A DNA stretch of 64,000 nt from NCBI RefSeq assembly GCF_014174155.1, contig NZ_JABEQM010000006.1:1-64000 (forward strand). Direction: 5' to 3'. Shown in pieces: positions 1 through 64,000 of this stretch. Made by a program: the position numbers and the translations under genes. The notes under the pieces were generated by a model. The model saw only the letters and a program-made list of their open reading frames with translations. It did no database searches and was not told the DNA's origin. The stretch comes from Gluconacetobacter tumulisoli (GTDB taxonomy: Bacteria; Pseudomonadota; Alphaproteobacteria; Acetobacterales; Acetobacteraceae). How positions within the stretch are numbered: position 1 is the stretch's first letter; every line of letters starts with the position of its first letter.

Positions 1-134
1 TCGGCCAACTGCTTCAGCTGCTCCACCGACAGGTTCCGCAGGTCCGCCGGGCAGGACACCCGGTCCAGAAGCGGAAAGCGACCCCGCGTCGGCACCGATC
101 CCGCCTGCTGCCCTTCTGACTGCTGTTCGGTCAT
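1..134 (-). CDS. dxs: 1-deoxy-D-xylulose-5-phosphate synthase, N-terminal part only (leaves the window)
   Basis: Only the first 44 codons are inside the window. DXS condenses pyruvate and glyceraldehyde 3-phosphate to 1-deoxy-D-xylulose 5-phosphate, the entry step of the MEP isoprenoid pathway, using thiamine diphosphate. The translated start (MTEQQSEG...) leads into PLLDRVSCPADLRNLSVEQL, the typical DXS opening. The ATG lies 5 bases past the ispA stop, and a GGAG ribosome site sits within the last ispA codons, so the two genes are translationally linked. The xseB-ispA-dxs order is common in proteobacteria and supports the call. The catalytic part cannot be seen. Confidence 0.85.
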   Translation of the reverse strand, partial: MTEQQSEGQQAGSVPTRGRFPLLDRVSCPADLRNLSVEQLKQLA

Positions 135-139
135 GATTG

Positions 140-1075
140 TCAGCTCCTGCGATCGACCACGTAATGGATGAGATCCCGGAGCCTGTCGGCCTCGGCACCG
201 AAAATATCGAGATGGGATTCCGCCTGCTCGGCCACGCGTCGCGCTTCCCGCGCCGCGCCGTCGACCCCCAGCAGGGCGACATAGGTGGACTTGCCGGCAG
301 CCTGGTCCTTGCCCGCGGTCTTGCCCAGTTCCTCGGCGCTGGCCGTCGCGTCCAGCACGTCGTCCGCAATCTGGAACGCTGCCCCGAGATCCCGTCCGTA
401 GGCGGCGATGCGCGATCGCACCGACAGGTCGGCATCGCCCAGGATGGCGCCGGCTTCGGCGGAATAGCGGATCAGGCAGCCGGTCTTCAGCGCGTGCAGG
501 CGCTCGACCTCCTGCAGGGCGAGGGCGCGTCCTTCTCCCTCCATGTCGATCATCTGGCCGCCGACCATGCCAGCGGCGCCGGATGCGGCGGCCAGGGCGG
601 CGACCAGACCGATTCGCACGCCGGCGTCGGGATGGGTCGCCGCGTCGGCCAGGATCTCGAACGCCATGGTCTGCAGCGCGTCGCCCGCCAGGATCGCCGT
701 GGCCTCGTCGAACTTCCGGTGGGTCGAGGGCTGGCCGCGGCGCAGGTCGTCGTCGTCCATCGCCGGCAGATCATCATGAACCAGGGAATAGGCGTGCAGC
801 ATCTCCACCGACGCGGACACGCGATAGGCACCGGATTCGGCAACGCCGAACAGGCTGGCCACTTCGGCGGCCAGATAGCCGCGCAGCCGCTTGCCCCCGC
901 CCAGCGTGGCGTAGCGCATGGCGTCGACAACCCGCGCCTCGCTGCCCGGAACCGGCGGCAGAAGGCTGTCGATCGCGGCTTCGACCGCCGCGGCCCGCTT
1001 CGCCATGGATGCACGCAGAAGGCTGCCCCGATCTCCGGAATTCCCCACGGGGGCTGTCGCTATTGTCTGGCTCAT
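140..1075 (-). CDS. ispA: Polyprenyl (farnesyl/geranylgeranyl) diphosphate synthase
   Basis: A class I trans-prenyltransferase that extends DMAPP/GPP with IPP to farnesyl diphosphate, feeding undecaprenyl, quinone and hopanoid synthesis in the cytoplasm. The 311-residue product has GGGKRLR near residue 59, the first Asp-rich motif DDLPAMDDDD near 101-110, and the second motif DDVLD in the C-terminal half. I chose the ATG that gives MSQTIATAP; the longer reading frame (to 1114) would overlap xseB. It starts 7 bases after xseB and runs into dxs, so the three form an operon. Chain length cannot be fixed from motifs alone; FPP is inferred from the operon. Confidence 0.92.
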   Translation of the reverse strand: MSQTIATAPVGNSGDRGSLLRASMAKRAAAVEAAIDSLLPPVPGSEARVVDAMRYATLGGGKRLRGYLAAEVASLFGVAESGAYRVSASVEMLHAYSLVHDDLPAMDDDDLRRGQPSTHRKFDEATAILAGDALQTMAFEILADAATHPDAGVRIGLVAALAAASGAAGMVGGQMIDMEGEGRALALQEVERLHALKTGCLIRYSAEAGAILGDADLSVRSRIAAYGRDLGAAFQIADDVLDATASAEELGKTAGKDQAAGKSTYVALLGVDGAAREARRVAEQAESHLDIFGAEADRLRDLIHYVVDRRS

Positions 1076-1082
1076 CGGCGCA

Positions 1083-1313
1083 TCAATCCATAGATTTCGT
1101 CTCCAGCGTGCCATCGGCCCGCTGGATGATCGCCTGAACGCGGGCCTCGGCCTCGTTCAGCTTGCTCTCACAATGTCGTCTCAGGGCCGCGCCACGCTCG
1201 TAGGACGCGATGGCGTCCTGGAGCCGGAGCTGCCCGCCTTCCAGTTGACGAACGATCTCCTCCAACTGGACGAGGGCGTCTTCAAAGGACAGCAGGGACA
1301 GGTCGTCCGTCAT
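1083..1313 (-). CDS. xseB: Exodeoxyribonuclease VII small subunit
   Basis: Small subunit of exonuclease VII, which with XseA degrades single-stranded DNA to oligonucleotides. The 76-residue product shows the XseB pattern SFEDALVQLEEIVRQLEGG followed by a heptad-like helix ending LNEAEARVQAI. The start is the ATG giving MTDDLSLLSF, which matches the usual family length; the frame extends further upstream without family similarity. First gene of the xseB-ispA-dxs run. Confidence 0.93.
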   Translation of the reverse strand: MTDDLSLLSFEDALVQLEEIVRQLEGGQLRLQDAIASYERGAALRRHCESKLNEAEARVQAIIQRADGTLETKSMD

Positions 1314-1452
1314 GGGTGCGGTACTTCCATCATGAGGCGGAGGAATTACTCCCTGCCGGGCGCATCTGCCAAGGGCATAGGGGGAATGGCAGGAATTTGT
1401 GGAAGATGTGGCATCCACGCAACGTGTTCGGAACGCTGAAGGAAAAGCCTCT

Positions 1453-1698
1453 TCAGGTCCCTGGAACTGCGTCGGGGCGGCGGCGGATGACGAAGGACAG
1501 GACCCCGCCATCCTCGCCGAAGGCGATCAGCGCGTGGCCTGTTTCCCGGCAGAACGCCTGGAAATCGGCGACGCTGGCACGGTCGGTCGCAATGACGCGC
1601 AATCGCTCGCCCGGCTGCATGCCGCGCAAGGTGCGATTGGCCTTGAGAACGGGAAGCGGGCAACTTAGCCCTTTGACGTCGAGCACAGTCTCGCTCAT
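1453..1698 (-). CDS. tusA: TusA-family sulfur carrier protein
   Basis: A small (81-residue) sulfur-transfer protein of the TusA/SirA/YeeD family. The sulfur-carrying cysteine is Cys13 in the conserved CPLP motif, followed by the family pattern PVLKANRTLRGMQPGERLRV. Such proteins pass persulfide sulfur to tRNA thiolation, molybdenum cofactor synthesis or sulfur metabolism. No other tus genes are adjacent, so the acceptor is unknown. The start was set at MSETVLDVKG; the upstream extension to 1830 is not family-like. Confidence 0.85.
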   Translation of the reverse strand: MSETVLDVKGLSCPLPVLKANRTLRGMQPGERLRVIATDRASVADFQAFCRETGHALIAFGEDGGVLSFVIRRRPDAVPGT

Positions 1699-1804
1699 GA
1701 AAATGGGGGCTCCGGCGGGGGGCGGCCGCGTCCGGCCTGGTGCGGGTGCGATGTTTACGACACATCTCGACGCATCATATGATGAAACAGCCAGCGGATA
1801 AAAT

Positions 1805-2743
1805 ATGACGACGGACAATGGGACGGACATGACCGGCTATCGGATCGGTATCGATTTCGGCGGAACCAAGATCGAGATCGCGGCCCTTGCGGCCCGCGAC
1901 GGGCGCGAACTCGTCAGGCGACGCATCGCCAACCCCGGCTATTATGACGGGGCGATCCAGGCCATCCGCGATCTGGTCGCGGGCGTGGACGGGGAACTGG
2001 GCGGGCAGGGCACCGTCGGCATCGGAATTCCCGGCTCGATCAGTCCCGACAGCGGCGTCATCAAGAACGCGAACGCCACATGGCTGAACAACCAGCCATT
2101 CGGCCGCGACCTGACTGCCTCCGTCGGGCGAGAGGTCCGGGTGGAGAACGACGCCAACTGCTTCGCCCTGTCCGAGGCCGTGGACGGGGCGGGAGCCGGG
2201 CATCGCGTGGTCTTCGGTGTCATTATCGGTACGGGAATGGGCGGTGGAATCGTCGTCGACGGCAAGCTGCTGACCGGCGCGCACCACATCGCGGGCGAAT
2301 GGGGACATGTCCCGCTGCCCTGGCCGAGGCTCGAGGAAATGCCCATGCCTAAATGTTTCTGCGGAAACGAGGGCTGCCTGGAACGCTTTCTCAGCGGTTC
2401 GGCCCTGGCCCAGGACTGGAAGGGGCCAGGCAACCGCAGCACCGCCGGAATCGAGGATCAGGCCGAAGCCGGCGACCAGGCTGCGATCGGCGCACTGGAC
2501 CGCTACATGGACCGCCTGGCCCGGGCGTGCGCCATGGCAATCAATTTCATGGACCCCGATGTCATCGTCCTGGGGGGCGGGGTGTCGAACCTGAATTCGA
2601 TCTATGAACGCGTGCCGCTGCTGATGCCGCGCTACGTCATCACGCCTCGCTGCACCACGCCGATCATACGGAACCGGCATGGGGACAGTTCGGGCGTGCG
2701 CGGGGCGGCATGGCTGTGGTCGGACGGCGAGGTGCCGGCCTAG
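1805..2743 (+). CDS. mak: ROK-family fructokinase (Mak-type)
   Basis: An ATP-dependent sugar kinase of the ROK family, most likely phosphorylating fructose. Visible features are the N-terminal phosphate loop GIDFGGTK (residues 15-22), GIGIPGSISP, the substrate-region motif ANATWLNNQPFGRDL, NDANC, GEWGHVPL, and the zinc-binding CFCGNEGCLE of ROK proteins. The C-terminus HGDSSGVRGAAWLW matches the E. coli Mak pattern as I recall it, which is why fructose is preferred over glucose. The product is 312 residues, normal for the family. A second in-frame ATG at 1829 is an alternative start. It stands alone, divergent from tusA. Confidence 0.85.
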   Translation: MTTDNGTDMTGYRIGIDFGGTKIEIAALAARDGRELVRRRIANPGYYDGAIQAIRDLVAGVDGELGGQGTVGIGIPGSISPDSGVIKNANATWLNNQPFGRDLTASVGREVRVENDANCFALSEAVDGAGAGHRVVFGVIIGTGMGGGIVVDGKLLTGAHHIAGEWGHVPLPWPRLEEMPMPKCFCGNEGCLERFLSGSALAQDWKGPGNRSTAGIEDQAEAGDQAAIGALDRYMDRLARACAMAINFMDPDVIVLGGGVSNLNSIYERVPLLMPRYVITPRCTTPIIRNRHGDSSGVRGAAWLWSDGEVPA

Positions 2744-2855
2744 AGTAAAGAATCGGCCAGATCTGGCGTTGCGGGCATCTTCACGCGTTCGGGTCCTCGT
2801 TCCAAACGTGATCCAGAAGCGTGAAGACACGCGGAAGAGCAGGTCGCGCGGCCGG

Positions 2856-3638
2856 TCAGGTATCCTGTTTGATCCGATCGGGCCGGAAGCCCGTGGCTAC
2901 CACATATAGCTCGCTCGATTCCTTGCGGCTGGCCGGCGGCTTGGCATGGCGGACCGTGGCGAAGGCCTGTTTCATCGGGGTCAGCATCTGCCGTTCCGAT
3001 CCGCCTTGGAAGACTTTCGCGACGAACGCCCCGTTTTCCGCCAGCACCTTGGTCGCGAAATCGAGCGCCAGTTCAGCAAGGCCGATGATGCGCAGATGGT
3101 CGGTCGGCGCATGGCCCGTCGTATTCGGTGCCATGTCCGACAGCACAAGGTCGGCCGGCCCCCCCAGTAGCGCGATCAGCCGATCAGGCAGGTCGGGATC
3201 GTTGAAATCCCCTTCCAGGATCGTCGCGCCGGACACGGGATCGACCGGCAGCAGATCGACGCCGACCACATGCGCCGCGCCGCGCTTGACCGCGACCTGC
3301 GTCCATCCTCCGGGTGCCGCCCCCAGATCCACCACGCGCATTCCGGGCCGGATCAGGTGGAAACGGTCGTCCAGTTCGATCAGCTTGAAGGCCGCGCGGG
3401 ACCGCCAGCCCTGCTTACGCGCCGCCAGGACATAGGGATCGTTCAGCTGCCGGTTCAGCCAGCGCTGCTGCGCGGTTGTGCGGCCACGGGCGGTGCGCAG
3501 CGATACGGCCTGCGCGCGCGTGGTTTTCGCGGCGCCGGCATCCGCCTGTGCGGACGTGCCGCCCGGCGTTGCGCTGCTGGAAAGGGACTTGCCGGGAACC
3601 CGCGACTTGCCGTTTCCGGCCGGGGGACGTCGCTTCAT
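2856..3638 (-). CDS. rlmE: 23S rRNA (uridine-2'-O-)-methyltransferase RlmE (FtsJ/RrmJ)
   Basis: An SAM-dependent 2'-O-methyltransferase that modifies the A-loop uridine of 23S rRNA in assembled large subunits. The SAM-binding motif VVDLGAAPGGWTQ, the RSRAAFKL substrate motif, LSDMAPN and FVAKVFQGG are all present. The first about 60 residues are a basic, Ala/Ser/Gly-rich extension ahead of RWLNRQLNDPYV, where RlmE homology begins. The start (MKRRPPAGNG) overlaps the ppx/gppA stop in an ATGA junction, so the two are translationally coupled. Confidence 0.92.
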   Translation of the reverse strand: MKRRPPAGNGKSRVPGKSLSSSATPGGTSAQADAGAAKTTRAQAVSLRTARGRTTAQQRWLNRQLNDPYVLAARKQGWRSRAAFKLIELDDRFHLIRPGMRVVDLGAAPGGWTQVAVKRGAAHVVGVDLLPVDPVSGATILEGDFNDPDLPDRLIALLGGPADLVLSDMAPNTTGHAPTDHLRIIGLAELALDFATKVLAENGAFVAKVFQGGSERQMLTPMKQAFATVRHAKPPASRKESSELYVVATGFRPDRIKQDT

Positions 3639-4687
3639 GGACGAGAGACGCCGACCGTGGTCAGTCTGGGCCGTGCAAAGGGCAGGGCGGGAGGGAATGG
3701 CGAAAGGGGCGCCATGGCCGAATCGTTGATCATGCGCAGCAGCATACCATCGCGCAGTCCCCGATCCGCCACGACGATCTCGGGAACCGGCCATATTTTG
3801 TGGATGGCTTCGAAAATCGCGCATCCCGGCAGGACATAGAGCGCACGTTCCGGCCCAACGCAGGAATGCTGCCGCAGGCCGTCCGGCCCCATGCCGGCCA
3901 GGGTCCGGATCGCCGCCAGGGCCGCCTCGGACGGCAAGATGGTGCCGTCCACCGCCGAACGGCTATAGCGCGCCAGGGACAGGGCGATGCTGGCCAGTGT
4001 CGTGATGGTGCCGCTAGTTCCCATCAGGCTGACATTGCCGCGACTGATTTCCCGCCCGATGCAATGGACGTCCTCGAACGCGCGCAATTGCCGCGTCACG
4101 GCGTCGACCATATGGCGATAGCCGTCCTCAGTGAGGGCCGCGTCGCCGAATTGCTCGGCCAGGGTGATGACGCCGACCGGAAGGCTGAGATAGCCGATCA
4201 GCTCCTGGCTGCGCGACCGTCGCTCCGTCCGCACCCATGCCACTTCGGTCGAGCCGCCGCCGATGTCGAACAGGACCGCGCGGTTCCGTGCGGGGGACAG
4301 TCTTTCATCGTGCAGAAGCGCCGAGCAGCTGTCCATGGCCAGCTCAGCCTCCTCGCGGGGCGAGATCACGCCGATATCCAGGCCCGTCTCGCGCCGGACG
4401 CGCTCCAGGAAGGCGCTGCCGTTTCCGGCGCGGCGGCAGGCCTCGGTCGCCACGGCGCGATACCGGCGCAGCCGACGCCGTCCCATACGCGCGGCACAGA
4501 TCTTCAACGCGTCGACGGTCCGATCCATCGCGTCCTGGTCCAGCAGTCCCGTCCGCTGCAGACCCGCGCCCAGCCTGACGATGCGGCTGAAACTGTCGAC
4601 GACGCGGAATCCGTCGGCCGACGGCGTCGCGATCATCAACCGGCAATTGTTGGTCCCGAGATCAATGGCAGCGTACATGCCCGACAT
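3635..4687 (-). CDS. Ppx/GppA family exopolyphosphatase / pppGpp phosphohydrolase
   Basis: A member of the ASKHA-fold Ppx/GppA family, which hydrolyses polyphosphate or converts pppGpp to ppGpp. Visible motifs are AIDLGTNNCRL at the N-terminus, ATEACRRAGNG, FDIGGGSTEV (phosphate loop), SLPVGVITL and GTSGTITTLA. It is about 350 residues, the short form lacking the C-terminal HD-like domain of E. coli Ppx. The start giving MSGMYAAIDLG was preferred; the frame continues to 4768 and holds an earlier ATG. It overlaps rlmE by 4 bases. Substrate preference cannot be read from the sequence. Confidence 0.88.
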   Translation of the reverse strand: MSGMYAAIDLGTNNCRLMIATPSADGFRVVDSFSRIVRLGAGLQRTGLLDQDAMDRTVDALKICAARMGRRRLRRYRAVATEACRRAGNGSAFLERVRRETGLDIGVISPREEAELAMDSCSALLHDERLSPARNRAVLFDIGGGSTEVAWVRTERRSRSQELIGYLSLPVGVITLAEQFGDAALTEDGYRHMVDAVTRQLRAFEDVHCIGREISRGNVSLMGTSGTITTLASIALSLARYSRSAVDGTILPSEAALAAIRTLAGMGPDGLRQHSCVGPERALYVLPGCAIFEAIHKIWPVPEIVVADRGLRDGMLLRMINDSAMAPLSPFPPALPFARPRLTTVGVSRP

Positions 4688-4935
4688 CCCGTGATTCGTT
4701 GTGAATCCGGAGGCACGGGAGAATGGTTGTCCCTCCTGGCCATCGCGCCAGGACATGCTGTTGTCCATCGGACGGTCCCTTTGCCGCTGCTGGATTCATA
4801 GTGGATTCCGACCTGCGCGAAGGGCAAGTCAAATATGCCGCATGCAGGAAACTTCGCCAGAAAGGTGCTTGTCACACCGATCCGCCGATGCTATCAGCCG
4901 CTCACCGCACGGCACGACACGCCGCAAGGCAGTGT

Positions 4936-5009
4936 TGGGGGATAGTTTAGCGGTAGAACTACCGGCTCTGACCCGGTCAGCCCTGGTTCGAATCCAGGTC
5001 CCCCAGCCA
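4936..5009 (+). tRNA. tRNA-Gln (anticodon CUG)
   Basis: A full cloverleaf can be folded by eye: acceptor stem TGGGGGA/TCCCCCA, anticodon stem ACCGG/CCGGT with loop CTCTGAC giving anticodon CTG, the T-arm with GGTTCGAATCC, and an encoded CCA end. CTG reads the glutamine codon CAG. Confidence 0.95.
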
Positions 5010-5385
5010 TTTCCCTGAATGGGTGAAATCACTTCGGCTTCCGCTTCTCTATCGCGGAGAGCTGTAGGAAATGCCAGGCCAGTCATATGACCGAGGCAGG
5101 TATTTCGGATTTTCCTGATTAGGCTGCCGGACCGGCAAATCCCGTTCAAATTTCTCACCCGCTGCAACCGGATTGACGCCCGCTTTTCGGCTCGGATGTG
5201 TCGAGCACCGAAGCCGAGCGCGGAAAAGGCGTGTCGGGCCACCGCGCGCATTTTCAAGCATGCGCCGCATATTCGTCGAATGTGGTGCATGACGGATGCT
5301 GCGACGACCTTTCAGATCGATACGATATGATGATAATTTCAGGATCGGAGGGCGTTGCGACGCCGTGGGCCAGGGAGCAGCAAGG
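5010..5385. other. Intergenic region with no recognised gene
   Basis: These 376 bases between tRNA-Gln and the FAD oxidoreductase hold no convincing coding frame. A minus-strand frame crosses the region but runs antisense through the tRNA, so I do not accept it. A ribosome site (GGGAG) is present just before the next gene. No attachment-site duplication of the tRNA 3' end was seen. Confidence 0.5.
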
Positions 5386-6753
5386 ATGACACGCCAGATT
5401 TGCGAACCCGCTCGGATGATCGATGTCATCGTGGAAACCGACGTCCTGGTGGTCGGCAGCGGCCCCGGCGGTCTGGCCGCGGCCCTCGCGGCGGCACGTG
5501 CCGGGGCACGGACCATCCTGCTGGAGCGCAACGGGTGTTTCGGGGGCAATATCACCCAGGTCGGAGTCGAGGGATTCGCCTGGTACCGACACGAACACAC
5601 CATCGACAGCGAAGGCATCGGCGTGGAGTTCGAGGAGCGTGCCCGGGCGATGGGCGCGACGACGCCGGAACCTCAATCGATCAGCCACGCGCTCGACGCC
5701 GAGATGTTCAAGTACGTCGCCGACTGCCTGGTGGAAGAGGCAGGCATCACGCCGATGCTTCACCGCACGTTCGTCGCCCCGATCGTCGAAGAGGGGCTGC
5801 TGCGCGGCATCATCACGGAAAGCAAGGCGGGGCGCGAGGCCATCATGGCCGCGCGGATTGTCGATGCAACCGGCGACGCCGATGTCGCCACGCGGGCCGG
5901 CGCGCCGGTCCACAAGACCCCGCGCGCGGATATGATGTCGGTGTCGGTGATGTTTTCGATGAACGGCGTCGACAAGGCGCGATTCATCGAACAGGTGAAG
6001 GCCGACCCGCAGACCTACGCCGACTGGGCCGGCAATGGCGAATGGGACATCGAGACGACAGGAAAGGAGGACGACATGTTTTCTCCGTTTCTGCGCAAGC
6101 CCTTCCGGATGGCAGCCGAGGCCGGACTGATTCCGCCGTCGCTGGCGACCATTGCGGGAACCTGGGGATCGGTGACGGATCAGGGAGACCTGACCTATCT
6201 CAACCTTGTGCATCTGTCGGAGTGCGATGGCACCGATCCCGACGATCTGACGCGCGGCGAAATCGCCGGCCGGCGGCAGGCTGTGCTGGCGGTCGAGGCG
6301 CTTCGGCGCTTCATGCCGGGGTGCGAAGGGGCGAAGCTGCGTAATTTCGGCATGACGCTGGGCATCCGCGATACACGCAAGATCGACGCACAATACAACC
6401 TTACGGCCCACGACGTGCGCGGACAGGCGCGCTTCGAGGATTCGATCGGTATCTTTCCTGAATTCATCGACGGGTACGGTCTGCTGATCCTGCCGACCAC
6501 CGGCCGTTATTTCCATGTGCCCTATCGCGCCCTGCTGCCCAAGGGGGTTGGAAACCTGATCGTCGCGGGCCGGTCCATCGGGGGCGACAGGGTGTCGCAT
6601 GCCGCCGTGCGCAACATGATGTGCTGCGCGGTCAGCGGACAGGGGGCCGGGGTCGCAGCTGCGTTGTCGGTGCGCACCGGGCAGCCGTTCGATTGCCTGG
6701 ATATTTCATTGGTCCAGGCCGAATTGCTGCGACAGGGGGCACGCATCCGTTGA
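5386..6753 (+). CDS. FAD-dependent oxidoreductase (FAD_oxidored family), substrate unknown
   Basis: A 455-residue flavoprotein. The N-terminal Rossmann motif is VLVVGSGPGGLAAALAAARAGARTILLER, followed by GCFGGNITQVG (in many members of this family a Gly-rich segment near the flavin), DATGDADVA in the middle, and a C-terminal FAD closing motif NLIVAGRSIGGDRVSHAAVRNM. No membrane segments or signal peptide are evident. The start at 5386 (MTRQICEP) has GGGAG upstream; the frame itself opens at 5296. It overlaps the downstream MFS transporter by 4 bases, so the two are probably functionally linked, for example uptake and oxidation of one substrate. The substrate cannot be assigned. Confidence 0.8.
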   Translation: MTRQICEPARMIDVIVETDVLVVGSGPGGLAAALAAARAGARTILLERNGCFGGNITQVGVEGFAWYRHEHTIDSEGIGVEFEERARAMGATTPEPQSISHALDAEMFKYVADCLVEEAGITPMLHRTFVAPIVEEGLLRGIITESKAGREAIMAARIVDATGDADVATRAGAPVHKTPRADMMSVSVMFSMNGVDKARFIEQVKADPQTYADWAGNGEWDIETTGKEDDMFSPFLRKPFRMAAEAGLIPPSLATIAGTWGSVTDQGDLTYLNLVHLSECDGTDPDDLTRGEIAGRRQAVLAVEALRRFMPGCEGAKLRNFGMTLGIRDTRKIDAQYNLTAHDVRGQARFEDSIGIFPEFIDGYGLLILPTTGRYFHVPYRALLPKGVGNLIVAGRSIGGDRVSHAAVRNMMCCAVSGQGAGVAAALSVRTGQPFDCLDISLVQAELLRQGARIR

Positions 6754-8048
6754 CGGCGAGCAGCGGCGGGACAGCCGCAGCGGCGCGCCGCTGGTGGATG
6801 CTCATGCTGTTCAGCCTCGCGATCGCGGGAAATTATTATGCATATGATTCGATCGCGCCGGTCGCGGACCTGCTGCGCCGATGGGCGTGCTGGTCGCAGG
6901 ACCGCATAGGGCTGCTGAACGCCGTTGTCAGCCTGCCGAATATCGTGGTGGCGCTGGCGGGTGGATTGCTGATCGATCGTCAGGGCGTGACGCGCGTGCT
7001 TCTGGGCACGGCCGCCCTGTGTTTCATCGGCGGCGTGCTGACGGCCATGGGCAGTGCCTATCCGGTCATGGTCGCGGGGCGCCTGTTCTTCGGACTGGGC
7101 CAGGAAACGCTGCTGATCGCGTTGCTGGGCGGTCTGGCGCGCTGGTTTCCGGCCGACCAGATGGCCTTCGCAATGGCGTCGTTCTTCAGTCTGGCGCGCG
7201 TGGGGTCCTCGCTGGCGGATCTGTCGCCGGTCTGGGCGCATGGGCTGTATGCCTGGGGCTGGCAGGCCCCGCTCTGGTTGGCGGCGGCGTTGACGGGGGT
7301 CAGTCTGCTGGCCGTGTGCGCCTATGCATGGCTGGACCGGCGGGCGATGGCGGTGGCGTATCCCGGGGGGAACGTCCCCCATGGCACGGTGCGCGACGCA
7401 TGGGTCGGGTTAAAGGAGTTCGACCTGTCGTTCTGGTATATCCTGGCATTGAACGTGCTGTTCGCTTCGGCGGTCTTTCCATTTCGCAGCACCTTCGCCA
7501 TCGCCTATTTCCAGGACGCACGGGGCCTGACATTGGCCGATGCGGGGCGGATCAACAGCCTGGTCTTCCTGGCCGCCATTTTCGTCACGCCGCTGTGCGG
7601 CATGGTCGCGGACCGCTTCGGGCACAGGACGTTGCTGATGGCGTTTGGCGCGGGCCTGATGCCGCTGGCCTTCCTCATCCTAGGGATCACCGGCTGGAGC
7701 CCGTGGATTTCGGCGGTGTTGATGGGTGTCAGCTTTTCGATTGTGCCGGCCGTGATCTGGCCGTCCACCGTAAGGCTGGTGGATCGACGGGTGCTGGGCA
7801 CGGCGCTCGGCCTGGTCAACGTCCTGCAGAACGCCGGGCTGACACTTGCTAACCTGCTGATCGGTCGGATCAACACGGCGTGGGGGGCCGGTCCGGACAA
7901 CCCGTCAGGCTATGACGGGATGTTGGCATTCCTGGGATTGGTCAGTTTCCTGGGATTCCTGTCGGCCGCGCTGCTCTGGCAGCGGGAGCGCGGACCGAAC
8001 GGGCATGGCCTGGCGCTGCCGGGCGCCGCATCGCATGGTCAGGAATAG
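6750..8048 (+). CDS. MFS transporter
   Basis: A 432-residue major facilitator transporter with about 12 hydrophobic segments and an inter-segment motif DRFGHRTLL in the second half. I infer a TTG start at 6750, which overlaps the oxidoreductase stop as TTGA and has AGGGGG 10 bases upstream. The reading frame extends further upstream, but only inside the oxidoreductase gene. Early text reads NYYAYDSIAPVADLLRRW, typical of nitrate/oxalate/hexuronate-like MFS carriers in general, without a specific substrate. The 3' end overlaps the convergent cupin gene by 10 bases. Confidence 0.82.
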   Translation: MTASSGGTAAAARRWWMLMLFSLAIAGNYYAYDSIAPVADLLRRWACWSQDRIGLLNAVVSLPNIVVALAGGLLIDRQGVTRVLLGTAALCFIGGVLTAMGSAYPVMVAGRLFFGLGQETLLIALLGGLARWFPADQMAFAMASFFSLARVGSSLADLSPVWAHGLYAWGWQAPLWLAAALTGVSLLAVCAYAWLDRRAMAVAYPGGNVPHGTVRDAWVGLKEFDLSFWYILALNVLFASAVFPFRSTFAIAYFQDARGLTLADAGRINSLVFLAAIFVTPLCGMVADRFGHRTLLMAFGAGLMPLAFLILGITGWSPWISAVLMGVSFSIVPAVIWPSTVRLVDRRVLGTALGLVNVLQNAGLTLANLLIGRINTAWGAGPDNPSGYDGMLAFLGLVSFLGFLSAALLWQRERGPNGHGLALPGAASHGQE

Positions 8049-8422
8049 CGATAGACCACGTCCGGAAACTGGTCGGTCGCGAAGACATAGAAGAATTTCA
8101 GGTCCGCAGCGGATTCGTTGCGTATGCCATGTTCGGCATTGCCGGGAATGAAGATCGTCGTCCCGGGACCGACATTGGTGTCCTGGCCATCGATAGTCAT
8201 GATCCCGGTGCCTTCGACAATGAAATAGATTTCTGGATCTTCATGCCGGTGAAGCTCCAGCCTGCCTTCGCGGGCGGGGACCGTCGCCAGACCGGCGGTC
8301 AAAGTGTCCGTAGGAGTGATGTTCCCGCTGATCAGCGTATGCCAGGAGACAAATCCCGTGGCCGAATGTTCGACCGGGCGCTCGGCCGCGCTGGTCACGA
8401 CGGGTGCGATAGGGGTCTTCAC
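8039..8422 (-). CDS. Small cupin-domain protein
   Basis: A single-domain cupin of 127 residues. Motif 1 is visible as HRHEDPEIYFIVEG (His-x-His-x3-Glu metal ligands) and motif 2 as GTTIFIPGNAEHGIRN (third His). Such proteins bind a divalent metal and are isomerases, dioxygenases or sugar/ligand sensors. The GTG start at 8422 (VKTPIAPVV) has AGGAG 9 bases upstream; the longer frame to 8503 is not family-like. It converges on the MFS gene and may belong to the same function. The reaction is unknown. Confidence 0.75.
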   Translation of the reverse strand: MKTPIAPVVTSAAERPVEHSATGFVSWHTLISGNITPTDTLTAGLATVPAREGRLELHRHEDPEIYFIVEGTGIMTIDGQDTNVGPGTTIFIPGNAEHGIRNESAADLKFFYVFATDQFPDVVYRYS

Positions 8423-8578
8423 GTCGAATGCTCTCCTGTAACCGGCGGATTTTCCGTCATTGCGGCATCGGATCGTAATGCCCTGGAAACCTGGTGTCTG
8501 CATCCTTCATGCGACGCGGGCGTGGACAGCCATGCCCCATCGGCGATACTCACCGCTTTTAGAGTCCGCTTGGAGAAG

Positions 8579-9733
8579 ATGCTGTTGCGATATTGTGTCG
8601 TAGGCGCTGGTTTCAGCGGGGCCATCATGGCCCGTGCCCTTGCCGAGGCCGGCCACAAGGTCCTGCTGCTGGACGAACGAGCGCAAGTGGCGGGAAACTG
8701 CCATACCAGCCGCGATGACGAGACCGGTGTCATGGTCCATCGGTTCGGACCGCATATCTTCCATACGGCCGACGAACGGGCATGGACCTACATCAACCGC
8801 TTTGGCGTGATGAAGCCCTACGTCAACCGGGTAAAGGCGCAGTCGCAGGGTCGGATCTACAGCCTGCCCATCAACCTGATGACGATCAACCAGTTCTTCG
8901 GCACGACGCTGCGTCCGGACGAGGCCCGGCAGTTCATCGCCGCGCGCGCCGACCAGTCCATCGCCACGCCCGAATCGTTCGAGGAGCAGGCGCTGTCGAT
9001 GATCGGTCCGGAACTGTACCGGGCGTTCTTCCATGGGTACACCAAGAAGCAGTGGGGCGTATCGCCGACGGGGCTTCCGGCCTCGATCCTCAAGCGCCTG
9101 CCGGTCCGATTCAATTATGACGACAATTATTTCAGCCATCCGTGGCAGGGCATGCCGGAGAACGGCTACACCGCGATCATAGAGAACATTCTGAAGGCCG
9201 AGGGGATCGAGCTTCGTCTCGGCCAGTCGTTCGAGACGGTGGACGAGCGTTTCGCCCATGTCTTCTATACCGGGCCGATCGACCGGTATTTTTCCTACGC
9301 GCTGGGACGCCTCGGCTACCGGACCCTGGATTTCGAGGCTTTCGTCGCCGACGGGGATTACCAGGGAACGGCGGTCATCAACTACTGTGACGAGACCGTA
9401 CCCTATACCAGGATCACCGAACACAAGCATTTCGCGCCGTGGGAGCAGGAGCGTTTCACCCGCACCATCTGCTTCCGCGAATACAGCCGCCAGGCCGGTG
9501 CCGACGACATCCCGTACTATCCCATCCGTCAGGTCGGGGAGAAGGCGCTGCTGACCCGCTATATCGAGATGGCGCGGGCAACGCCGGGCGTGTCGTTCAT
9601 GGGACGGCTGGGAACCTACCGTTACCTGGATATGGATGTGACGATCTCCGAAGCCCTGGCGGCCTCGGATCGCGTGCTGGACGTCGCACGGCAGGGCGGC
9701 GTTATCCCGACTTTCTTCGTCGATCCGTCCTGA
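8579..9733 (+). CDS. glf: UDP-galactopyranose mutase
   Basis: A flavoenzyme that interconverts UDP-galactopyranose and UDP-galactofuranose, the donor for galactofuranose in surface polysaccharides. The 384-residue product begins with the dinucleotide motif CVVGAGFSGAIMARALAE, then GNCHTSRDDETGVMVHRFGPHIFHT, and contains GYTKKQWGVSP, YTGPIDRYF and YYPIRQ, all diagnostic of Glf. The start at 8579 has GGAGAAG directly upstream. No galactofuranosyl transferase or polysaccharide export gene is adjacent. Its last 32 bases overlap the convergent Sel1-repeat gene. Confidence 0.95.
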   Translation: MLLRYCVVGAGFSGAIMARALAEAGHKVLLLDERAQVAGNCHTSRDDETGVMVHRFGPHIFHTADERAWTYINRFGVMKPYVNRVKAQSQGRIYSLPINLMTINQFFGTTLRPDEARQFIAARADQSIATPESFEEQALSMIGPELYRAFFHGYTKKQWGVSPTGLPASILKRLPVRFNYDDNYFSHPWQGMPENGYTAIIENILKAEGIELRLGQSFETVDERFAHVFYTGPIDRYFSYALGRLGYRTLDFEAFVADGDYQGTAVINYCDETVPYTRITEHKHFAPWEQERFTRTICFREYSRQAGADDIPYYPIRQVGEKALLTRYIEMARATPGVSFMGRLGTYRYLDMDVTISEALAASDRVLDVARQGGVIPTFFVDPS

Positions 9734-10517
9734 TGGTTTCCTTCTCCCCGGCCGGGTGTTGGCCGAGAGGGAGCAGACGTTCGGTGACCCGCCGATGAAG
9801 GTCGGCGGCCTCGCCTCCCGGCAACAGGGCCAGTGTTTCCCGCATGGCCTGCAGAATGTCCTGGGTCGCGTCGGGCAGGGCGCGGGTCCACCACGCCAGG
9901 GCGTCGGGGACCTGACCCGCTTCGGCCAGAAGGGTGGCAAGATTATGCTGCCCGCGATAATCGCCGGCCTCGGCCGACCGGCGATACCAGGATAGCGCCG
10001 CGACGCGGTCCTGCGGCACGCACCAGCCTTCATCGAGAAAACGCGCCACCAGATTCATTGATTTTGCATGGCCGTCCTGCGCCGCCGCCAGGAACAGCCG
10101 CCATGCCTCGTGCTGCTGCCGTGGAACGCCGCGTCCGCGCATCAGCATGTTCGCCAGATTGTAGCGCGCCCAATTGTCGCCGGTGATGCTGGCCGCGCGA
10201 TACCATGTCGCGGCATTGGCCGGATCGGCGGTGCATCCCCATCCGCGCTCCAGGCAACGGCCCAGCATGTTCATGGCCGGCGCATGGCCGGCCCGCGCCG
10301 CGATCGTGAACCACGCGAGCGCCTGCGCCTGGTCCCGTTCGATCAGGACACCGTCCAGAAGGGCCTGACCCAGAAGCAGCTGGGCCGCGACATGACCGCG
10401 TTCCGCCCCATCGCATACATCCCGCATTTTGGGCGACAGGGGCACCGCCATGGGCCGTTGTCGTCGCACCGCATGACGACGCAAGCCGTCAAAAATACGG
10501 TCGAAGGGAATTGTCAC
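9702..10517 (-). CDS. Sel1-like repeat (tetratricopeptide-like) protein of the piu locus
   Basis: A 271-residue protein made of tandem Sel1-like helical repeats, seen as AALAWFTIAARAGHAPAMNMLGRC, ANAATWYRAASITGDNWARYNLANM, HEAWRLFLAAAQDGHAKSMNLVAR and VAALSWYRRSAEAGDYRGQHNLATL. Such repeats mediate protein contacts. A Sel1-repeat gene next to a TonB siderophore receptor and a PKHD hydroxylase is a recurring arrangement (as in the Pseudomonas piuA-piuC region). The start is taken as GTG at 10517; an ATG at 10451 is the alternative. It is divergent from the receptor across the Fur box and may be iron-regulated too. Confidence 0.8.
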   Translation of the reverse strand: MTIPFDRIFDGLRRHAVRRQRPMAVPLSPKMRDVCDGAERGHVAAQLLLGQALLDGVLIERDQAQALAWFTIAARAGHAPAMNMLGRCLERGWGCTADPANAATWYRAASITGDNWARYNLANMLMRGRGVPRQQHEAWRLFLAAAQDGHAKSMNLVARFLDEGWCVPQDRVAALSWYRRSAEAGDYRGQHNLATLLAEAGQVPDALAWWTRALPDATQDILQAMRETLALLPGGEAADLHRRVTERLLPLGQHPAGEKETIRTDRRRKSG

Positions 10518-10547
10518 AGTTTGACACCTAGGCTAGTTGGTGAGAGC

Positions 10548-10566
10548 AATTCTGATAATCATTATC
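10548..10566. promoter_or_regulatory. Fur box (iron-responsive operator)
   Basis: The 19 bases contain GATAATCATTATC, identical to the right two-thirds of the classical Fur consensus; by eye 16 of 19 positions match. It lies 14 bases upstream of the TonB receptor start and 31 bases from the divergent Sel1-repeat start, so one operator could repress both directions when iron is replete. Confidence 0.85.
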
Positions 10567-10580
10567 AACTGGTGACCTTC

Positions 10581-12809
10581 ATGACAATCCGATCCGGTCT
10601 TCCTGCACCGTCCGGCCAGAAGAACGTGGGCTCGACGACACTTGGTCTGATGCTTGGGGCGGCATGGCTCTTTCCCCACGACGCGGGGGCGGCCGACATG
10701 CAGACCCCCGCCACCCCGTCACGGGACAAGAGTGCCGAGACGGCGGAAAAGGAAAAGAACGACGCCCGACACCGTGCGGAGCACCTGATCGTCACCGGAC
10801 ATGTCAACGACTATCAGGAAACCCGCCCGCATCTGGATCGCATCCTGACGAAGCTGGTGGATACGCCGCAAACCATTGCGGAGATCCCGAAGGAGCTGAT
10901 GCAGGATCAGAATACGACCAACATGCTCGACGCGCTGAAGACCGTGCCGGGCATCAGCATCGCGGCCGGCGAGGGCGCGCAGCAGGGCGATAATCTGTCG
11001 ATTCGCGGTTTCAATGCGCAAAACGATTTCTATCGTGACGGCATGCTGGATTTCGGCAGCTACTACCGCGACCCGTTCGACCTCGAGACCGTGGAGGTCC
11101 TGAAGGGGCCGTCCGGCACCCTGTTCGGGCGCGGATCGACCGGTGGCGTCATCAACCAGGCGACGAAGCACGCGGACATGACATCCCGGACGGCCGGCAC
11201 CCTATCCTTTGGTACCGATGCGACGAAGCGCCTGACGATCGATATCGACCGGTCGTCGAATATGCTGGGCGGCATGGCATTCCGACTGAACGCGATGGTC
11301 CACGATGCCGGAATCGCGGGCGTGAATTTTGGCGAAACCCGCCGCTATGGCATCGCGCCGTCTCTGGCGTTCGGGCTGAACACGTCGACACGGGTTCGGA
11401 TCGACTATCTGCGTCAGCAATCCTATGATTCCCAGTCCTATGGCATCCCGTGGCTGAACGGGTCTCCGGCGCCGGTCTCGCGCTCCAACTTTTATGGCTA
11501 TGACGGGGACTACCTGCGTTCGGCGGTCAATATCGGAACGGTGCGGGTCGAGCACGATTTCAGTCGCCATTTCACCGTTCACGACCAGATCCGCTATTCG
11601 ACCTACAATACCGGCCAGCGCGCGGTGGAAGGGCAGCTGCTGGGTTATACCTCGTCCACTGATATCGTGCCGGCCGGCGTTCCACTGTCCCAGATCCAGG
11701 TGTCGCGCAACACGCTGGCCCTGAGTGGCCCGTCGACGCTGCTGGACAACCAGACGGAGGGCAATGCCGATTTCCAGACCGGCATCCTGCGCCATCAGAT
11801 CGTGCTGGGGCTGGAGGAGCAGCGCCAGACGGCGGACATCACCCGCTACACCTACCCGAAAAGCCTGACGTCCCTGCTGGATCCGGTGCAGGTTCCATTC
11901 ACCTACGTGTCCCAGCTGCGAAGCATGTCGGGCAGCGTGTCGAACGATCTGGCGCCGTACCTGAACTATACCCTGTCGATCGGCAGGCACTGGCAGATTC
12001 TCGGCGGATGGCGCTGGGATCATTACACCACCGAATACAAGCAGATCGTCGCCCCGGCGACGTATGTCACGCGGGACGACAAGGTTTCGACCTGGCGCGG
12101 GGCGATCGTCTACAAGCCCACCGAAGACAGCAGCATCTATTTCAATTACGGCACATCCTTCGACCCGTCGGGGGAAAATATCTCGCTGACGGCCTCCACG
12201 GCCGCCGTGGCGCCGGAGAAGTCGCGCACCTTCGAGTTCGGCACGAAATGGAATTTCGACCGGTTGTCGCTGACGGCGGCCGCCTACCGGATCGAGATGA
12301 CGAACGTGCGCGAGACAAACCCGGCCGACGCGACCGAAACGATTCTGGCGGGCAACTACCGTTCGCAGGGGTTCGAACTGTCGGCATCCGGCCATATCAC
12401 GCCGCGATGGAGCGTTTTCGGCGGATACAGCTATGATGACGTGACGGTGGTCGCATCGCCCAACATCCTTGAACTTGGCAACCAGCCGCCGAACGCGCCC
12501 AAGCATACGATCGCCTTCTGGACGGAATATCACCTCCCCTGGCTTCCCGTCGAAGTGGGCGGCGGCGTGAATTATGTTTCCAGCCGGACGGCAAGCTCTC
12601 TGCCTGTGACGGGAACGACGGTGATCGAACGCGCCCCGGGCTACACCACCGCGCAATTGATGGTGAAATATCGCATCAACCCCAACCTGTCCGCCCAGGT
12701 GAACATCGCCAATATATCGAACACCTATTATTACAGTGGTCTGCATCCGACGCATATCGTCGTCGGCCCCGCCCGCTCCGCACTGTTCTCGCTGAGCGCG
12801 AGCTTCTGA
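10581..12809 (+). CDS. TonB-dependent siderophore receptor (PiuA/Fiu-like)
   Basis: A 742-residue outer-membrane receptor. The first about 40 residues form a signal peptide (basic start, hydrophobic [18 protein letters not shown] cleavage region). The plug domain follows with [49 protein letters not shown] and [25 protein letters not shown], and the beta-barrel ends in a terminal Phe (ALFSLSASF), as expected for BAM-dependent insertion. Fur control is expected from the upstream box. Its stop overlaps the PKHD hydroxylase start (TGATG). The pairing suggests a catecholate-type siderophore, but the ligand is not provable from sequence. Confidence 0.92.
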
Positions 12810-13489
12810 TGCTTCTGGCGATTCCGCATGTTCTGGACGACGCGGAAATCGCGTCGTTTCGGACGCGCCTGATGACGGCGTCCTGGACCGACGGCCGCGC
12901 GACTGCGGGACATCAATCGGCGCGAGCGAAGCAGAACCTGCAGATCGCCGAGGACGATCCATTGGGGCGCGAACTGGGCGAGGAACTGGCGCGGGCGCTG
13001 GGACGGATGCCGTTATTCGTGTCCGCGGCCCTGCCTCAGCGCATCTTTCCCCCGCTCTTCAGCCGTTATCGGGCGGGGGCAGGGGACAGGTTCGACAACC
13101 ATGTGGACAATGCCATTCGCTACGACGCGCGCGGAACGATCCGGACGGACGTGTCGGCGACGTTGTTCCTGACGCCACCCGACGAATACGACGGCGGCAC
13201 GCTGGTGATCGACGATGTCTTCGGCCCGCGTGAGGTACGCCTGCCGGCGGGTTCGCTGGTGCTTTACCCGTCGTCGTCGTTGCACCGCGTTACTCCCGTG
13301 ACGCGTGGGGAACGGCTGGCGGCGGTATTCTGGATGCAAAGCCTGGTTCGCGACGAGGGCCAGCGCCGTATCCTGTTCGACCTGGACCGCAGCATCCAGG
13401 ACCTGGCCGCGGATCTCGTCGACGATCCGCGCATCCTGTCGCTCACCAACATCTATCATAATCTGGTACGGCGCTGGGGAACGCCGTGA
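12809..13489 (+). CDS. PKHD-type Fe(II)/2-oxoglutarate hydroxylase (PiuC/YbiX-like)
   Basis: A 226-residue dioxygenase of the prolyl-4-hydroxylase superfamily. The metal ligands are visible as His98 and Asp100 (NHVDNAIR) and His159 (SSLHRVTPV), with Arg167 as the 2-oxoglutarate contact. Family members are co-transcribed with TonB siderophore receptors and are thought to act in iron-siderophore handling, though the substrate is not established. The ATG overlaps the receptor stop by one base, which indicates translational coupling within the Fur-controlled unit. Confidence 0.9.
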
Positions 13490-13500
13490 CGCCGTTCCCC
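13476..13500. terminator. Possible terminator hairpin between convergent genes
   Basis: An 8-base perfect inverted repeat (GGGGAACG ... CGTTCCCC, loop 9) spans the hydroxylase stop codon and ends about 50 bases before the convergent eda stop. No clear T-tract follows, so its role as a terminator is tentative. Confidence 0.3.
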
Positions 13501-13553
13501 CCGACCTTCAATGGGCGAAGGACAGGAGGCGCGACGACGGTCGGGCTGACGAT

Positions 13554-14174
13554 TTAACGGACGGTCGCCAGCTTCGCCGCTGCGGTCGCACGTTGGCGGA
13601 TTTCGGCCACATCCGGTACGCCGGGGGGAACGAGCCACGATCCGCCAACGCAGCGTACCGACGGCAGATCCAGCCATTGGGGCGCCCGTTCGAGGTCGAT
13701 GCCGCCGGTCGGGCAGAAGCGGATGCGGCCGAACGGCGCGGACAGGGCCTTCAGCGCCTTGATGCCGCCGGAGGCCTCGGCCGGGAAAAACTTGAAGCGA
13801 TCAAGGCCCAGGTCCAGTCCGCGCATGATGTCGCTGCTGTTGGCGATGCCGGGCAGGAAGGGAATGCGGCGGGCGATCGCGGCCTTGGCCAGACCGTCGG
13901 TCAGACCCGGACTGACGATGAATTCCGCGCCGGCCTCGATGCTGGCATCCAGGTCGGCCTCGTTCAGCACGGTGCCTGCGCCGACGACCGCCCCTTCGAC
14001 CTTGGCCATTTCCGCGATGACGTCCAGCGCGGCCTCGGTGCGCAGGGTCACCTCCAGTACGCGCAGCCCGCCTGCCACCAGTGCCTCGGCAATCGGGCGG
14101 GCGTGGGCCGCGTCCTGCACCACAAGCACCGGGATGACCGGGGAGAGGCACATGATGCGATCTATTTCGGACAT
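13554..14174 (-). CDS. eda: 2-dehydro-3-deoxyphosphogluconate (KDPG) aldolase
   Basis: A class I aldolase that splits KDPG into pyruvate and glyceraldehyde 3-phosphate, the last step of the Entner-Doudoroff pathway. The 206-residue product shows LRVLEVTLRTEAAL (catalytic Glu), GAGTVLN, and RFKFFPAEASGG, in which Lys128 is the Schiff-base lysine, then FCPTGGI. It follows edd by 82 bases on the same strand, so the two ED enzymes are one unit. Confidence 0.96.
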   Translation of the reverse strand: MSEIDRIMCLSPVIPVLVVQDAAHARPIAEALVAGGLRVLEVTLRTEAALDVIAEMAKVEGAVVGAGTVLNEADLDASIEAGAEFIVSPGLTDGLAKAAIARRIPFLPGIANSSDIMRGLDLGLDRFKFFPAEASGGIKALKALSAPFGRIRFCPTGGIDLERAPQWLDLPSVRCVGGSWLVPPGVPDVAEIRQRATAAAKLATVR

Positions 14175-14256
14175 GGCTGGTTCTTTCTTCCTATGGGGCG
14201 GCAGGCCGGGCGATCGGATGACATGACGACCGCCCGGCGAAATCTGTTGGACGGGC

Positions 14257-16077
14257 CTATTGCTCCATCGCGGCCAGCATCGCCGACGCGCCACGCTCGG
14301 CACTGTCGGCGCCACGGCGCATGAAGGTGAACAATTCGCGGCCGGTGCCTTCCTCCGCCCGGGGCGGGGGACACAGTTCCCGGGCGTCCCATTCGGCCTG
14401 GTCGACCAATGCGTCGATCCGGCCGTCCTGGGCGCTGAGCCGCACCAGGTCGCCGTCGCGCAGCCGGGCAAGCGGGCCGGTGGGGAGGGCCTCGGGCGAG
14501 AGATGAATCACCGCCGGGACCTTGCCGCTGGCGCCCGACATGCGTCCGTCAGTCACCAGCGCGACCCGATGTCCCCGATCCTGGAGCACGCTCAGCGACG
14601 GCGTCAGCTTGTGCAGTTCCGGCATGCCGTTTGCCGCCGGTCCCTGGAACCGCACGACCACGACAACGTCGCGGTCCAGCCGGCCCGCGCGATAGGCGGC
14701 CAGGACCTCTTCCTGGTCGTTGAAGACGGCTGCCGGGGCCTCGATGGTCCAGCGGTCGCTGGATACCGCGCTGGTCTTGAAGATGCCGCGTCCGAGATTG
14801 CCCTGAAGCAGGCGCATGCCGCCGTCGGCGCTGAAGGGGGCTGAGGCAGGGCGCAGGATCGTCTCGTCACCCGGAACGGATGGCGTATCCGTCCAGACCA
14901 GCCGGTCATCACGCAATTCCGGCGTGCGTGTGTAGGCCCGGAAACCCTCGGGGGCCACGGTCAGGATGTCCCCATGCAGCAGGCCCGCGTCCAGCAGCGT
15001 CGAAATGATGAAACCCATGCCCCCCGCCGCGTGAAACGCGTTCACGTCCGCGGCGCCGTTCGGATAGACGCGCGCCAGCAGGGGCACCGCGCCGGACAGA
15101 CGGTCCAGATCTTCCCAGTCGATGACGATGCCGGCGGCCCGAGCGATCGCCGGCAGATGGATTGCGAGGTTCGTGGACCCCCCCGTCGCCAGCAGCCCCA
15201 CCGCCGCGTTGATGATGGCCTTCTCGTCGACGCAGTGCCCCAGCGGGCGGTAGTCGTCGCTATCCATGCCCATCGCCAGGACGCGATGCACGGCCTCGCG
15301 CGTCAGTTCCTGGCGCAGCCGGGTCGTGGGGGGGACGAAGGCCGCGCCCGGAACGTGCAGGCCCATCACCTCCATCATCATCTGGTTGGTGTTCGCCGTG
15401 CCGTAGAAGGTGCATGTCCCGGCGCCATGATAGGACGCTGCCTCGGCTTCCAGCAGTTCCTCGCGGCCGACCTTTCCTTCCGTATAAAGCTGGCGGACCT
15501 TCTGCTTCGTCTTGTTCGGCAGGCCGGACGACATCGGGCCGGCCGGCACCAGCACCGTCGGCAGGTGGCCGAAGCGCAGGGCGCCCATCAGCAGCCCAGG
15601 GACGATCTTGTCGCAGATGCCCAGCAGCGCGACTCCCTCGAACATGCCGTGGCTGAGGGCCACCGCCGTCGACAGCGCGATCGTGTCGCGGCTGAACAGC
15701 GACAGTTCCATGCCCGGCTGGCCCTGGGTCACGCCGTCGCACATGGCCGGGACGCCCCCGGCTACCTGGGCCGTAGCCCCCTTTTCACGCGCGAACAGGC
15801 GCATCTGGTCGGGATAGCGGGCATAGGGCTGGTGCGCCGACAGCATGTCGTTATAGGCGGTGACGATTCCGATATTCATCGCGCCGCCCGCGCGGATCGC
15901 GGACTTGTCCTCGCCCGACGCGGCAAAGCCATGGGCCAGGTTCCCACACGCCAGGCGCGGACGGGCGACGCCACGGTCCCGCTGACGGGCGATCAGGTCG
16001 AGATAGGCGGTGCGAGTCGGCGCGGAGCGACGGATCACGCGATCCGTCACCTCGGCCAGGAGAGGGTTCATCTGCAT
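14257..16077 (-). CDS. edd: 6-phosphogluconate dehydratase
   Basis: An IlvD/Edd-family iron-sulfur dehydratase that converts 6-phosphogluconate to KDPG. Cluster-ligand cysteines are in [32 protein letters not shown] and [36 protein letters not shown] is the C-terminal signature. The product is about 606 residues, normal for Edd. The start was set at [14 protein letters not shown] by family length; the frame continues to 16152 and no strong ribosome site favours either. Acetic acid bacteria often lack a full glycolytic phosphofructokinase route, so edd-eda is likely central here. Confidence 0.95.
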
Positions 16078-16262
16078 GGGAGGTGACCGTGACAGCAGCG
16101 TCGGATTCGATGCAGAGCAGGCAAGACCGTAACTCCTGAATGTCATGTCCATGCGCGCCGAAGGCGGGGCTAGTTATGCATGACACGCATAGGATGGGAA
16201 AGTCGGGACTGATACCGTCTAAATATAAGGTGATCAAGTTAATTATTGATATAAATGAAGCG

Positions 16263-16754
16263 TTATGAGGGCGTATTTTGTAATATTATTACAATGAGCG
16301 CTATGCCGCCATAGGCGGCGATGCGTACCAGAAGCGGGCCGAGGGTGAAAACCTGCGCCCGTTCCCGTTCGGTCAGGCAGGCGTTCATGGCTTCGGCCAG
16401 CCATTCGTCCCGCCGCCGGCGATTCTGCCGCAAAATTTCGCGTCCTTCATCCGTCAGACGGACGCGAATCCTGCGTCGATCCACCTGATCGGGCGTGCGG
16501 GTGACCAGGGCCGATGCCTCGAGATCCCGCAGGATAGCCGCCAGGTTGGGCGACCGCATGTTTTCCGCTCGGGCCAGCGCCGATGGCGTCGCCTCATCGC
16601 CCAGGCGGTCGATAGCGCTGATGACCAGCATCCGCGTCCACGATTCGGGATCGTTCCGGGCTTCCTGCCGCAGGCGACGGGCCAGGCGGGTCAGGTCGCC
16701 ACGCAGGCATGACACAGCGGTTGCGTCCATGCCGCATATCTCTATTTCCTGCAC
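16263..16754 (-). CDS. MarR-family transcriptional regulator
   Basis: A 163-residue winged-helix regulator. The DNA-binding part reads TPSALARAENMRSPNLAAILRDLEASALVTRTPDQVDRRRIRVRLTDEGREIL, the MarR recognition helix and beta-wing pattern. An unusually hydrophobic tail (AAYGGIALIVIILQ) ends the protein. It is divergent from surE and lies upstream of edd on the same strand with a gap of about 185 bases; it could regulate itself, surE or edd, but no operator could be proven. An AT-rich stretch with TATAAT at 16781-16786 lies in the divergent region. Confidence 0.85.
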   Translation of the reverse strand: MQEIEICGMDATAVSCLRGDLTRLARRLRQEARNDPESWTRMLVISAIDRLGDEATPSALARAENMRSPNLAAILRDLEASALVTRTPDQVDRRRIRVRLTDEGREILRQNRRRRDEWLAEAMNACLTERERAQVFTLGPLLVRIAAYGGIALIVIILQNTPS

Positions 16755-16841
16755 CTGGAACCTCTCTTTTTTTGCTACTTTATAATATCTATTAATTCAT
16801 AGCAATATGCCGTCGTGAATGCCCCTTGCCAGGAGAGAACG

Positions 16842-17657
16842 ATGACCGGGACGGAGTTCATTGCGGGTCGCATTCTTCTGACCAACGATGATGGCATCGA
16901 CGCGCCGGGATTGCAGATCCTCGAACAAGTTGCGATGTCGCTGGCCCGCGAAATCTGGGTCGTCGCCCCTGAGCATGATCAGAGCGGCACCTCCCATTCC
17001 ATCAGCCTGCACGATCCGTTGCGGGTCAGCCGGAAGGGGGAGCGGCGCTTTGCCGTGCTGGGCACCCCCGGGGATTGCGTCGTCATGGGCGTGCGGCACC
17101 TGATGGCGGGCCAGCCGCCCGACCTGATCCTCTCGGGCGTCAATCGCGGGGCGAATTTGGGGGTGGAAACGGTATTTTCGGGCACGGTCGGCGCGGCCAT
17201 GACCGGCATGCTGCTCGGTCTCCCGTCCATCGCCCTCAGCCAGGCCTTTACCGGCGGGCAGGCGGTACAGTGGGATACGGCGCGCCGTCTGGCGCCGGAT
17301 GTCATGCGTGCCCTGCGCTGCCTGGATTGGGCGGGGGCGTGCCTGAATATCAATTTTCCAGATTGTCCGGCAGAGCGTGCGGGACCGATGATCTTGACCG
17401 AACAGGGGGCTGGCCTGCTGGACGGCATCGACGTCGCGACAGGTTCCGATCCCCGAGGACTGGCCTATCATTGGCTGAAACTGTCCCGTTCCGCGAAGGA
17501 TGACGCGGCAGGCACGGAAACCGCGGCGATCGCCGCCGGGCATGTCGCGGTAACGCCCCTGCGGTTTGAACGAACCGATGACGCCGTCCTCGCGCGGATG
17601 CGTGCCACGTTGGCGAAGCGCGAACAGGACGGCGCCACCCGACAGGCGACGTCCTGA
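16842..17657 (+). CDS. surE: 5'/3'-nucleotidase SurE
   Basis: A metal-dependent nucleotidase acting on nucleoside 5'- and 3'-monophosphates (and polyphosphate in some species). Diagnostic segments are ILLTNDDGIDAPG with metal ligands Asp16 and Asp17, VVAPEHDQSGTSHSIS, GTPGDCVVMG, DLILSGVNRGANLGVETVFSGTVGAAM. The product is 271 residues. The ATG at 16842 follows an AGGAGAG ribosome site 5 bases upstream. In many proteobacteria surE sits with pcm and nlpD; here it stands alone, which is unusual but not rare in this class. Confidence 0.93.
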   Translation: MTGTEFIAGRILLTNDDGIDAPGLQILEQVAMSLAREIWVVAPEHDQSGTSHSISLHDPLRVSRKGERRFAVLGTPGDCVVMGVRHLMAGQPPDLILSGVNRGANLGVETVFSGTVGAAMTGMLLGLPSIALSQAFTGGQAVQWDTARRLAPDVMRALRCLDWAGACLNINFPDCPAERAGPMILTEQGAGLLDGIDVATGSDPRGLAYHWLKLSRSAKDDAAGTETAAIAAGHVAVTPLRFERTDDAVLARMRATLAKREQDGATRQATS

Positions 17658-17823
17658 AATCCGTTTTCAGACGGCTGCTGACATCAAGCTGAAAAAACGA
17701 CGTCCTGCCGTCCCGCATCGCATCACCGCCTGAGGCGGGTGCGGGCAGGGACCATGGGCGCGCACGCGATCCGCCAAGGGGATGCGCGTTTTCGCGCGAT
17801 ATCCATGCCGGCATAAAAAGACT

Positions 17824-17871
17824 ATTGCAAGGAACCGGTGAATGATGGCTATCTTGCATAGAACAGTTCCG
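17824..17871 (+). promoter_or_regulatory. Possible promoter/operator of the padR operon
   Basis: TTGCAA near 17825 and a related TATCTTGCATAG segment about 25 bases downstream form an imperfect dyad just ahead of padR. PadR proteins often bind AT-rich dyads in their own promoters. This is pattern reading only. Confidence 0.25.
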
Positions 17872-17905
17872 CGCCGTGCGGGACCGCTCCGAGGATCGAC
17901 ACGCC

Positions 17906-18241
17906 GTGGACCCTAATCTCGTCCAGTTCAAAAAAGGGGTGCTGGAACTCTGTGTCCTGGCGCTTCTGTCCCAGGCCGACTCATACGGATACGACATCGC
18001 CAGCCGCCTGGCGGATGCGATCGACATGGGCGAGGGCACGATCTACCCGCTGATGCGCAGGATGCAGAAAGACGGGATGGTCACGACCTACCTGGTCGAA
18101 TCCGCCTCGGGCCCCCCCAGGAAATATTACCGCCTGACCGCGAGCGGTCGGGACAGCCTCAATGCCCAAAAGGCCGCGTGGACCGATTTCACACGCTCTG
18201 TCGCCGCCGTCCTGGAGCAGCATCAGGAGAAAACGCCATGA
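17906..18241 (+). CDS. PadR-family transcriptional regulator
   Basis: A PadR winged-helix repressor of about 111 residues: KGVLELCVLALLSQADSYGYDIASRLADAIDMGEGTIYPLMRRMQKDGMVTTYL, then SASGPPRKYYRLTASGRDSL (wing). The GTG start at 17906 is preferred because family members begin just before DPNLVQFKKG and a GAGG site precedes it; an ATG lies 10 codons upstream. Its stop overlaps the next gene by 4 bases. PadR followed by a DUF1700 (HAAS) membrane protein is a common pair in which the regulator is thought to control its partner. Confidence 0.9.
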   Translation: MDPNLVQFKKGVLELCVLALLSQADSYGYDIASRLADAIDMGEGTIYPLMRRMQKDGMVTTYLVESASGPPRKYYRLTASGRDSLNAQKAAWTDFTRSVAAVLEQHQEKTP

Positions 18242-18810
18242 ATGAGCGACAGATGTTCCTTCGGCGGCTGAAGGCCGGCCTGAAGGGGATGCCGCGATCG
18301 ACCGTCGCGGACATCGTGGCCGATTACGACAGTCATTTCGAGGCAGGGCAGGCGGCCGGTCGAAGCGAGGCCGAAGTCGCCTTCCGTCTGGGGGATCCGA
18401 CGCGCCTGGCGCGGGAATTGCAGGCGGAGGCCGGCCTCCGCCGGTGGGAAGACGAACGCAGCATGGCCGCCGCCCTGGGCGTGATCGTCGGCGTGCTGGG
18501 ATTGGCGGCGCTGGACCTGTTCATCGTCCTGCCGCTGCTGATCGCAGCGGTGGCATCCGTCTTTTCGTTCTTTGTCGCAGGCCTGGCCGTCTGCCTGAGC
18601 GGCAGCGTGATGCTGCCCTTTGCGCTGATCACCAACCTGCCGGGCTTCGCGGGCGATCGCCTCCAGGCCGGCTTGCTCAGCCTGGGCCTGGCCAGCGGCG
18701 GGGCGTCGCTGATCGCGTTCTGCATCCTCTTTACCATCGGGCTGATCAACGTGCTCGCCCGCTACGGCCGCGCGCATTATCGCCTGATCGCGCCCCAACC
18801 CTCCGTCTGA
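18238..18810 (+). CDS. DUF1700 (HAAS-type) membrane protein
   Basis: A 190-residue protein with an N-terminal helical HAAS-like domain (MFLRRLKAGLKGMPRSTVADIVADYDSHFEAGQAAGRSEAEVAFRLGDPTRLARELQAE) and a C-terminal membrane part with about four hydrophobic helices (residues 75-180). The N-terminal pattern is characteristic of DUF1700 proteins found next to PadR regulators. It overlaps padR by ATGA and is followed by the GIN-domain gene, so the three form one operon. The function is unknown; roles in envelope stress sensing have been proposed for related sets. Confidence 0.8.
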   Translation: MNERQMFLRRLKAGLKGMPRSTVADIVADYDSHFEAGQAAGRSEAEVAFRLGDPTRLARELQAEAGLRRWEDERSMAAALGVIVGVLGLAALDLFIVLPLLIAAVASVFSFFVAGLAVCLSGSVMLPFALITNLPGFAGDRLQAGLLSLGLASGGASLIAFCILFTIGLINVLARYGRAHYRLIAPQPSV

Positions 18811-18828
18811 TAACAGGAGAATTGTTTC

Positions 18829-19560
18829 ATGATCCGCGGGATCGCACTTGTGGCCGTCGGTGGGGCGGCGCTTTCGGTGGCATGTTTCAGCGTGGCGGCC
18901 GTCCGGGGGCCCATGCAATGGCACATTCCGGACATGATATGGTCCGATGATGACGAGGACGCTGGCAAGGAGACATCGCCGGCAACGCGCACCATCGCCT
19001 GGGCAGGGGCCGAGAACCTGACCTTCGACGTGCCGGCCACGATCGTCTATACGCAGGGGCCGGCCCCAAGCATCACCGTCAGCGGCCCGCGCAAGGTCGT
19101 TGATCGGGTCAGCCTGCAGGACAATACGCTCCAGGCGGACGAGCATGGCCACCACCACTGGCATTCGGGTCGTCTCCGCATCGTCGTGACGGCGCCGGCG
19201 CTGAAGGCCATCACCGTCAATTCGGCCGGGACACTGACCCTGCAGGGCCTTGCGGTGGATCATCTCAAGCTGACGGTGGAAGGGGCGGCGGACGTGGTCG
19301 GCCATGGCAGGGCGGACAAGGTCTCGCTATCCGTCGCCGGTGCGGCGAATGCCGATCTTTCCGACATGATCGTGACGGATGCGGATATCGAGATCGAGGG
19401 CGCCGGCCATGTCAGCATCGGCCCCACAGGGCACGCGGCCGTTCATCTCAGTGGTGTCGGCGCGGTCGAACTGACCAGAAGGCCGGCATCCCTGACGAAG
19501 GACATCGAAGGGATCGGGACCGTTTCGGTTCCTGATGAACCGAAAGGGACACGGTTGTAA
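18829..19560 (+). CDS. GIN-domain (DUF2807-type) exported protein
   Basis: A 243-residue protein with an N-terminal signal/anchor (MIRGIALVAVGGAALSVACFSVAAV), then a repetitive beta-strand domain with regularly spaced segments (LKAITVNSAGTLTLQGL, LKLTVEGAADVVGHG, KVSLSVAGAANADLSDM, ADIEIEGAGHVSIG, AAVHLSGVGAVEL). This right-handed beta-helix pattern is that of the GIN/DUF2807 putative adhesin head domain. Likely periplasmic or surface-anchored. Third gene of the PadR operon; its ligand is unknown. Confidence 0.78.
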   Translation: MIRGIALVAVGGAALSVACFSVAAVRGPMQWHIPDMIWSDDDEDAGKETSPATRTIAWAGAENLTFDVPATIVYTQGPAPSITVSGPRKVVDRVSLQDNTLQADEHGHHHWHSGRLRIVVTAPALKAITVNSAGTLTLQGLAVDHLKLTVEGAADVVGHGRADKVSLSVAGAANADLSDMIVTDADIEIEGAGHVSIGPTGHAAVHLSGVGAVELTRRPASLTKDIEGIGTVSVPDEPKGTRL

Positions 19561-19578
19561 GGACGGTCCACGTTCGGA

Positions 19579-19623
19579 TCAGACGCGCGGCAACTGGATT
19601 GCGTCCGGTCGTCGCGCGTCTGA
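19579..19623 (+). terminator. Inverted repeat after the GIN-domain gene (possible terminator)
   Basis: A perfect 11-base inverted repeat, TCAGACGCGCG and CGCGCGTCTGA, with a 23-base loop begins 19 bases after the GIN-domain stop. It is GC-rich and followed by a weakly T-rich stretch. It could terminate the padR operon. Confidence 0.45.
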
Positions 19624-19799
19624 GCATGTTGTTCATTGCCTGAACCAAAAGTCGCATAAGATATATTATGCCAACTCATATGGCCGAGCATGCGGGGGAG
19701 GACGGCATGTTTGGCAACGGTGGCGCAGCTGGGCTTCCGAATTCCGGTTTCTCGGTTACAAACGATCATTCCGGGAAATTGTCTGACGATCGGGAGCGC

Positions 19800-20660
19800 A
19801 TGACCATATCCACTGTGTTGGGCTTTGCCTTTTCGGGCATTGAGGCAATCCCCGTGCGGGTGGAAGTGCAACTGGCGTCGGGGCTGCCATCGTTCCTGAT
19901 CGTCGGCCTGGCGGACAAGGCCGTCGCCGAAGCGCGCGAACGCGTCCGCGCGGCGCTGTCCGCCATGGGACTGGCGTTGCCGCCCAAGCGAATCGTGGTC
20001 AATCTGGCCCCGGCCAACATCGTCAAGGAAGGCTCGCATTTCGACCTGCCGATCGCTCTGGCGCTGCTGACGGCGATGCAGGTGGTGCCGCCGGAGGATA
20101 GCGGACGTTTCGGGGCAATCGGCGAATTGTCGCTGGACGGGCGAATCAATGCGGTGCCCGGTGTCCTGCCGGCGGCCATCTGCGCGGTGGAGCAGTCCGT
20201 GGGGCTGGTTTGCGCCGCAGCCCAGGGGCGCGAGGCGCGATGGGCGGGTGACGGCCTGGATATCCTGGCCGCGGAATCCATTCTGGCTCTGGTCAACCAT
20301 TTCACCGGCGAGCAGGTTCTTCCGTCCGTGGAACTGCCCGAGCGTCTGCCCGACGCTTCGGAGGGTCCGCATCTGGACCTGGCCGACGTGCGCGGCATGG
20401 AAACCGCCAAGCGCGCGCTGGAAATCGTGGCGGCAGGAGGCCATTCCCTGCTGATGACCGGGCCACCGGGGGCAGGAAAATCGATGCTGGCCGCGCGCCT
20501 GCCCTCCCTGCTTCCGGACCTGACGACCGAGGAAATCCTGGAGATCAGCCGCATCCACAGTGTCGCCGGGCATCTGCCCATGGGCATCCCGATCTTTCGC
20601 CCCCCATTCCGCGACCCGCATCATTCGACCAGCCAGGTCGCACTTGTGGGTGGTGGCTGA
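19800..20660 (+). pseudogene. comM: ComM/YifB N-terminal part, interrupted by the Tn7-like transposon
   Basis: First part of the Mg-chelatase-like AAA+ protein ComM, a branch-migration helicase that helps integrate incoming single-stranded DNA during transformation. It contains the N-terminal fold (VLGFAFSGIEAIPVRVEVQLASGLPSFLIVGL, NLAPANIVKEGSHFDLPIALALL) and Walker A GPPGAGKS near residues 221-228. Homology stops after VALVGGG because the transposon begins at 20658, whose first three bases TGA form an in-frame stop. The rest of the gene resumes at 31479 with SRVRPGEVSLAHRG. Joining 20657 to 31479 restores the frame. The start has GGGAG 5 bases upstream. Confidence 0.95.
20653..20657. repeat. 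5-bp target site duplication, left copy (GTGGC)
   Basis: GTGGC directly precedes the left transposon end and is repeated directly after the right end at 31474-31478. A 5-bp duplication is the hallmark of Tn7-family insertion. Confidence 0.95.
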
Positions 20661-20681
20661 AAATTCTCACGGATAACTGCA
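20658..20681 (+). repeat. Left terminal inverted repeat of the Tn7-like element
   Basis: Begins TGAAAATTCTCAC and continues GGATAACTGCA. Against the right end (reverse complement) it differs only at positions 3, 7 and 13. The terminal triplet is TGA here, whereas the right end has the canonical TGT of Tn7-family ends. The inner CGGATAACTGCA is probably a TnsB-binding core. Confidence 0.93.
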
Positions 20682-20687
20682 AAGCAC

Positions 20688-20703
20688 AAAGGATATTTGC
20701 ACC
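20688..20703 (+). repeat. Second putative TnsB-binding repeat at the left end
   Basis: AAAGGATATTTGCACC resembles the terminal core GGATAACTGCA and lies 20 bases further in. A weaker third match (TTCTCATTCGAATAACGG) lies near 20804-20821. Tn7 ends carry several TnsB sites, so repetition is expected. Confidence 0.6.
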
Positions 20704-20881
20704 GAAATGACTCGGATCGGTAGCTCCGTCGCCGTATGCTGTTAGGGCTCGGTATGATTCCGGGCGACTTCATAGTAGTCTGACGGGCATCCTGTATTTT
20801 GATTTCTCATTCGAATAACGGACTGGCTAAACCGGCTGTCGGACCGACAACCAGCCCAGATTCGCGTGAGCGATCGGCTCC

Positions 20882-22657
20882 ATGACCGATTCAGGAAGAC
20901 TTCGATATGACGGTTTTCCGATGGATGGCCGTCACCGCTGGCTGAGGTGGATTGATGGGCTCGATCTCCACGGTCCGACCGGATCGCCGACGATCAAAGC
21001 ACATCTCGTCACCCTCCCCGACGCTCCGAATCCAGAAAACCTGCTGACGCTCGCCGTAGTCGCCGCCAGTGGCGCGCCTATTACACGGCATGAGGTGGTT
21101 GTGGGCTCCCTGCCCGCCCTTCGATTAGGAATGGTGTTTCTGGACGGCGAGCACGTAGGTGACCTCCGGATGGAACGGTTCGAACGTCGATCGCTGGGAC
21201 CGTCCCGCGACGCTGAACTTATCGCGGCCAATAGTCCGGTGGAAACGCCGGAATGGGCTTCGGTCCGCTGGACCGTTCTCCCTACTACGAGCTATCCGCT
21301 TGGAAATGTGAGAAACTCGTTTTGCCTGCGACTGGTCTATGGTGGCTGCGAGGTCATCATTCCGGCATCCGAGGTATTCCGGGTATTCTGCGCTCCGGAA
21401 AGGCTACTGGCCAATGTGATCCTGTCGGGGGAATGGAAGGATGTCGCCGGAAAGCTCCTGAACGAATCTTTCTGCGAAAAGACCCCCACCGAATGGCGGG
21501 TCGGTCTGCGCACAGGCCTAACGGGGGCATCGGCCGCGGTTCTGGCGGCCTATCGGTGGACGGACGCCGGAGCTGCGGTAAGAAACCAGCTCAGATCCGG
21601 CTTGCTTCAGAACGACCATCGCCTTCAGGCGATGATCCCGTATGGATTTGAAGGAATTGAACTTTCTGGCGAAGGTTTGAAGCTGAGTAACCGGGAAGGA
21701 ACGAGCCGGTTCCTCATGCTGAGAATCTCGGCGGTAAGGATAACCGGCCTTCATGAGATGAGAGTCCCGGTGCGTTTCCGGCTGGATAATTACACTGTCA
21801 AGCGATCATCCGATCGGGAGATGAAAGATAGGACTCCGTTCGTGCAGACCGCGCCCATCGTGGAGGAGTCGACGTCCGAGCCGATTGCGCTGTCCATCGC
21901 CGAACCGCCTTCCTCGGCGGCCATCGAGCGACAGTCGCCTTGCGAAGCCGCTGCCATAGAGGGACTTCCGGAGGTTTCTCGCTTGCCGCTGGATCCTCCG
22001 ATGCGGCCCGAAGCTGAGCGGCGAAGGCGTCTCACGGTGCTGGAACCCACGAACGTCGGCTCGACAGCAATGCATCAGCGTGGCCATCGGCCCGTGGGTT
22101 CTTTCGCGCATCTCCCCGAGGTGCGAGCATCCCTTGGCTTCGATGCGGTGGGGACCGTCCTGAACGAGCTTCTGCGCACGAGGGACATTACATCCTGGAT
22201 GCCAGTCATTCCTTTGGACCGGCCATGGAGGACGGTGTCTGGCCTCGAAGCATGGGATTTGCCGGCTGAGATTAAAGCGAAGCGGGCTGCGTTCTCTTTT
22301 CTGCGCGATGGAAATCGGCGTACCTGCTTGGTGATCGAGATCACGTTGGGCCAAGAAAAAGTCTTTTGGCTCGAACTCGAACGGCGACTTCCTGTTGGAA
22401 AGCATTCTGACGGATTCTGCTATCTTCTTTTGAAAGTTCGGCCTGATTACTTGGAAGACGCTATCGGTCGTCTCCTGATGTCAGCGGTGAAGGAGAAAGG
22501 GGTATGGAAGCTCGGGGATGTGGACAAAGGGACGTTTGCGGCGAAGGCGTTTCGGCATGCCTATTACGACACCGGTGCCATACGTATTGCTTCGGCAAGC
22601 CGTTCGATTCGCTCATTTATTTTGCAGAACAGATCCGGGCCTGTCGCATCTGAATAA
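20882..22657 (+). CDS. Transposon-encoded 591-residue protein, possibly TnsE-like
   Basis: Not securely identified. The product has three parts: a beta-rich N-terminal half (about 1-310), a low-complexity Glu/Ser/Pro linker (about 310-400, ending PEAERRRRLTVLEP), and a C-terminal domain (about 405-591) with LGFDAVGTVLNELLRTRD, then FSFLRDGNRRTCLVIEITLGQEKVFWLELERR. This layout and the pattern helix - strand - 'R.G....L.IE' recall Tn7 TnsE, the 538-residue selector that directs Tn7 to replicating or conjugating DNA; the comparison is from memory and similarity is weak. It is the first gene from the left end, points inward and has host-like base composition, unlike the AT-rich genes after it. 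Alternatively it is cargo. An ATG at 20922 is a second possible start. Confidence 0.5.
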   Translation: MTDSGRLRYDGFPMDGRHRWLRWIDGLDLHGPTGSPTIKAHLVTLPDAPNPENLLTLAVVAASGAPITRHEVVVGSLPALRLGMVFLDGEHVGDLRMERFERRSLGPSRDAELIAANSPVETPEWASVRWTVLPTTSYPLGNVRNSFCLRLVYGGCEVIIPASEVFRVFCAPERLLANVILSGEWKDVAGKLLNESFCEKTPTEWRVGLRTGLTGASAAVLAAYRWTDAGAAVRNQLRSGLLQNDHRLQAMIPYGFEGIELSGEGLKLSNREGTSRFLMLRISAVRITGLHEMRVPVRFRLDNYTVKRSSDREMKDRTPFVQTAPIVEESTSEPIALSIAEPPSSAAIERQSPCEAAAIEGLPEVSRLPLDPPMRPEAERRRRLTVLEPTNVGSTAMHQRGHRPVGSFAHLPEVRASLGFDAVGTVLNELLRTRDITSWMPVIPLDRPWRTVSGLEAWDLPAEIKAKRAAFSFLRDGNRRTCLVIEITLGQEKVFWLELERRLPVGKHSDGFCYLLLKVRPDYLEDAIGRLLMSAVKEKGVWKLGDVDKGTFAAKAFRHAYYDTGAIRIASASRSIRSFILQNRSGPVASE

Positions 22658-23084
22658 TGTTTTTTCAGGATCGTGCAATTATGGGCTTGGGTGAAATAAG
22701 CTTTCTTCATCTCCTTTTCTTGCTTCCAGAAACACGTCAAGCTCATCTTTGGCGTCTGGATCGAGATGGCCCTAACGGAGCACAGTCCCTTTTTCAGAAG
22801 GCATTCCCTTCCTCTCAACGTCACACATGGCGATCGACTTCAGTTAAGGTTTCGATGAAACGGACCACACAGCAACACTGCTGCGAAAATAGCACATCCT
22901 GAGGGTGGCAGTGTAACAGAGCGAATTCCCGACAAATTGCAGATCAACCACCACATCTAGTCGAAAATGAAAAAATAACCGCAAAATATTGAAAATTTGT
23001 GATTTGATGCAAAAATGCTATAATAATCAAAATTGTCGACTTGTGTTGCTCAAATGGCGCAATAAATTTGCGGTAGGTTTAGTG
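22658..23084. other. Cargo intergenic region; base composition changes from GC-rich to AT-rich
   Basis: These 427 bases hold no convincing gene: short frames exist on both strands but have no family pattern. The composition turns clearly AT-rich toward 23000. GTGCAATTAT at 22673-22682 is identical to the core of a right-end TnsB-like repeat (31404-31413), possibly by chance. A promoter-like sequence at 22997-23024 ends the region. Confidence 0.5.
22997..23024 (+). promoter_or_regulatory. Predicted sigma-70 promoter of the AT-rich cargo operon
   Basis: TTGTGA (22997-23002) and a perfect TATAAT (23019-23024) are separated by 16 bases. The next in-frame start is about 60 bases downstream at 23085. 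This placement argues that the longer reading frame opening at 22989 is not translated from its first ATG. Confidence 0.5.
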
Positions 23085-23825
23085 ATGACCGAATGGTTCC
23101 TGCAACATGTGAGGCTTACTGCTTTTTCACCGCTCCTCAAGGCGTTGAGAAGCGAGGGCTCTGAAGCCCTATTCGAAGGCCTAACTGGAATAGAGCCTGA
23201 ATTTGATGAAAAGCGCTTACAGGGAGGCTTTAGACGTCGAGCTGGTGTAGCTGGAATAACGCGGTTCGAATTGCTTGAGCAACTTCATCGGGTAGATTTG
23301 ACGATGCAAGGTCCAGTTGACCCTCTCGCGGCTGCGTTAGAGGGAAGAGTAAGCGAGGCGGCACTGGGAAATATTTCCAATATTCAGGAATTTGTAGACG
23401 CGGGATGGCCGCTCTTGGATCAATGCGCTGATATTACACGTTTAGCTTTGGGTGCATTGTTATTTATTCCATATTCATCGGCTGAAGACGCCTATGCCGA
23501 GTTATCACGTAAAATAGATTGGACTACTGCTCGATATCCCAAAACGAAGGATTTTATGCTTCAAATAAATTACCCCACTGTTGTAGAAATTCAGGGGGGG
23601 ATACCTTTAAATCGGATATTCTCTTGGGCCGTTGCGACTGCTCGTTTCGACCCTGCGCTTGTTATTGAACCGGCAACCTCAAATGAAGTATGGCTACAAC
23701 TGACGATTGACATCAATACTGATGTAAAAAACCAAGTCGTGCTGCGTCAAGATGATTTACAGGAAATAAAGAATCAATTTATACGCCAGGCGATTGGCAT
23801 GTCCAGAGGATTATTCCATGACTGA
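23085..23825 (+). CDS. Cargo protein A, unknown (possibly TIGR04255-like)
   Basis: A 246-residue protein with no domain I can name securely. It begins MTEWFLQHVRLTAFSPLL, has a central hydrophobic stretch DITRLALGALLFIP, and ends VWLQLTIDINTDVKNQVVLRQDDLQEIKNQFIRQAIGMSRGLF. The end (strand of alternating hydrophobics, then a helix ending near a Phe) is reminiscent of the sporadically distributed TIGR04255 family, but that is weak. Codons are much more AT-rich than host genes, a sign of recent transfer. The frame continues upstream to 22989, but the promoter lies inside that extension; a GTG immediately before the ATG is also possible. It overlaps the next gene by 8 bases. Confidence 0.55.
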   Translation: MTEWFLQHVRLTAFSPLLKALRSEGSEALFEGLTGIEPEFDEKRLQGGFRRRAGVAGITRFELLEQLHRVDLTMQGPVDPLAAALEGRVSEAALGNISNIQEFVDAGWPLLDQCADITRLALGALLFIPYSSAEDAYAELSRKIDWTTARYPKTKDFMLQINYPTVVEIQGGIPLNRIFSWAVATARFDPALVIEPATSNEVWLQLTIDINTDVKNQVVLRQDDLQEIKNQFIRQAIGMSRGLFHD

Positions 23826-24561
23826 TAATAAAAAATTGTCATGTGAAAATAAAAATCTATGGAAATTTTGCAGTGATAAAAAAATTTATGCTGTAGAGCG
23901 TCCCATGCTCAAGAGTTTTCGTGCAAATTCGTCAGCAATCGAGAATCGTCCGGAAATTTTTTATTCGACGGATTCTGTTGATTATAAAGAATATTCTTCA
24001 TTAAACGATTTATGTATGAATTTTTCAACAACAGAGAGTGGTGTAGAGAATAATACTGCAAAATTTAATTTGATGACAGCTAAAGATTCTACGTCAGCAT
24101 ATGTGTTTGACGTAGGGAGATCTTTAGATCGTCTAAGCAAAATGAATGCTGAGGTGACGAAGCGAATAGGGCTGTTACAGAGCTTTAAAGGAGATGAAGA
24201 AGCTGGTTATCCTCGGCCAAGTCGTGCCGTGGTGGACAAAACAGTAACGCTTGTTTGTCAACTCTATCAAGCAGATCCTGTGCTTGAACCTCCAATGATT
24301 TCCCCCTCACTCGATGGGGATGTCCTTATCAGTTGGCGCACAGCTGGCCGCTATTTCATTATATATGTAGACCAAGACGATAAATCCGATGTTACATTCA
24401 AGTTTAGGAATTCGGGGTCTGGAAATATTGATACTAAAAATAACGCAATTATCAGAGGATTGACCCAGATAGTATCCGCTTTCCATGGAAAGCAATACTC
24501 TCCAAGCTGTGACACTTCGCTCAAATCGGGTGAGTCCACGATGAAATTAATGTCGCTTTAA
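23818..24561 (+). CDS. Cargo protein B, unknown
   Basis: A 247-residue protein of unknown function. The first about 110 residues are polar with no pattern. The C-terminal half reads YPRPSRAVVDKTVTLVCQLYQ ... PPMISPSLDGDVLISWRTAGRYFIIYVDQ, a 'P.isPs.DG.v...W' motif seen in many uncharacterised small bacterial proteins, sometimes encoded beside TIGR04255 proteins (recollection, not a search). AGAGGA lies 7 bases before the ATG, and the ATG overlaps gene A by 8 bases, so A and B are translationally coupled. AT-rich codon use as in gene A. Confidence 0.55.
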   Translation: MTDNKKLSCENKNLWKFCSDKKIYAVERPMLKSFRANSSAIENRPEIFYSTDSVDYKEYSSLNDLCMNFSTTESGVENNTAKFNLMTAKDSTSAYVFDVGRSLDRLSKMNAEVTKRIGLLQSFKGDEEAGYPRPSRAVVDKTVTLVCQLYQADPVLEPPMISPSLDGDVLISWRTAGRYFIIYVDQDDKSDVTFKFRNSGSGNIDTKNNAIIRGLTQIVSAFHGKQYSPSCDTSLKSGESTMKLMSL

Positions 24562-24575
24562 TGGCTTAATGTACG

Positions 24576-25118
24576 ATGCCCAGCGTTTGGTCTTATGAAA
24601 AGCACGATTGTGATGAGAAAATCGGTCTTGTGGTATCCTACCCAAGGCATTTTCCACACGGTGTTTTTGATCCTTCTGCAACTCTAAAAAAAGACGATTT
24701 GGTAAAATGCAGTTGCTCAGTAGTGCGGTTATATTTTAGCAGCCCAAATGAAATAAATGATCAAGTAATATCGCCGCAGGCACTAAAAAATCCGAAATTT
24801 CGGCTTAGGGGAATTTTAGTTGCCTTTGAATCAGAAATAAAACAAGAAAAAAATGAAGAGGGTTGTCCGATATTCTTGGTGATACCGGATGGGATTCCAA
24901 ATTTTCGGAGTCATTCAGTTCTGGGATTTGACCCAGAACTAAATATTACCTCCAAGCAGAAGCAAAGAGAATATCGAGACATTCTCGTGAGTATTTTCTA
25001 CCCTCACGCAAACGAACAAGCGATTCCGGACGTGATTTTGTCCTGTTCGTCATTTTGTTCGGCCTCGTGTAGTCAACCATCAGAGCTTCGCCAAGACAGG
25101 CACGGAGGTATCATTTAA
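24576..25118 (+). CDS. Cargo protein C, unknown
   Basis: A 180-residue protein that I cannot assign. It has a beta-rich centre (KIGLVVSYPRHFPHGVFDP, VKCSCSVVRLYFSSPNEIND, FRLRGILVAFESEI, CPIFLVIPDGIPNFRSHSVLGFDPEL) and ends with a Cys/Ser-rich tail (SCSSFCSASCSQ). It follows gene B by 14 bases with no strong ribosome site, so it is probably read from the same message. It converges on tnsF, leaving 97 bases between the two stops. AT-rich like A and B. Confidence 0.5.
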   Translation: MPSVWSYEKHDCDEKIGLVVSYPRHFPHGVFDPSATLKKDDLVKCSCSVVRLYFSSPNEINDQVISPQALKNPKFRLRGILVAFESEIKQEKNEEGCPIFLVIPDGIPNFRSHSVLGFDPELNITSKQKQREYRDILVSIFYPHANEQAIPDVILSCSSFCSASCSQPSELRQDRHGGII

Positions 25119-25215
25119 TGCTTGGAAAGGCCGCCTATCCGAGACGCCGTTGCTCAGACTGAACATGTTACCTTCGCGGTCCTGATAATCGGCGCCCGCC
25201 AGGCATCTGGGGGGA

Positions 25216-26616
25216 TCAAGCTCGGTAGCTGGCCTTTTTGATATTCTTGATGCGAGTTCCACGAAGAAAATAACGCGCGCTATCGACGGAGTACGGGGCG
25301 ATGCCTGCGCGGCCGGCAAAAGGCATGTCAGCCGATCTGTCGGCGAACCGGAGAAAAGCGTTCGAAAGGATTGGACAGAGATCCACGATCGTATCGTCAA
25401 TCCGTAGTTCGACGCGGTCCACTTTTGGGACCACATCGTTCCTGCGCATGGCCAGTACCTTTTCGAGCCGGACGCCGTGGATTGTGGTGATGGCCCATGC
25501 GAGGAGTGCGCGGCCTTTTCGCGGGTCGTCGCAAGCGGTCAATTGGTCGATAAACGTTTTCGCTTTTCGCAGCGTGGCGCACTCGCGCACGCGGACCGTC
25601 TTTCCGGCGCGGAACCGAACTTCGAGTTCCGGGCCGCCGGCTTCCTTGAGCCAAGACAAGAAGCAGTACACGTCGTTGGTCCTGCCGGGCCGGTGCCGTA
25701 GCCAGCTCTTCACATGACGCTGGGTCAAATCCGATGCATGCTCGATCCCGGCGGCTTCCAGTAGACCCCGCGCGGCGCTGACGTAGGACTTCACTGTGCG
25801 ATCGGAGAGAGGCCTCGCTGACTGTCTAAGGGTCGCGGAGAACGCGACCAGATCTTCGTGCCAGCCTGCGTCAATCGATTCGTTCAACGCCGCCAAGGTG
25901 ACTCTGCGTGCGGAATGCACGGCACCGGCCCGGGCGTCCCATGAGAGTCCAAGCCGCTTTACCAGGAATGTGACCAGCCTTTCCTGCCGGCGCAGCCCTT
26001 CGCGGCCGTGGAGATCGATCAGCGTCGTTTGGTCGATCTCCGTTGGGCGGGACAGAACACTATCCAGCGACGCGAGGAAGGTGGCGCTGGCAGCCACGCG
26101 TCGCGTCATATCGCCGGGCATGCGTCCATAGTCGAGCGACTCATGGAAAGCGATGAGGAGTTCCTTCGCCCAGGACTGCCGGAGATCTTCCGCCGCTGCG
26201 TGGACCGCCCGCATCGTGCGGCGGCGCAGCCCGCATGACGCGCAAGGTGTGAGACCGCCACCAGGAATCGTACGACCGCAGATTGGACAGCTATGGGTGA
26301 CGGGCACGGCCCCTGCGCAGTCACGGCAGAGGGGATATCCGTCATCATTCCTCCGTGAAATCGGCCGGTGCCGACGGCAGACGCTGCATGTCGCATGGGT
26401 GTTACGGCGAGCGCATGGCTCGCAGATGAGACCACCGTGTGCCTCCGATCGGACGGGACGCCTCGTCGAGCGGGTGCAGGCCACACAGATCACAGGAGGG
26501 CGAGTTGCGTTGCCGCATGTCGGACAGACCGGCTTGCCGTTAACGATCCGGCCCGCCTTGGTGAACGACTTGATGCAGCGCGAGCAGATCCTGCGGGTGA
26601 CGTGCGGATCAGGCAT
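25216..26616 (-). CDS. tnsF: TnsF-type target selector (zinc ribbons plus inactive tyrosine-recombinase domain)
   Basis: About 466 residues. The N-terminal region (about residues 11-128) holds eight CxxC pairs (CSRC, CPTC, CVAC, CEPC, CSVC, CRDC, CPIC, CASC), i.e. about four zinc ribbons. The rest resembles a tyrosine recombinase: a core-binding SAM-like part (DRTVKSYVSAARGLLEAAGIEHASDLTQRHVKSWL) and a catalytic-fold start (ALLAWAITTIHGVRLEKVLAMRRNDV, retaining the first Arg). The HxxR motif and the nucleophilic Tyr are not found; the protein ends at KKASYRA. This is the TnsF design reported for Tn6022-like elements, which recognise comM, and this copy is in comM. The start at 26616 overlaps tniQ by 8 bases; an earlier ATG at 26664 is possible. 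Confidence 0.85.
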   Translation of the reverse strand: MPDPHVTRRICSRCIKSFTKAGRIVNGKPVCPTCGNATRPPVICVACTRSTRRPVRSEAHGGLICEPCARRNTHATCSVCRRHRPISRRNDDGYPLCRDCAGAVPVTHSCPICGRTIPGGGLTPCASCGLRRRTMRAVHAAAEDLRQSWAKELLIAFHESLDYGRMPGDMTRRVAASATFLASLDSVLSRPTEIDQTTLIDLHGREGLRRQERLVTFLVKRLGLSWDARAGAVHSARRVTLAALNESIDAGWHEDLVAFSATLRQSARPLSDRTVKSYVSAARGLLEAAGIEHASDLTQRHVKSWLRHRPGRTNDVYCFLSWLKEAGGPELEVRFRAGKTVRVRECATLRKAKTFIDQLTACDDPRKGRALLAWAITTIHGVRLEKVLAMRRNDVVPKVDRVELRIDDTIVDLCPILSNAFLRFADRSADMPFAGRAGIAPYSVDSARYFLRGTRIKNIKKASYRA

Positions 26617-27757
26617 CGGTATGGACGCCGATAGCGTGCAAGATTCGGCATGCACGGAGCGCACTGTAGGCGGTCCGGTCCGTCCGGCGAAGACGGTTGA
26701 TGACCGGTTCGTTCAGGATTGGTTTCCACTGCTTCCGGGCCGCCTTGCGCCGTGCTGGTAATTGGGCGACCTGCCGCGCGAGGGTTTGGGACATGGGACA
26801 CCGCGCAAAGGTTCGATGGCTAGCGCCGATGGCCTCCGCGCCGAGGAAAAAATTGCGGGGCCAGTTCTCCATCCAGGCTGCCACCGTTTCCAGCCATGGC
26901 GTCCGGACAGCAAACCGCGCGTGCTCGAAACGCCGACGGTCGGCATCATCGTATGTCGTGGTTGGCGCGAGACCGAGCGCCTCACGGAGCGTAGAATATG
27001 CTGACCACGGTGCTGATGCGGCGATGAGGCCCCGGACTGTTAACGGGAGTTCGGCCCGTCCCGTTTCCAGCCATGCGAAAGCTGTCGGCCTCCGATCCGC
27101 TTGGGCCAGAAGATCAAGCAGTTGATTCTGCAAGCGTCGCGCGGACTGCGGGACGGGTCCCCCCCGAATCTCCCGCCCCCCCTTGGTAAGGTCCCTGCCG
27201 CATTGGTGGCAATCGATCAAGCGAATGGACATGGAGCGGTGCGGGATCACGGCGGCATCACAGTGCGGGCAGGCGTCCCGAAGCGGCCGACCATGACCCG
27301 AGCACCAAGTGGAGAATCCAAGTCGCCATTCCCGTCGGAAATACGGGATGCCGTCGGCGAGGCAGTTGGGGCAATACTGAAGTGCATGGCGGGTTCGCGT
27401 CCGATGGTAGATACCGGCGGACAGAATGAGCCGGCTGTCGGCGGCACTGACCGCGATGTTCGTCCCGAGGACCTCCCGCCAGCCCGTTAGAGTTGCGCCA
27501 ATCACGGTTTCATAGGGAACACTAAGACGTTCGGCGATGTCGTCCAGCCAGGTTCTTGCTTCTGGGGTCCGGTTCATCCGGAGAAGGGTTTCTGGATCAC
27601 GATCGAAATCGCGGTTCCAGACGGGATCGTGGTCCCAGATGAGGTTCAGAAAGCGATAAGGCGACAAGCCGTGCGCGAATGCGTTTCGGGTAAGGCAGGA
27701 GGATAGCAGTTCGCCGGGCAACGGTGGTAGGCGGCGCGTCCAGCTTTTGTTCGTCAC
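26609..27757 (-). CDS. tniQ: TniQ/TnsD family protein
   Basis: A 382-residue TniQ-domain protein that bridges target recognition and TnsC. The signature LPGELLSSCLTRNA is at residues 13-26, followed by the zinc-binding segment YCPNCLADGIPYFRREWRLGFSTWCSGHGRPLRDACPHC and a further CHQCG. Its length is between minimal TniQ and full TnsD, and the C-terminal part is helical and basic. Probably works with TnsF for comM targeting. It overlaps tnsC by 4 bases and tnsF by 8. Confidence 0.9.
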   Translation of the reverse strand: MTNKSWTRRLPPLPGELLSSCLTRNAFAHGLSPYRFLNLIWDHDPVWNRDFDRDPETLLRMNRTPEARTWLDDIAERLSVPYETVIGATLTGWREVLGTNIAVSAADSRLILSAGIYHRTRTRHALQYCPNCLADGIPYFRREWRLGFSTWCSGHGRPLRDACPHCDAAVIPHRSMSIRLIDCHQCGRDLTKGGREIRGGPVPQSARRLQNQLLDLLAQADRRPTAFAWLETGRAELPLTVRGLIAASAPWSAYSTLREALGLAPTTTYDDADRRRFEHARFAVRTPWLETVAAWMENWPRNFFLGAEAIGASHRTFARCPMSQTLARQVAQLPARRKAARKQWKPILNEPVINRLRRTDRTAYSALRACRILHAIGVHTDA

Positions 27758-28683
27758 AGGCTGCGCGCCCTTTCGTTGCGCGCATCGTCGGTTTCGACGC
27801 GGACGGATTGCAACATGTCCAGATCAATGCGATCGCGTCCGTTCCGAATAGCTAGAACCGCCGCCTCCTTGACCAGGCGTGCGATGCTGCCGATGCTGCC
27901 GTCGGTTCGCAAGCTGATGAGAGTCGCGGCCTGCTGGTCCGCCAAGCCTGAGGGGGCTGGGAGTGGTAAGACCTTCTCGAGGCTGCGTAGCAGGCGCAGG
28001 AATTCGGCATTAAGGGTCCATTTCGGTAATTCGAAGCGGTCGAGGCGGCGCTTGAGCTGTTCGTCGCTAAGAACGGCGGCTTGCGCGTCTTGGGTGCCGG
28101 CAAGGATCAGGTGCATCCTGAAGCGATTCGTCAGATCCTTGAGTTTGCCCAGGATGAGGCGTTGGTTGACGCCGGAGCCGGATAGGAGGTTGTTGATCTC
28201 GTCGCTGATAATGATCCTCGGTTCGAGCGTGCCCAGAACGGCGTAGGCCTGACGCAGCAGCAGCGCGGCTGGGTCAGTGGCTCGGTGGCAGGTCTGACAA
28301 GCTTGCAGCAGTTCCGACCACAGGTCCTTTTCCGTGGCTCCGGCCGGCATGGCCATTCGCACAACATCAACAACGAGGTCGCCGTTTTGCGTGGTTCGCG
28401 GCTGGAACTGTGACGCAAACCTTTCAAGAATAGTTGTTTTGCCGTTCCCAGGGCGGCCGAGAAGCAGCATGGCGGGAGATGTCGTAGTGCGAGGCCTGCG
28501 CACCAGATCGGCCATGGCGGCGAGCGCGGCGTTCGCTGCCGAGTAGCCGATCCAGCGATCCTCGCGGGCGAACCAGACGCGCTCTTCCACCGTCAGGTCC
28601 AGCACGTTTCGCGTGCTCGGCGCCAGATGGTGCAGTTCCTTATCCTGATCAGCAGACATTGGTTTTCCACAAGCGTTGTTCAT
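27754..28683 (-). CDS. tnsC: TnsC AAA+ transposition regulator
   Basis: A 309-residue AAA+ ATPase that forms filaments on target DNA and activates the transposase. Walker A is GRPGNGKT at residues 76-83 and Walker B is IIISDE ending at residues 161-162; a downstream segment ILAGTQDAQ fits sensor 1. A second ATG 8 codons in (28659) is an alternative start. It follows tnsB after about 57 bases and overlaps tniQ by 4. Confidence 0.92.
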   Translation of the reverse strand: MNNACGKPMSADQDKELHHLAPSTRNVLDLTVEERVWFAREDRWIGYSAANAALAAMADLVRRPRTTTSPAMLLLGRPGNGKTTILERFASQFQPRTTQNGDLVVDVVRMAMPAGATEKDLWSELLQACQTCHRATDPAALLLRQAYAVLGTLEPRIIISDEINNLLSGSGVNQRLILGKLKDLTNRFRMHLILAGTQDAQAAVLSDEQLKRRLDRFELPKWTLNAEFLRLLRSLEKVLPLPAPSGLADQQAATLISLRTDGSIGSIARLVKEAAVLAIRNGRDRIDLDMLQSVRVETDDARNERARSL

Positions 28684-28740
28684 GCTATGTGCCTTTGCAT
28701 GCTAACAGTCGCCCCTTGGCTAGCGAAACAACCACTTCTT

Positions 28741-30633
28741 TCAGGCGTCGATGTCGTCAAACGGCTCGACAGGGATGTCGAACAGGCTCGGGACTTTCGT
28801 TGTGGGCGCTGGCGCGTCCGACTTTCTGGCATCATTGCCGGCCGGGAGTCTGACTGACGGTTTCCTGGCCGAGGCGGCGTGTCTGCGAGTATCTGCGGCG
28901 CGCTGGTGGACCTTCCGTGCGGCCTTGGTCTTTATGGCAGATTCTTCCGCGCGCTTGCGGAGGCGATCGTAAGTGCTGAATAGGAGCGGTTCGTCCACGG
29001 CCTTGGCTCCCTCGGATCGAAGTTGCCGCTGCACCGCTTTCCATTCCCAGCGGCTGATGGGCGGCCTGGTTTTGTCGAGGGTCGAAATGGGCAGATATTC
29101 TCTTCTGTCCGGGTCAAGAAACCAGACCCGAGAGATGTCGCGGGGGTCTACCCGAATCAGGAATTTCATGAGCTGTTTGGGCTGGCCCGGATCGGTCCTG
29201 CCGATCCAGTGCCTTAGTTCGTTCTCATAGTAGTGGAGGTGGTCGATGATGATGCCTCTGCGTCCCATGGTCCTCCATTCGAACGGCAGGAAGTCGAGCT
29301 GCAATCGTTGCGGGTCGCTCGGCGGTCTGGGCAGCCCGATGCGCTCGATGCCCTGTCGCCATTTCTCGATCGGAGGCATTCCGTCGAGCCGGGAGTGCGG
29401 CTGCTGGTGATAGCGGTTGACGACGTGATCGACGAGCCAGGACTCGAATTCGGCGAGCGTCATGACGGCCTTCGCGTCTGAGTCGTAGCCGGTCCGTTCT
29501 TTCGGGTTGGAGAAGGTGGCGCCCGGCAGTTCGCGGATGGCCTCGCCCAAGGTTCGCATGAGCCGTTCGATATGACCACCGTAACGCGGGGTTTTGACCC
29601 GGCGGAACTGGATGTCGATGCCGTACTCGGCGCAGGCAGTCTTCAGGACTTCGCCCCTGAATTCCTTGGCGTTGTCCATGTGGACGATGTGAGGCTTTCC
29701 GTATGCCGGCCAGTCTCCGGGAACCCCCTGTTCCCGGAGATATTCATCCTTGGGCGTCATGGCCTGGGCAATGCACCGTCCCGCCGCGAACGCGCTCGGA
29801 GCTTCCATGGAGACGACTAATCCGACGATCATGCGAGTATGGACGTCAATGGCGACGGTGATCCACGGCCTGTTCAGAGGTAGACGCAACGCCTCGTCGA
29901 CGATCATGACATCGGCCTCGGAATGATCGATCTGCACGATGGACAGCGGGGCGACGGCGCCAGGAAGGCTACCGATCATCGGCCGGAACGCATCCGCCTC
30001 GTCCGATCGCCCCTGGCTTTGAAGGAGTTCCGCGCGGGGAATGGTTTTTACCCTGCGACGAATGGTGTTGGCATGAGGCGGCTCGATCCCGGCTTTCTGG
30101 CAGGCGTCCTCGACGGCCTCGATGACGTGGCTCACCCGTTTTCTTTGGGGCACCTTGAGGTTCGTTTCGATGGCGTGATCAATGATGGCGTCTAGCCTGG
30201 GATCGAGCGTCTTCTGCCCTGGCGCCGGGCCGCGCGGAGTAGGAATGAGCGAGGAGAGTTGCGGCGCGTCGTGATAGGCGGACAGCCAGTTGTAGATCGT
30301 GCGCACGCTTCTGCCGGCCGAGGCGGCCACGGCCTCGACCTGTGATCGCGGCCTCACCACGGCGCCGACAAGGGGCCTGATGATTTCCAGACGCTGCTGG
30401 GCAGTCGCGTAGGCGGGGGCGTCCGCCACGAGATCATGGGCGTTCGGCATGACGGCTGCCGTTTCGGTGGCCGGGGAGAGCGTCGCGATACGCAGGGTCT
30501 CGTATCGGCCATCGTCCGCTTTCTGGGCAAGAACGGTCTGCTCGGAGGTCTGCGCTTCGATCCGGTATCGGGCCTGCCCGACCTGGACCATCGCTCCTTT
30601 CGATATGTCGAGAAACCTGGGGTTCGGTGTCAT
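28741..30633 (-). CDS. tnsB: TnsB DDE transposase
   Basis: A 630-residue Mu/TnsB-type transposase that binds the end repeats and cuts and joins the 3' ends. The N-terminal helix-turn-helix region includes SVRTIYNWLSAY. The RNase H-fold catalytic triad is visible as Asp236 (VQIDHSEADV), Asp320 (VHMDNAKEF) and Glu356 (GGHIERLMRTLG). A beta-barrel-like region follows, then a basic C-terminal tail (after about 540) ending in VPSLFDIPVEPFDDIDA, probably the TnsC-contacting tail. It overlaps tnsA by 4 bases. Length and motifs look intact. Confidence 0.95.
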   Translation of the reverse strand: MTPNPRFLDISKGAMVQVGQARYRIEAQTSEQTVLAQKADDGRYETLRIATLSPATETAAVMPNAHDLVADAPAYATAQQRLEIIRPLVGAVVRPRSQVEAVAASAGRSVRTIYNWLSAYHDAPQLSSLIPTPRGPAPGQKTLDPRLDAIIDHAIETNLKVPQRKRVSHVIEAVEDACQKAGIEPPHANTIRRRVKTIPRAELLQSQGRSDEADAFRPMIGSLPGAVAPLSIVQIDHSEADVMIVDEALRLPLNRPWITVAIDVHTRMIVGLVVSMEAPSAFAAGRCIAQAMTPKDEYLREQGVPGDWPAYGKPHIVHMDNAKEFRGEVLKTACAEYGIDIQFRRVKTPRYGGHIERLMRTLGEAIRELPGATFSNPKERTGYDSDAKAVMTLAEFESWLVDHVVNRYHQQPHSRLDGMPPIEKWRQGIERIGLPRPPSDPQRLQLDFLPFEWRTMGRRGIIIDHLHYYENELRHWIGRTDPGQPKQLMKFLIRVDPRDISRVWFLDPDRREYLPISTLDKTRPPISRWEWKAVQRQLRSEGAKAVDEPLLFSTYDRLRKRAEESAIKTKAARKVHQRAADTRRHAASARKPSVRLPAGNDARKSDAPAPTTKVPSLFDIPVEPFDDIDA

Positions 30634-31391
30634 CGGTCGGTTTCCGTTTGCATGAGGTGCTTGCGTGAATATGGATTGCAGCGCCGCCAGTCGGAATCCC
30701 GGTCAATCCAGAGGGGCGTGGTCCTGATGTCGATCTGGCCCTCATCGAGCCCCGCCATAATCCGGCGTGTGGCGACCAGCTTCCACATGTGAGGAATAGC
30801 TTGGATCCGATTTGACTCGGTCATGAACGCGGCCGCAAGCAGTCTCTGCGGCGTCGAAGGGCCGATGCCGGCGAGCGTGTGGACCAGGTGCTCCTCCATG
30901 GAATCGTCGTCCGGCAGAGTTCTGAATGGAGCCAGAAAATGATAGGCGTCGAGCGGCCAGCGATGGAGCTGGCGCTCCGTTAGGAGCTCGAAGGCCAGGC
31001 CGTTCTCGTGGGCAAAAGTGCGTCCCGCGTGCAGGCGAGGCTTGAGCGTGCGCCAGTCCCGTCGGAGGTCGGCCATGGGCTTGATCTCGACCACGAAGCC
31101 GCGCGGGCGGGAGCCTTTGTGGATTGTGAGAAAATCAGGCGTGTAGCGGGTCTGCCTGCCATTGGCTCCGACGCAGGGGATGGTGAAGGGCTGGGCGCGG
31201 ATGGCGGCGAGCGTTGGGTCGAACTGCATAATGAGGAGAAAGTCGCGCTCGAGATGGGACTCATGATCTACAGACTGGCCGAGAAAGGACATGCGTCCGC
31301 GATTTCCGCGATGCCCGTAGCTAACCGTGCGCGCCGGTTTGGCTGGAACCAGTGCAAGCAATCTTTGTAATTCGTCCATTGGCGCAGTCAT
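30630..31391 (-). CDS. tnsA: TnsA endonuclease subunit
   Basis: A 253-residue restriction-endonuclease-like protein that cuts the 5' ends so the element leaves by cut-and-paste. The acidic site is visible as Glu44/Glu48 (HESHLERDFLL), Asp86 (YTPDFLTI) and Glu102-x-Lys104 (VVEIKP). The C-terminal helical part would contact TnsB/TnsC. Its start is 82 bases from the right end and overlaps a TnsB-like repeat (31381-31397), suggesting that transposase binding could repress the operon. First gene of tnsA-B-C-tniQ-tnsF. Confidence 0.93.
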   Translation of the reverse strand: MTAPMDELQRLLALVPAKPARTVSYGHRGNRGRMSFLGQSVDHESHLERDFLLIMQFDPTLAAIRAQPFTIPCVGANGRQTRYTPDFLTIHKGSRPRGFVVEIKPMADLRRDWRTLKPRLHAGRTFAHENGLAFELLTERQLHRWPLDAYHFLAPFRTLPDDDSMEEHLVHTLAGIGPSTPQRLLAAAFMTESNRIQAIPHMWKLVATRRIMAGLDEGQIDIRTTPLWIDRDSDWRRCNPYSRKHLMQTETDR

Positions 31392-31397
31392 CCATGG
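31381..31397 (-). repeat. Third putative TnsB-binding repeat at the right end
   Basis: On the minus strand the sequence reads CCATGGATGACTGCGCC, matching the core GGATAACTGCA at most positions. It overlaps the tnsA start codon. Confidence 0.6.
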
Positions 31398-31402
31398 TTT
31401 CT

Positions 31403-31419
31403 AGTGCAATTATCCGTAG
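31403..31419 (-). repeat. Second putative TnsB-binding repeat at the right end
   Basis: On the minus strand it reads CTACGGATAATTGCACT, close to the terminal core CATGGATAACTGCA. Spacing to the terminal site is about 45 bases and to the third site about 22. Confidence 0.7.
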
Positions 31420-31449
31420 TTGGAACAGGGCCGCAAAATCGACCTACAG

Positions 31450-31473
31450 TGCAGTTATCCATGAGAGTTTACA
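31450..31473 (-). repeat. Right terminal inverted repeat of the Tn7-like element
   Basis: Read inward on the minus strand it begins TGTAAACTCTCAT and continues GGATAACTGCA, matching the left end at 21 of 24 positions. It carries the canonical TGT...ACA terminus of Tn7-family elements. Confidence 0.95.
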
Positions 31474-31478
31474 GTGGC
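31474..31478. repeat. 5-bp target site duplication, right copy (GTGGC)
   Basis: Identical to 20653-20657. Deleting the element together with this copy rejoins comM in frame at the GGG-SRVRPGE junction. Confidence 0.95.
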
Positions 31479-32126
31479 AGCCGGGTCCGGCCGGGCGAGG
31501 TCAGCCTGGCCCATCGCGGCGTTCTGTTTCTGGACGAACTGCCCGAATTTTCGCGCCCTGCGCTCGAGGCCTTGCGGCAGCCCATCGAAACCGGGACGAT
31601 CACTATCGCACGCGCATCCGCCCATGTGACCTACCCTGCCCGCTTCCAGTTGATTGCCGCGATGAATCCCTGCCGGTGCGGCTACCTCGGCGATGCCGCG
31701 CAGGAATGCCGGAAGGCCCCGCGCTGCGGCGAGGATTACGTGTCGCGGATTTCCGGCCCGATGCTGGACCGGATGGACGTGGCCGTGCACGTCGAACCCG
31801 TGCCGCCGTCGCAACTGGCCGGCCTGCCGACCGGCGAGACCAGCGCGGTGGTGGCGGCACGGGTTGCGGCAGCCCGTGCACGGCAGAAAGCACGCCAGAA
31901 CGGCCTGTACAATGCCGAGGTCGCGCCGGACCTGTTTCCCACCGCCGCCGCCGCGCGCGATTACGCCGTGCTGGCGGCCGAGCGGCTGCATCTGTCCGCG
32001 CGCGGTTTCACGCGGCTGCTGCGGGTCGCCCGGACGATCGCCGACCTGGCAGGCGACGAGGAAATCGCGCAGCCCCATGTGGCCGAGGCCGTGGGGTACC
32101 GGCTGCGACGGCCGAACCGGCGATAG
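31474..32126 (+). pseudogene. comM: ComM/YifB C-terminal part, separated by the transposon
   Basis: The second part of ComM. It starts at SRVRPGEVSLAHRG, carries Walker B VLFLDELPEF, then SRPALEALRQPIETG, TYPARFQLIAAMNPC and a zinc-type cluster CRCGYLGDAAQECRKAPRCGEDY, RISGPMLDRMD (Arg finger region), and the C-terminal helical domain ending VAEAVGYRLRRP. With the upstream part it would make a normal-length protein of about 500 residues. Walker A and B now lie on separate fragments, so ATPase function is lost. An ATG at 31461 inside the transposon end reads in frame into this fragment but has no ribosome site. Confidence 0.95.
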
Positions 32127-32198
32127 GACATCATCCGGCCAGGAAGAATTGCGTTTGTTGGGAGCGGCAGGCCGGAGGCAGTTATTCCCCCTGCCCGT

Positions 32199-33437
32199 TC
32201 ATTCAGTCCTGGATCTACCCGACAGGACGTCCAGTCCCGCCGCCAGGTCGGCAATCAGGTCGTCCGGGTTTTCCAGCCCGATATGGAGGCGGCAGGCAGG
32301 ACCGTCGTCGCCTGGCACGGGGTATGATCGGGTGATGCCGTGGGTCGTAGGCAGGACCAGACTTTCGTAGCCGCCCCACGACGCCCCCAGGCCAAACATG
32401 GTCAGGGATTCGATCATCGCGGTCATGTCCGCCATTGCGTATTCCGGTTTGAACACCAGGCCAAACAGCGCCGACGCACCGGTGAAATCGCGTTCCCACA
32501 GGACATGTCCCGGACAAGACGGCAGCGCCGGATGCAGCACGCGGCTGACTTCCGGCCGCTGGGCCAGCCACAAGGCAACATCGATGGCCGCGCGGGACTG
32601 CTTTTCCAGGCGGGCGCCCATGGTGCGCAGGCCCCGAAGCGTCAGCCAGCAATCGTCCGGCCCGGCCACCTGCCCGATCTGGATGCAGGTGTCGCGCAGC
32701 ACATGCCAATCCTGTTCATCCGCGACGGATACCGCGCCGACGATGGTGTCGGAATGGCCTGACGGATATTTGGTCAGGGCCTGGATTGAAATGTCGACGC
32801 CGTGCCGGAAGGGCTGGAACACGCCGATGCCCCAGGTGTTGTCCAGCATCACCCGTGCGCCATGTTCATGGGCCACGTCAGCGATCATCCGGATGTCCTG
32901 GACCTCGAACGTATGGCTGCCAGGGCTTTCGGTGAACACGATCTGGGTATTGGGGCGCATCGCGGCGTGCAGGCCGGATGCGTCGATCGTCGGCGGATAA
33001 TAGGTCGTCTCCACCCCGAAGCGGCGCAGCACGGTATTCGCGAATCGTCGCGTCGGGCCATAGACCGAATCCGGGATCAGGCAATGGCCGTTCCTGCCCA
33101 GGAAAGCCAGCAGCGGGGTCGTGCAGGCCGCCAGACCCGACGATACGATCTGGGTATGGCGTGCGCCCTCGACGGCCGCGATCGCGGTCTCAAGCTGATG
33201 CTGGATGGGCGTTCCCATCGCGCCATAGATCAGTTCATGGTCATAGCGTCGCTGGCCATTGCGCTGCATGGCATCGATCGTGGGAAACAGGACCGTCGAT
33301 CCCCGCGTCACCGCCGGGTTCACGAGCGCGCCGGCCTGGTTCGTCGGCAGATCGCGGGCCACCTGGACCAGCAGCGTCGCCATTTCCCGCCATCCGCGCG
33401 AAACTTTTCGATGCAATGCGTCGCGGTCTAACGTCAC
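32199..33437 (-). CDS. metC: Cystathionine beta-lyase
   Basis: A PLP-dependent Cys/Met metabolism enzyme of 412 residues, splitting cystathionine to homocysteine, pyruvate and ammonia. YDHELIYGAMGTPIQHQLE (with the YxR-like substrate loop), SSGLAACTTPLLAFL, VMLDNTWGIGVF and ALTKYPSGHSDTIVG, in which Lys is the PLP lysine, are visible; ASWGGYESL near the end is typical of MetC. The frame begins at a GTG overlapping the sseA stop by 4 bases; an ATG 18 codons later (33383) is possible. Confidence 0.9.
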   Translation of the reverse strand: MTLDRDALHRKVSRGWREMATLLVQVARDLPTNQAGALVNPAVTRGSTVLFPTIDAMQRNGQRRYDHELIYGAMGTPIQHQLETAIAAVEGARHTQIVSSGLAACTTPLLAFLGRNGHCLIPDSVYGPTRRFANTVLRRFGVETTYYPPTIDASGLHAAMRPNTQIVFTESPGSHTFEVQDIRMIADVAHEHGARVMLDNTWGIGVFQPFRHGVDISIQALTKYPSGHSDTIVGAVSVADEQDWHVLRDTCIQIGQVAGPDDCWLTLRGLRTMGARLEKQSRAAIDVALWLAQRPEVSRVLHPALPSCPGHVLWERDFTGASALFGLVFKPEYAMADMTAMIESLTMFGLGASWGGYESLVLPTTHGITRSYPVPGDDGPACRLHIGLENPDDLIADLAAGLDVLSGRSRTE

Positions 33438-34312
33438 GCCATCTCACTCCGTCCCGGGCCTGTCTCGATCGGCACCCCCGGGGTCGCCGCCCATTCGGCC
33501 CATGACCCGTCATAAAGGGCATGCAGGCTCCAGCCGCATGCCGCAAGACCCAGCGACAGGACGGATGCCGACAAGCCGGACCCGCATGTCGTGACCACGG
33601 GCCGGCCGTCGGTGACGCCCGCGCGCACGAAGCGTTGCCGTAGCGCCGTGCATGGCAGGAAGGCCCGGCTTTCATCGAGCAAATCGCCGTAAGGCAAACT
33701 GGCCGCACCGGGCATATGGCCCGACGGCAGGCCGGCGCGTGGCTCCGGCGCCGTGCCTTCGAACCGGCCCCGGGAGCGTGCGTCGAGGATCAGCACGTCG
33801 TCCCGTCCGATGGCATCGCGCATGTCGCCCAGCCCCCGTACCCTTCCGAACCGGGGGGCGGCCTGGAAGGTGGCGGTTGTCGTCTCGGCGGAACCGGCCT
33901 CCCCCGGCATCGGCCCCGGCTGTACCGGCCCCCCGGCACGCAGCCAGGCCGGCAGCCCGCCATCGAGGACCTGCACGCGATCCAGGCCGAACAGTCCGGC
34001 CAGCCACCACGCGCGTGCCGCCGACGCCGCGTTGCCCTGGTCGTAGAAGACGATACGGGAGTCGCCGCTGATCCCCAGGGCCCGTGCCAGCCGTTCGAAT
34101 CGCGCCTGCGATGGTATCATGTGCGGCAGGGCCGAATCCGGATCCGAGAACAGCTCGATATCGAAATATCTGGCGCCGGGAATGCTGGCCTGGCTGAATC
34201 GCTGCACGGGGTCGAACTCCTCCCCCGGCAAGGCGAGCGTGGCATCGAGGACAACCAGGCCAGGTGAGGACAGGCCGTCCAGAAGTCGGGCCGGCGAAAT
34301 CAGAGGATGCAT
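33434..34312 (-). CDS. sseA: 3-mercaptopyruvate sulfurtransferase
   Basis: A two-domain rhodanese-like protein of about 292 residues that moves sulfur from 3-mercaptopyruvate to thiols or cyanide. The N-terminal inactive rhodanese domain holds VFYDQGNAASAARAWWLAGLFG and VQVLDGGLPAW; the catalytic Cys is in TTCGSGLSASVLSLGL, where the CGSG-x-x-A loop is the mercaptopyruvate type rather than the thiosulfate type. The start is MHPLISPARLL; the longer frame to 34504 lacks homology. It is co-transcribed with metC (GTGA overlap), a sulfur amino acid unit. Confidence 0.9.
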   Translation of the reverse strand: MHPLISPARLLDGLSSPGLVVLDATLALPGEEFDPVQRFSQASIPGARYFDIELFSDPDSALPHMIPSQARFERLARALGISGDSRIVFYDQGNAASAARAWWLAGLFGLDRVQVLDGGLPAWLRAGGPVQPGPMPGEAGSAETTTATFQAAPRFGRVRGLGDMRDAIGRDDVLILDARSRGRFEGTAPEPRAGLPSGHMPGAASLPYGDLLDESRAFLPCTALRQRFVRAGVTDGRPVVTTCGSGLSASVLSLGLAACGWSLHALYDGSWAEWAATPGVPIETGPGRSEMA

Positions 34313-34515
34313 GCGCAGGTCCCTCACCGGTCCGGCGCACAACAGACGCGCGCCGTCGACCGATCCTGTCCTTGTCCTTACCGGAGCGTGCGTGCGGCGA
34401 TCAACTGCCATTGGTCCGGCCCCGTGCGGCCCCGCGTCATCACGACCGCGAACGAATGACGGACGCGGCGTGGCCGGGTCTTTACCGCCCTGCCGGTCTG
34501 CCACATCATCAGGTC

Positions 34516-35634
34516 ATGCCGGATGCCGTCCGGCACCGGACGGAATGGCGGGAGCGCATGGCCGAACGCATCATGATGGGGCTGTTGCTGGGCGGGGTGG
34601 CCTTCGGGTGCGGCGCCATTCTCTATCCGTTCATGTCCGCGCTGCTCTGGGCGGCGATCCTGACATTCTCGACCTGGCCGATCCATGTCCGGTTGCGCCG
34701 GCAGTCCAGCCCTGTCCTAGCCGCGATGGGCATGACCATCCTGTCGGCGCTGGTCGTGGTGCTGCCTTTCGGTCTGGTCGTTTCCAGCAGCATCGCCGAC
34801 CTGCCGGGAACCATCGAGAATTTGGTAGGCACGGTGACCCAATCGATCCACCTGCCCCCGCCGCCCCTGTGGCTGTCGCGTATTCCGCATTTCGGCCCCG
34901 ACCTGGCCGATATCTGGACCCATTGGGGAACCGACCTGGGACATGCGGAACGCATGATCCGCCCCTATGCCGGCAGCATCGCGCAATCCATGCTTGCCGG
35001 CCTGATGCTGATCGCAAGCGGCCTTGCGCATTTGGGCATGGCGCTGTTCATCGCGTTTTTCTTCTGGCTGGGCGGGGATTCGCTCGGTGCTACCTTTGCC
35101 GCGATCATCCGGCGGATTGCCGGATCGTATGCCGATCGCATCCTGAACATCATCGGCCGGACCATCAGGGGAACGGTCTACGGTATCCTGGGAACGGCCA
35201 TCGTCCAGGGAATCCTGACGGGGATCGGCTTCGCGATCACCGGCCTGCCCTATCCCGTGCTGTTCGGCGGGATCGCGGCGTTCGTGGCTGTCCTGCCGAT
35301 CGGCGCCCCGCTGATCTGGATTCCGGGGGCTGTCGCCCTGCTTCTCTCCCATCATGTCGGCTGGGGCGTCTTTCTGATCATCTACGGAATCGTCATCATC
35401 TCCGGCGCGGATCATATCATCCGTCCCATGTTCATCTCGCGCGGTGCGCAACTGCCTTATCTGCTGACGGTTCTCGGTGTACTGGGCGGGGTGTGGACGT
35501 TCGGGGGGCTGGGGATCTTCCTTGGGCCGGTACTGCTGGGCGTCGGCTACACGCTGACGGCGGAATTCGCCGCCAATGGATCCGGGCGCGCGCGACACGG
35601 CGACCCGCTACAGGAGCCTTTTTTCGAATCATGA
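34516..35634 (+). CDS. AI-2E family (PerM/YdiK-like) transporter
   Basis: About 372 residues with around eight hydrophobic helices: two at the N-terminus (MMGLLLGGVAFGCGAILYPFMSALLWAAILTF), another (LSALVVVLPFGLVVSSS), then a soluble insertion and a C-terminal group with GTVYGILGTAIVQGILTGIGFAITGLP, FGGIAAFVAVLPIGAPLIW and GGLGIFLGPVLLG, all family landmarks. Members export small molecules or ions; the substrate is unknown. Several in-frame ATGs exist (34456, 34516, 34558), none with a strong ribosome site. Its stop overlaps the next gene (ATGA). Confidence 0.82.
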   Translation: MPDAVRHRTEWRERMAERIMMGLLLGGVAFGCGAILYPFMSALLWAAILTFSTWPIHVRLRRQSSPVLAAMGMTILSALVVVLPFGLVVSSSIADLPGTIENLVGTVTQSIHLPPPPLWLSRIPHFGPDLADIWTHWGTDLGHAERMIRPYAGSIAQSMLAGLMLIASGLAHLGMALFIAFFFWLGGDSLGATFAAIIRRIAGSYADRILNIIGRTIRGTVYGILGTAIVQGILTGIGFAITGLPYPVLFGGIAAFVAVLPIGAPLIWIPGAVALLLSHHVGWGVFLIIYGIVIISGADHIIRPMFISRGAQLPYLLTVLGVLGGVWTFGGLGIFLGPVLLGVGYTLTAEFAANGSGRARHGDPLQEPFFES

Positions 35635-36338
35635 CCCTCGCCCGTCCTTCCTCGTACGTGTCGGTTCCCCTGCCCCCTGGGCAGCGCCCGCGCCCGATCC
35701 ATCTGCCCGCGACCGCAAGTGGGTCCGAACGCAAGATCGTCAGCTGGAACCTGCTGCGGCGGGTCGGCGCCACGCCGCGTGATGTCATCCACCTGATCGA
35801 GGAAGAGACACCCGATCTGCTGCTGATGCAGGAGGCGACGTCCGATTTCGATGCCCTGCCCGGCCTGATCGGCGGCTATTATGCCCGGGCCCCGCTGCCC
35901 GGCCGGATCCATGGCGTCGCGTGCTGGAGCCCGTGGCCCTTTCGTCGCCCCCCCCTGGCCTGCACGCTGCCGTCCGGGCCACTGGTCAGGCGTGTTGCCC
36001 AGATGATCGAATGCGCGCCGTTTACATTCACGGTTGCGAACGTCCATCTGTCGCACGGCCAGATCATGAACCGGCGGCAATTGCGCCGTATCGCGGAAAT
36101 CCTGCCGCCGCACGCGGCCGTCCTGGGTGATTTCAATCTTGTCGGGCCCACCATGATGCCGCATTTCCGCGATGTCGGTCCGCGGGCCCCGACCCATCGC
36201 ATGGTGGACATGGTGCCGATCCGTATCGATCGCTGCCTGGTTCGGGGCCTCACCTGCACCGAGGCGCGGGTGCTGGACAATTACGTGTCCGATCATCGCC
36301 CGATTACGGTCCGGCTGGAACTGTCGGGCTACAAATAA
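35631..36338 (+). CDS. Endonuclease/exonuclease/phosphatase (EEP) family protein
   Basis: A 235-residue hydrolase with the EEP fold: KIVSWNLLRR (Asn metal ligand), LLLMQEATSDFD (catalytic Glu), ANVHLSHG (His), AVLGDFNLVGP (Asp/Asn) and the final SDHRPITVRLEL (Asp-His). Members include DNases, phosphodiesterases and lipid phosphatases; context with an AI-2E permease does not resolve this. Translationally coupled to the permease through ATGA. Confidence 0.85.
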   Translation: MTLARPSSYVSVPLPPGQRPRPIHLPATASGSERKIVSWNLLRRVGATPRDVIHLIEEETPDLLLMQEATSDFDALPGLIGGYYARAPLPGRIHGVACWSPWPFRRPPLACTLPSGPLVRRVAQMIECAPFTFTVANVHLSHGQIMNRRQLRRIAEILPPHAAVLGDFNLVGPTMMPHFRDVGPRAPTHRMVDMVPIRIDRCLVRGLTCTEARVLDNYVSDHRPITVRLELSGYK

Positions 36339-36344
36339 GGAAGA

Positions 36345-37784
36345 CTACAAATAGGGAAGAAGAAGCCGGGCCCCGGCGTCGCGGATCCGGATGGGAAGCC
36401 GACGTCGGTCCAGATCGTGATGGGTCAGGCGATCGTGCCGGTGACGGACGACGAAATCGTCGATCATGCCAGCCAGCGCGTCGTCATAGGCCTCCAGATT
36501 GATTTCGAAATTCAGCCGCAGGCTCCGGACATCGAGATTGGAGCTGCCGACGAACGTCCAATGCCGGTCCACCACCATCAGTTTCGAATGATTGAACGGC
36601 GGGCTGGCCTGCCAGACCCGGCAGCCTGAATCCAGGAAGCGCGGCAGATTGGCCGCACGCGCCCAGTCGATCAAGGTGTGGTTGCTGTGCCGGGGAACGA
36701 CAATATCGACCTCGATTCCACGCAGCGCCGCCAGCGCCAGTTCCGTCAGGAATCGTTCGCCCGGCAGGAAGTAGGGGGTCATCAGGCGGACGGAACGACG
36801 GGCCAGGGTGATGGCCTGCAGCATCGTGTATTCGATCTTCTCGAGGTCGGAATCCGGGCCGGCGGTGACGATGCGCGTCAGGGTCTCGCCGCTTCGACTC
36901 ACGTCCGGGAAGAACGGATCGGCATGCAGGTCCTCGCCGGAGGTGAAGGACCAGTCCTGGGCGAATGCCTCGGTCAACTGGTGGATGATCGGCCCTTCGA
37001 TACGGAAATGCGTATCCGAAACCGGATGTGCGGGCCGGCTGGCGATCAGGTTTTCCTGCCCGATGTTCAGGCCGCCGAGGAATCCCACGCGTCCGTCCGC
37101 CACCAGGATCTTCTTGTGGTTGCGCATGTTGATGAACGGCATGCGCCAGGGCAGCATGGAATGCATGAATCGTCCGACCGGGACGCCCGCGGCATGCAGC
37201 GCACGGGCGATGGGGCATCGGAAGTAACCGCTGCCGACGCCGTCGACCAGCACGCGGACGGCCACGCCCCGCCGATGGGCGGCGACCAGTGCGGCCACGA
37301 ACCGCGCGCCCACCTTGTCGTCGCGAAAGATGTAGGAACACAGCAAGACGCTGGTGGTGGCGTTCGCAATGGCATCGAGCATCTGCGGATAGGCTTCGTC
37401 CCCATCATGCAGCATGCGGATGCTGTTCCCCGCCATCAGCGGGCGTCCGGTCAGCTTGCTGACCATGTCCGCCAGTGGGGCGAAGCCGCCCTGCTCTGCC
37501 CGCTTCCAGCGCGAGGTCAGGGTGCGACTGTGCCAGGATTGTCGCCCGATCAATTTGCGCGCCCGTCGATGGACGCGATTGATACCGAACATCGCGTAGA
37601 GCGCGCCGCCGGTCAGCGGCATCAGCACCGCGATCCCGATCCAGCCGATGGACGCGCCGACATCGCGTTTCGTCAGAAGCACATGCAGGCTGACCGTTCC
37701 CGCAACGACCACCCGCGTCGCCAGGACAAGATACAGGAACGTCTGCAGGTAAATGGGAAACATGAAACCACTTCGATCCAACAT
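36345..37784 (-). CDS. cls: Cardiolipin synthase (phospholipase D family)
   Basis: A 479-residue membrane enzyme joining two phosphatidylglycerol molecules into cardiolipin. Two N-terminal membrane helices ([20 protein letters not shown] and [21 protein letters not shown]) precede the two HKD motifs: [23 protein letters not shown] and [22 protein letters not shown]. Length is normal for ClsA. An ATG 7 codons inside (37763) is an alternative start. It converges on the EEP gene and is divergent from yraN. Confidence 0.92.
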
Positions 37785-37863
37785 GCAGCCTGACGGGATT
37801 GCCGAATCTGCCCGGATGGGTCACCGTCGTTACGCGACGGCGTTCAGGCGGCAAGAACGGGGC

Positions 37864-38277
37864 ATGGTAAATTCACGGCGAACGGACGGACAGGAAACGG
37901 CCGGCCCGACGGCACGGCGTATTGCCGGGGCGGCCGCATATCGGCGCGGTCGACGCGCCGAACAGGTCGCGATGGAAAGGCTGGCGGGTGAAGGCTGGAC
38001 GATCCTGAAACATCGTGCCCGTACCCCATGGGGCGAAATCGACCTGGTTGCCGTGCGAGGCGGCATGATGATCTTCGTCGAGGTCAAATGCCGTCCGACA
38101 TTCTCGCTGGCGGCGTCCAGTCTCGGTGCCCGCCAGATTCGCCGTCTGATCGACGCGGCGTCCATGCTGTGCGCCGAAAACCCCGGGTGGATTTATGACG
38201 AAATGCGTTTCGACGTCATGGTGGTGACGGCAGACGATACCGTTCACCAGATCGCTGACGCCTTCAGGCTGGAATAA
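37864..38277 (+). CDS. yraN: UPF0102 family protein YraN (nuclease-like fold)
   Basis: A 137-residue protein. [20 protein letters not shown] is the family opening, and [21 protein letters not shown] is a PD-(D/E)xK nuclease-type motif (Asp ... Glu-Val-Lys). The family function is not settled; a DNA-processing role is generally assumed. The start was placed at [10 protein letters not shown]; the frame extends to 37753. Confidence 0.85.
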
Positions 38278-38292
38278 GGGAAGAACAGACTC

Positions 38293-38631
38293 TCAGGTCC
38301 GGTGACGTGCCTTGCGCGCCGCCGCGTGATGTACGGCCGCATGCGGATGGTAGACAATGTTATGCACCAGTCCCCGGCTGCGGACGGTTGCCATGGCCGA
38401 GGCGTGATGGGCCAGGGTTGGCAGGGCATGGACGGGCCGGCTGTAGACCACATGCCGCACCGGTGGCGGCGCTGCGGTCAGGGCGTCGAGCGTCAGGCGG
38501 CCTGCTTCGTAATCGGTGACCAGATGCTGCGCCCGTGCCGAATGAGTTCCGACAGCCATCAGAAGGCTCCCTGTTCCGACCACGCACAGGGCGACTTTTC
38601 TGATCACGACCTGAAGCATCATTGTCCTCAT
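38293..38631 (-). CDS. Small exported hypothetical protein
   Basis: About 112 residues. It begins with a credible signal peptide (MLQVVIRKVALCVVGTGSLLMAVG, ending SARA-Q), so it is probably exported. The mature part is His/Ala-rich (HHASAMATVRSRGLVHNIVYHPHAAVHHAAARKARH) with no domain I recognise. Several start codons are possible (38631, 38622, 38619). A hypothetical gene resting mainly on the signal peptide. Confidence 0.5.
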   Translation of the reverse strand: MRTMMLQVVIRKVALCVVGTGSLLMAVGTHSARAQHLVTDYEAGRLTLDALTAAPPPVRHVVYSRPVHALPTLAHHASAMATVRSRGLVHNIVYHPHAAVHHAAARKARHRT

Positions 38632-38701
38632 CACCAACCGGGTGGGCCGAGGCTAGGCGAAAGCCCGGTGCGGCGACAAGAGCCACGTTGGAAAATGGTA
38701 T

Positions 38702-38733
38702 AAAAAAACGGACCGGATGAATATCCGGTCCGT
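38702..38733 (-). terminator. Rho-independent terminator of the grxD-bolA unit
   Basis: A perfect 11-base stem (ACGGACCGGAT / ATCCGGTCCGT) with a 4-base loop is followed on the minus strand by a run of seven T. It lies 28 bases after the grxD stop, oriented to end minus-strand transcription from bolA-grxD. Confidence 0.92.
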
Positions 38734-38760
38734 CCTTTCCAGCCCCGAGGCGGTGTACTC

Positions 38761-39096
38761 TTACGCCGATGCGGGAACGATGCCTTTTTCCTCGAACAGC
38801 TTTTCCAGTTCGCCGGTCTGGAACATCTCGGTCACGATGTCGCAGCCGCCGATGAACTCGCCCTTGACATAGAGCTGCGGCACCGTCGGCCAGTTCGAGA
38901 AATCCTTGATCCCCTGGCGCAGTTCCGGATCTTCCAGAACGTTTGCGGTCTGGAACGGGGCGCCCATGTGGGTCAGGATCTGCACCACCCGGGCCGAGAA
39001 GCCGCACTGCGGGAACAGGGCGTTGCCCTTCATGTACAGCATGATCGGATTGGTATCGATCTCGTTCTGGATACGCTGGGTAATGGTGTCAGCCAT
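38761..39096 (-). CDS. grxD: Monothiol glutaredoxin, Grx4 family
   Basis: A 111-residue monothiol glutaredoxin with the CGFS active site ([14 protein letters not shown]), the glutathione-contacting [20 protein letters not shown], and normal length. These proteins hold [2Fe-2S] clusters with glutathione, often with a BolA partner, in iron-sulfur cluster delivery and iron sensing. The bolA gene lies directly upstream, supporting that pairing. Confidence 0.95.
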
Positions 39097-39159
39097 GGTT
39101 CGGTCCTGTCCGAAGGGCAGCCGGGGGCGGCCGCGCGATTGTTTTCTTATCGGGTCGTC

Positions 39160-39396
39160 TTATCGGTCCGGAGCACTTGTCTGCAGCGCCAGGGCATGGA
39201 GCTTGCCGCCCATATGGCCCTGCAACGCCGCGTACACGATCTGATGCTGGCGCACACGCGACAATCCGCGAAAGGATTCGCAGACCACCGTGCAGGCATA
39301 ATGATCGCCATCACCGGCCAGATCCTCGATACTGATCGAGGCGTCCGGCAAGGCGGTGCGGATATAGTCTTCTATTTCCTGTGCCGTCATTGCCAT
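39160..39396 (-). CDS. bolA: BolA-family protein
   Basis: A 78-residue BolA domain: MTAQEIEDYIRTALPDASISIEDLAGDGDHYACTVVCESFRGLSRVRQHQIVYAAL, with the conserved RVRQHQIVY segment and the cluster-ligand His. BolA proteins partner with CGFS glutaredoxins in [2Fe-2S] complexes. It lies 63 bases upstream of grxD, the usual alphaproteobacterial pairing. Confidence 0.92.
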   Translation of the reverse strand: MAMTAQEIEDYIRTALPDASISIEDLAGDGDHYACTVVCESFRGLSRVRQHQIVYAALQGHMGGKLHALALQTSAPDR

Positions 39397-39428
39397 CGGC
39401 GGGGAACTCCTTCTCCGGCGCGTTACGC

Positions 39429-41645
39429 CTACTGGTCCATCAGGGCGGGGAAAAACGCCGAATTGACCGCATTCAGCCGCGCCGTCGATATTGTGGCGCC
39501 ACTGGGCAATGTCAAACCGCTGCCGCCCGAATGGCCCAGAACCCGCGTTTCCACACCGGCCTGCGTCGCGGCGAGGGTAAAGGCGTCTACGTCGCGAACC
39601 GCCACAACATATCGTGACTGATCCTCGCCGAACCAGAAAGCCTCGGGTCGCATGCCGGACTGCGGGGCCAGCAGCACGCAGCCGACATCGCCAGCCATGA
39701 CCATTTCCGCCAGGGTGACCAGCAGGCCGCCGTCGGCGACGTCGTGGCATGCCAAGATGTCACCCGCCAGGATCCTTGCCCGGACGAAATCGCCATTCCG
39801 GCGTTCGGCCGCGAGGTCCAGCGTCGGCGGCGGCCCGTCCTCGCGCCCATGAACCTCGCGCAGCCACAGCGACTGGCCCAGTTCGCCCGCCGTGGCGCCC
39901 ACGAGGACGAGCGTGCAATCGGCGGGCATCGACAGGCCGATCGCCGCGGTGACGTCGTCCAGCACGCCCAGCCCGCCGATGGCCGGCGTCGGCAGGATCG
40001 ATACCGACGATCCATCCGGCGCACGCGTTTCGTTGTAGAGCGAGACATTGCCGCTGACGACCGGGAAATCCAGCGCGCGGCAGGCCTCGCCCATGCCTTC
40101 GATGGCCGAGACGAACTGGCCCATCACCTCGGGCTTTTCCGGCGACCCGAAATTGAGGTTGTCGGTGACCGCCAGCGGGCGCGCGCCGGTCGCGACGATA
40201 TTGCGCCAGGCCTCTGCCACCGCCTGGGCCCCGCCCATGCGGGCGTCGGCGCGGCAATAGCGCGGCGTGCAGTCCGTAGTCAGCGCCAGCCCGATGGAGG
40301 TGTCCTCGATCTTGACGATCGCGGCATCCGCCGCACCGGGACGCTTGACCGTCTGTCCGCCGACCGTGCTGTCGTACTGGTTGTAAACCCAGGCGCGCGA
40401 CGCCAGGTCGGGGCAGCCGATCAGGCGGATCAGGGCCTGCTCGATCCCGATCGGGTCGGTGATGGGCCCCAGCGGTGCCGGCGCGGGCGACGGCGCGGTC
40501 GGCCGGCGATAGATCGGGGCCTGTTCGGCCAACGGATCCAGCGGGATATCGGCCTCGACCTGTCCCTGGTGACGGACCACGATATGGCCGGTATCCGTCA
40601 GATGGCCGATCACCGCGAAATCCAGTTCCCACTTGTCGAAGATCGCGCGCGCAACCTCGGTCCGGTCGGGCCGGATCACGATCAGCATGCGTTCCTGACT
40701 TTCGGAGAGCATCATTTCGTACGCGGTCATGCCGCGTTCGCGCTGCGGCACGGCGTCGAGGTCGAGGTCGATCCCCACCCCGCCCTTGCCGGCCATTTCG
40801 ACGGACGAGGACGTCAGGCCAGCCGCCCCCATGTCCTGGATGGCCACGATCGCATCCGTCGCCATCAGTTCGAGGCACGCCTCGATCAGCAGCTTTTCCA
40901 CGAACGGATCGCCCACCTGCACGGTTGGACGTTTGGCCAGCGCGTCCTCGTCGAATTCGGACGATGACATCGTGGCGCCGTGGATACCATCGCGGCCGGT
41001 CTTGGACCCGACATAGATGACGGGATTGCCGACGCCGGCCGCGGCGGACAGGAAAATCCGATCCTGGCGCGCGACGCCCACCGTCATGGCGTTGACCAGG
41101 GGATTGCCGTCGTAGGCCGGATGAAAATTGATCTCGCCGCCCACCGTGGGCACGCCGACGCAATTGCCGTAGCCGCCGACGCCGCGCACCACCCCATCGA
41201 CGATACGACGGGTCTGCGGATTGTCCGGGCTGCCGAAGCGCAGCGCGTTGAGGTTGGCGACCGGGCGCGCGCCCATCGTGAAGACGTCGCGCAGGATGCC
41301 GCCGACGCCGGTAGCCGCGCCCTGGTAGGGTTCGATGAAGGACGGGTGGTTATGGCTTTCCATCTTGAAGATGGCAGCCAGCCCCTGCCCGATATCGACA
41401 ACGCCCGCATTCTCGCCCGGGCCATGGATCACCCACGGTGCGGTGGTCGGCAGCGTCTTCAGCCACACGCGCGACGATTTGTAGGAACAATGCTCCGACC
41501 ACATCACCGAAAAGATGCCCAGTTCGGTCAGGGTCGGCGTGCGTCCCATGATCGACAGGACGTTGCCGTATTCATCGGCGGTCAGGCCGAATTCCTGCGC
41601 CAGGCCTTGATCGACGGGCTTCTGCCCCGCGCTACCGCTGCTCAT
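39429..41645 (-). CDS. purL: Phosphoribosylformylglycinamidine synthase, subunit PurL
   Basis: The 738-residue small-type PurL, synthetase subunit of FGAM synthase, which with PurQ and PurS makes formylglycinamidine ribonucleotide from FGAR, glutamine and ATP. Segments such as [50 protein letters not shown] and [17 protein letters not shown] are diagnostic. Its start overlaps the purQ stop. Part of purC-purS-orf-purQ-purL. Confidence 0.97.
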
Positions 41646-42343
41646 CGGACCAGAGCCTCCACCAGCCCCTCGAACAGGGGTTTTCCGTCTTCCCCGCCCA
41701 TCAGCGGATCAACCAGGTCTTCGGGATGCGGCATCATGCCGCAGATGCGCAGGTTGGCGCTCAGCACGCCTGCGATCGCGTTTATGCTGCCGTTGGGATT
41801 GCTCAGCCTGTCGCCGGGATCGACCCGGCCGTCGGGCCGGGCATATCGGAACGCAACCCGGCCTTCGTCGTCCAGGGCCCGGATCGTGTCGGCATCGGCG
41901 ATGTAATTCCCGTCGCCATGTGCCATCGGGGTGCGGAACACGTCGCCCGTCGTCCAGTTGCGGGTAAAGGGCGTGTCGTTGCGTTCCACCCGCAGATGGC
42001 AATCCTGCGACAGGAACCGCAGCGCCGCGTTGCGCAGCAATGCGCCGGGCAGCAGCCCGGCCTCGGTCAGGATCTGGAACCCATTGCAGACGCCCAGGAT
42101 ATGACCGCCGGCTTCGGCAAAGCCGCGGATGGCGGTCATGATCGGGGCGTGGGCCGCCATCGCGCCGCAGCGCAGATAATCGCCGTAACTGAATCCACCG
42201 GCCAGCACGACCAGGTCCAGGTCCGGCAGTTCGGTCTCACGATGCCAGATCATCGCCGGGGCCTTCCCGGTCACGGTCCGGAGCGCGATCGCCATGTCCC
42301 GTTCCCGGTTCGTCCCGGGAAAAACGACGATCCCCGCCTTCAT
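41642..42343 (-). CDS. purQ: Phosphoribosylformylglycinamidine synthase, glutaminase subunit PurQ
   Basis: A 233-residue class I glutamine amidotransferase. The N-terminus [18 protein letters not shown] is PurQ-specific; the nucleophile is in [22 protein letters not shown], and the closing HPEDLVD supplies the His-Glu pair. It supplies ammonia to PurL. It overlaps purL by 4 bases and the Rap1a-like gene by 4. Confidence 0.96.
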
Positions 42344-42723
42344 TTGCTACCGCCGCAGGGATAGGATTCATGCAGGGCGGTGAAGACCAGGCCACCAACG
42401 GGGCTGGTCAGCTGGTCCGAATGGCCTTTCAGCCATGTCACGACCTTGGTCCGCATCTCCGCGCTGCTGACGCCGGAGGCGACGCAGAAGCCGGTCGGCG
42501 CGGTCTTGTCGCCCTCGTTCTTGTCGTACACATGCGTCAGCGCCACCGCGTCCGCCAGCCCGGAAATATAGGCATCGCAGATCCCGACGCTGGGCGCGCG
42601 GGTGCAGAGCTGAAGGAACCGTCCGCCCTGAAGCGGGGATACGCGCTGGGCCAGCGCCGAGCCCGCCGGCAGGCCGAGCGCCAGACCCGCGGCAAGCAGA
42701 AGGGTGGAGCGTCCCGTGGTCAT
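42340..42723 (-). CDS. Rap1a/Tai-like exported protein embedded in the purine operon
   Basis: A 127-residue protein with a signal peptide ([21 protein letters not shown]) and a mature domain with [47 protein letters not shown] and TALHESYPC. The paired cysteines and helix pattern resemble the Rap1a/Tai family, which includes periplasmic immunity proteins of type VI secretion effectors. It overlaps both neighbours by 4 bases (purS stop and purQ start), so it is translated as part of the purine operon. No effector gene is adjacent, so an immunity role is not implied. The family assignment is from motif memory. Confidence 0.72.
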
Positions 42724-42962
42724 GCCACGACCTCCGTCACGAAATCCTCGATGACCAGGTTCGCCAGCAGGCCGCGCGCCATGGCATCGGCCTTCTCGCG
42801 CGCCTGGACCGGGTCGGTCTCGTCCAGCTCCAGCTCGATGACGCGGCCGATACGGACTTCGCCGACGCCGCCGAACCCCAGGACATGCAGCGCATGGGCC
42901 ACGGCCTTGCCCTGCGGATCCAGCACGCCGTCCTTCAGCATGACAGTCACGCGTACCTTCAT
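42720..42962 (-). CDS. purS: Phosphoribosylformylglycinamidine synthase, subunit PurS
   Basis: The 80-residue PurS that bridges PurQ and PurL in the FGAM synthase complex. [30 protein letters not shown] is the family signature. It starts inside the purC stop (ATGA overlap) and its own stop overlaps the Rap1a-like gene. Confidence 0.95.
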
Positions 42963-43723
42963 TGCATTACCTCCGGCCCCTTCATGTCGGAATTCGTGGC
43001 TTCCGGCAGGATGCCCAGCCGCCAGGCCACTTCCTGATATGCTTCCTCGACCCGTCCCAGGTCCCGGCGGAAGCGGTCCTTGTCCAACTTCTCGCTGGTC
43101 TTCGCATCCCACAGGCGACAATTATCCGGCGAGATCTCGTCCGCCAGGACGATCCGCATCTCCTCGCCTTCCCACAGACGGCCGAATTCCAGCTTGAAAT
43201 CGACCAGCGTGATGCCAATGCCGACAAACAGGCCGGACAGGAAATCATTCACCCGCATCGTCAGCGCGACCATGTCGTCCAGGTCGTTCGTGCAGGCCCA
43301 GCCGAACGCCGTGATGTGCTCCTCGCTCACCATCGGGTCGTTCAGGCTGTCGTTCTTATAGTAGTATTCGATGATCGTCCGGGGCAGGCGCGTGCCTTCG
43401 GGGATGCCCAGGCGCTTGGCCAGGCTGCCCGCGGCGACATTGCGGACCACGACCTCTAGCGGGATGATCTCCACCTCTCGGATCAGCTGCTCGCGCATGT
43501 TCAGCCGGCGGATGAAATGGGTGGGAATCCCGATATCATGGAGGCGCAGCATCAGATGCTCGCTGATCCGGTTGTTCAGGACACCCTTGCCGGTGATGAT
43601 ACCCTTCTTGGCGCCGTTGCCGGCGGTCGCATCGTCCTTGAAATATTGGACCAGCGTTCCCGGTTCCGGACCCTCGAAGAGGATCTTGGCTTTTCCTTCA
43701 TAGAGCTGACGGCGGCGGGCCAT
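42959..43723 (-). CDS. purC: Phosphoribosylaminoimidazole-succinocarboxamide (SAICAR) synthase
   Basis: A 254-residue enzyme joining CAIR with aspartate using [15 protein letters not shown] at the start, [49 protein letters not shown] and [10 protein letters not shown] with [12 protein letters not shown] are diagnostic. First gene of the purine operon; the 165 bases before it, up to the NRDE-family gene, presumably hold the promoter. Confidence 0.97.
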
Positions 43724-43888
43724 ACTCGTCCTTCATACGGCTGTGGAGGCATGCCCGGGCATCCTCCCGATGAGACGTCCAACGAGGTCTCGATAATGCG
43801 AGAGCCTCATAGCAACGATTGCACGCGGAAGATACCACTCCCTTTCATGGAAACGCCGCCCTGCCCCGCAGTCATGTCGCAACGGCCC

Positions 43889-44629
43889 TCAGGCGGGCGT
43901 GCGGCCCAGGTCGAGGGGGCGATAGCCGACGCGGTCCGGGGCGCCCGCGGCGAAATACCATGAGGCGGATGCGTTCCGGTCCGCCGGAATGCCTATGGCC
44001 GAGGAACTGCACGTTCCGAAACCCGACCGTGGGGGGATGTTCAGCTCGCTGCCCGCCGGCAGCGAGCGGTCGGACAGCAGCCGCGTCCAGGACGTCCAGT
44101 CCGGTGGAACGGGGCGCGTCGCCTCTCGGAAACGGGGAAGATGACGGCCGATCCGCGGAATGGCCATGTCGTCCGGCCCGGTGGTCGCGGCCATGTGGAC
44201 GCCGGGTTCCAGTGTCGCGACCTCGGGGGTCGCATAACCCAGTCCCGAAATGTAATACGCGGCGTGGCGGTCGGCGATGACCATGTTGAACGACCGCCAG
44301 GCCCCGGCATCCAGCGCCGCGATGGCCAGCATCGCATCAGTCGCCTTGTCGTGTTCCAGCGCGATCAGCGGCAATTCGCCGCGCGATCGCTTGCCCGGTG
44401 CCGGGCCCAGACTGCCGACCCGGTTCATGACGCCGGCGACGACGCCGTCGTCATTCAGGGCCAGCCACGACCCGCCGGCGACGCGGTCGCGCCCGCCGAC
44501 GATCGCCGGCCGTTCCGGCCAGTGCCGACCCGGCGGGTCCCAGGGACGGTCCAGGCGTTCGTCACGGTTTGCGGCGACCAGAAGCGGCCATGCGGAACCA
44601 GGGGCAAAGGACAGGACGATGGTACACAC
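43889..44629 (-). CDS. NRDE-motif (TANGO2-like) family protein
   Basis: A 246-residue protein beginning MCTIVLSFAPGSAWPLLVAANRDERLDRP, with the NRDE motif (ANRDE) that defines the family, then GGRDRVAGGSWLALNDDGVVAGVMNR. The N-terminal Cys may act as a nucleophile in an Ntn-like fold. The molecular function is unclear; TANGO2 homologues have been linked to haem and lipid handling. It lies between purB and purC on the same strand. Confidence 0.85.
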   Translation of the reverse strand: MCTIVLSFAPGSAWPLLVAANRDERLDRPWDPPGRHWPERPAIVGGRDRVAGGSWLALNDDGVVAGVMNRVGSLGPAPGKRSRGELPLIALEHDKATDAMLAIAALDAGAWRSFNMVIADRHAAYYISGLGYATPEVATLEPGVHMAATTGPDDMAIPRIGRHLPRFREATRPVPPDWTSWTRLLSDRSLPAGSELNIPPRSGFGTCSSSAIGIPADRNASASWYFAAGAPDRVGYRPLDLGRTPA

Positions 44630-44680
44630 GGTTCTCTCTTCTATCCTGAGCGCCGCCCCGGTTGCGGCCGTGGATTGCGG

Positions 44681-46036
44681 TCAGCCCGCGCGGGAGGGTC
44701 CGGTCTCGCCGAAGACGCGGGCATAGGTGTGGTCCAGCGCCTCCAGATGGGCGTCACTGTTCATCGCGGCATCCAGAACCGCCGGCGCCACACGCCCGGC
44801 GACCTCGGGATCGGCCGCGAGGTTTTCGCGGAAGCTGCGCCCGTCGGGCTTGCCCAGCATGGTCCAGGTAGCCATCGCGTTGCGCTGGACGATGCGGTAA
44901 GCATCCTCGCGCAGGATGCCCGCGCGTGCCAGGGCCAGCAGGACTTCGCCGGAATGGACGACCCCGCCGAGGCTTTCCAGGTTGGCGATCATGCGATCCG
45001 GATAGATCACCAGCTTGTCCATCATGCCGGCCAGGCGGACCAGCGCGAAATCCAGGCCGATGGTGCCGTCGGGGCAGATGTTGCGTTCGACGGCCGAATG
45101 GCTGATGTCGCGCTCATGCCACAGGGCCACGTTCTCCAGCGCCGGGATGACGTGGGCACGCACCAGGCGCGCCAGACCGGTCAGGTTTTCCGACAGGACC
45201 GGGTTGCGCTTGTGCGGCATCGCCGACGACCCCTTCTGGCCGGGATGGAAGAATTCTTCCGCCTCCCGCACCTCGGACCGCTGCAGGTGCCGCACCTCGA
45301 CCGCCAGGCGCTCGATCCCGCTGGCGATCACCGCCAGCGCGCAGAAATAGGCCGCATGGCGGTCGCGGGGAATGACCTGGGTCGACACGCCCTCGGGCGC
45401 CAGGCCCAGGCGCTCGGCCACGAATTCTTCCACCCGCGGATCGACATGGGCGTAGGTGCCCACGGCGCCCGAAATCGCGCAGGTCGCGATTTCGGCGCGC
45501 GCGCGCAACAGGCGTTCGCGATTCCGGGCGAATTCGGCGTAATGCCCCGCCAGCTTCAGACCGAACGAGGTCGGTTCGGCGTGGATCGCGTGGCTTCGGC
45601 CGATGGTGATCGTGTATTTATGTTCGAACGCGCGGCGCTTCAGGGCGTCCAGCACCGCATCCAGGTCGGCCAGCAACATGTCGGTCGCCTGCGTCAACTG
45701 GACGGACAGGCAGGTATCCAGCACGTCCGACGATGTCATGCCCAGATGCACGAAGCGGCTGTCCGGCCCGATCTTTTCCGCAAGCCACGTCAGGAAGGCG
45801 ATGACATCGTGCCGGGTCTCGGCCTCGATCTCGTCGATCCGGTCCAGGTCAGCCTGCGAGAACGCGGCCATCGCGGCATCGCCCTTTTCCCGCACGACCT
45901 TCGCGGCTTCGGCGGGCACGGCGCCGTATTGCGCCATGGCCTCGCACGCCAGGGCCTCGATCTCGAACCAGATGCGATACCGGTTCTCGGGGGCCCAGAT
46001 GGCGGCCATGGCGGGACGGGTATAACGCGGAACCAT
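44681..46036 (-). CDS. purB: Adenylosuccinate lyase
   Basis: A 451-residue member of the fumarase/aspartase superfamily catalysing two steps of purine synthesis (SAICAR to AICAR, adenylosuccinate to AMP). VPRYTRPAMAAIWAPENRY is the usual start; TSSDVLDTCLSVQL, GRSHAIHAEPTSFGLKLAGHYAE and the superfamily signature GSSAMPHKRNPVLSENL are all seen. It is on the same strand as the pur operon. Confidence 0.97.
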   Translation of the reverse strand: MVPRYTRPAMAAIWAPENRYRIWFEIEALACEAMAQYGAVPAEAAKVVREKGDAAMAAFSQADLDRIDEIEAETRHDVIAFLTWLAEKIGPDSRFVHLGMTSSDVLDTCLSVQLTQATDMLLADLDAVLDALKRRAFEHKYTITIGRSHAIHAEPTSFGLKLAGHYAEFARNRERLLRARAEIATCAISGAVGTYAHVDPRVEEFVAERLGLAPEGVSTQVIPRDRHAAYFCALAVIASGIERLAVEVRHLQRSEVREAEEFFHPGQKGSSAMPHKRNPVLSENLTGLARLVRAHVIPALENVALWHERDISHSAVERNICPDGTIGLDFALVRLAGMMDKLVIYPDRMIANLESLGGVVHSGEVLLALARAGILREDAYRIVQRNAMATWTMLGKPDGRSFRENLAADPEVAGRVAPAVLDAAMNSDAHLEALDHTYARVFGETGPSRAG

Positions 46037-46243
46037 CGTGGTCAGCTTCCTCTTGTCGGCAAATGCGGGCGGGCCGCCCCTTTAGCCGATTTCCGCCGCC
46101 GCGTCTCCTGCCGAAAAGGGCAACCCTTGCGGAAGCCCGCTCGCGGTGGGCAAGATCACGGCGCGCGTCATCGCATTGGGCGTGCTATCCCAAGCCGGCC
46201 CGCATGAAGCAGTCGAGATCCTTTTGCCGATGATTATGTTTTC

Positions 46244-46846
46244 ATGAGCGATATTTTTTCGCTCTCCGCCCTCGCCTCGCTCCTGCAGGTTATCCTGATC
46301 GACTTGACCCTCGCGGGGGATAACGCCGTCGTTATCGGGATGGCTGTCCGCGGGCTGCCGGCCGATCATCAGCGCAAGGCCATCCTGTCCGGCGTCGCGG
46401 CGGCGGCCCTGATCCGGATCGGACTTGCCATCGTCGCAGTCAGGCTTCTGGCCATCATCGGCCTGACCCTGGCGGGGGGATTGCTGCTGCTCTGGGTCTG
46501 CTGGCGGATGTATCGCGAATTGCGCGGACCGCATGATGGGGCTGCGGGCGGGATGTCCCGGCCCCCGGCCTCGCTGCGCACCGCGATCATCAGGATCGTG
46601 GTCGCCGACCTGTCGATGAGCCTGGACAATGTGCTGGCGGTCGCCGGTGCGGCGGGCGAGCATATATGGGTCCTGATCAGTGGCCTGGCGGTATCGGTGC
46701 TGATGATGGCCGTCGCCGCGGCGCTGATCGCGCGGCTGCTGGAACGCTATCGCTGGATCGCCTGGGTCGGCCTGCTGATCGTGCTGGGCGTCTCGATCGA
46801 ATTGATCGTCAAGGGGGGCGGCGAAATCTGGCATTCCGTGGCATGA
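46244..46846 (+). CDS. TerC/YjbE-type integral membrane protein (probable metal-ion transport)
   Basis: A 200-residue membrane protein with about six or seven helices. The repeated acidic motifs DLTLAGDNAVVIG and DLSMSLDNVLAVAG mark the TerC superfamily; the short length fits the YjbE branch, linked to metal (for example Mn) export. The 207-base upstream gap was checked for a yybP-ykoY manganese riboswitch and no convincing match was seen. Confidence 0.85.
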   Translation: MSDIFSLSALASLLQVILIDLTLAGDNAVVIGMAVRGLPADHQRKAILSGVAAAALIRIGLAIVAVRLLAIIGLTLAGGLLLLWVCWRMYRELRGPHDGAAGGMSRPPASLRTAIIRIVVADLSMSLDNVLAVAGAAGEHIWVLISGLAVSVLMMAVAAALIARLLERYRWIAWVGLLIVLGVSIELIVKGGGEIWHSVA

Positions 46847-46879
46847 TCGCGTTTCCCCGCCATCAGGTCATGCCGGCCC

Positions 46880-48886
46880 ATGCAGCGCGTACGACATCCG
46901 CCCACCCTATCGCGGGCCGCCCGACCCCGGGTTGACAGGGCCGGCCGGTGCCTGGCCTGGCTGGGCGTCGCGACCTTCGCCATGTTCCCTGCCGGCGGCC
47001 ACGCCGCGTCCGCCCCGTCCCCGCCCCCGATCGTCGCCGAGGACGCCGATGTCGCGGCGCGGTTGGATCTCTATTTGCGCCTGCTGTCGCCACAGGGCGG
47101 CACGATCGCCGAATATGTCGCGTTCCTGGCCCGGACACCGGCATGGCCGCGGCATCAGGCGATGGTGGCCCGTCTTCTGGCACAAATGGGGGCCGGTTTG
47201 CCCGAGCCCGGCATGGACGACGCCTGCGTGACGCTGCCATTGACCTCGGCCCCGGCCCTGGTCGCCTGCGCGCATCGCCCGGTACCGGCGCGGGATCTGC
47301 CGGCCCGCGCGCGGCGCGCCTGGATCGCCGGTATCGATTCGCCCCGGGACGAGGCAATCTTTCTCGCCGATTTCGGCGCGTCGGTGACGGCCGACGACCA
47401 GTGGGCGCGGTTCGGACGGCAGGAACTGGCCGGACATATGGATGATGCGGCCCGGCAGGTCGGGCGTCTGGATGCCGGGTACCAGGTCCTGGCGCAGGCG
47501 CGGCTTGCGTTGCGACGCGGTCGGGCGGACGCGCCTGATCTTCTACGCGCCGTGCCGCCGGGCCTGTCCGGCGACCCGGTCCTGATTCTGGACCAGGCCA
47601 GGTGGCTACGCCGGGCCGGGCAGTTTGACGACGCCTATGCGGTGTGGGTCCATTCCGGCCTGGCGGCGGAACGGCGTGCGCGCCTGCCCGCCTTCTGGGC
47701 GGAGCGCGAGGCGCTGGCCCACGACATGCTGCTGGCCGACAATGACGACGCGGCGCTCGCCCTGGCATCGGCCACGGATGACATGCCCCCCGTCGGCCGG
47801 GATGAAGCGCGTTTCCTGGCAGGCTGGATCCTCTTGCAGCGGCGGCATGATCCGCGGGCTGCCGAAGCGCAGTTCCGGCCCCTGTGCGATGCCCGGGCGC
47901 TGATTGCTCGCAGCCGGGGATTCTACTGGACCGGCCGCGCGCTGGAGGCCGCCGGCGATCTGCCTGCCGCGCGCGCTGCCTGGACCGAGGCGACGCGCAT
48001 GCCCGGTACATTCTATGGCCAGATGGCCCTGTCCAGGTTGGGCGGCGATACGTTCAATCCCCTGCTGTTTCCGGCACGGTCGGGTGAAGGGCTGCGCGAC
48101 CTGTTGCGGCGACAGGCCGAACCGGCCTGGACGCGCGCCGACATGGCGCGTTTCGAGGGCAGCGACCTGGTCCAGGCCGCACGAATTCTGGCCGCGCGCC
48201 AGGATGTCGCGCACGCGCGCGATTTCGTCCTGTTGCAGGACGCACGGACCGATACTCCTGCCGGGCATGCCTTGGCCGCGATGCTTGCCCTCCGGCTTGG
48301 CATGCCCGATGTCGCGGTCGCCGTTGCGCGCCGCGCGGGGCGCGAGGGGATCGCGCTGCTGCAATCCGGCTGGCCCAGCCCCGTTTTCCCCGATCCGGTC
48401 CTGCCGCCATCGGGGGACAATCTGCCGCCCGGCTTCGTGATGGCGGTCATCCGGCAGGAAAGCGGGTTCGATCCCGCCATCGTCAGTCCGGCGGGGGCCT
48501 ACGGCCTGATGCAGCTTCTGCCCGCGGCGGCGCGGGACGTGATGCGACAGGCCCGCATGGCCAGCGGCCCGGTTACGGCCACGGCCCTGATCGATCCCGG
48601 CCTGAACATGCGGATCGGCACGACCTATCTTTCCCGTTTGATGCAGAAATTCGGCGGTGCGATTCCCTACGTGCTGGCCGCCTATAACGCCGGACCACAC
48701 CGGGCGGACAAATGGCTGGGGCAACTGGGGGATCCGGCCAGGGGTGCGCCGACATCCGATGCCATGCTGGACTGGATCGAGAGCATTCCGTTCGCGGAAA
48801 CCCGGGGCTATATCCAGCGGGTGGAGGAAAGCATGGCCATCTACCAGGCCATGGCTTCCGATTCCCGGTCGGAGGCGACACCATGA
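46880..48886 (+). CDS. Soluble lytic murein transglycosylase (Slt70-like)
   Basis: A 668-residue periplasmic enzyme that cleaves peptidoglycan glycan strands with 1,6-anhydro ends. A signal peptide is near residues 20-43 (CLAWLGVATFAMFPAGGHA-A). A long alpha-helical U-shaped region follows, then the catalytic SLT domain (about 500-650) with MAVIRQESGFDPAIVSPAGAYGLMQLLPAAA (catalytic Glu), NMRIGTTYLSRLMQKFGG and LAAYNAGPHRADKW. Overlaps pgpA by 4 bases. Confidence 0.92.
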   Translation: MQRVRHPPTLSRAARPRVDRAGRCLAWLGVATFAMFPAGGHAASAPSPPPIVAEDADVAARLDLYLRLLSPQGGTIAEYVAFLARTPAWPRHQAMVARLLAQMGAGLPEPGMDDACVTLPLTSAPALVACAHRPVPARDLPARARRAWIAGIDSPRDEAIFLADFGASVTADDQWARFGRQELAGHMDDAARQVGRLDAGYQVLAQARLALRRGRADAPDLLRAVPPGLSGDPVLILDQARWLRRAGQFDDAYAVWVHSGLAAERRARLPAFWAEREALAHDMLLADNDDAALALASATDDMPPVGRDEARFLAGWILLQRRHDPRAAEAQFRPLCDARALIARSRGFYWTGRALEAAGDLPAARAAWTEATRMPGTFYGQMALSRLGGDTFNPLLFPARSGEGLRDLLRRQAEPAWTRADMARFEGSDLVQAARILAARQDVAHARDFVLLQDARTDTPAGHALAAMLALRLGMPDVAVAVARRAGREGIALLQSGWPSPVFPDPVLPPSGDNLPPGFVMAVIRQESGFDPAIVSPAGAYGLMQLLPAAARDVMRQARMASGPVTATALIDPGLNMRIGTTYLSRLMQKFGGAIPYVLAAYNAGPHRADKWLGQLGDPARGAPTSDAMLDWIESIPFAETRGYIQRVEESMAIYQAMASDSRSEATP

Positions 48887-49350
48887 CCCCTGCCCGCCTG
48901 ATCGCCAGTTTTGGCGGCTGCGGCTTTTCCCCCAAGGCCCCCGGCACGGTGGGGTCGTTTGCCGCCCTTGTGTGCGGGGTGCCTTTGCTGTCCAGTCCCG
49001 TCCTGATGGGGGTGGCGATCCTGCTCTGTTGCTGGATCGGATATCGTGCGACCGAACGGGTCAGCGGCGGCGAGGACCATGGATGGATCGTGATCGACGA
49101 GGTCGCTGGCATGTGGATCGCCATGCTGCCCCTGGCGCCCGTCGATCCCCTGCACCTGCATGGACGGGACATCCTGATGCTGGTTCTGGCGTTCGCACTG
49201 TTCCGTCTGTTCGACATCACCAAGCCCGGCCCGGTGGGCTGGTTCGATCGGCGTCACGATTCGGTCGGGATCATGGGCGACGATGTCGTTGCCGGACTGC
49301 TTGCCGCGTCGATCCTGCTCGTCCTCCGTTACCTGCCTGCTCTGTCCTGA
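48883..49350 (+). CDS. pgpA: Phosphatidylglycerophosphatase A
   Basis: A 155-residue membrane phosphatase making phosphatidylglycerol from its phosphate. SFGGCGFSPKAPGTVGSFAAL is the family start, WIVIDEVAGMWIAM carries acidic site residues, and FRLFDITKPGPVGWFDRRHDSVGIMGDDVVAG completes the signature. The ATG overlaps the transglycosylase stop. Confidence 0.95.
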   Translation: MTPARLIASFGGCGFSPKAPGTVGSFAALVCGVPLLSSPVLMGVAILLCCWIGYRATERVSGGEDHGWIVIDEVAGMWIAMLPLAPVDPLHLHGRDILMLVLAFALFRLFDITKPGPVGWFDRRHDSVGIMGDDVVAGLLAASILLVLRYLPALS

Positions 49351-49369
49351 CCCGACCGCGAGGCCGCCC

Positions 49370-49879
49370 ATGCCGCCCTTCCTGCTGGACAACGTGACCC
49401 TGGACCAGGCGGGGCGACTGCTGGCCGTTCTGCGCGGGGCCGGCCTGCGGGTCGCCACCGCCGAAAGCTGTACCGGCGGTCTGGTCGCTGCATCCCTGAC
49501 CCACCACGCAGGGTCGTCCGACGTGGTGGAAGGCGGGTTCGTAACCTATTCCAACGGCATGAAGACCACCCTGCTGGGCGTCGATCCCGGATTGCTGGCC
49601 CGTCATGGCGCGGTCAGCGCCGAAACTGCCGCCGCAATGGCAGACGGCGCGCTGGTCCGCGTGCCCGCCACCGACATCACCGTGTCCATTACGGGTATTG
49701 CGGGGCCTGGAGGAGGATCGGCCGCCAAGCCGGTCGGGCTGGTCTGGTTCGCCACGGCCCGCCGGAATGGGGCGACGGTCACGCTGTCGCGTGTGTTCGA
49801 CGGGGATCGCGCCTCCGTCCGTCAACAGGCGGTGGCGCAGGCGCTGGACCTGATCGGACAACGTGTCCATTCCTCCTGA
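49370..49879 (+). CDS. pncC: Nicotinamide-nucleotide amidohydrolase (CinA C-terminal type)
   Basis: A 169-residue NMN deamidase that recycles nicotinamide mononucleotide to NaMN. LRVATAESCTGGLVAASLT is the catalytic loop, followed by GGFVTYSNGMKTTLLGV and SITGIAGPGGGSAAKPVGLVWFA. It lacks the N-terminal competence domain of full CinA, as is usual for stand-alone PncC. The start at 49370 lies 19 bases after pgpA, so both are probably in one operon with the transglycosylase. Confidence 0.92.
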   Translation: MPPFLLDNVTLDQAGRLLAVLRGAGLRVATAESCTGGLVAASLTHHAGSSDVVEGGFVTYSNGMKTTLLGVDPGLLARHGAVSAETAAAMADGALVRVPATDITVSITGIAGPGGGSAAKPVGLVWFATARRNGATVTLSRVFDGDRASVRQQAVAQALDLIGQRVHSS

Positions 49880-50025
49880 AGCCGGGCGTCGGCGACCCGC
49901 AGTCCCTTGTCGAGGGCGCCCGACCGATAGTTAAAAATATCCTGGGTCCGAAGGTCATGCACGATCTTCAGGCCCAGGATATCGGAAAAGGCAGGCCAGC
50001 GTCCGGATCATGCGGACGCCGGGGA

Positions 50026-50358
50026 TCAATTGCCGCCGGGGCCGTTTCCAGGCATCGAGGGCGCCGGAGCGGTCGGCGGGGTGGTGACCCCGGTCCCCGA
50101 CGGCACGACAACCGACGGTGCCGTGGGCGATGGCGCTTCAACTGATGGCTCGGCCGGCATGCCCGGGGTCGTCATGCTGGCGCGCGCTGCGGCGAGGCTC
50201 TTGGCGTTCAGATCTTCCGTCGCGTTGACTTCGGATTTCTTCTCGGTCCCCTTGGCCATGTGTTTGTGCCTGGCCATATGGGTCGGCGTGGCGGCAAGTG
50301 CCGGAACGGTGGAGACGATCGTCGCGGCGACGAGGATCGCGCCAAAAGACATCTTCAT
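50026..50358 (-). CDS. Small exported Pro/Ala-rich hypothetical protein
   Basis: A 110-residue protein with a clear signal peptide (MKMSFGAILVAATIVSTVPALA-A) and an AAGGAG ribosome site 8 bases upstream. The mature part starts with a His/Met segment (THMARHKHMAKG) and ends in a disordered Pro/Val/Gly tail (APSPTAPSVVVPSGTGVTTPP). No domain is recognised; the composition suggests a periplasmic or surface linker protein. Confidence 0.6.
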   Translation of the reverse strand: MKMSFGAILVAATIVSTVPALAATPTHMARHKHMAKGTEKKSEVNATEDLNAKSLAAARASMTTPGMPAEPSVEAPSPTAPSVVVPSGTGVTTPPTAPAPSMPGNGPGGN

Positions 50359-50453
50359 CGGGTAGGCTCCTTCAACTGGGTCGTGTCCGTCCATGACGCA
50401 TGGCGCATCGGTGGCGGAACCACCCATGCGGCCGGACATGGGGGAAACGCCCG

Positions 50454-50945
50454 TCAGATGCCTCCGGTTCCGGCGGGCTGGATATGGCCCGGCGCCATCG
50501 CATTCCGTCCTGAAGGGGGGCCGTAGATTTCCCTGGCACGACGGATGAAGGCCGAGACCATCAGGCGTACGGCCTCGTTGAACACCACCCCGATCGCGGC
50601 CTGCAGCAGGCGGGAACGGAATTCGAATTCGACGAAGAAATCGATCAGGCACCCGCGCTCGTCCGGCGTGAAGGTCCAGACATTGTTCAGATAGCGGAAT
50701 GGGCCTTTTTCGTACTGCACGCGGATCCGCGACGGGCGTTCCAGTGATACCCGGCTGGTGAACGTCTCGCGGAACGGGCCGAACCCGATGGTCAGATCGG
50801 CGACCAGTTCCGTCGCTGTGCGCGTGCGGACACGGGCACTGGTGCACCAGGGCAGGAATTGCGGGTATTTGCCCACGTCGGCGACCAGATCGAACAATTG
50901 CTCCGACGAATAGGCGATCAGGCGACGTTCGGCATGAGTCGGCAT
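50454..50945 (-). CDS. ratA: Coq10/RatA-type START-domain protein
   Basis: A 163-residue START-like lipid-binding protein. RRLIAYSSEQLFDLVADVGKYPQFLPWCTSARV is the diagnostic opening of the Coq10/RatA family; LNNVWTFTPDERGCLIDFFVEFEFRS and VFNEAVRLMVSAFIRRA follow. In mitochondria Coq10 binds ubiquinone; the bacterial form was named RatA for a ribosome-association role, which is disputed. It starts within the lipA stop (TGATG). A 20-residue Gly/Pro tail is extra. Confidence 0.88.
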   Translation of the reverse strand: MPTHAERRLIAYSSEQLFDLVADVGKYPQFLPWCTSARVRTRTATELVADLTIGFGPFRETFTSRVSLERPSRIRVQYEKGPFRYLNNVWTFTPDERGCLIDFFVEFEFRSRLLQAAIGVVFNEAVRLMVSAFIRRAREIYGPPSGRNAMAPGHIQPAGTGGI

Positions 50946-51934
50946 CAGGAAACCTCCGCCACGATACGCGTCGCCGCGAGTTTTGCCTCCCGCGTGGCAC
51001 GAAGTTCCGCGAAATCGGAATCCGCATGATAGGACGACCGCGTCAGCGGCGAAGCGCTGACCTGCAGGAAGCCCTTCGCACGCGCCATTGCCGCATAATC
51101 GGCGAACTCGTCGGGTGTCACGAAATGCCGGACCGCCGCATGCTTGACCGTCGGCTGCAGATATTGGCCCAGCGTGATGAAATCGACATCGGCGACGCGC
51201 AGGTCATCCATGACCTGCAGGATCTCCGGGCGTTCCTCTCCCAGGCCAACCATCAGGCCCGACTTGGTGAAGATCGACGGATCGAGGCGTTTCACATCGT
51301 CCAGGAGGCGCAGCGACTGATAATAGCGCGCGCCGGGCCGGATACCAGGATACAGGCGGGGAACCGTTTCCAGGTTGTGGTTGAAGACATCCGGCCGGGC
51401 GGCGACCACGACCTCCAGCGCACCCGGCTTGCGCAGGAAATCGGGGGTCAGGATTTCGATCGTCGTGTCGGGCGCGGCGGCCCGGATCGCGGCGATGACC
51501 CGCGCGAAATGCTGTGCGCCACCATCCTTCAGATCGTCGCGGTCGACCGAAGTGATCACCACGTGGCGCAGGCCCAACTTCGCCACGGCGTCCCCCACGC
51601 GGGTGGGTTCGTCGCCGTCCAGCGGGTTCGGCATGCCGGTGGTCACGTTGCAGAACGCGCAGGCCCGGGTGCAGATCTCGCCCATGATCATCATGGTGGC
51701 GTGGCGCTGCGACCAGCATTCGCCGATATTCGGGCAGGCCGCTTCCTCGCAGACCGTGACCAGCTTCTGCTCGCGCATCAGCGTCCGGGTCTCGTGATAG
51801 ATCGGGTGATTGGGTGCCTTGACGCGAATCCAGTCCGGCTTGCGCGCGATCGGGTTGTCCGGCCGGTGCGCCTTTTCCGGATGGCGGACGGAAACACCGC
51901 CTTTTCTATGGTCGATCAACAGGCGCGTGGACAT
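50945..51934 (-). CDS. lipA: Lipoyl synthase
   Basis: A 329-residue radical-SAM enzyme that inserts two sulfurs into octanoyl groups to make lipoate on the E2-type domains. The auxiliary cluster cysteines are in [13 protein letters not shown] and the radical-SAM cluster in [28 protein letters not shown] follows. It lies after lpd on the same strand, beside the pyruvate dehydrogenase genes whose lipoyl domains it would modify. Confidence 0.96.
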
Positions 51935-52101
51935 GGCGGCAAACCCAGCAGGACAATAGACACCCAGAAGTGGAACGGCGCGGAGAACGCGTCAAGCAAA
52001 CATCTCCGGCGCCGGGGCAGCGACGATCACAAGCAGCGGAGGCCGTCCGCCCGGAAAGGAGGGCGGCCCCGATGCCTGGTCCTTACCGCCGGACATGCAT
52101 G

Positions 52102-53511
52102 TCAGATATGCAGGGCACCGTCGTAGGCAGCCAGGACGGCCTCATGCATCGTCTCCGAAATCGTCGGATGCGGAAACACCGTTTCCTTGAGTTCGGCCTC
52201 GGTCAGTTCGGACGTCCGGGCGATGACATAGCCCTGGATCATTTCCGTCACCTCGGCACCGATCATGTGGGCCCCCAGCAATTCGCCGGTGGTGGCGTCG
52301 AAAACGGTCTTGACCATGCCTTCGGGCTCGCCCGCGGCGATGGCCTTGCCGTTGCCGATGAAGGGAAAACGCCCGACACGGACCTTATGCCCGGCATCCT
52401 TGGCCCGGGCCTCGGTCAGGCCGACCGAGGCGATCTGGGGACGGCAGTAGGTGCATCCGGGGATGTTGGTGGGATCGATCGGATGGATCGTGTGGCCTGC
52501 GATCGCCTCGACGCACAGGACGCCCTCATGGCTGGCCTTGTGTGCCAGCCAGGGCGGGCCTGCGATATCGCCGATGGCATAGATTCCGGGTTCGCCGGTT
52601 CGGCAGTACGGATCGACCTTGATATGGGTCCGGTCGACCGCGATCGCCGTCCCGTCCAGACCGAGATTTTCCACGTTGCCGACAATACCCACCGCCGAGA
52701 TGACCCGATCGACAGTGATCTCCTGGCTCTTGCCGCCGGCCTCGACGGGGACGGTCACGCTGTCGCCATTCTTGCGGACGGCGCCGATCTTCGCCCCGGT
52801 CAGGATGGTCATGCCCTGCTTCAGGAAGGCCTTGTGGGCCAGGGCGCTGATCTCCTCGTCCTCGACCGGCAGGATGCGGTCCAGGACCTCGACCAGCGTA
52901 ACCTCGGCCCCCATGTTCCGGTAGAACGACGCGAATTCCACGCCGATGGCCCCGGATCCGATCACCATCAGCCGCTTCGGCAGTTCGGTCGGCACCATGG
53001 CCTCGCGATAGGACCAGATCAGCTTGCCGTCGGGTTCCAGCCCCGGCAGGACGCGCGCCCGCGCGCCCGTGGCCAGGATGACGTGCGGTGCCGTCAGGGT
53101 CGCGACGGGCTTGCCGTCCTTGCTGACCTCGACCTTGCGGCGCGCGCCGTCCTTGTCCGCCAGCTTGCCGAACCCGTCGAAGACCGTAACCTTGTTCTTC
53201 TTCAGCAGGTGCGCGACACCGGAGGACAATTGGCCCGCGACCTTGCGGGAACGCTTGACCACCTTGTCGAGGTCGAAGCGGATATTATCCGCCGCAAAGC
53301 CGAATTCGCCCAGATGATGCAGAAGATGGTTGATCTCGGACGACCGCAGCAGCGCCTTGGTGGGAATGCATCCCCAATTGAGGCAGATGCCGCCCAGATG
53401 CGCGGCCTCGACCACGGCGATGTTCAGGCCCAACTGGGCCCCGCGGATGGCGGCGACATAGCCGCCGGGACCACCGCCGATGATGACGATGTCGAATTCT
53501 GTCTTGCTCAT
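52102..53511 (-). CDS. lpd: Dihydrolipoamide dehydrogenase (E3)
   Basis: A 469-residue flavoprotein that reoxidises dihydrolipoamide with NAD. The FAD motif is IIGGGPGGYVAAIRGAQLG, the redox disulfide is GGICLNWGCIPTKALL, the NAD-binding site is LMVIGSGAIGVEFASFY, and the C-terminal His-Glu pair is in FPHPTISETMHEA. Last gene of pdhA-pdhB-pdhC-lpd; only 11 bases separate it from pdhC. Confidence 0.96.
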   Translation of the reverse strand: MSKTEFDIVIIGGGPGGYVAAIRGAQLGLNIAVVEAAHLGGICLNWGCIPTKALLRSSEINHLLHHLGEFGFAADNIRFDLDKVVKRSRKVAGQLSSGVAHLLKKNKVTVFDGFGKLADKDGARRKVEVSKDGKPVATLTAPHVILATGARARVLPGLEPDGKLIWSYREAMVPTELPKRLMVIGSGAIGVEFASFYRNMGAEVTLVEVLDRILPVEDEEISALAHKAFLKQGMTILTGAKIGAVRKNGDSVTVPVEAGGKSQEITVDRVISAVGIVGNVENLGLDGTAIAVDRTHIKVDPYCRTGEPGIYAIGDIAGPPWLAHKASHEGVLCVEAIAGHTIHPIDPTNIPGCTYCRPQIASVGLTEARAKDAGHKVRVGRFPFIGNGKAIAAGEPEGMVKTVFDATTGELLGAHMIGAEVTEMIQGYVIARTSELTEAELKETVFPHPTISETMHEAVLAAYDGALHI

Positions 53512-53522
53512 GGATTATGTCC

Positions 53523-54785
53523 TCAGACCACCAGGCTGAACGGCGATTCGACGACCGAGCGGAAGGTCGATACCCATTCGGCGGCCAGGGCCCCGTCGAC
53601 GACGCGATGATCGACCGACAGCGTCACCGTCATGACGGTGGCGATCCGGATCTCGTCGCCCTTGACGACCGCCCGCTTCTCACCGGCCGCGATGGCCAGG
53701 ATCGCCGCCTGCGGCGGGTTGATGATGGCCGAGAACTCCTTCACCCCGTACATTCCCATGTTGGAGATCGAGAACGACCCCCCCTGGAATTCCTGCGGCT
53801 TCAGCTTTCCCGCCCGCGCCCGCGCGATCAGATCCTTGGCGTCCTGGCTGATCTGGCGCAGGGATTTGCTGTCGGCATTGCGGATGATCGGCGTGATCAG
53901 CCCGTCGGGGATCGACACGGCAACGGAAATATCCACGTCGTCGTACAGGATCGTCGCGTCCTCGGTGTACGACGCATTGACCCCGGGCACCCGGCGCAGC
54001 GTCACGGCGGCAGCCTTGACCAGCATGTCATTGACCGACAGCTTGAAGGCATCAGGTCCGTCGGCCGGGGATGCTGCGTTCAACTGCGCACGCAGCGCCA
54101 GAAGGGCATCGAGTTCGACATCGATCGCCACGTAGAAATGCGGAATGGTCGATTTGGCCTCGGTCAGGCGCTTGGCGATGACTTTGCGGATCGTCGAGTT
54201 CGGGACCGCTTTGTATGAGGCCTCGATGGCCACGGGGGCGGACGCGGCCGGGCGGGCAGGCGCAGGGGCAGCCGACGCGGGGGCGGCCGACGCGCCCTCG
54301 ACATCGCGGCGGACGATGCGGCCATTCGGGCCGGACCCCGTCACGCCGGACAGGTCGATACCTTTCAGCTTCGCGATCCGGCGTGCGAGCGGTGAAGCAA
54401 AGACGCGTGTGCCATTTTGGGCCGCGGCTGGCGTGGCAGCAGCCGGCGCGGCTTTCACGGGGGCCGAAGCCTCGACCGGTGCCGACGCCTCGGGGACCGG
54501 CGTGGACGCGGGTGCAGGCTCCGCGCCCTCGGGCACGGTTTCACCCTCGGCCACCAGGATGGCGATCGGCGCATTGACCTTCACGCCCTCGGTGCCCTCG
54601 GTGACCAGGATACGTCCCAGGGTCCCCTCGTCGACCGCCTCGACCTCCATCGTCGCCTTGTCGGTCTCGATCTCGGCGATCACGTCGCCGGACTGGATCT
54701 GCTCGCCTTCCTTCTTCAGCCAGCGGGCCAGCTTGCCTTCGGTCATTGTCGGCGACAGGGCCGGCATCAGGATATTCACAGACAT
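53523..54785 (-). CDS. pdhC: Pyruvate dehydrogenase E2, dihydrolipoamide acetyltransferase
   Basis: A 420-residue E2. Order of parts: lipoyl domain (residues 1-80, lipoyl Lys in [17 protein letters not shown]), an Ala/Pro linker, the peripheral-subunit-binding domain (RVFASPLARRIAKLKGIDLSGVTGSGPNGRIVRRDV), a second linker, and the catalytic CoA-acyltransferase domain ending in DHRVVDGALAAEWV (catalytic His and Asp). One lipoyl domain, normal for alphaproteobacteria. Spacing of 12 bases to pdhB. Confidence 0.96.
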   Translation of the reverse strand: MSVNILMPALSPTMTEGKLARWLKKEGEQIQSGDVIAEIETDKATMEVEAVDEGTLGRILVTEGTEGVKVNAPIAILVAEGETVPEGAEPAPASTPVPEASAPVEASAPVKAAPAAATPAAAQNGTRVFASPLARRIAKLKGIDLSGVTGSGPNGRIVRRDVEGASAAPASAAPAPARPAASAPVAIEASYKAVPNSTIRKVIAKRLTEAKSTIPHFYVAIDVELDALLALRAQLNAASPADGPDAFKLSVNDMLVKAAAVTLRRVPGVNASYTEDATILYDDVDISVAVSIPDGLITPIIRNADSKSLRQISQDAKDLIARARAGKLKPQEFQGGSFSISNMGMYGVKEFSAIINPPQAAILAIAAGEKRAVVKGDEIRIATVMTVTLSVDHRVVDGALAAEWVSTFRSVVESPFSLVV

Positions 54786-54797
54786 CGCGGCGCCCCC

Positions 54798-56147
54798 TCA
54801 GACCAGCTTGCGAACCGCATCCACCACCCAGGCCGGGTTGGGAAGGGCCAGCTTTTCAAGATTGGCGGCAAACGGCATCGGCACGTCCGCGCCGGCGACC
54901 CGTGCGGGCGGGGCATCGAGATAGTCGAACGCATGTTCGATGACCTGCATCGAGATTTCGGCGCCGATGCCGGCGAACGGCCAGCCTTCCTCGACGCAGA
55001 CCAGGCGGCTGGTCTTCTTGACGCTGGCGACGATCGTCTCGGTATCCAGGGGACGGATCGTCCGCAGATTGATCACCTCGGCATCGATCCCCTGTTCGGC
55101 CAGGATCGCCGCCGCTTCCAGCGCGGTACCGACCATGATCGAGAACGCGACGATGGTGACGTCCTTGCCCTCGCGCTCGATCTTCGCGCGACCGATCGGC
55201 AGGATGAAATCCTCATCGACCGGACATGGGAATTTCTGGCCGTAGAGAATCTCGTTCTCCAGCACGATCACCGGGTTGGGATCGCGGACCGCGGCACGCA
55301 GCAGGCCCTTCGCGTCGGCCGACGACCATGGCGCCACGACCTTCAGGCCGGGAATATGGCCATACCAGCTGGCATAACACTGCGAATGCTGGGCCCCCAC
55401 GCGCGATGCCGCCCCGTTGGGGCCGCGGAAGACGATGGGGCAGGACATCTGGCCGCCGGACATATAGCGGGTCTTGGCTGCCGAATTGATGATCTGGTCG
55501 ATGGCTTGCATCGCGAAGTTCATGGTCATGAACTCGACGATCGGTTTCAGCCCGGTCAGCGCCGCGCCGATGGCCATGCCGGTGAAGCCATGTTCGGTGA
55601 TAGGGGTATCGATCACCCGCTTCTCGCCGAATTCGTCCAGCAGCCCTTGCGAAACCTTGTAGGCGCCCTGGTACTGCGCGACTTCCTCGCCGATCAGGAA
55701 GACATCCTCGTCCCGGCGCAGTTCGGCCGCCATGGCGTCGCGCAGGGCTTCGCGGACCGTGATTTCCACCGTCTCACCCCATTCCTTCTCAGGTGCGAGG
55801 ACGGGCGCGGCAACGGGTGCCGGCGGGGCCGACGCCTGCGGCGCCGCGGGCTTGGCGACGGTCGCGGTCGGGGCGGGGGATTCGGCCGCCGGTGCCGTCT
55901 CGCCGCCCTCGGACTGCAGGTTCGCGATCGGTGTGTTGACGGCGACGTTTTCCGTGCCCTCGGCGATCAGGATGTCGCCCAGCGTGCCCTCGTCGACGGC
56001 CTCGACCTCCATCGTCGCCTTGTCGGTCTCGATCTCGGCGATCACGTCGCCGGCCGCGACATGGTCGCCCGTCTTCTTCAGCCAGCGGGCCAGCTTGCCT
56101 TCGGTCATCGTCGGCGACAGCGCCGGCATCAGGATCTGCGTGCTCAT
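54798..56147 (-). CDS. pdhB: Pyruvate dehydrogenase E1 beta subunit with N-terminal lipoyl domain
   Basis: A 449-residue E1-beta. Residues 1-80 are a lipoyl domain ([48 protein letters not shown]) nearly identical to that of the neighbouring E2; an Ala/Pro linker leads to the transketolase-like domain ([47 protein letters not shown]). A lipoyl domain on E1-beta is a known trait of alphaproteobacterial complexes. Confidence 0.96.
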
Positions 56148-56153
56148 GACCGC

Positions 56154-57164
56154 TCAGCCCTCCACCAGAACGTCGGTCCAGAGTTCCGACGGATCGGGTT
56201 CCGGGCTGGTCTGCGCGAAATCGGCGGCGTCCACGACGATGGTCCGCACCTTGTCCTCGATGGCCTTCAGTTCGGCCTCGTCGATTCCCATGCCCAACAG
56301 TTCCTTGCGGACCCGATCGATCGGGTCGTGATTCTTCCGCATTTCGTCAACCTCGGTCCGCGGGCGATATTTCGCCGGGTCGGACATCGAGTGACCGCGA
56401 TAGCGATAGGTCGCCATCTCCAGCAGGAACGGCCCCTTGCCCTGGCGGCAATGCGTGATCGCGTCGCGCGCGGCATCCCGCACGGCCTCGACATCCATGC
56501 CGTCGACCTTGCGGCCCGGGATGCCCCAGGGCTCGCCATTGCGCCACAGCTCCTTCGAGGCCGAGGACCGCTCGACGCTGGTGCCCATGCCGTAATGGTT
56601 GTTTTCCAGCACGAACACGCACGGCAGCTTGTGCAGGGCGGCCAGGTTGAAACTTTCGTAGACCTGGCCCTGGTTCGACGCGCCCTCGCCGAAATAGGTG
56701 ATCGAGACCTCGTCCGAGCCACGATATTTGTTCGCGAAGGCCAGGCCGATGCCCAGCGATACCTGGGCGCCGACGATTCCATGCCCGCCATAGAAATGCT
56801 TCTCGGACGAGAACATGTGCATGGACCCGCCCTTGCCGCGGGAATATCCCCCCTCGCGCCCGGTCAGTTCGGCCATGACCCCGCGCGGATCCATGCCGGC
56901 CGCCAGCATCTGCCCGTGGTCACGGTACGAGGTGATGATCTTGTCACCCTGCTTCAGTTCCATCTGCACGCCGACGACCACGGCTTCCTGCCCGATATAC
57001 AGATGGCAGAAACCGCCGATCAGCCCCATGCCGTAAAGTTGCCCGGCCCGTTCCTCGAACCGCCGGATCAGGACCATGTCATGGAACGCGCGCGTCAGAT
57101 CCTCTGCGCTCATGGACGGACTATTGCGTCCGGTCTCTGTCTTGGGTTCTTGCTTTTCGCTCAT
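56154..57164 (-). CDS. pdhA: Pyruvate dehydrogenase E1 alpha subunit
   Basis: A ThDP-dependent E1-alpha of about 336 residues. MVLIRRFEERAGQLYGMGLIGGFCHLYIGQEAVVVG is the usual opening; GKGGSMHMFS, GGHGIVGAQVSLGIGLAFANK and the ThDP motif FGEGASNQGQVYESFNLAALHKLPCVFVLENN follow; RYRGHSMSDPAKYR is the phosphorylation-loop region. The start giving MSEKQEPK is preferred because GGGAG lies 7 bases upstream. First gene of the pdh operon. Confidence 0.95.
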   Translation of the reverse strand: MSEKQEPKTETGRNSPSMSAEDLTRAFHDMVLIRRFEERAGQLYGMGLIGGFCHLYIGQEAVVVGVQMELKQGDKIITSYRDHGQMLAAGMDPRGVMAELTGREGGYSRGKGGSMHMFSSEKHFYGGHGIVGAQVSLGIGLAFANKYRGSDEVSITYFGEGASNQGQVYESFNLAALHKLPCVFVLENNHYGMGTSVERSSASKELWRNGEPWGIPGRKVDGMDVEAVRDAARDAITHCRQGKGPFLLEMATYRYRGHSMSDPAKYRPRTEVDEMRKNHDPIDRVRKELLGMGIDEAELKAIEDKVRTIVVDAADFAQTSPEPDPSELWTDVLVEG

Positions 57165-57239
57165 TCTGAACGCTCCCTTGTTATTGTTATAACAGACAAC
57201 ACCGCATACTGACGCCGCCGGGCCGGACATGGTCGGCGC

Positions 57240-57755
57240 CTAATCCGCTCCCGGTGATCCCGCCCCTGCCCCGGGTCTTTCGTACAGGCCGGACCGCCCA
57301 CCCGATTTACGCTCCAGATACACGCCTTCGATCGTCATGCCGCGATCGACGGCCTTGCACATGTCGTACAGCGTCAGCGCCGCCACGCTGACCGCCGTCA
57401 GGGCCTCCATCTCCACCCCGGTTGGTCCGGTGGTCCCGACGCAGGCCTCGATGTCTATCCCCGTCCCGTCCCTGGCCGCCGCCAGTCCGACGCGTACCGA
57501 CGACAGCGGCAGCGGATGGCAAAGAGGTATGAGGTCGGCCGTCTTCTTTGCCGCCATGATGCCGGCGACCCGCGACACCGCCAGGACGTCCCCCTTCGGC
57601 ATGCCGCCGGACAGGATCAGTTCCAGCGTTTCCGCGCGCATGCAGACCCGTCCTCGCGCAAGCGCCTGCCGCGCCGTGGCCGGCTTGTCCGACACGTCGA
57701 CCATCACCGCATGTCCGGCCGCATCGAGGTGGGACAGTTTTCCGGCGTCCGTCAT
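57240..57755 (-). CDS. moaC: Cyclic pyranopterin monophosphate synthase
   Basis: A 171-residue MoaC, acting with MoaA in the first step of molybdenum cofactor synthesis. [60 protein letters not shown] and [24 protein letters not shown] with the catalytic Lys are diagnostic. It begins one base after the trpC stop. Linkage to trp genes is common in this class. Confidence 0.95.
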
Positions 57756-57756
57756 C

Positions 57757-58620
57757 TTACGAGAAGCCGAGCAACGCGCGGGCGGCATCGCCGGGGTTAT
57801 CGTGACGGAGCAGGCTTTCCCCGACCAGGAAGCCGCTGGCCCCCACGTCGCTGAGGCGCAAGACATCGCCATGCGTCCTGATGCCGCTTTCGGAGACGAC
57901 GATCCGATCAGGGGGAACCAGGGGGGTCAGCTGGATCGTTGTCTCAAGGTCCGTCTTCAACGTCTTGAGATTACGGTTATTGATGCCGATCAGCGACGTA
58001 TCCAGGGCCAGGGCGCGATTGAGTTCCGTCTCATCATGCACTTCGACCAGGACGTCCATATCCAGGCCCCGCGCCACATCCAGCAGTTCCGATGCCTCGG
58101 CATCGGTCAATGCCGCCAGGATCAGCAGGATGCAGTCGGCCCCGATCAGGCGGCTTTCATGGACCTGCCAGGGATCCAGGATGAAATCCTTGCGCAGGAT
58201 CGGCAGGCCGCATGCATCGCGGACCCGTTCCAGGTCCTCGGTGCAGCCATGAAAGCACGATCCTTCGGTCAGGACCGAGATGCAGGCGGCCCCGGCCTTC
58301 TCGTATTGCGCGGCGATCGCGGCCGGATTGTAGTCGGGGCGCAGGATGCCCGCCGACGGAGATGCTTTCTTGATTTCCGCGATCAGTCCGATCTGGCGAT
58401 CCGCCGTCCGCTGCTTCAGCGCCTGGCCGAAACCGCGCGTCGGCGTATTGATCTCGCGCGCGCGGGCGGTCACGTCCTTCAGCGGCATAATCGTCGCACG
58501 CTGGGCGACATCGACCCGTGTCCTGGCGCAGATCCGCGCCAGGACGTCCGGAATGTCGTCCGGGTCCGGCCCGCTTCCGCCAGCGGTCTCAGCCTGATTC
58601 GTCGGCGTGTCGTTCATCAT
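57757..58620 (-). CDS. trpC: Indole-3-glycerol phosphate synthase
   Basis: A 287-residue (beta/alpha)8 enzyme. [47 protein letters not shown] holds the catalytic Lys and Glu residues; [27 protein letters not shown] and [16 protein letters not shown] follow. Overlaps trpD by 4 bases (ATGA). Confidence 0.96.
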
Positions 58621-59732
58621 ATAGCCTGCACAATCCCCTCTACGGTAACGGCACTGCGGTCGCGCACGGTGTTCAGCACGGCCAGCGCCGCCCCGTTATC
58701 GAGAACCCGGGCGGCATCGGCGACCAGCGTCCGCAACGCCGCCGGCCGGATGGCTCCATCGTGAAGCACCTCCCCGCGTCCCGCAACATGAAGTGCGGCA
58801 GCGGCATTCAGCAGGACCGTGTCGCGATAGGCGCCATGGGCGCCGGCCAGCATCGCCGCCAGGGCCTCGGCATTTTCCCGGGGGCTGCCCCCCGTGATCG
58901 CCTCGATCGGCGCGGCGCGCAAGCCCGCGTCTTCAGGCTCCAGGCTCAGTTCATGGATCTGCCCGTCCTGAAGCGCCACGATAGCGGTCGTCCCTGCCAG
59001 CGTCAGTTCATCAATCCCGCGCCCCGCCCCGCACTGGCCATGGACCGCCCATACGCGCTCGCTTCCCAGAAGCTGCAACGTCTCCACGACCGGCCGCAGC
59101 CAGACGGAACCGGGAACGCCGACCAACTGGCGCGTCACGTTGGCCGGATTGCACAATGGCCCGACCAGGTTGAACAGCGTCCTGATCCCCAGCGCCACCC
59201 GTACCGGCGCCGCATGCCGCATGGCGGGATGATGGGCGGGGGCTGCCATGAACGCCAGGTTCAGCCGGGCGAGCCTGTCGCTGATGACGGCCGGGTCGTC
59301 CGACAACGGCACGCCCAGTTCCCCCAGCACATCCGTGGCGCCCGATCGCGACGACAGGGCGCGATTACCGTGCTTCGCCACCGGCACGCCCAGCGCGGCC
59401 AGGACGAAGGCCACGGCGGTGGAGATATTGAGGGTCCCCAATCCGTCGCCGCCGGTGCCGCAGACGTCGATCGTGCCGGCGGGCACCGGGGCGACACTGC
59501 GCATGCGGGACCGTACGGCTCGGACGGCGCCCAGCAATTCCGCGCGCTGCTCGCCCCGCACGCGCAGGCCCATCAGGAAGGCGGCGATCAGCGTGTCGGG
59601 CACGCCGCCGTCCATGATAAGGCCAAATGCCTGCTCGGCCTCGCGTTCGGTCAGGCGTTTGCCCTGTGCCAGACGGCCCAGGATGGCCCGAAACGCTCCG
59701 GCTGGATCGACGGACTGGGGCACACCCTCCAT
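58617..59732 (-). CDS. trpD: Anthranilate phosphoribosyltransferase
   Basis: A 371-residue enzyme joining anthranilate to PRPP. The PRPP loop is CGTGGDGLGTLNISTAVAFVLAALG, then VAKHGNRALSSRSGATDVLGELG and FNLVGPLCNPANVTRQLVGV. It starts 7 bases after trpG and overlaps trpC. Confidence 0.96.
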   Translation of the reverse strand: MEGVPQSVDPAGAFRAILGRLAQGKRLTEREAEQAFGLIMDGGVPDTLIAAFLMGLRVRGEQRAELLGAVRAVRSRMRSVAPVPAGTIDVCGTGGDGLGTLNISTAVAFVLAALGVPVAKHGNRALSSRSGATDVLGELGVPLSDDPAVISDRLARLNLAFMAAPAHHPAMRHAAPVRVALGIRTLFNLVGPLCNPANVTRQLVGVPGSVWLRPVVETLQLLGSERVWAVHGQCGAGRGIDELTLAGTTAIVALQDGQIHELSLEPEDAGLRAAPIEAITGGSPRENAEALAAMLAGAHGAYRDTVLLNAAAALHVAGRGEVLHDGAIRPAALRTLVADAARVLDNGAALAVLNTVRDRSAVTVEGIVQAI

Positions 59733-59739
59733 GATCGGC

Positions 59740-60336
59740 TCAGGCCGCTTTCCGCGGCGTGTTACGGCCCCGCGCGATCGCCATGAAGTTGGCCAGGATA
59801 TCGTGCCCGTGTTCGGACGCGATGCTTTCCGGATGGAACTGGACGCCGAAGATGGGCAGGACGCGATGACGCAGCCCCATGATGACTCCGTCCTCGGTCC
59901 GGGCGACCGGCACCAGGTCGGACGGCAGGCTTGCCGGATCTACCGTCAGGCTGTGGTAACGCGTGGCGCGGAAGGGGTTGGGCAGGCCTTCAAACACGCC
60001 TGTTCCGTCATGCATGACCGGGCTGACCTTGCCATGCATGGGCGTCGGGGACCGGACGACCGTGCCGCCGAAGACCTGGCCGATCGCCTGATGCCCCAGG
60101 CACACGCCGAGGATGGGAACATGGCCCGCTGCCTTGCGGATCAGGTCGCAGCAGATCCCCGCCTCGTTCGGTGAACAGGGGCCGGGCGACAGCACGATGG
60201 CCTCCGGCTTCAACGCCAGGGCTTCGTCGGCTGTCAGGGCGTCGTTGCGACGGACGTCGCACACTTCCCCCAGGTCGCCCAGGTAATGGACGAGGTTGAA
60301 GGTGAAGCTGTCGTAATTGTCGATCAGCAGGATCAT
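59740..60336 (-). CDS. trpG: Anthranilate synthase component II (glutamine amidotransferase)
   Basis: A 198-residue class I amidotransferase providing ammonia to Trp[34 protein letters not shown], the nucleophile motif [15 protein letters not shown], and the His-Glu pair in [11 protein letters not shown] are seen. A pabA role cannot be excluded, but the trp operon position favours TrpG. A 155-base gap separates it from trpE. Confidence 0.95.
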
Positions 60337-60491
60337 GGCAATATGATGACCTCCCGTTTCAGCCCGGTCAAACAGCAGATCGGGAATTGATCGAAATAAT
60401 CTTTATCTGCGGAAACGTAAGGTTTTGTTGCGTTAAACCCCAATTTCGGCGCAAGTTTATAACCCGATCGGTGGAGTCCGTCCGCGCCCCC
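60337..60491 (-). other. trpE-trpG spacer, relatively AT-rich
   Basis: These 155 bases interrupt an otherwise tightly packed operon. They are more AT-rich than the flanking genes, and GGGAGG lies about 14 bases before the trpG start. An internal promoter or leader is possible, but no Trp-rich leader peptide or attenuator hairpin pair was recognised. Confidence 0.4.
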
Positions 60492-62054
60492 CTACACTTC
60501 GTTCCGGCCGCGCGTGAACTGGGTGGCGGCTTCCGCCGCACGGAACAGCGCCCGCGCCTTGTGCTGCGTTTCTTCGTACTCGGCCTCGGGGATGCTGTCG
60601 GCGACGACGCCGCATCCGGCCTGCACATGCATCTCGCCGTCCTTCACCACCGCCATGCGCAGGCCGATGCAGGTGTCCATGTCGCCGCTGGCCCCGAAAT
60701 AACCGATGCAACCGGCATAGGCTGCACGGCGGGTCGGTTCGACTTCGTCGATGATCTCCATCGCCCGGATCTTCGGTGCCCCGGTCAATGTGCCGGCAGG
60801 AAAGCCGGCGACCAGGGCGTCCAGCGCCTCCAGCCCCGGGCGCAGCGTTCCCTCTACGTTGGAGGAAATATGCATCACGTGGCTGAACCGCTCGATCACG
60901 AATTTTTCCGTGACGCGGACCGAGCCGATTTTGCACACGCGCCCGACATCGTTGCGGCCCAGGTCGATCAGCATCAGATGTTCCGCCCGTTCCTTGGGAT
61001 CGGCCAGAAGCTCTTCCTCCAGGGCGCGGTCTTCGGCGGCAGTCCGGCCGCGCGGGCGTGTGCCGGCCAGCGGACGCACGGTTACCTGCCCCTTGCGCAG
61101 GCGCACCAGTATTTCCGGTGACGACCCCACCAGGCTGAAGCCGTCCAGCGCCAGATAAAACAGGAACGGCGCCGGATTTATACGACGCAGCGCCCGGTAC
61201 AGCGCTAGCGCCGGCAGCGTGAAGGAAGTCGAGAAACGTTGGCTTGGCACGACCTGGAACGCATCGCCGGCGGTGATATAATCCTGGATCCGCCGGACGG
61301 CGTCGCAGAAGGCCTCTCGGGTGAAGGTCGATCGCGGCGGATCGACCGGCCCGGCATAGGTCGGCATGATCTCCTGCAGCGCCAGCGGTTCCGACAGGGT
61401 CTGGCGTGCCAGTGCCAGAAGGTCCTGCGCGTGTTGCCAGGCCTCCTCAGGTGACCGGTCGTCGCGGAGGCGGATCGGGACGGCCAGGGTCAGCTCGTCG
61501 CGCACGGTGTCGAAGATTGCGAACAGCCCCGGCCGGATCATGATCCCTTCCGGCAGGCCGAGATCATCGGGCGGCATGTCGGGCAGATATTCCATCTGCC
61601 GCACCATGTCGTAGCCCAGATAGCCGAACACGCCGCCCGTCATCGGCGGCAGGCCGTCGGGAAGCGTCATCTGGCTGTCCCGGATGATCGTCCGGAGTGA
61701 TTCCAGCGGTCGGCCCGCCACCGGCTCGGGGCACGCGGCCGTGTCGTCGGGGTTTCGGGTGACCGTGGCCTGGCCGTCATGGCAGCGCCAGATCAGGTCG
61801 GGCAGCAGCCCGATGACGGAATAGCGTCCGCGCGCCACGCCGCCCTCGACGCTTTCCAGAAGAAAGGCATTGCGCGGGGGGCACATGTCGCTGGCCCCGG
61901 CCAGCCGGGACAGGCGCATGAATGCCGAAACCGGCGTCAGGAGGTCGGCGACCTCGACACTCCAGACGATAGCGGCGTCCCCCTGGCGCAGGACCAACAG
62001 GGTTTCCTCGCGGTCGGGCGGGATCGGACGGGACGAATCGGAAAGGAAGGTCAC
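60492..62054 (-). CDS. trpE: Anthranilate synthase component I
   Basis: A 520-residue chorismate-using enzyme. FLLESVEGG is the Trp feedback-site LLES motif; FQVVPSQRFS, PFLFYLALDGFSLVGSSPEILVRLRKG, RPLAGTRPRGRTAAEDRALEEELLADPKERAEHLMLIDLGRNDVGRV and GTLTGAPKIRAMEIIDEVEPTRR are catalytic-domain landmarks. It starts within the ppiD stop (4-base overlap). Confidence 0.96.
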   Translation of the reverse strand: MTFLSDSSRPIPPDREETLLVLRQGDAAIVWSVEVADLLTPVSAFMRLSRLAGASDMCPPRNAFLLESVEGGVARGRYSVIGLLPDLIWRCHDGQATVTRNPDDTAACPEPVAGRPLESLRTIIRDSQMTLPDGLPPMTGGVFGYLGYDMVRQMEYLPDMPPDDLGLPEGIMIRPGLFAIFDTVRDELTLAVPIRLRDDRSPEEAWQHAQDLLALARQTLSEPLALQEIMPTYAGPVDPPRSTFTREAFCDAVRRIQDYITAGDAFQVVPSQRFSTSFTLPALALYRALRRINPAPFLFYLALDGFSLVGSSPEILVRLRKGQVTVRPLAGTRPRGRTAAEDRALEEELLADPKERAEHLMLIDLGRNDVGRVCKIGSVRVTEKFVIERFSHVMHISSNVEGTLRPGLEALDALVAGFPAGTLTGAPKIRAMEIIDEVEPTRRAAYAGCIGYFGASGDMDTCIGLRMAVVKDGEMHVQAGCGVVADSIPEAEYEETQHKARALFRAAEAATQFTRGRNEV

Positions 62055-63982
62055 CTGACACCGCCTTCCGCGCCATCGGCACCGGTCACGGAGGACAGGA
62101 CCGACTGGATCGCGGTCATGTTGGTCTTGGGCTTTACGTCGTTCTGCAGGGCCATGGCGTAGGACATCTCGATATCGTCCGCCATCGACTGGGTCAGGCC
62201 CGTGCGGATCCGGCCGACCTGCATCAGTTGCGTGGACGGGTCGGGATGCGTGATGGCGGTCAGGGTCGCGACGTAGAACCCGTCGGCGTCCTCGATCATA
62301 ACCGACTGGCCGGTCGAGCCGATCCGGAACGCCAGCTGCGCGAGGCTGTCGGGGATGCCGGCCGTCTGGCGGCCGCGGACCAGTGGGGCGCTATGCACCA
62401 CGGTCTGGCCGGTCGAAGCCGCCTGCGACACCCCGCCCCTGGTCTTCGCCGCCAGATACAGCGCCGTCGCCTGCACATTCGCCGCATGGCGCCGGGCCTC
62501 GTCCTGCCATGCCGCGCCGACCTGGTCCGAAATGGACGAAAGGGGCTGGAGCTGTCCGGGCGTTACGCTGTCGACCGACACCGCGTACCATGTCTGGTCG
62601 GGCCCCTGGACCAGGGCGGGGTTCGCCCCTTTCGCCTGGCTGAAGATCCGCGCCACAATCGCCTGGCGGGCCGCGCCGGAGGCGGGAATGGGCGCTTCGT
62701 CGCCGGACTGCGTCTGGCCATGGGCATCCAGTGTGCCGGCGGTGGCGCTGGCGCCGAGCGTGTCGGGAATCCGGTCCAGGCCGCCGCCGGCGATGGCGTC
62801 CTGCAGCTTCTGGACGCGGGCGCCGATCAACTCGCCGGCATGTGCCTGGGCGATCTGGTCGTGCAATTCCTGCCGGGCGGCGGCGAAATCCGTGTCATGC
62901 GGCGGGGTGACCTGCGTCACCTTGAACACGACCCACCCGGTATCGGTCTGCGCGGGACCCTGCAGGGTGTCCACGGGGGCCGCAAAGACCAGCTTGGACA
63001 GGGAAGCCGACGGAATGGATGCCGCCCGGACACCGTCCATCTGCACCGACGCGCTGTCCTTCGCGGCGGCCTGGACCTGCGCCCAGGTCGTGCCTGCCTG
63101 CCATTGGGCAACGATCGCGCGGGCGCGGGCTTCGTCGGAAGCCGTCACGATCTGTACGGTCCGGGTTTCCGGCTGATGGTATTTCGCCTGCTGGGCGTCA
63201 TACAGGCGGTGCAGTTCCTCCTCCGGAACCTCCACTGACCGGGCGATCGTCTCGGGCGACAGGACGACGATCCGGGCATGGCGATATTCCGGCGTCTGGA
63301 ACAGCCATGGATGATTGTCATAGAAGCGACGCAGCTGCGCAGGGTCCGGCGTGGGGGCGGACTGATCGCCGACGGCGACGCGGACCAGGTCGAGCGTGCG
63401 GGTCTGGGCGTCGAACTCGAAAGCCCGGCGCACCATCGTCTCCGGCGCGCGCACGCCGTTGCGAATCGGTTCCATCAGGGCGCGGGATGCGATGTCCATC
63501 CGGACCAGGTCCAGAAGCCGCCCCTCGGTCATGCCGATCTGCCGCAGGCGCGCGTCGAACAGCTTGCGGTCGAAGCGGCCGTCGGCGCCCTTGAAGGCCT
63601 GCAGGCCAAAGACCTCGTCGCGCAGCACGTCGTCGGGAACGATCAGGCCATGCCGTTCGGCCGACAGGGCAATCTCGGCCTGCATGACGAGGCGTTGCAG
63701 GACCTGCTGGGCCGCTTCCCGGCGGGTCGCGGGCGGAAGCTGCGATGCATCGGCAACCCCCATCTGCCGCGCGACCTGGGGCATCTCGTTCTGCACCGCC
63801 GACATGAACGCATCGGTCGTGATCGTGCGGGGCCCCACATGTGCCACGACGTCGGCACGCTCGCTTCCCATGTTCGACAGCACGTCGCCGACCCCCCAGC
63901 CGACGAAGGCAAGAAACAGCAGGCCGGCGATGACACGCCCCACCCAGGAATCGACGAAGGCATGGCGCAGAAAGGAAATCAT
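62051..63982 (-). CDS. ppiD: PpiD/SurA-like membrane-anchored peptidyl-prolyl isomerase
   Basis: A 643-residue periplasmic chaperone anchored by one N-terminal helix (WVGRVIAGLLFLAFVGWGVGDVL, residues 14-36). A SurA-N-like chaperone region follows (VLQRLVMQAEIALSAERHGLIVPDDVLRDEVF), then a parvulin-type region (about 250-390) with ARAIVAQWQAGTTWAQVQAAAKDS and DTGWVVFKVTQVTPP. It helps outer-membrane protein folding. It is translationally coupled to trpE, as in other alphaproteobacteria. The promoter lies at the window edge (63983-64000). Confidence 0.9.
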   Translation of the reverse strand: MISFLRHAFVDSWVGRVIAGLLFLAFVGWGVGDVLSNMGSERADVVAHVGPRTITTDAFMSAVQNEMPQVARQMGVADASQLPPATRREAAQQVLQRLVMQAEIALSAERHGLIVPDDVLRDEVFGLQAFKGADGRFDRKLFDARLRQIGMTEGRLLDLVRMDIASRALMEPIRNGVRAPETMVRRAFEFDAQTRTLDLVRVAVGDQSAPTPDPAQLRRFYDNHPWLFQTPEYRHARIVVLSPETIARSVEVPEEELHRLYDAQQAKYHQPETRTVQIVTASDEARARAIVAQWQAGTTWAQVQAAAKDSASVQMDGVRAASIPSASLSKLVFAAPVDTLQGPAQTDTGWVVFKVTQVTPPHDTDFAAARQELHDQIAQAHAGELIGARVQKLQDAIAGGGLDRIPDTLGASATAGTLDAHGQTQSGDEAPIPASGAARQAIVARIFSQAKGANPALVQGPDQTWYAVSVDSVTPGQLQPLSSISDQVGAAWQDEARRHAANVQATALYLAAKTRGGVSQAASTGQTVVHSAPLVRGRQTAGIPDSLAQLAFRIGSTGQSVMIEDADGFYVATLTAITHPDPSTQLMQVGRIRTGLTQSMADDIEMSYAMALQNDVKPKTNMTAIQSVLSSVTGADGAEGGVR

Positions 63983-64000
63983 AAAGTACAGGATCCGAAC

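Follow-up and report, generated by a model that had tools for sequence, protein, structure and literature searches.

A transposon-borne three-gene operon of Gluconacetobacter tumulisoli, best read as a divergent member of a widespread module with a putative ADP-ribosyltransferase-fold effector

The analysed window, 64,000 nucleotides of Gluconacetobacter tumulisoli (contig NZ_JABEQM010000006.1, positions 1 to 64,000), holds three adjacent genes, A, B and C, which are best read as a diverged representative of a three-gene module that is widespread and, as far as we searched, undescribed. The analysis shows a conserved B-C pair, an interchangeable first gene and mobile contexts. Taken with the predicted ADP-ribosyltransferase (ART) fold of C, the recurrence of the module suggests a possible role in defence or self-poisoning, and a mobile module of abortive-infection or toxin-antitoxin type is our best reading. 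The papers searched gave no description of the three-gene module, in line with the sequence-only reading, which had called the system a candidate undescribed one; no paper on TIGR04255, the family to which the first gene usually belongs, was found.

The module occupies the following positions.

22997..23024, plus strand: promoter-like TTGTGA-16-TATAAT; the count of such sites in the region is that expected by chance
23085..23825, plus strand: gene A, 246 aa, first of the module (open reading frame; relatives at L018/L029 and L020/L030)
23818..24561, plus strand: gene B, 247 aa, type-1 middle protein (profile match and PDC-M32A domain match)
24576..25118, plus strand: gene C, 180 aa, type-1 third protein, putative effector (profile match and model of a relative)

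The open reading frames confirm three adjoining plus-strand genes of the lengths first proposed: all three frames are open, A and B overlap by 8 bases, and 14 bases separate B from C. GC contents are 0.459, 0.388 and 0.414 for A, B and C. Their GC3 values (0.393, 0.335 and 0.365) lie far below those of the five transposition genes (0.68-0.76) and the 5' part of comM (0.755), so the earlier claim of a far more AT-rich codon use is correct. The same reading had given the operon its own promoter. That sequence is present, but promoter-like sites occur in the region at chance level (6 observed against 5.9 +/- 2.1 in shuffles); the site alone is therefore no evidence, and we set it aside.

A complete Tn6022-like Tn7 element, which splits comM, carries A, B and C as cargo.

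19668..20657, plus strand: comM, 5' part
20653..20657: target-site duplication GTGGC, left
20658..31473: Tn6022-like Tn7 element, 10,816 bp, inside comM (duplication, end repeats, comM frame)
20658..20682: left end repeat with a TGCAGTTATCC site (minus strand, from 20681)
20882..22657, plus strand: other cargo gene, 591 aa
25216..26664, minus strand: 482 aa, probable TnsF, which would select comM as target (N-terminal zinc finger, degenerate tyrosine recombinase)
26609..27757, minus strand: TniQ (Pfam TniQ, 7.6e-21)
27754..28683, minus strand: TnsC/TniB ATPase (Pfam TniB, 1.5e-48)
28741..30633, minus strand: TnsB transposase (Mu-transpos_C, 1.4e-9; rve, 1.5e-6)
30630..31391, minus strand: TnsA endonuclease (Tn7_TnsA-like_N, 7.9e-14)
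31405: TGCAATTATCC site near the right end
31449..31473: right end repeat with a TGCAGTTATCC site (31450)
31474..31478: target-site duplication GTGGC, right
31479..32126, plus strand: comM, 3' part

The two end repeats are identical at 21 of 25 positions, the 5-bp duplication GTGGC flanks the element, and when the empty site is reconstructed the comM frame runs on unbroken. The 482-aa gene, which overlaps tniQ, has sub-threshold matches to zf-C3HC4_3 (0.0033) and Phage_int_SAM_4 (0.0044); it is probably TnsF, given that its size, position, sub-threshold domains and comM site fit the description in the part of PMC10293859 consulted. In TnsA, TnsB, TnsC, TniQ, probable TnsF, comM site and 5-bp duplication the element resembles the Tn6022-like Tn7 transposons as they appear in that part of the source; its cargo is different, and the likeness was established from gene content and site. 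The 591-aa cargo gene was set aside as a part of the module because its codon use differs from that of A-B-C (GC3 0.622, that is, not AT-rich) and its sole match, in two Xanthomonas plasmids, is weak (26% over 41%).

The evidence for the wider module comes from B and C. As the sequence-only reading had held, none of the three proteins has a securely nameable domain. Searches of Pfam, NCBIfam, PHROGs and PADLOC returned nothing for A or C at E<=1, and only sub-threshold matches for B (best PDC-M32A, E 0.0034; others 0.018-0.24). HMMs were built from 19 other B and 19 other C proteins, the two genes behind TIGR04255 genes in other genomes, with the window excluded. Against 594 background ORFs, window B was the best match in the window to the B profile (E 4.7e-5; next unrelated 0.86) and window C the best match to the C profile (E 5.8e-6; next unrelated 0.87). 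When the window is tested as a type-1 module, its middle gene thus matches the B profile and its third gene the C profile, and its first gene is not TIGR04255. B carries the motif PMISPSLDGDVLISW at residues 159-173, within a P..P..dG.l..W domain at about residues 126-191. This motif, pointed out earlier as 'P.isPs.DG.v...W', proved common to the B family: of 32 aligned B proteins, 29 keep P159, 32 keep G167 and 30 keep W173.

B and C also travel together. With leave-one-out profiles, 32 of 62 loci held both B- and C-type proteins, 27 held neither and only 3 held one without the other, which upholds the expectation that the genes recur together. The whole A-B-C operon occurs in Mesorhizobium sp. 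B2-4-15 (L018/L029), and many genomes and viral contigs have the B-C pair downstream of a TIGR04255 gene, so the association of B-type proteins with TIGR04255 suggested earlier is right for the family. TIGR04255 itself was found in 29 genomes of the phylum out of 398 sampled. Like the operons of this family (NCBIfam, sporadTIGR04255), the window has three co-directional genes, with B and C matching the type-1 profiles; unlike them, its first gene lacks a TIGR04255 match. Other operon types pair the first gene with different partners: type 2 with a B/C pair that has a cysteine-peptidase-like motif, and types 3 and 4 with pairs sharing an S-x-x-C core. In hhalign comparisons type-1 C shows no relationship to any other C type (p 0.47-0.75), as expected for swapped effectors. 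B relatives were absent from 60 genomes apart from the window's own, including all 13 other genomes of the genus.

The proposal that A ends in a TIGR04255-like pattern was not borne out at the level of sequence profiles (no NCBIfam match at E<=1; A falls below the membership cut-off of 30 bits). A profile-profile comparison gave p=0.047, with the alignment at the expected C-terminal place. By sequence, A is not a TIGR04255 protein and is a stand-in by position only; no TIGR04255 match was found anywhere in the window's own genome. An A-like gene nevertheless heads type-1 operons (the window and L029) and a type-2 operon (L030), whereas three other type-2 operons seen (L002, L032 and L033) start with TIGR04255 instead. 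The A-like protein is thus interchangeable with TIGR04255 as the first gene, across two operon types. Relatives of A are very rare: in 398 genomes the search with A gave nine foreign places at E<=0.05, of which two are convincing. These, L018 and L020, were judged real since both head three-gene operons of described kinds. On inspection L019, L021 and L023 resemble chance matches within unrelated genes; L022, L024, L025 and L026 are the unopened remainder. When two orders (249 and 244 genomes) were searched with the A alignment, only the copies already known came up, and a scan of genome contigs gave only the same two organisms. IMG/VR yielded no relative for A, B or the A alignment, and a plasmid search with A, B and C gave no match. 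Nothing convincing emerged from PDB sequence searches, with best E values of 0.11 for A and 0.97 for C and no match for B, or from searches with TIGR04255 (best 0.014 with one protein, 0.78 with 44). The A model (pLDDT 60, pTM 0.67) weakly resembles AdoMetDC and guanidino kinases (best Z 8.0); we rejected AdoMetDC or arginine kinase as an identification because the model is weak and Z values of 5-8 are a common level. A SecB-like A was also considered, and SecB was absent among the 50 entries listed for this low-confidence model.

A possible activity for the module is suggested by C. Of five AlphaFold models, one was confident (pLDDT 90.8, pTM 0.84; the others 63.4-42.0), and it is of the C relative at L071, so that the fold is read from a relative and not from window C. 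Among the first 15 PDB entries listed for this model, 14 are Tpt1/KptA entries (three of them presumably, by series) and one is 2o0q. The best match is 1wfx (Z 7.6, rmsd 3.2, 98 aligned); no Z exceeds 7.6, so all lie below 8. Further down the listed matches come pierisin, AvrPphF, EcPltA, DarT (Z 4.2), ParT (Z 3.4) and others, and rank 40 is an unrelated fold at Z 3.0. In Foldseek the same C model matched nothing in the PDB at E<=0.001, with PilZ and eIF4E top-ranked. Overall, an ART fold for the C family, and with it a role as putative effector, is suggestive and not proven. Across 28 members, C conserves an Arg (26/28), a Ser (24/28) and a His (27/28). Window C has Leu18 at the Arg column and keeps Phe31, Ser48 and His113; the replacement could mean that window C is inactive or relies on a different residue. 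The type-1 operon of Mesorhizobium sp. B2-4-15 does have the Arg. The C protein at L053 also lacks the Arg, yet that locus has three open genes.

Known systems resemble the module in part. Tpt1/KptA tRNA 2'-phosphotransferases are the top fold match of the C relative, mostly through their C-terminal part alone; C is shorter and lacks sequence similarity to them in the PDB search. DarT and ParT of the DarTG/ParST ART toxin-antitoxin systems are among the fold matches, weaker than Tpt1. DarG is a macrodomain antitoxin, and no macrodomain was found in A or B at E<=1 (Pfam). We also considered Rst_3HP of P2 phages; the part of PMC9122126 consulted names no family allowing comparison. CmdTAC, described in the consulted part of PMC11618068 as a tripartite toxin-antitoxin-chaperone system with an mRNA ADP-ribosyltransferase, likewise has three genes, an effector and two partners, the ART fold of the effector being a prediction in the present module. 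It differs in gene order, in that no SecB-like protein was recognised here, and in conserved residues: the CmdT triad is H-Y-[E,D,Q] (PMC11618068, same part), whereas Arg, Ser and His are the residues kept across the C family, and columns at least half-conserved among the 28 C proteins include one His and no Tyr. Finally, three B proteins share the C-terminal domain of PDC-M32A, from the PADLOC phage defence candidate PDC-M32 (E 0.0034 for window B, 5.6e-5 for Mesorhizobium B and 1.2e-8 for the TIGR04255-linked B of L012), but cover only 71-108 of its 375 positions. No PDC-M32B match was reported in the partner genes scanned, and the full PDC-M32A plus PDC-M32B pair was not found.

Related operons lie in prophages, satellite-like elements and plasmids. 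Type 1 accounts for 10 of the 11 viral contigs with TIGR04255 that were fetched; INPHARED phage records gave no match to one TIGR04255 protein. Seven plasmid records carried TIGR04255, of which five were opened (H4 and H6 were left out). Of the 43 loci with TIGR04255, 16 on long contigs were selected and their neighbours scanned (three more on long contigs, L002, L004 and L058, were left out), taking ORFs of 120-900 aa and at most 9 per locus, 130 in all against 138 for comparison. PADLOC models matched numbered 182 against 10, an inflated contrast that we do not use as a statistic because one retron reverse transcriptase and one Septu-like ATPase each match dozens of models. Single scans of 10 of the 130 ORFs (3 loci) gave 6 matches. 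Gene by gene, 2 of the 16 neighbourhoods could be tied to known defence systems, both type 3 and neither type 1. A retron I-A lies beside the type-3 operon L057 (L099), and AbiE and viperin lie beside the type-3 operon L037 (L090). Specificity_I and PDC-S13 matches were seen in the scan as a whole, unassigned to a locus.

We propose a mobile three-gene defence system whose first protein stays constant, as a rule TIGR04255 and here A standing in, and works with one of several B/C pairs that can be exchanged. In type 1, C would be the ART-fold effector and B its dedicated partner. A, with B, would keep C inactive and sense infection; upon phage infection C would be released and modify a cell or phage target, and growth or phage production would stop, giving an abortive, toxin-antitoxin-like defence carried on mobile elements. 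The defence role, the assignment of restraint and sensing, and the target are all inferred, and we see the proposal as evenly poised between right and wrong. A broader version, which we rate as somewhat less probable, would place TIGR04255-like proteins, as the unvarying sensor or chaperone, at the centre of a modular immune family that is large and so far unrecognised. This family would trade effector pairs, perhaps ART-fold in type 1, cysteine-peptidase-like in type 2 and built on the S-x-x-C core in types 3 and 4, and even its constant protein would be replaceable, as in the window.

The same anatomy and predicted ART fold would serve an addiction module, in which C is a poison to any cell that has lost the element and A and B are its antidote; such a module would only stabilise its carrier and have no anti-phage role. 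Relatives on plasmids beside VapBC (L064) or after a mobF gene (L066), and in viral contigs, are in keeping with this, as is the transposon here. On the other hand, type-3 relatives keep company typical of defence, one beside a retron and one (L063) ahead of type I restriction genes within a satellite-like element, and a transposon sitting in comM would be expected to persist without the help of addiction. Neither point is decisive, and we consider addiction unlikely. It is less probable still that the operon is non-defence cargo, either an ART-like or ligand-binding regulator of host metabolism or a counter-defence function for the element. No component has a proven activity, the weak likeness of the A model to AdoMetDC and guanidino kinases (Z 8.0) would suit a metabolic role, and phages and plasmids do carry counter-defence ART enzymes, for example AcrIF11 (PMC12421852, part consulted); however, unrelated B/C pairs swapped behind one first gene fit sensor-effector systems better. 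Decay would explain the Leu18 of C, an A drifted past recognition, the weak B and C profile scores and the absence of B from the 13 other genomes of the genus. Since the three frames are intact and overlap or nearly abut, C keeps Phe31, Ser48 and His113, B keeps P159, G167 and W173, and L053 retains three open genes without the Arg, we regard a functionless module as very improbable.

If the proposed defence system is correct, TIGR04255, at present a number-only NCBI family, would become the hallmark of a modular conflict system that rides Tn7-like elements as well as plasmids, prophages and satellite-like elements, and the ART-fold protein would give that system an effector that is defined and can be tested. 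A single marker gene would then suffice to locate many copies, and the swapped B/C pairs would open the relation of sensor to effector to direct test.

The three cargo genes are intact reading frames on the plus strand, and neighbouring frames overlap or nearly abut, as the sequence-only reading had described.

23085-23825, plus strand: gene A, intact ORF
23818-24561, plus strand: gene B, intact ORF
24576-25118, plus strand: gene C, intact ORF

Their GC3 is 0.34-0.39, while the transposition genes have 0.68-0.76 and comM has 0.755, which bears out the AT-rich codon use noted earlier. Pfam, NCBIfam, PADLOC and PHROGs gave no name to A, B or C, in keeping with the view that none holds a securely nameable domain. 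The sole useful profile hint was a match of B residues 128-200 to PDC-M32A, a component of the PADLOC phage defence candidate PDC-M32 (E 0.0034).

A complete Tn7-like element (20658-31473), with transposition genes, ends and a target duplication, carries A, B and C as cargo. Profile matches identified TnsA, TnsB, TnsC/TniB and TniQ, and a 482-aa protein overlapping tniQ has a zinc-finger-like N-terminus and a sub-threshold integrase domain. The end repeats are identical at 21 of 25 bases, TGCARTTATCC sites are present at each end, and a 5-bp duplication, GTGGC, flanks the element. Without it, the comM frame is continuous (545 aa counted from the ORF start used). The element fits the Tn6022 group, in which, according to PMC10293859, comM is chosen by TnsF. 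The premise that Tn7-like elements carry defence genes also agrees with the literature, since defence and toxin-antitoxin genes are reported as their cargo in PMC8649781. Another cargo gene (20882-22657) encodes a 591-aa protein without a family, residues 12-254 of which are 26% identical to hypothetical proteins of two Xanthomonas campestris plasmids.

Used as queries against plasmids, viral contigs and genomes, window A, B and C returned almost no relatives. TIGR04255, the family that heads related three-gene operons elsewhere, occurs in 12/142 genomes of the class and 29/398 of the phylum. These loci (L-numbers) fall at 44 distinct places, 43 of which were fetched and read. By eye, 37 of the 43 have two extra genes of one of four kinds, counting L003, where only the second gene was recognised; L004, L013, L036, L046, L050 and L051 were left unassigned.

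Types of gene pair following the first gene, with members
Type 1 (22 loci): 160-260-aa protein carrying W-D-G and P..G.l..W motifs, followed by a 130-185-aa protein with N-x-A-H towards its end
Type 2 (3 loci): ~215-aa protein, then ~225-aa protein with GxGLTCATF; L002, L032, L033 (TIGR04255 first), L030 (A-like first)
Type 3 (7 loci): HTH-bearing protein, then, where complete, ~275-aa protein with S/T-x-x-C; members include L034, L037, L041, L043, L057 and, in addition to the 7, the plasmid loci L062-L065
Type 4 (5 loci): short protein, then ~200-aa protein with LSN-[ST]-CD; L035, L038, L045, L049, L058

The ~225-aa type-2 protein looks like a cysteine peptidase. At L036:2234-2858, a 95-aa gene and then a PemK/MazF-like gene come after TIGR04255, perhaps a fifth pairing. 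A long extra ORF lies immediately upstream of the TIGR04255 gene at L046:597-2590.

Profiles of B and C were built from 19 type-1 operons, excluding the window, and run against 594 six-frame ORFs from the window, L029 (Mesorhizobium) and L030 (Pseudomonas). Window B led the window matches of its profile (E 4.7e-5, against 0.86 for the next unrelated one), and window C ranked first overall for its own (E 5.8e-6, against 0.87 for the next unrelated one); the Mesorhizobium proteins scored 6.4e-11 (B) and 0.021 (C). A leave-one-out test covered 62 loci (the 43 TIGR04255 loci, L060, 5 plasmid and 11 viral loci, L029 and L030). At E<1e-3, both B and C were found in 32/62 and neither in 27/62, with B only in L011 and L029 and C only in L047. 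Querying viral contigs with B only gave 6 loci, 6/6 on contigs already known for TIGR04255 and B. Judged from this co-occurrence and the viral-contig scan, the B-C pair is a real unit. PDC-M32A also matched the Mesorhizobium B (E 5.6e-5) and the TIGR04255-linked B of L012 (1.2e-8). The profile and co-occurrence checks that the sequence-only reading had proposed thus place window B and C in type 1. Its hint that such B proteins keep company with TIGR04255 held for the family; the TIGR04255-like end that it saw in A was not supported, and window A gave no match to TIGR04255 in NCBIfam.

Window A was likewise absent among the matches listed (E up to 31) for the type-1 TIGR04255 protein profile. 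Convincing relatives of A were present at two places in 398 genomes: L018, in Mesorhizobium sp. B2-4-15 (217 aa aligned at 30% identity, E 1.5e-8), and L020, from Pseudomonas sp. ML96 (an alignment of 102 residues, E 4.8e-4). The former heads a type-1 operon and the latter a type-2 operon in surroundings that are prophage-like by eye. Since TIGR04255 is the first gene of the three other type-2 operons seen (L002, L032, L033), the A-like family fills the TIGR04255 slot in two operon types. At L030:9929-20711, this A-like type-2 operon of Pseudomonas sp. ML96 has neighbours that by eye resemble umuD/umuC and phage tail genes. Profile-profile comparison of A with TIGR04255 gave p=0.047, aligned at a matching C-terminal strand and helix. 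In an AlphaFold model of A from a 3-sequence alignment (pLDDT 60.4, pTM 0.67), the elements run beta-alpha-beta4-alpha followed by beta-alpha-beta3-alpha. Neither the PDB entries that resemble the model (AdoMetDC at Z 8.0, guanidino kinases at about 5.3-6.8) nor the viral ones (the best an unnamed protein, with E 3.8e-6 and TM 0.41) gave a name to the fold. A remote homology of A to TIGR04255 is plausible, though unproven.

For C, the model of the L071 relative, aligned with nine further C proteins, window C among them, reached pLDDT 90.8 and pTM 0.84; four other models were poor (63.4 to 42.0). Compared with 997 PDB chains by VIA-align, 14 of the 15 first-listed entries were Tpt1/KptA, the remaining one being 2o0q. 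The best match was 1wfx (titled APE0204; Z 7.6, rmsd 3.2, 98 residues), which we take to be Tpt1. Pierisin (4.7), AvrPphF (4.6) and bacterial ART toxins (4.5-3.1) came next, with EcPltA at 4.3, DarT at 4.2 and ParT at 3.4; the first unrelated fold stood at rank 40 (Z 3.0). The entries named ahead of that unrelated fold, 2o0q included, presumably share the ADP-ribosyltransferase fold. Against this reading, no VIA-align Z was 8 or above, and Foldseek against the PDB gave nothing at E<=0.001, with PilZ domains heading the list. The Foldseek viral list began with an unnamed protein (E 1.9e-3), then a tRNA 2'-phosphotransferase (E 0.22). The prediction from L071 suggests that type-1 C proteins may adopt an ADP-ribosyltransferase fold. 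Across 28 aligned C proteins, Arg (26/28), Ser (24/28) and His (27/28) are well kept; window C has Leu18, Ser48 and His113 there, and its activity may be altered because Leu18 replaces the family Arg.

Type 1 was present on 10 of the 11 fetched viral contigs with TIGR04255, and at locus L070 the operon lies between terminase-like and portal-like genes (by eye). Five of seven matches in annotated plasmid records were opened.

Operons in plasmid records
L062, type 3: P4-family primase upstream, beside xseA/guaBA
L063, type 3: integrase and DUF927 gene before, type I restriction genes after
L064, type 3: after vapBC
L065, type 3: flanked by transposases
L066, type 1: after mobF

Around 16 of the 43 operons, 130 neighbouring ORFs were taken, and 138 ORFs at least 30 kb away on the same contigs served as controls. 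At E<=1e-10, PADLOC matched 182 models in neighbours versus 10 in controls, a ratio inflated because single ORFs match many models; scanned individually, 6 of 10 neighbours matched. These six are the full complement of a retron I-A (RT, ATPase, HNH) beside L057, and AbiEi, AbiEii and a viperin beside L037; both operons are type 3. Phage integrases matched 3/130 neighbours; the 25 control families listed, out of 131, included none. At L099:5448-14162, the surroundings of L057, the type-3 TIGR04255 operon stands with this complete retron I-A and a gene that by eye looks like an integrase.

When 72 A/B/C proteins of related operons were searched against PADLOC 2023 (E<=0.01), they matched PDC-M32A only (best 4.4e-6), apart from four single-member matches (E 4e-4 to 4e-3). 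No paper with TIGR04255 was found among the 5.39 million open-access papers covered; the sole one found there with PDC-M32, PMC12429752, lists it as a hypothetical system. There is a fair chance that A-B-C and the related operons form a new modular family.

In hhalign, type-1 C shows no relationship to the C proteins of the other types (p 0.47-0.75), and the third proteins of types 3 and 4 have a common core (p 0.006). This pattern suggests that A acts as the shared sensor or holder, with B/C as an effector pair that can be swapped. In CmdTAC, as described in PMC11618068, a chaperone senses a phage capsid protein, and with the loss of the antitoxin the ART toxin goes on to modify mRNA. This is the nearest worked-out logic for the A-B-C module. 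We propose similar working without membership: the toxin triad of CmdTAC is not that of C, and no SecB-like protein, the CmdTAC chaperone type, was recognised. We infer all four steps of such a module: C would be restrained until a trigger arrives and would then act on its target, with an anti-phage effect.
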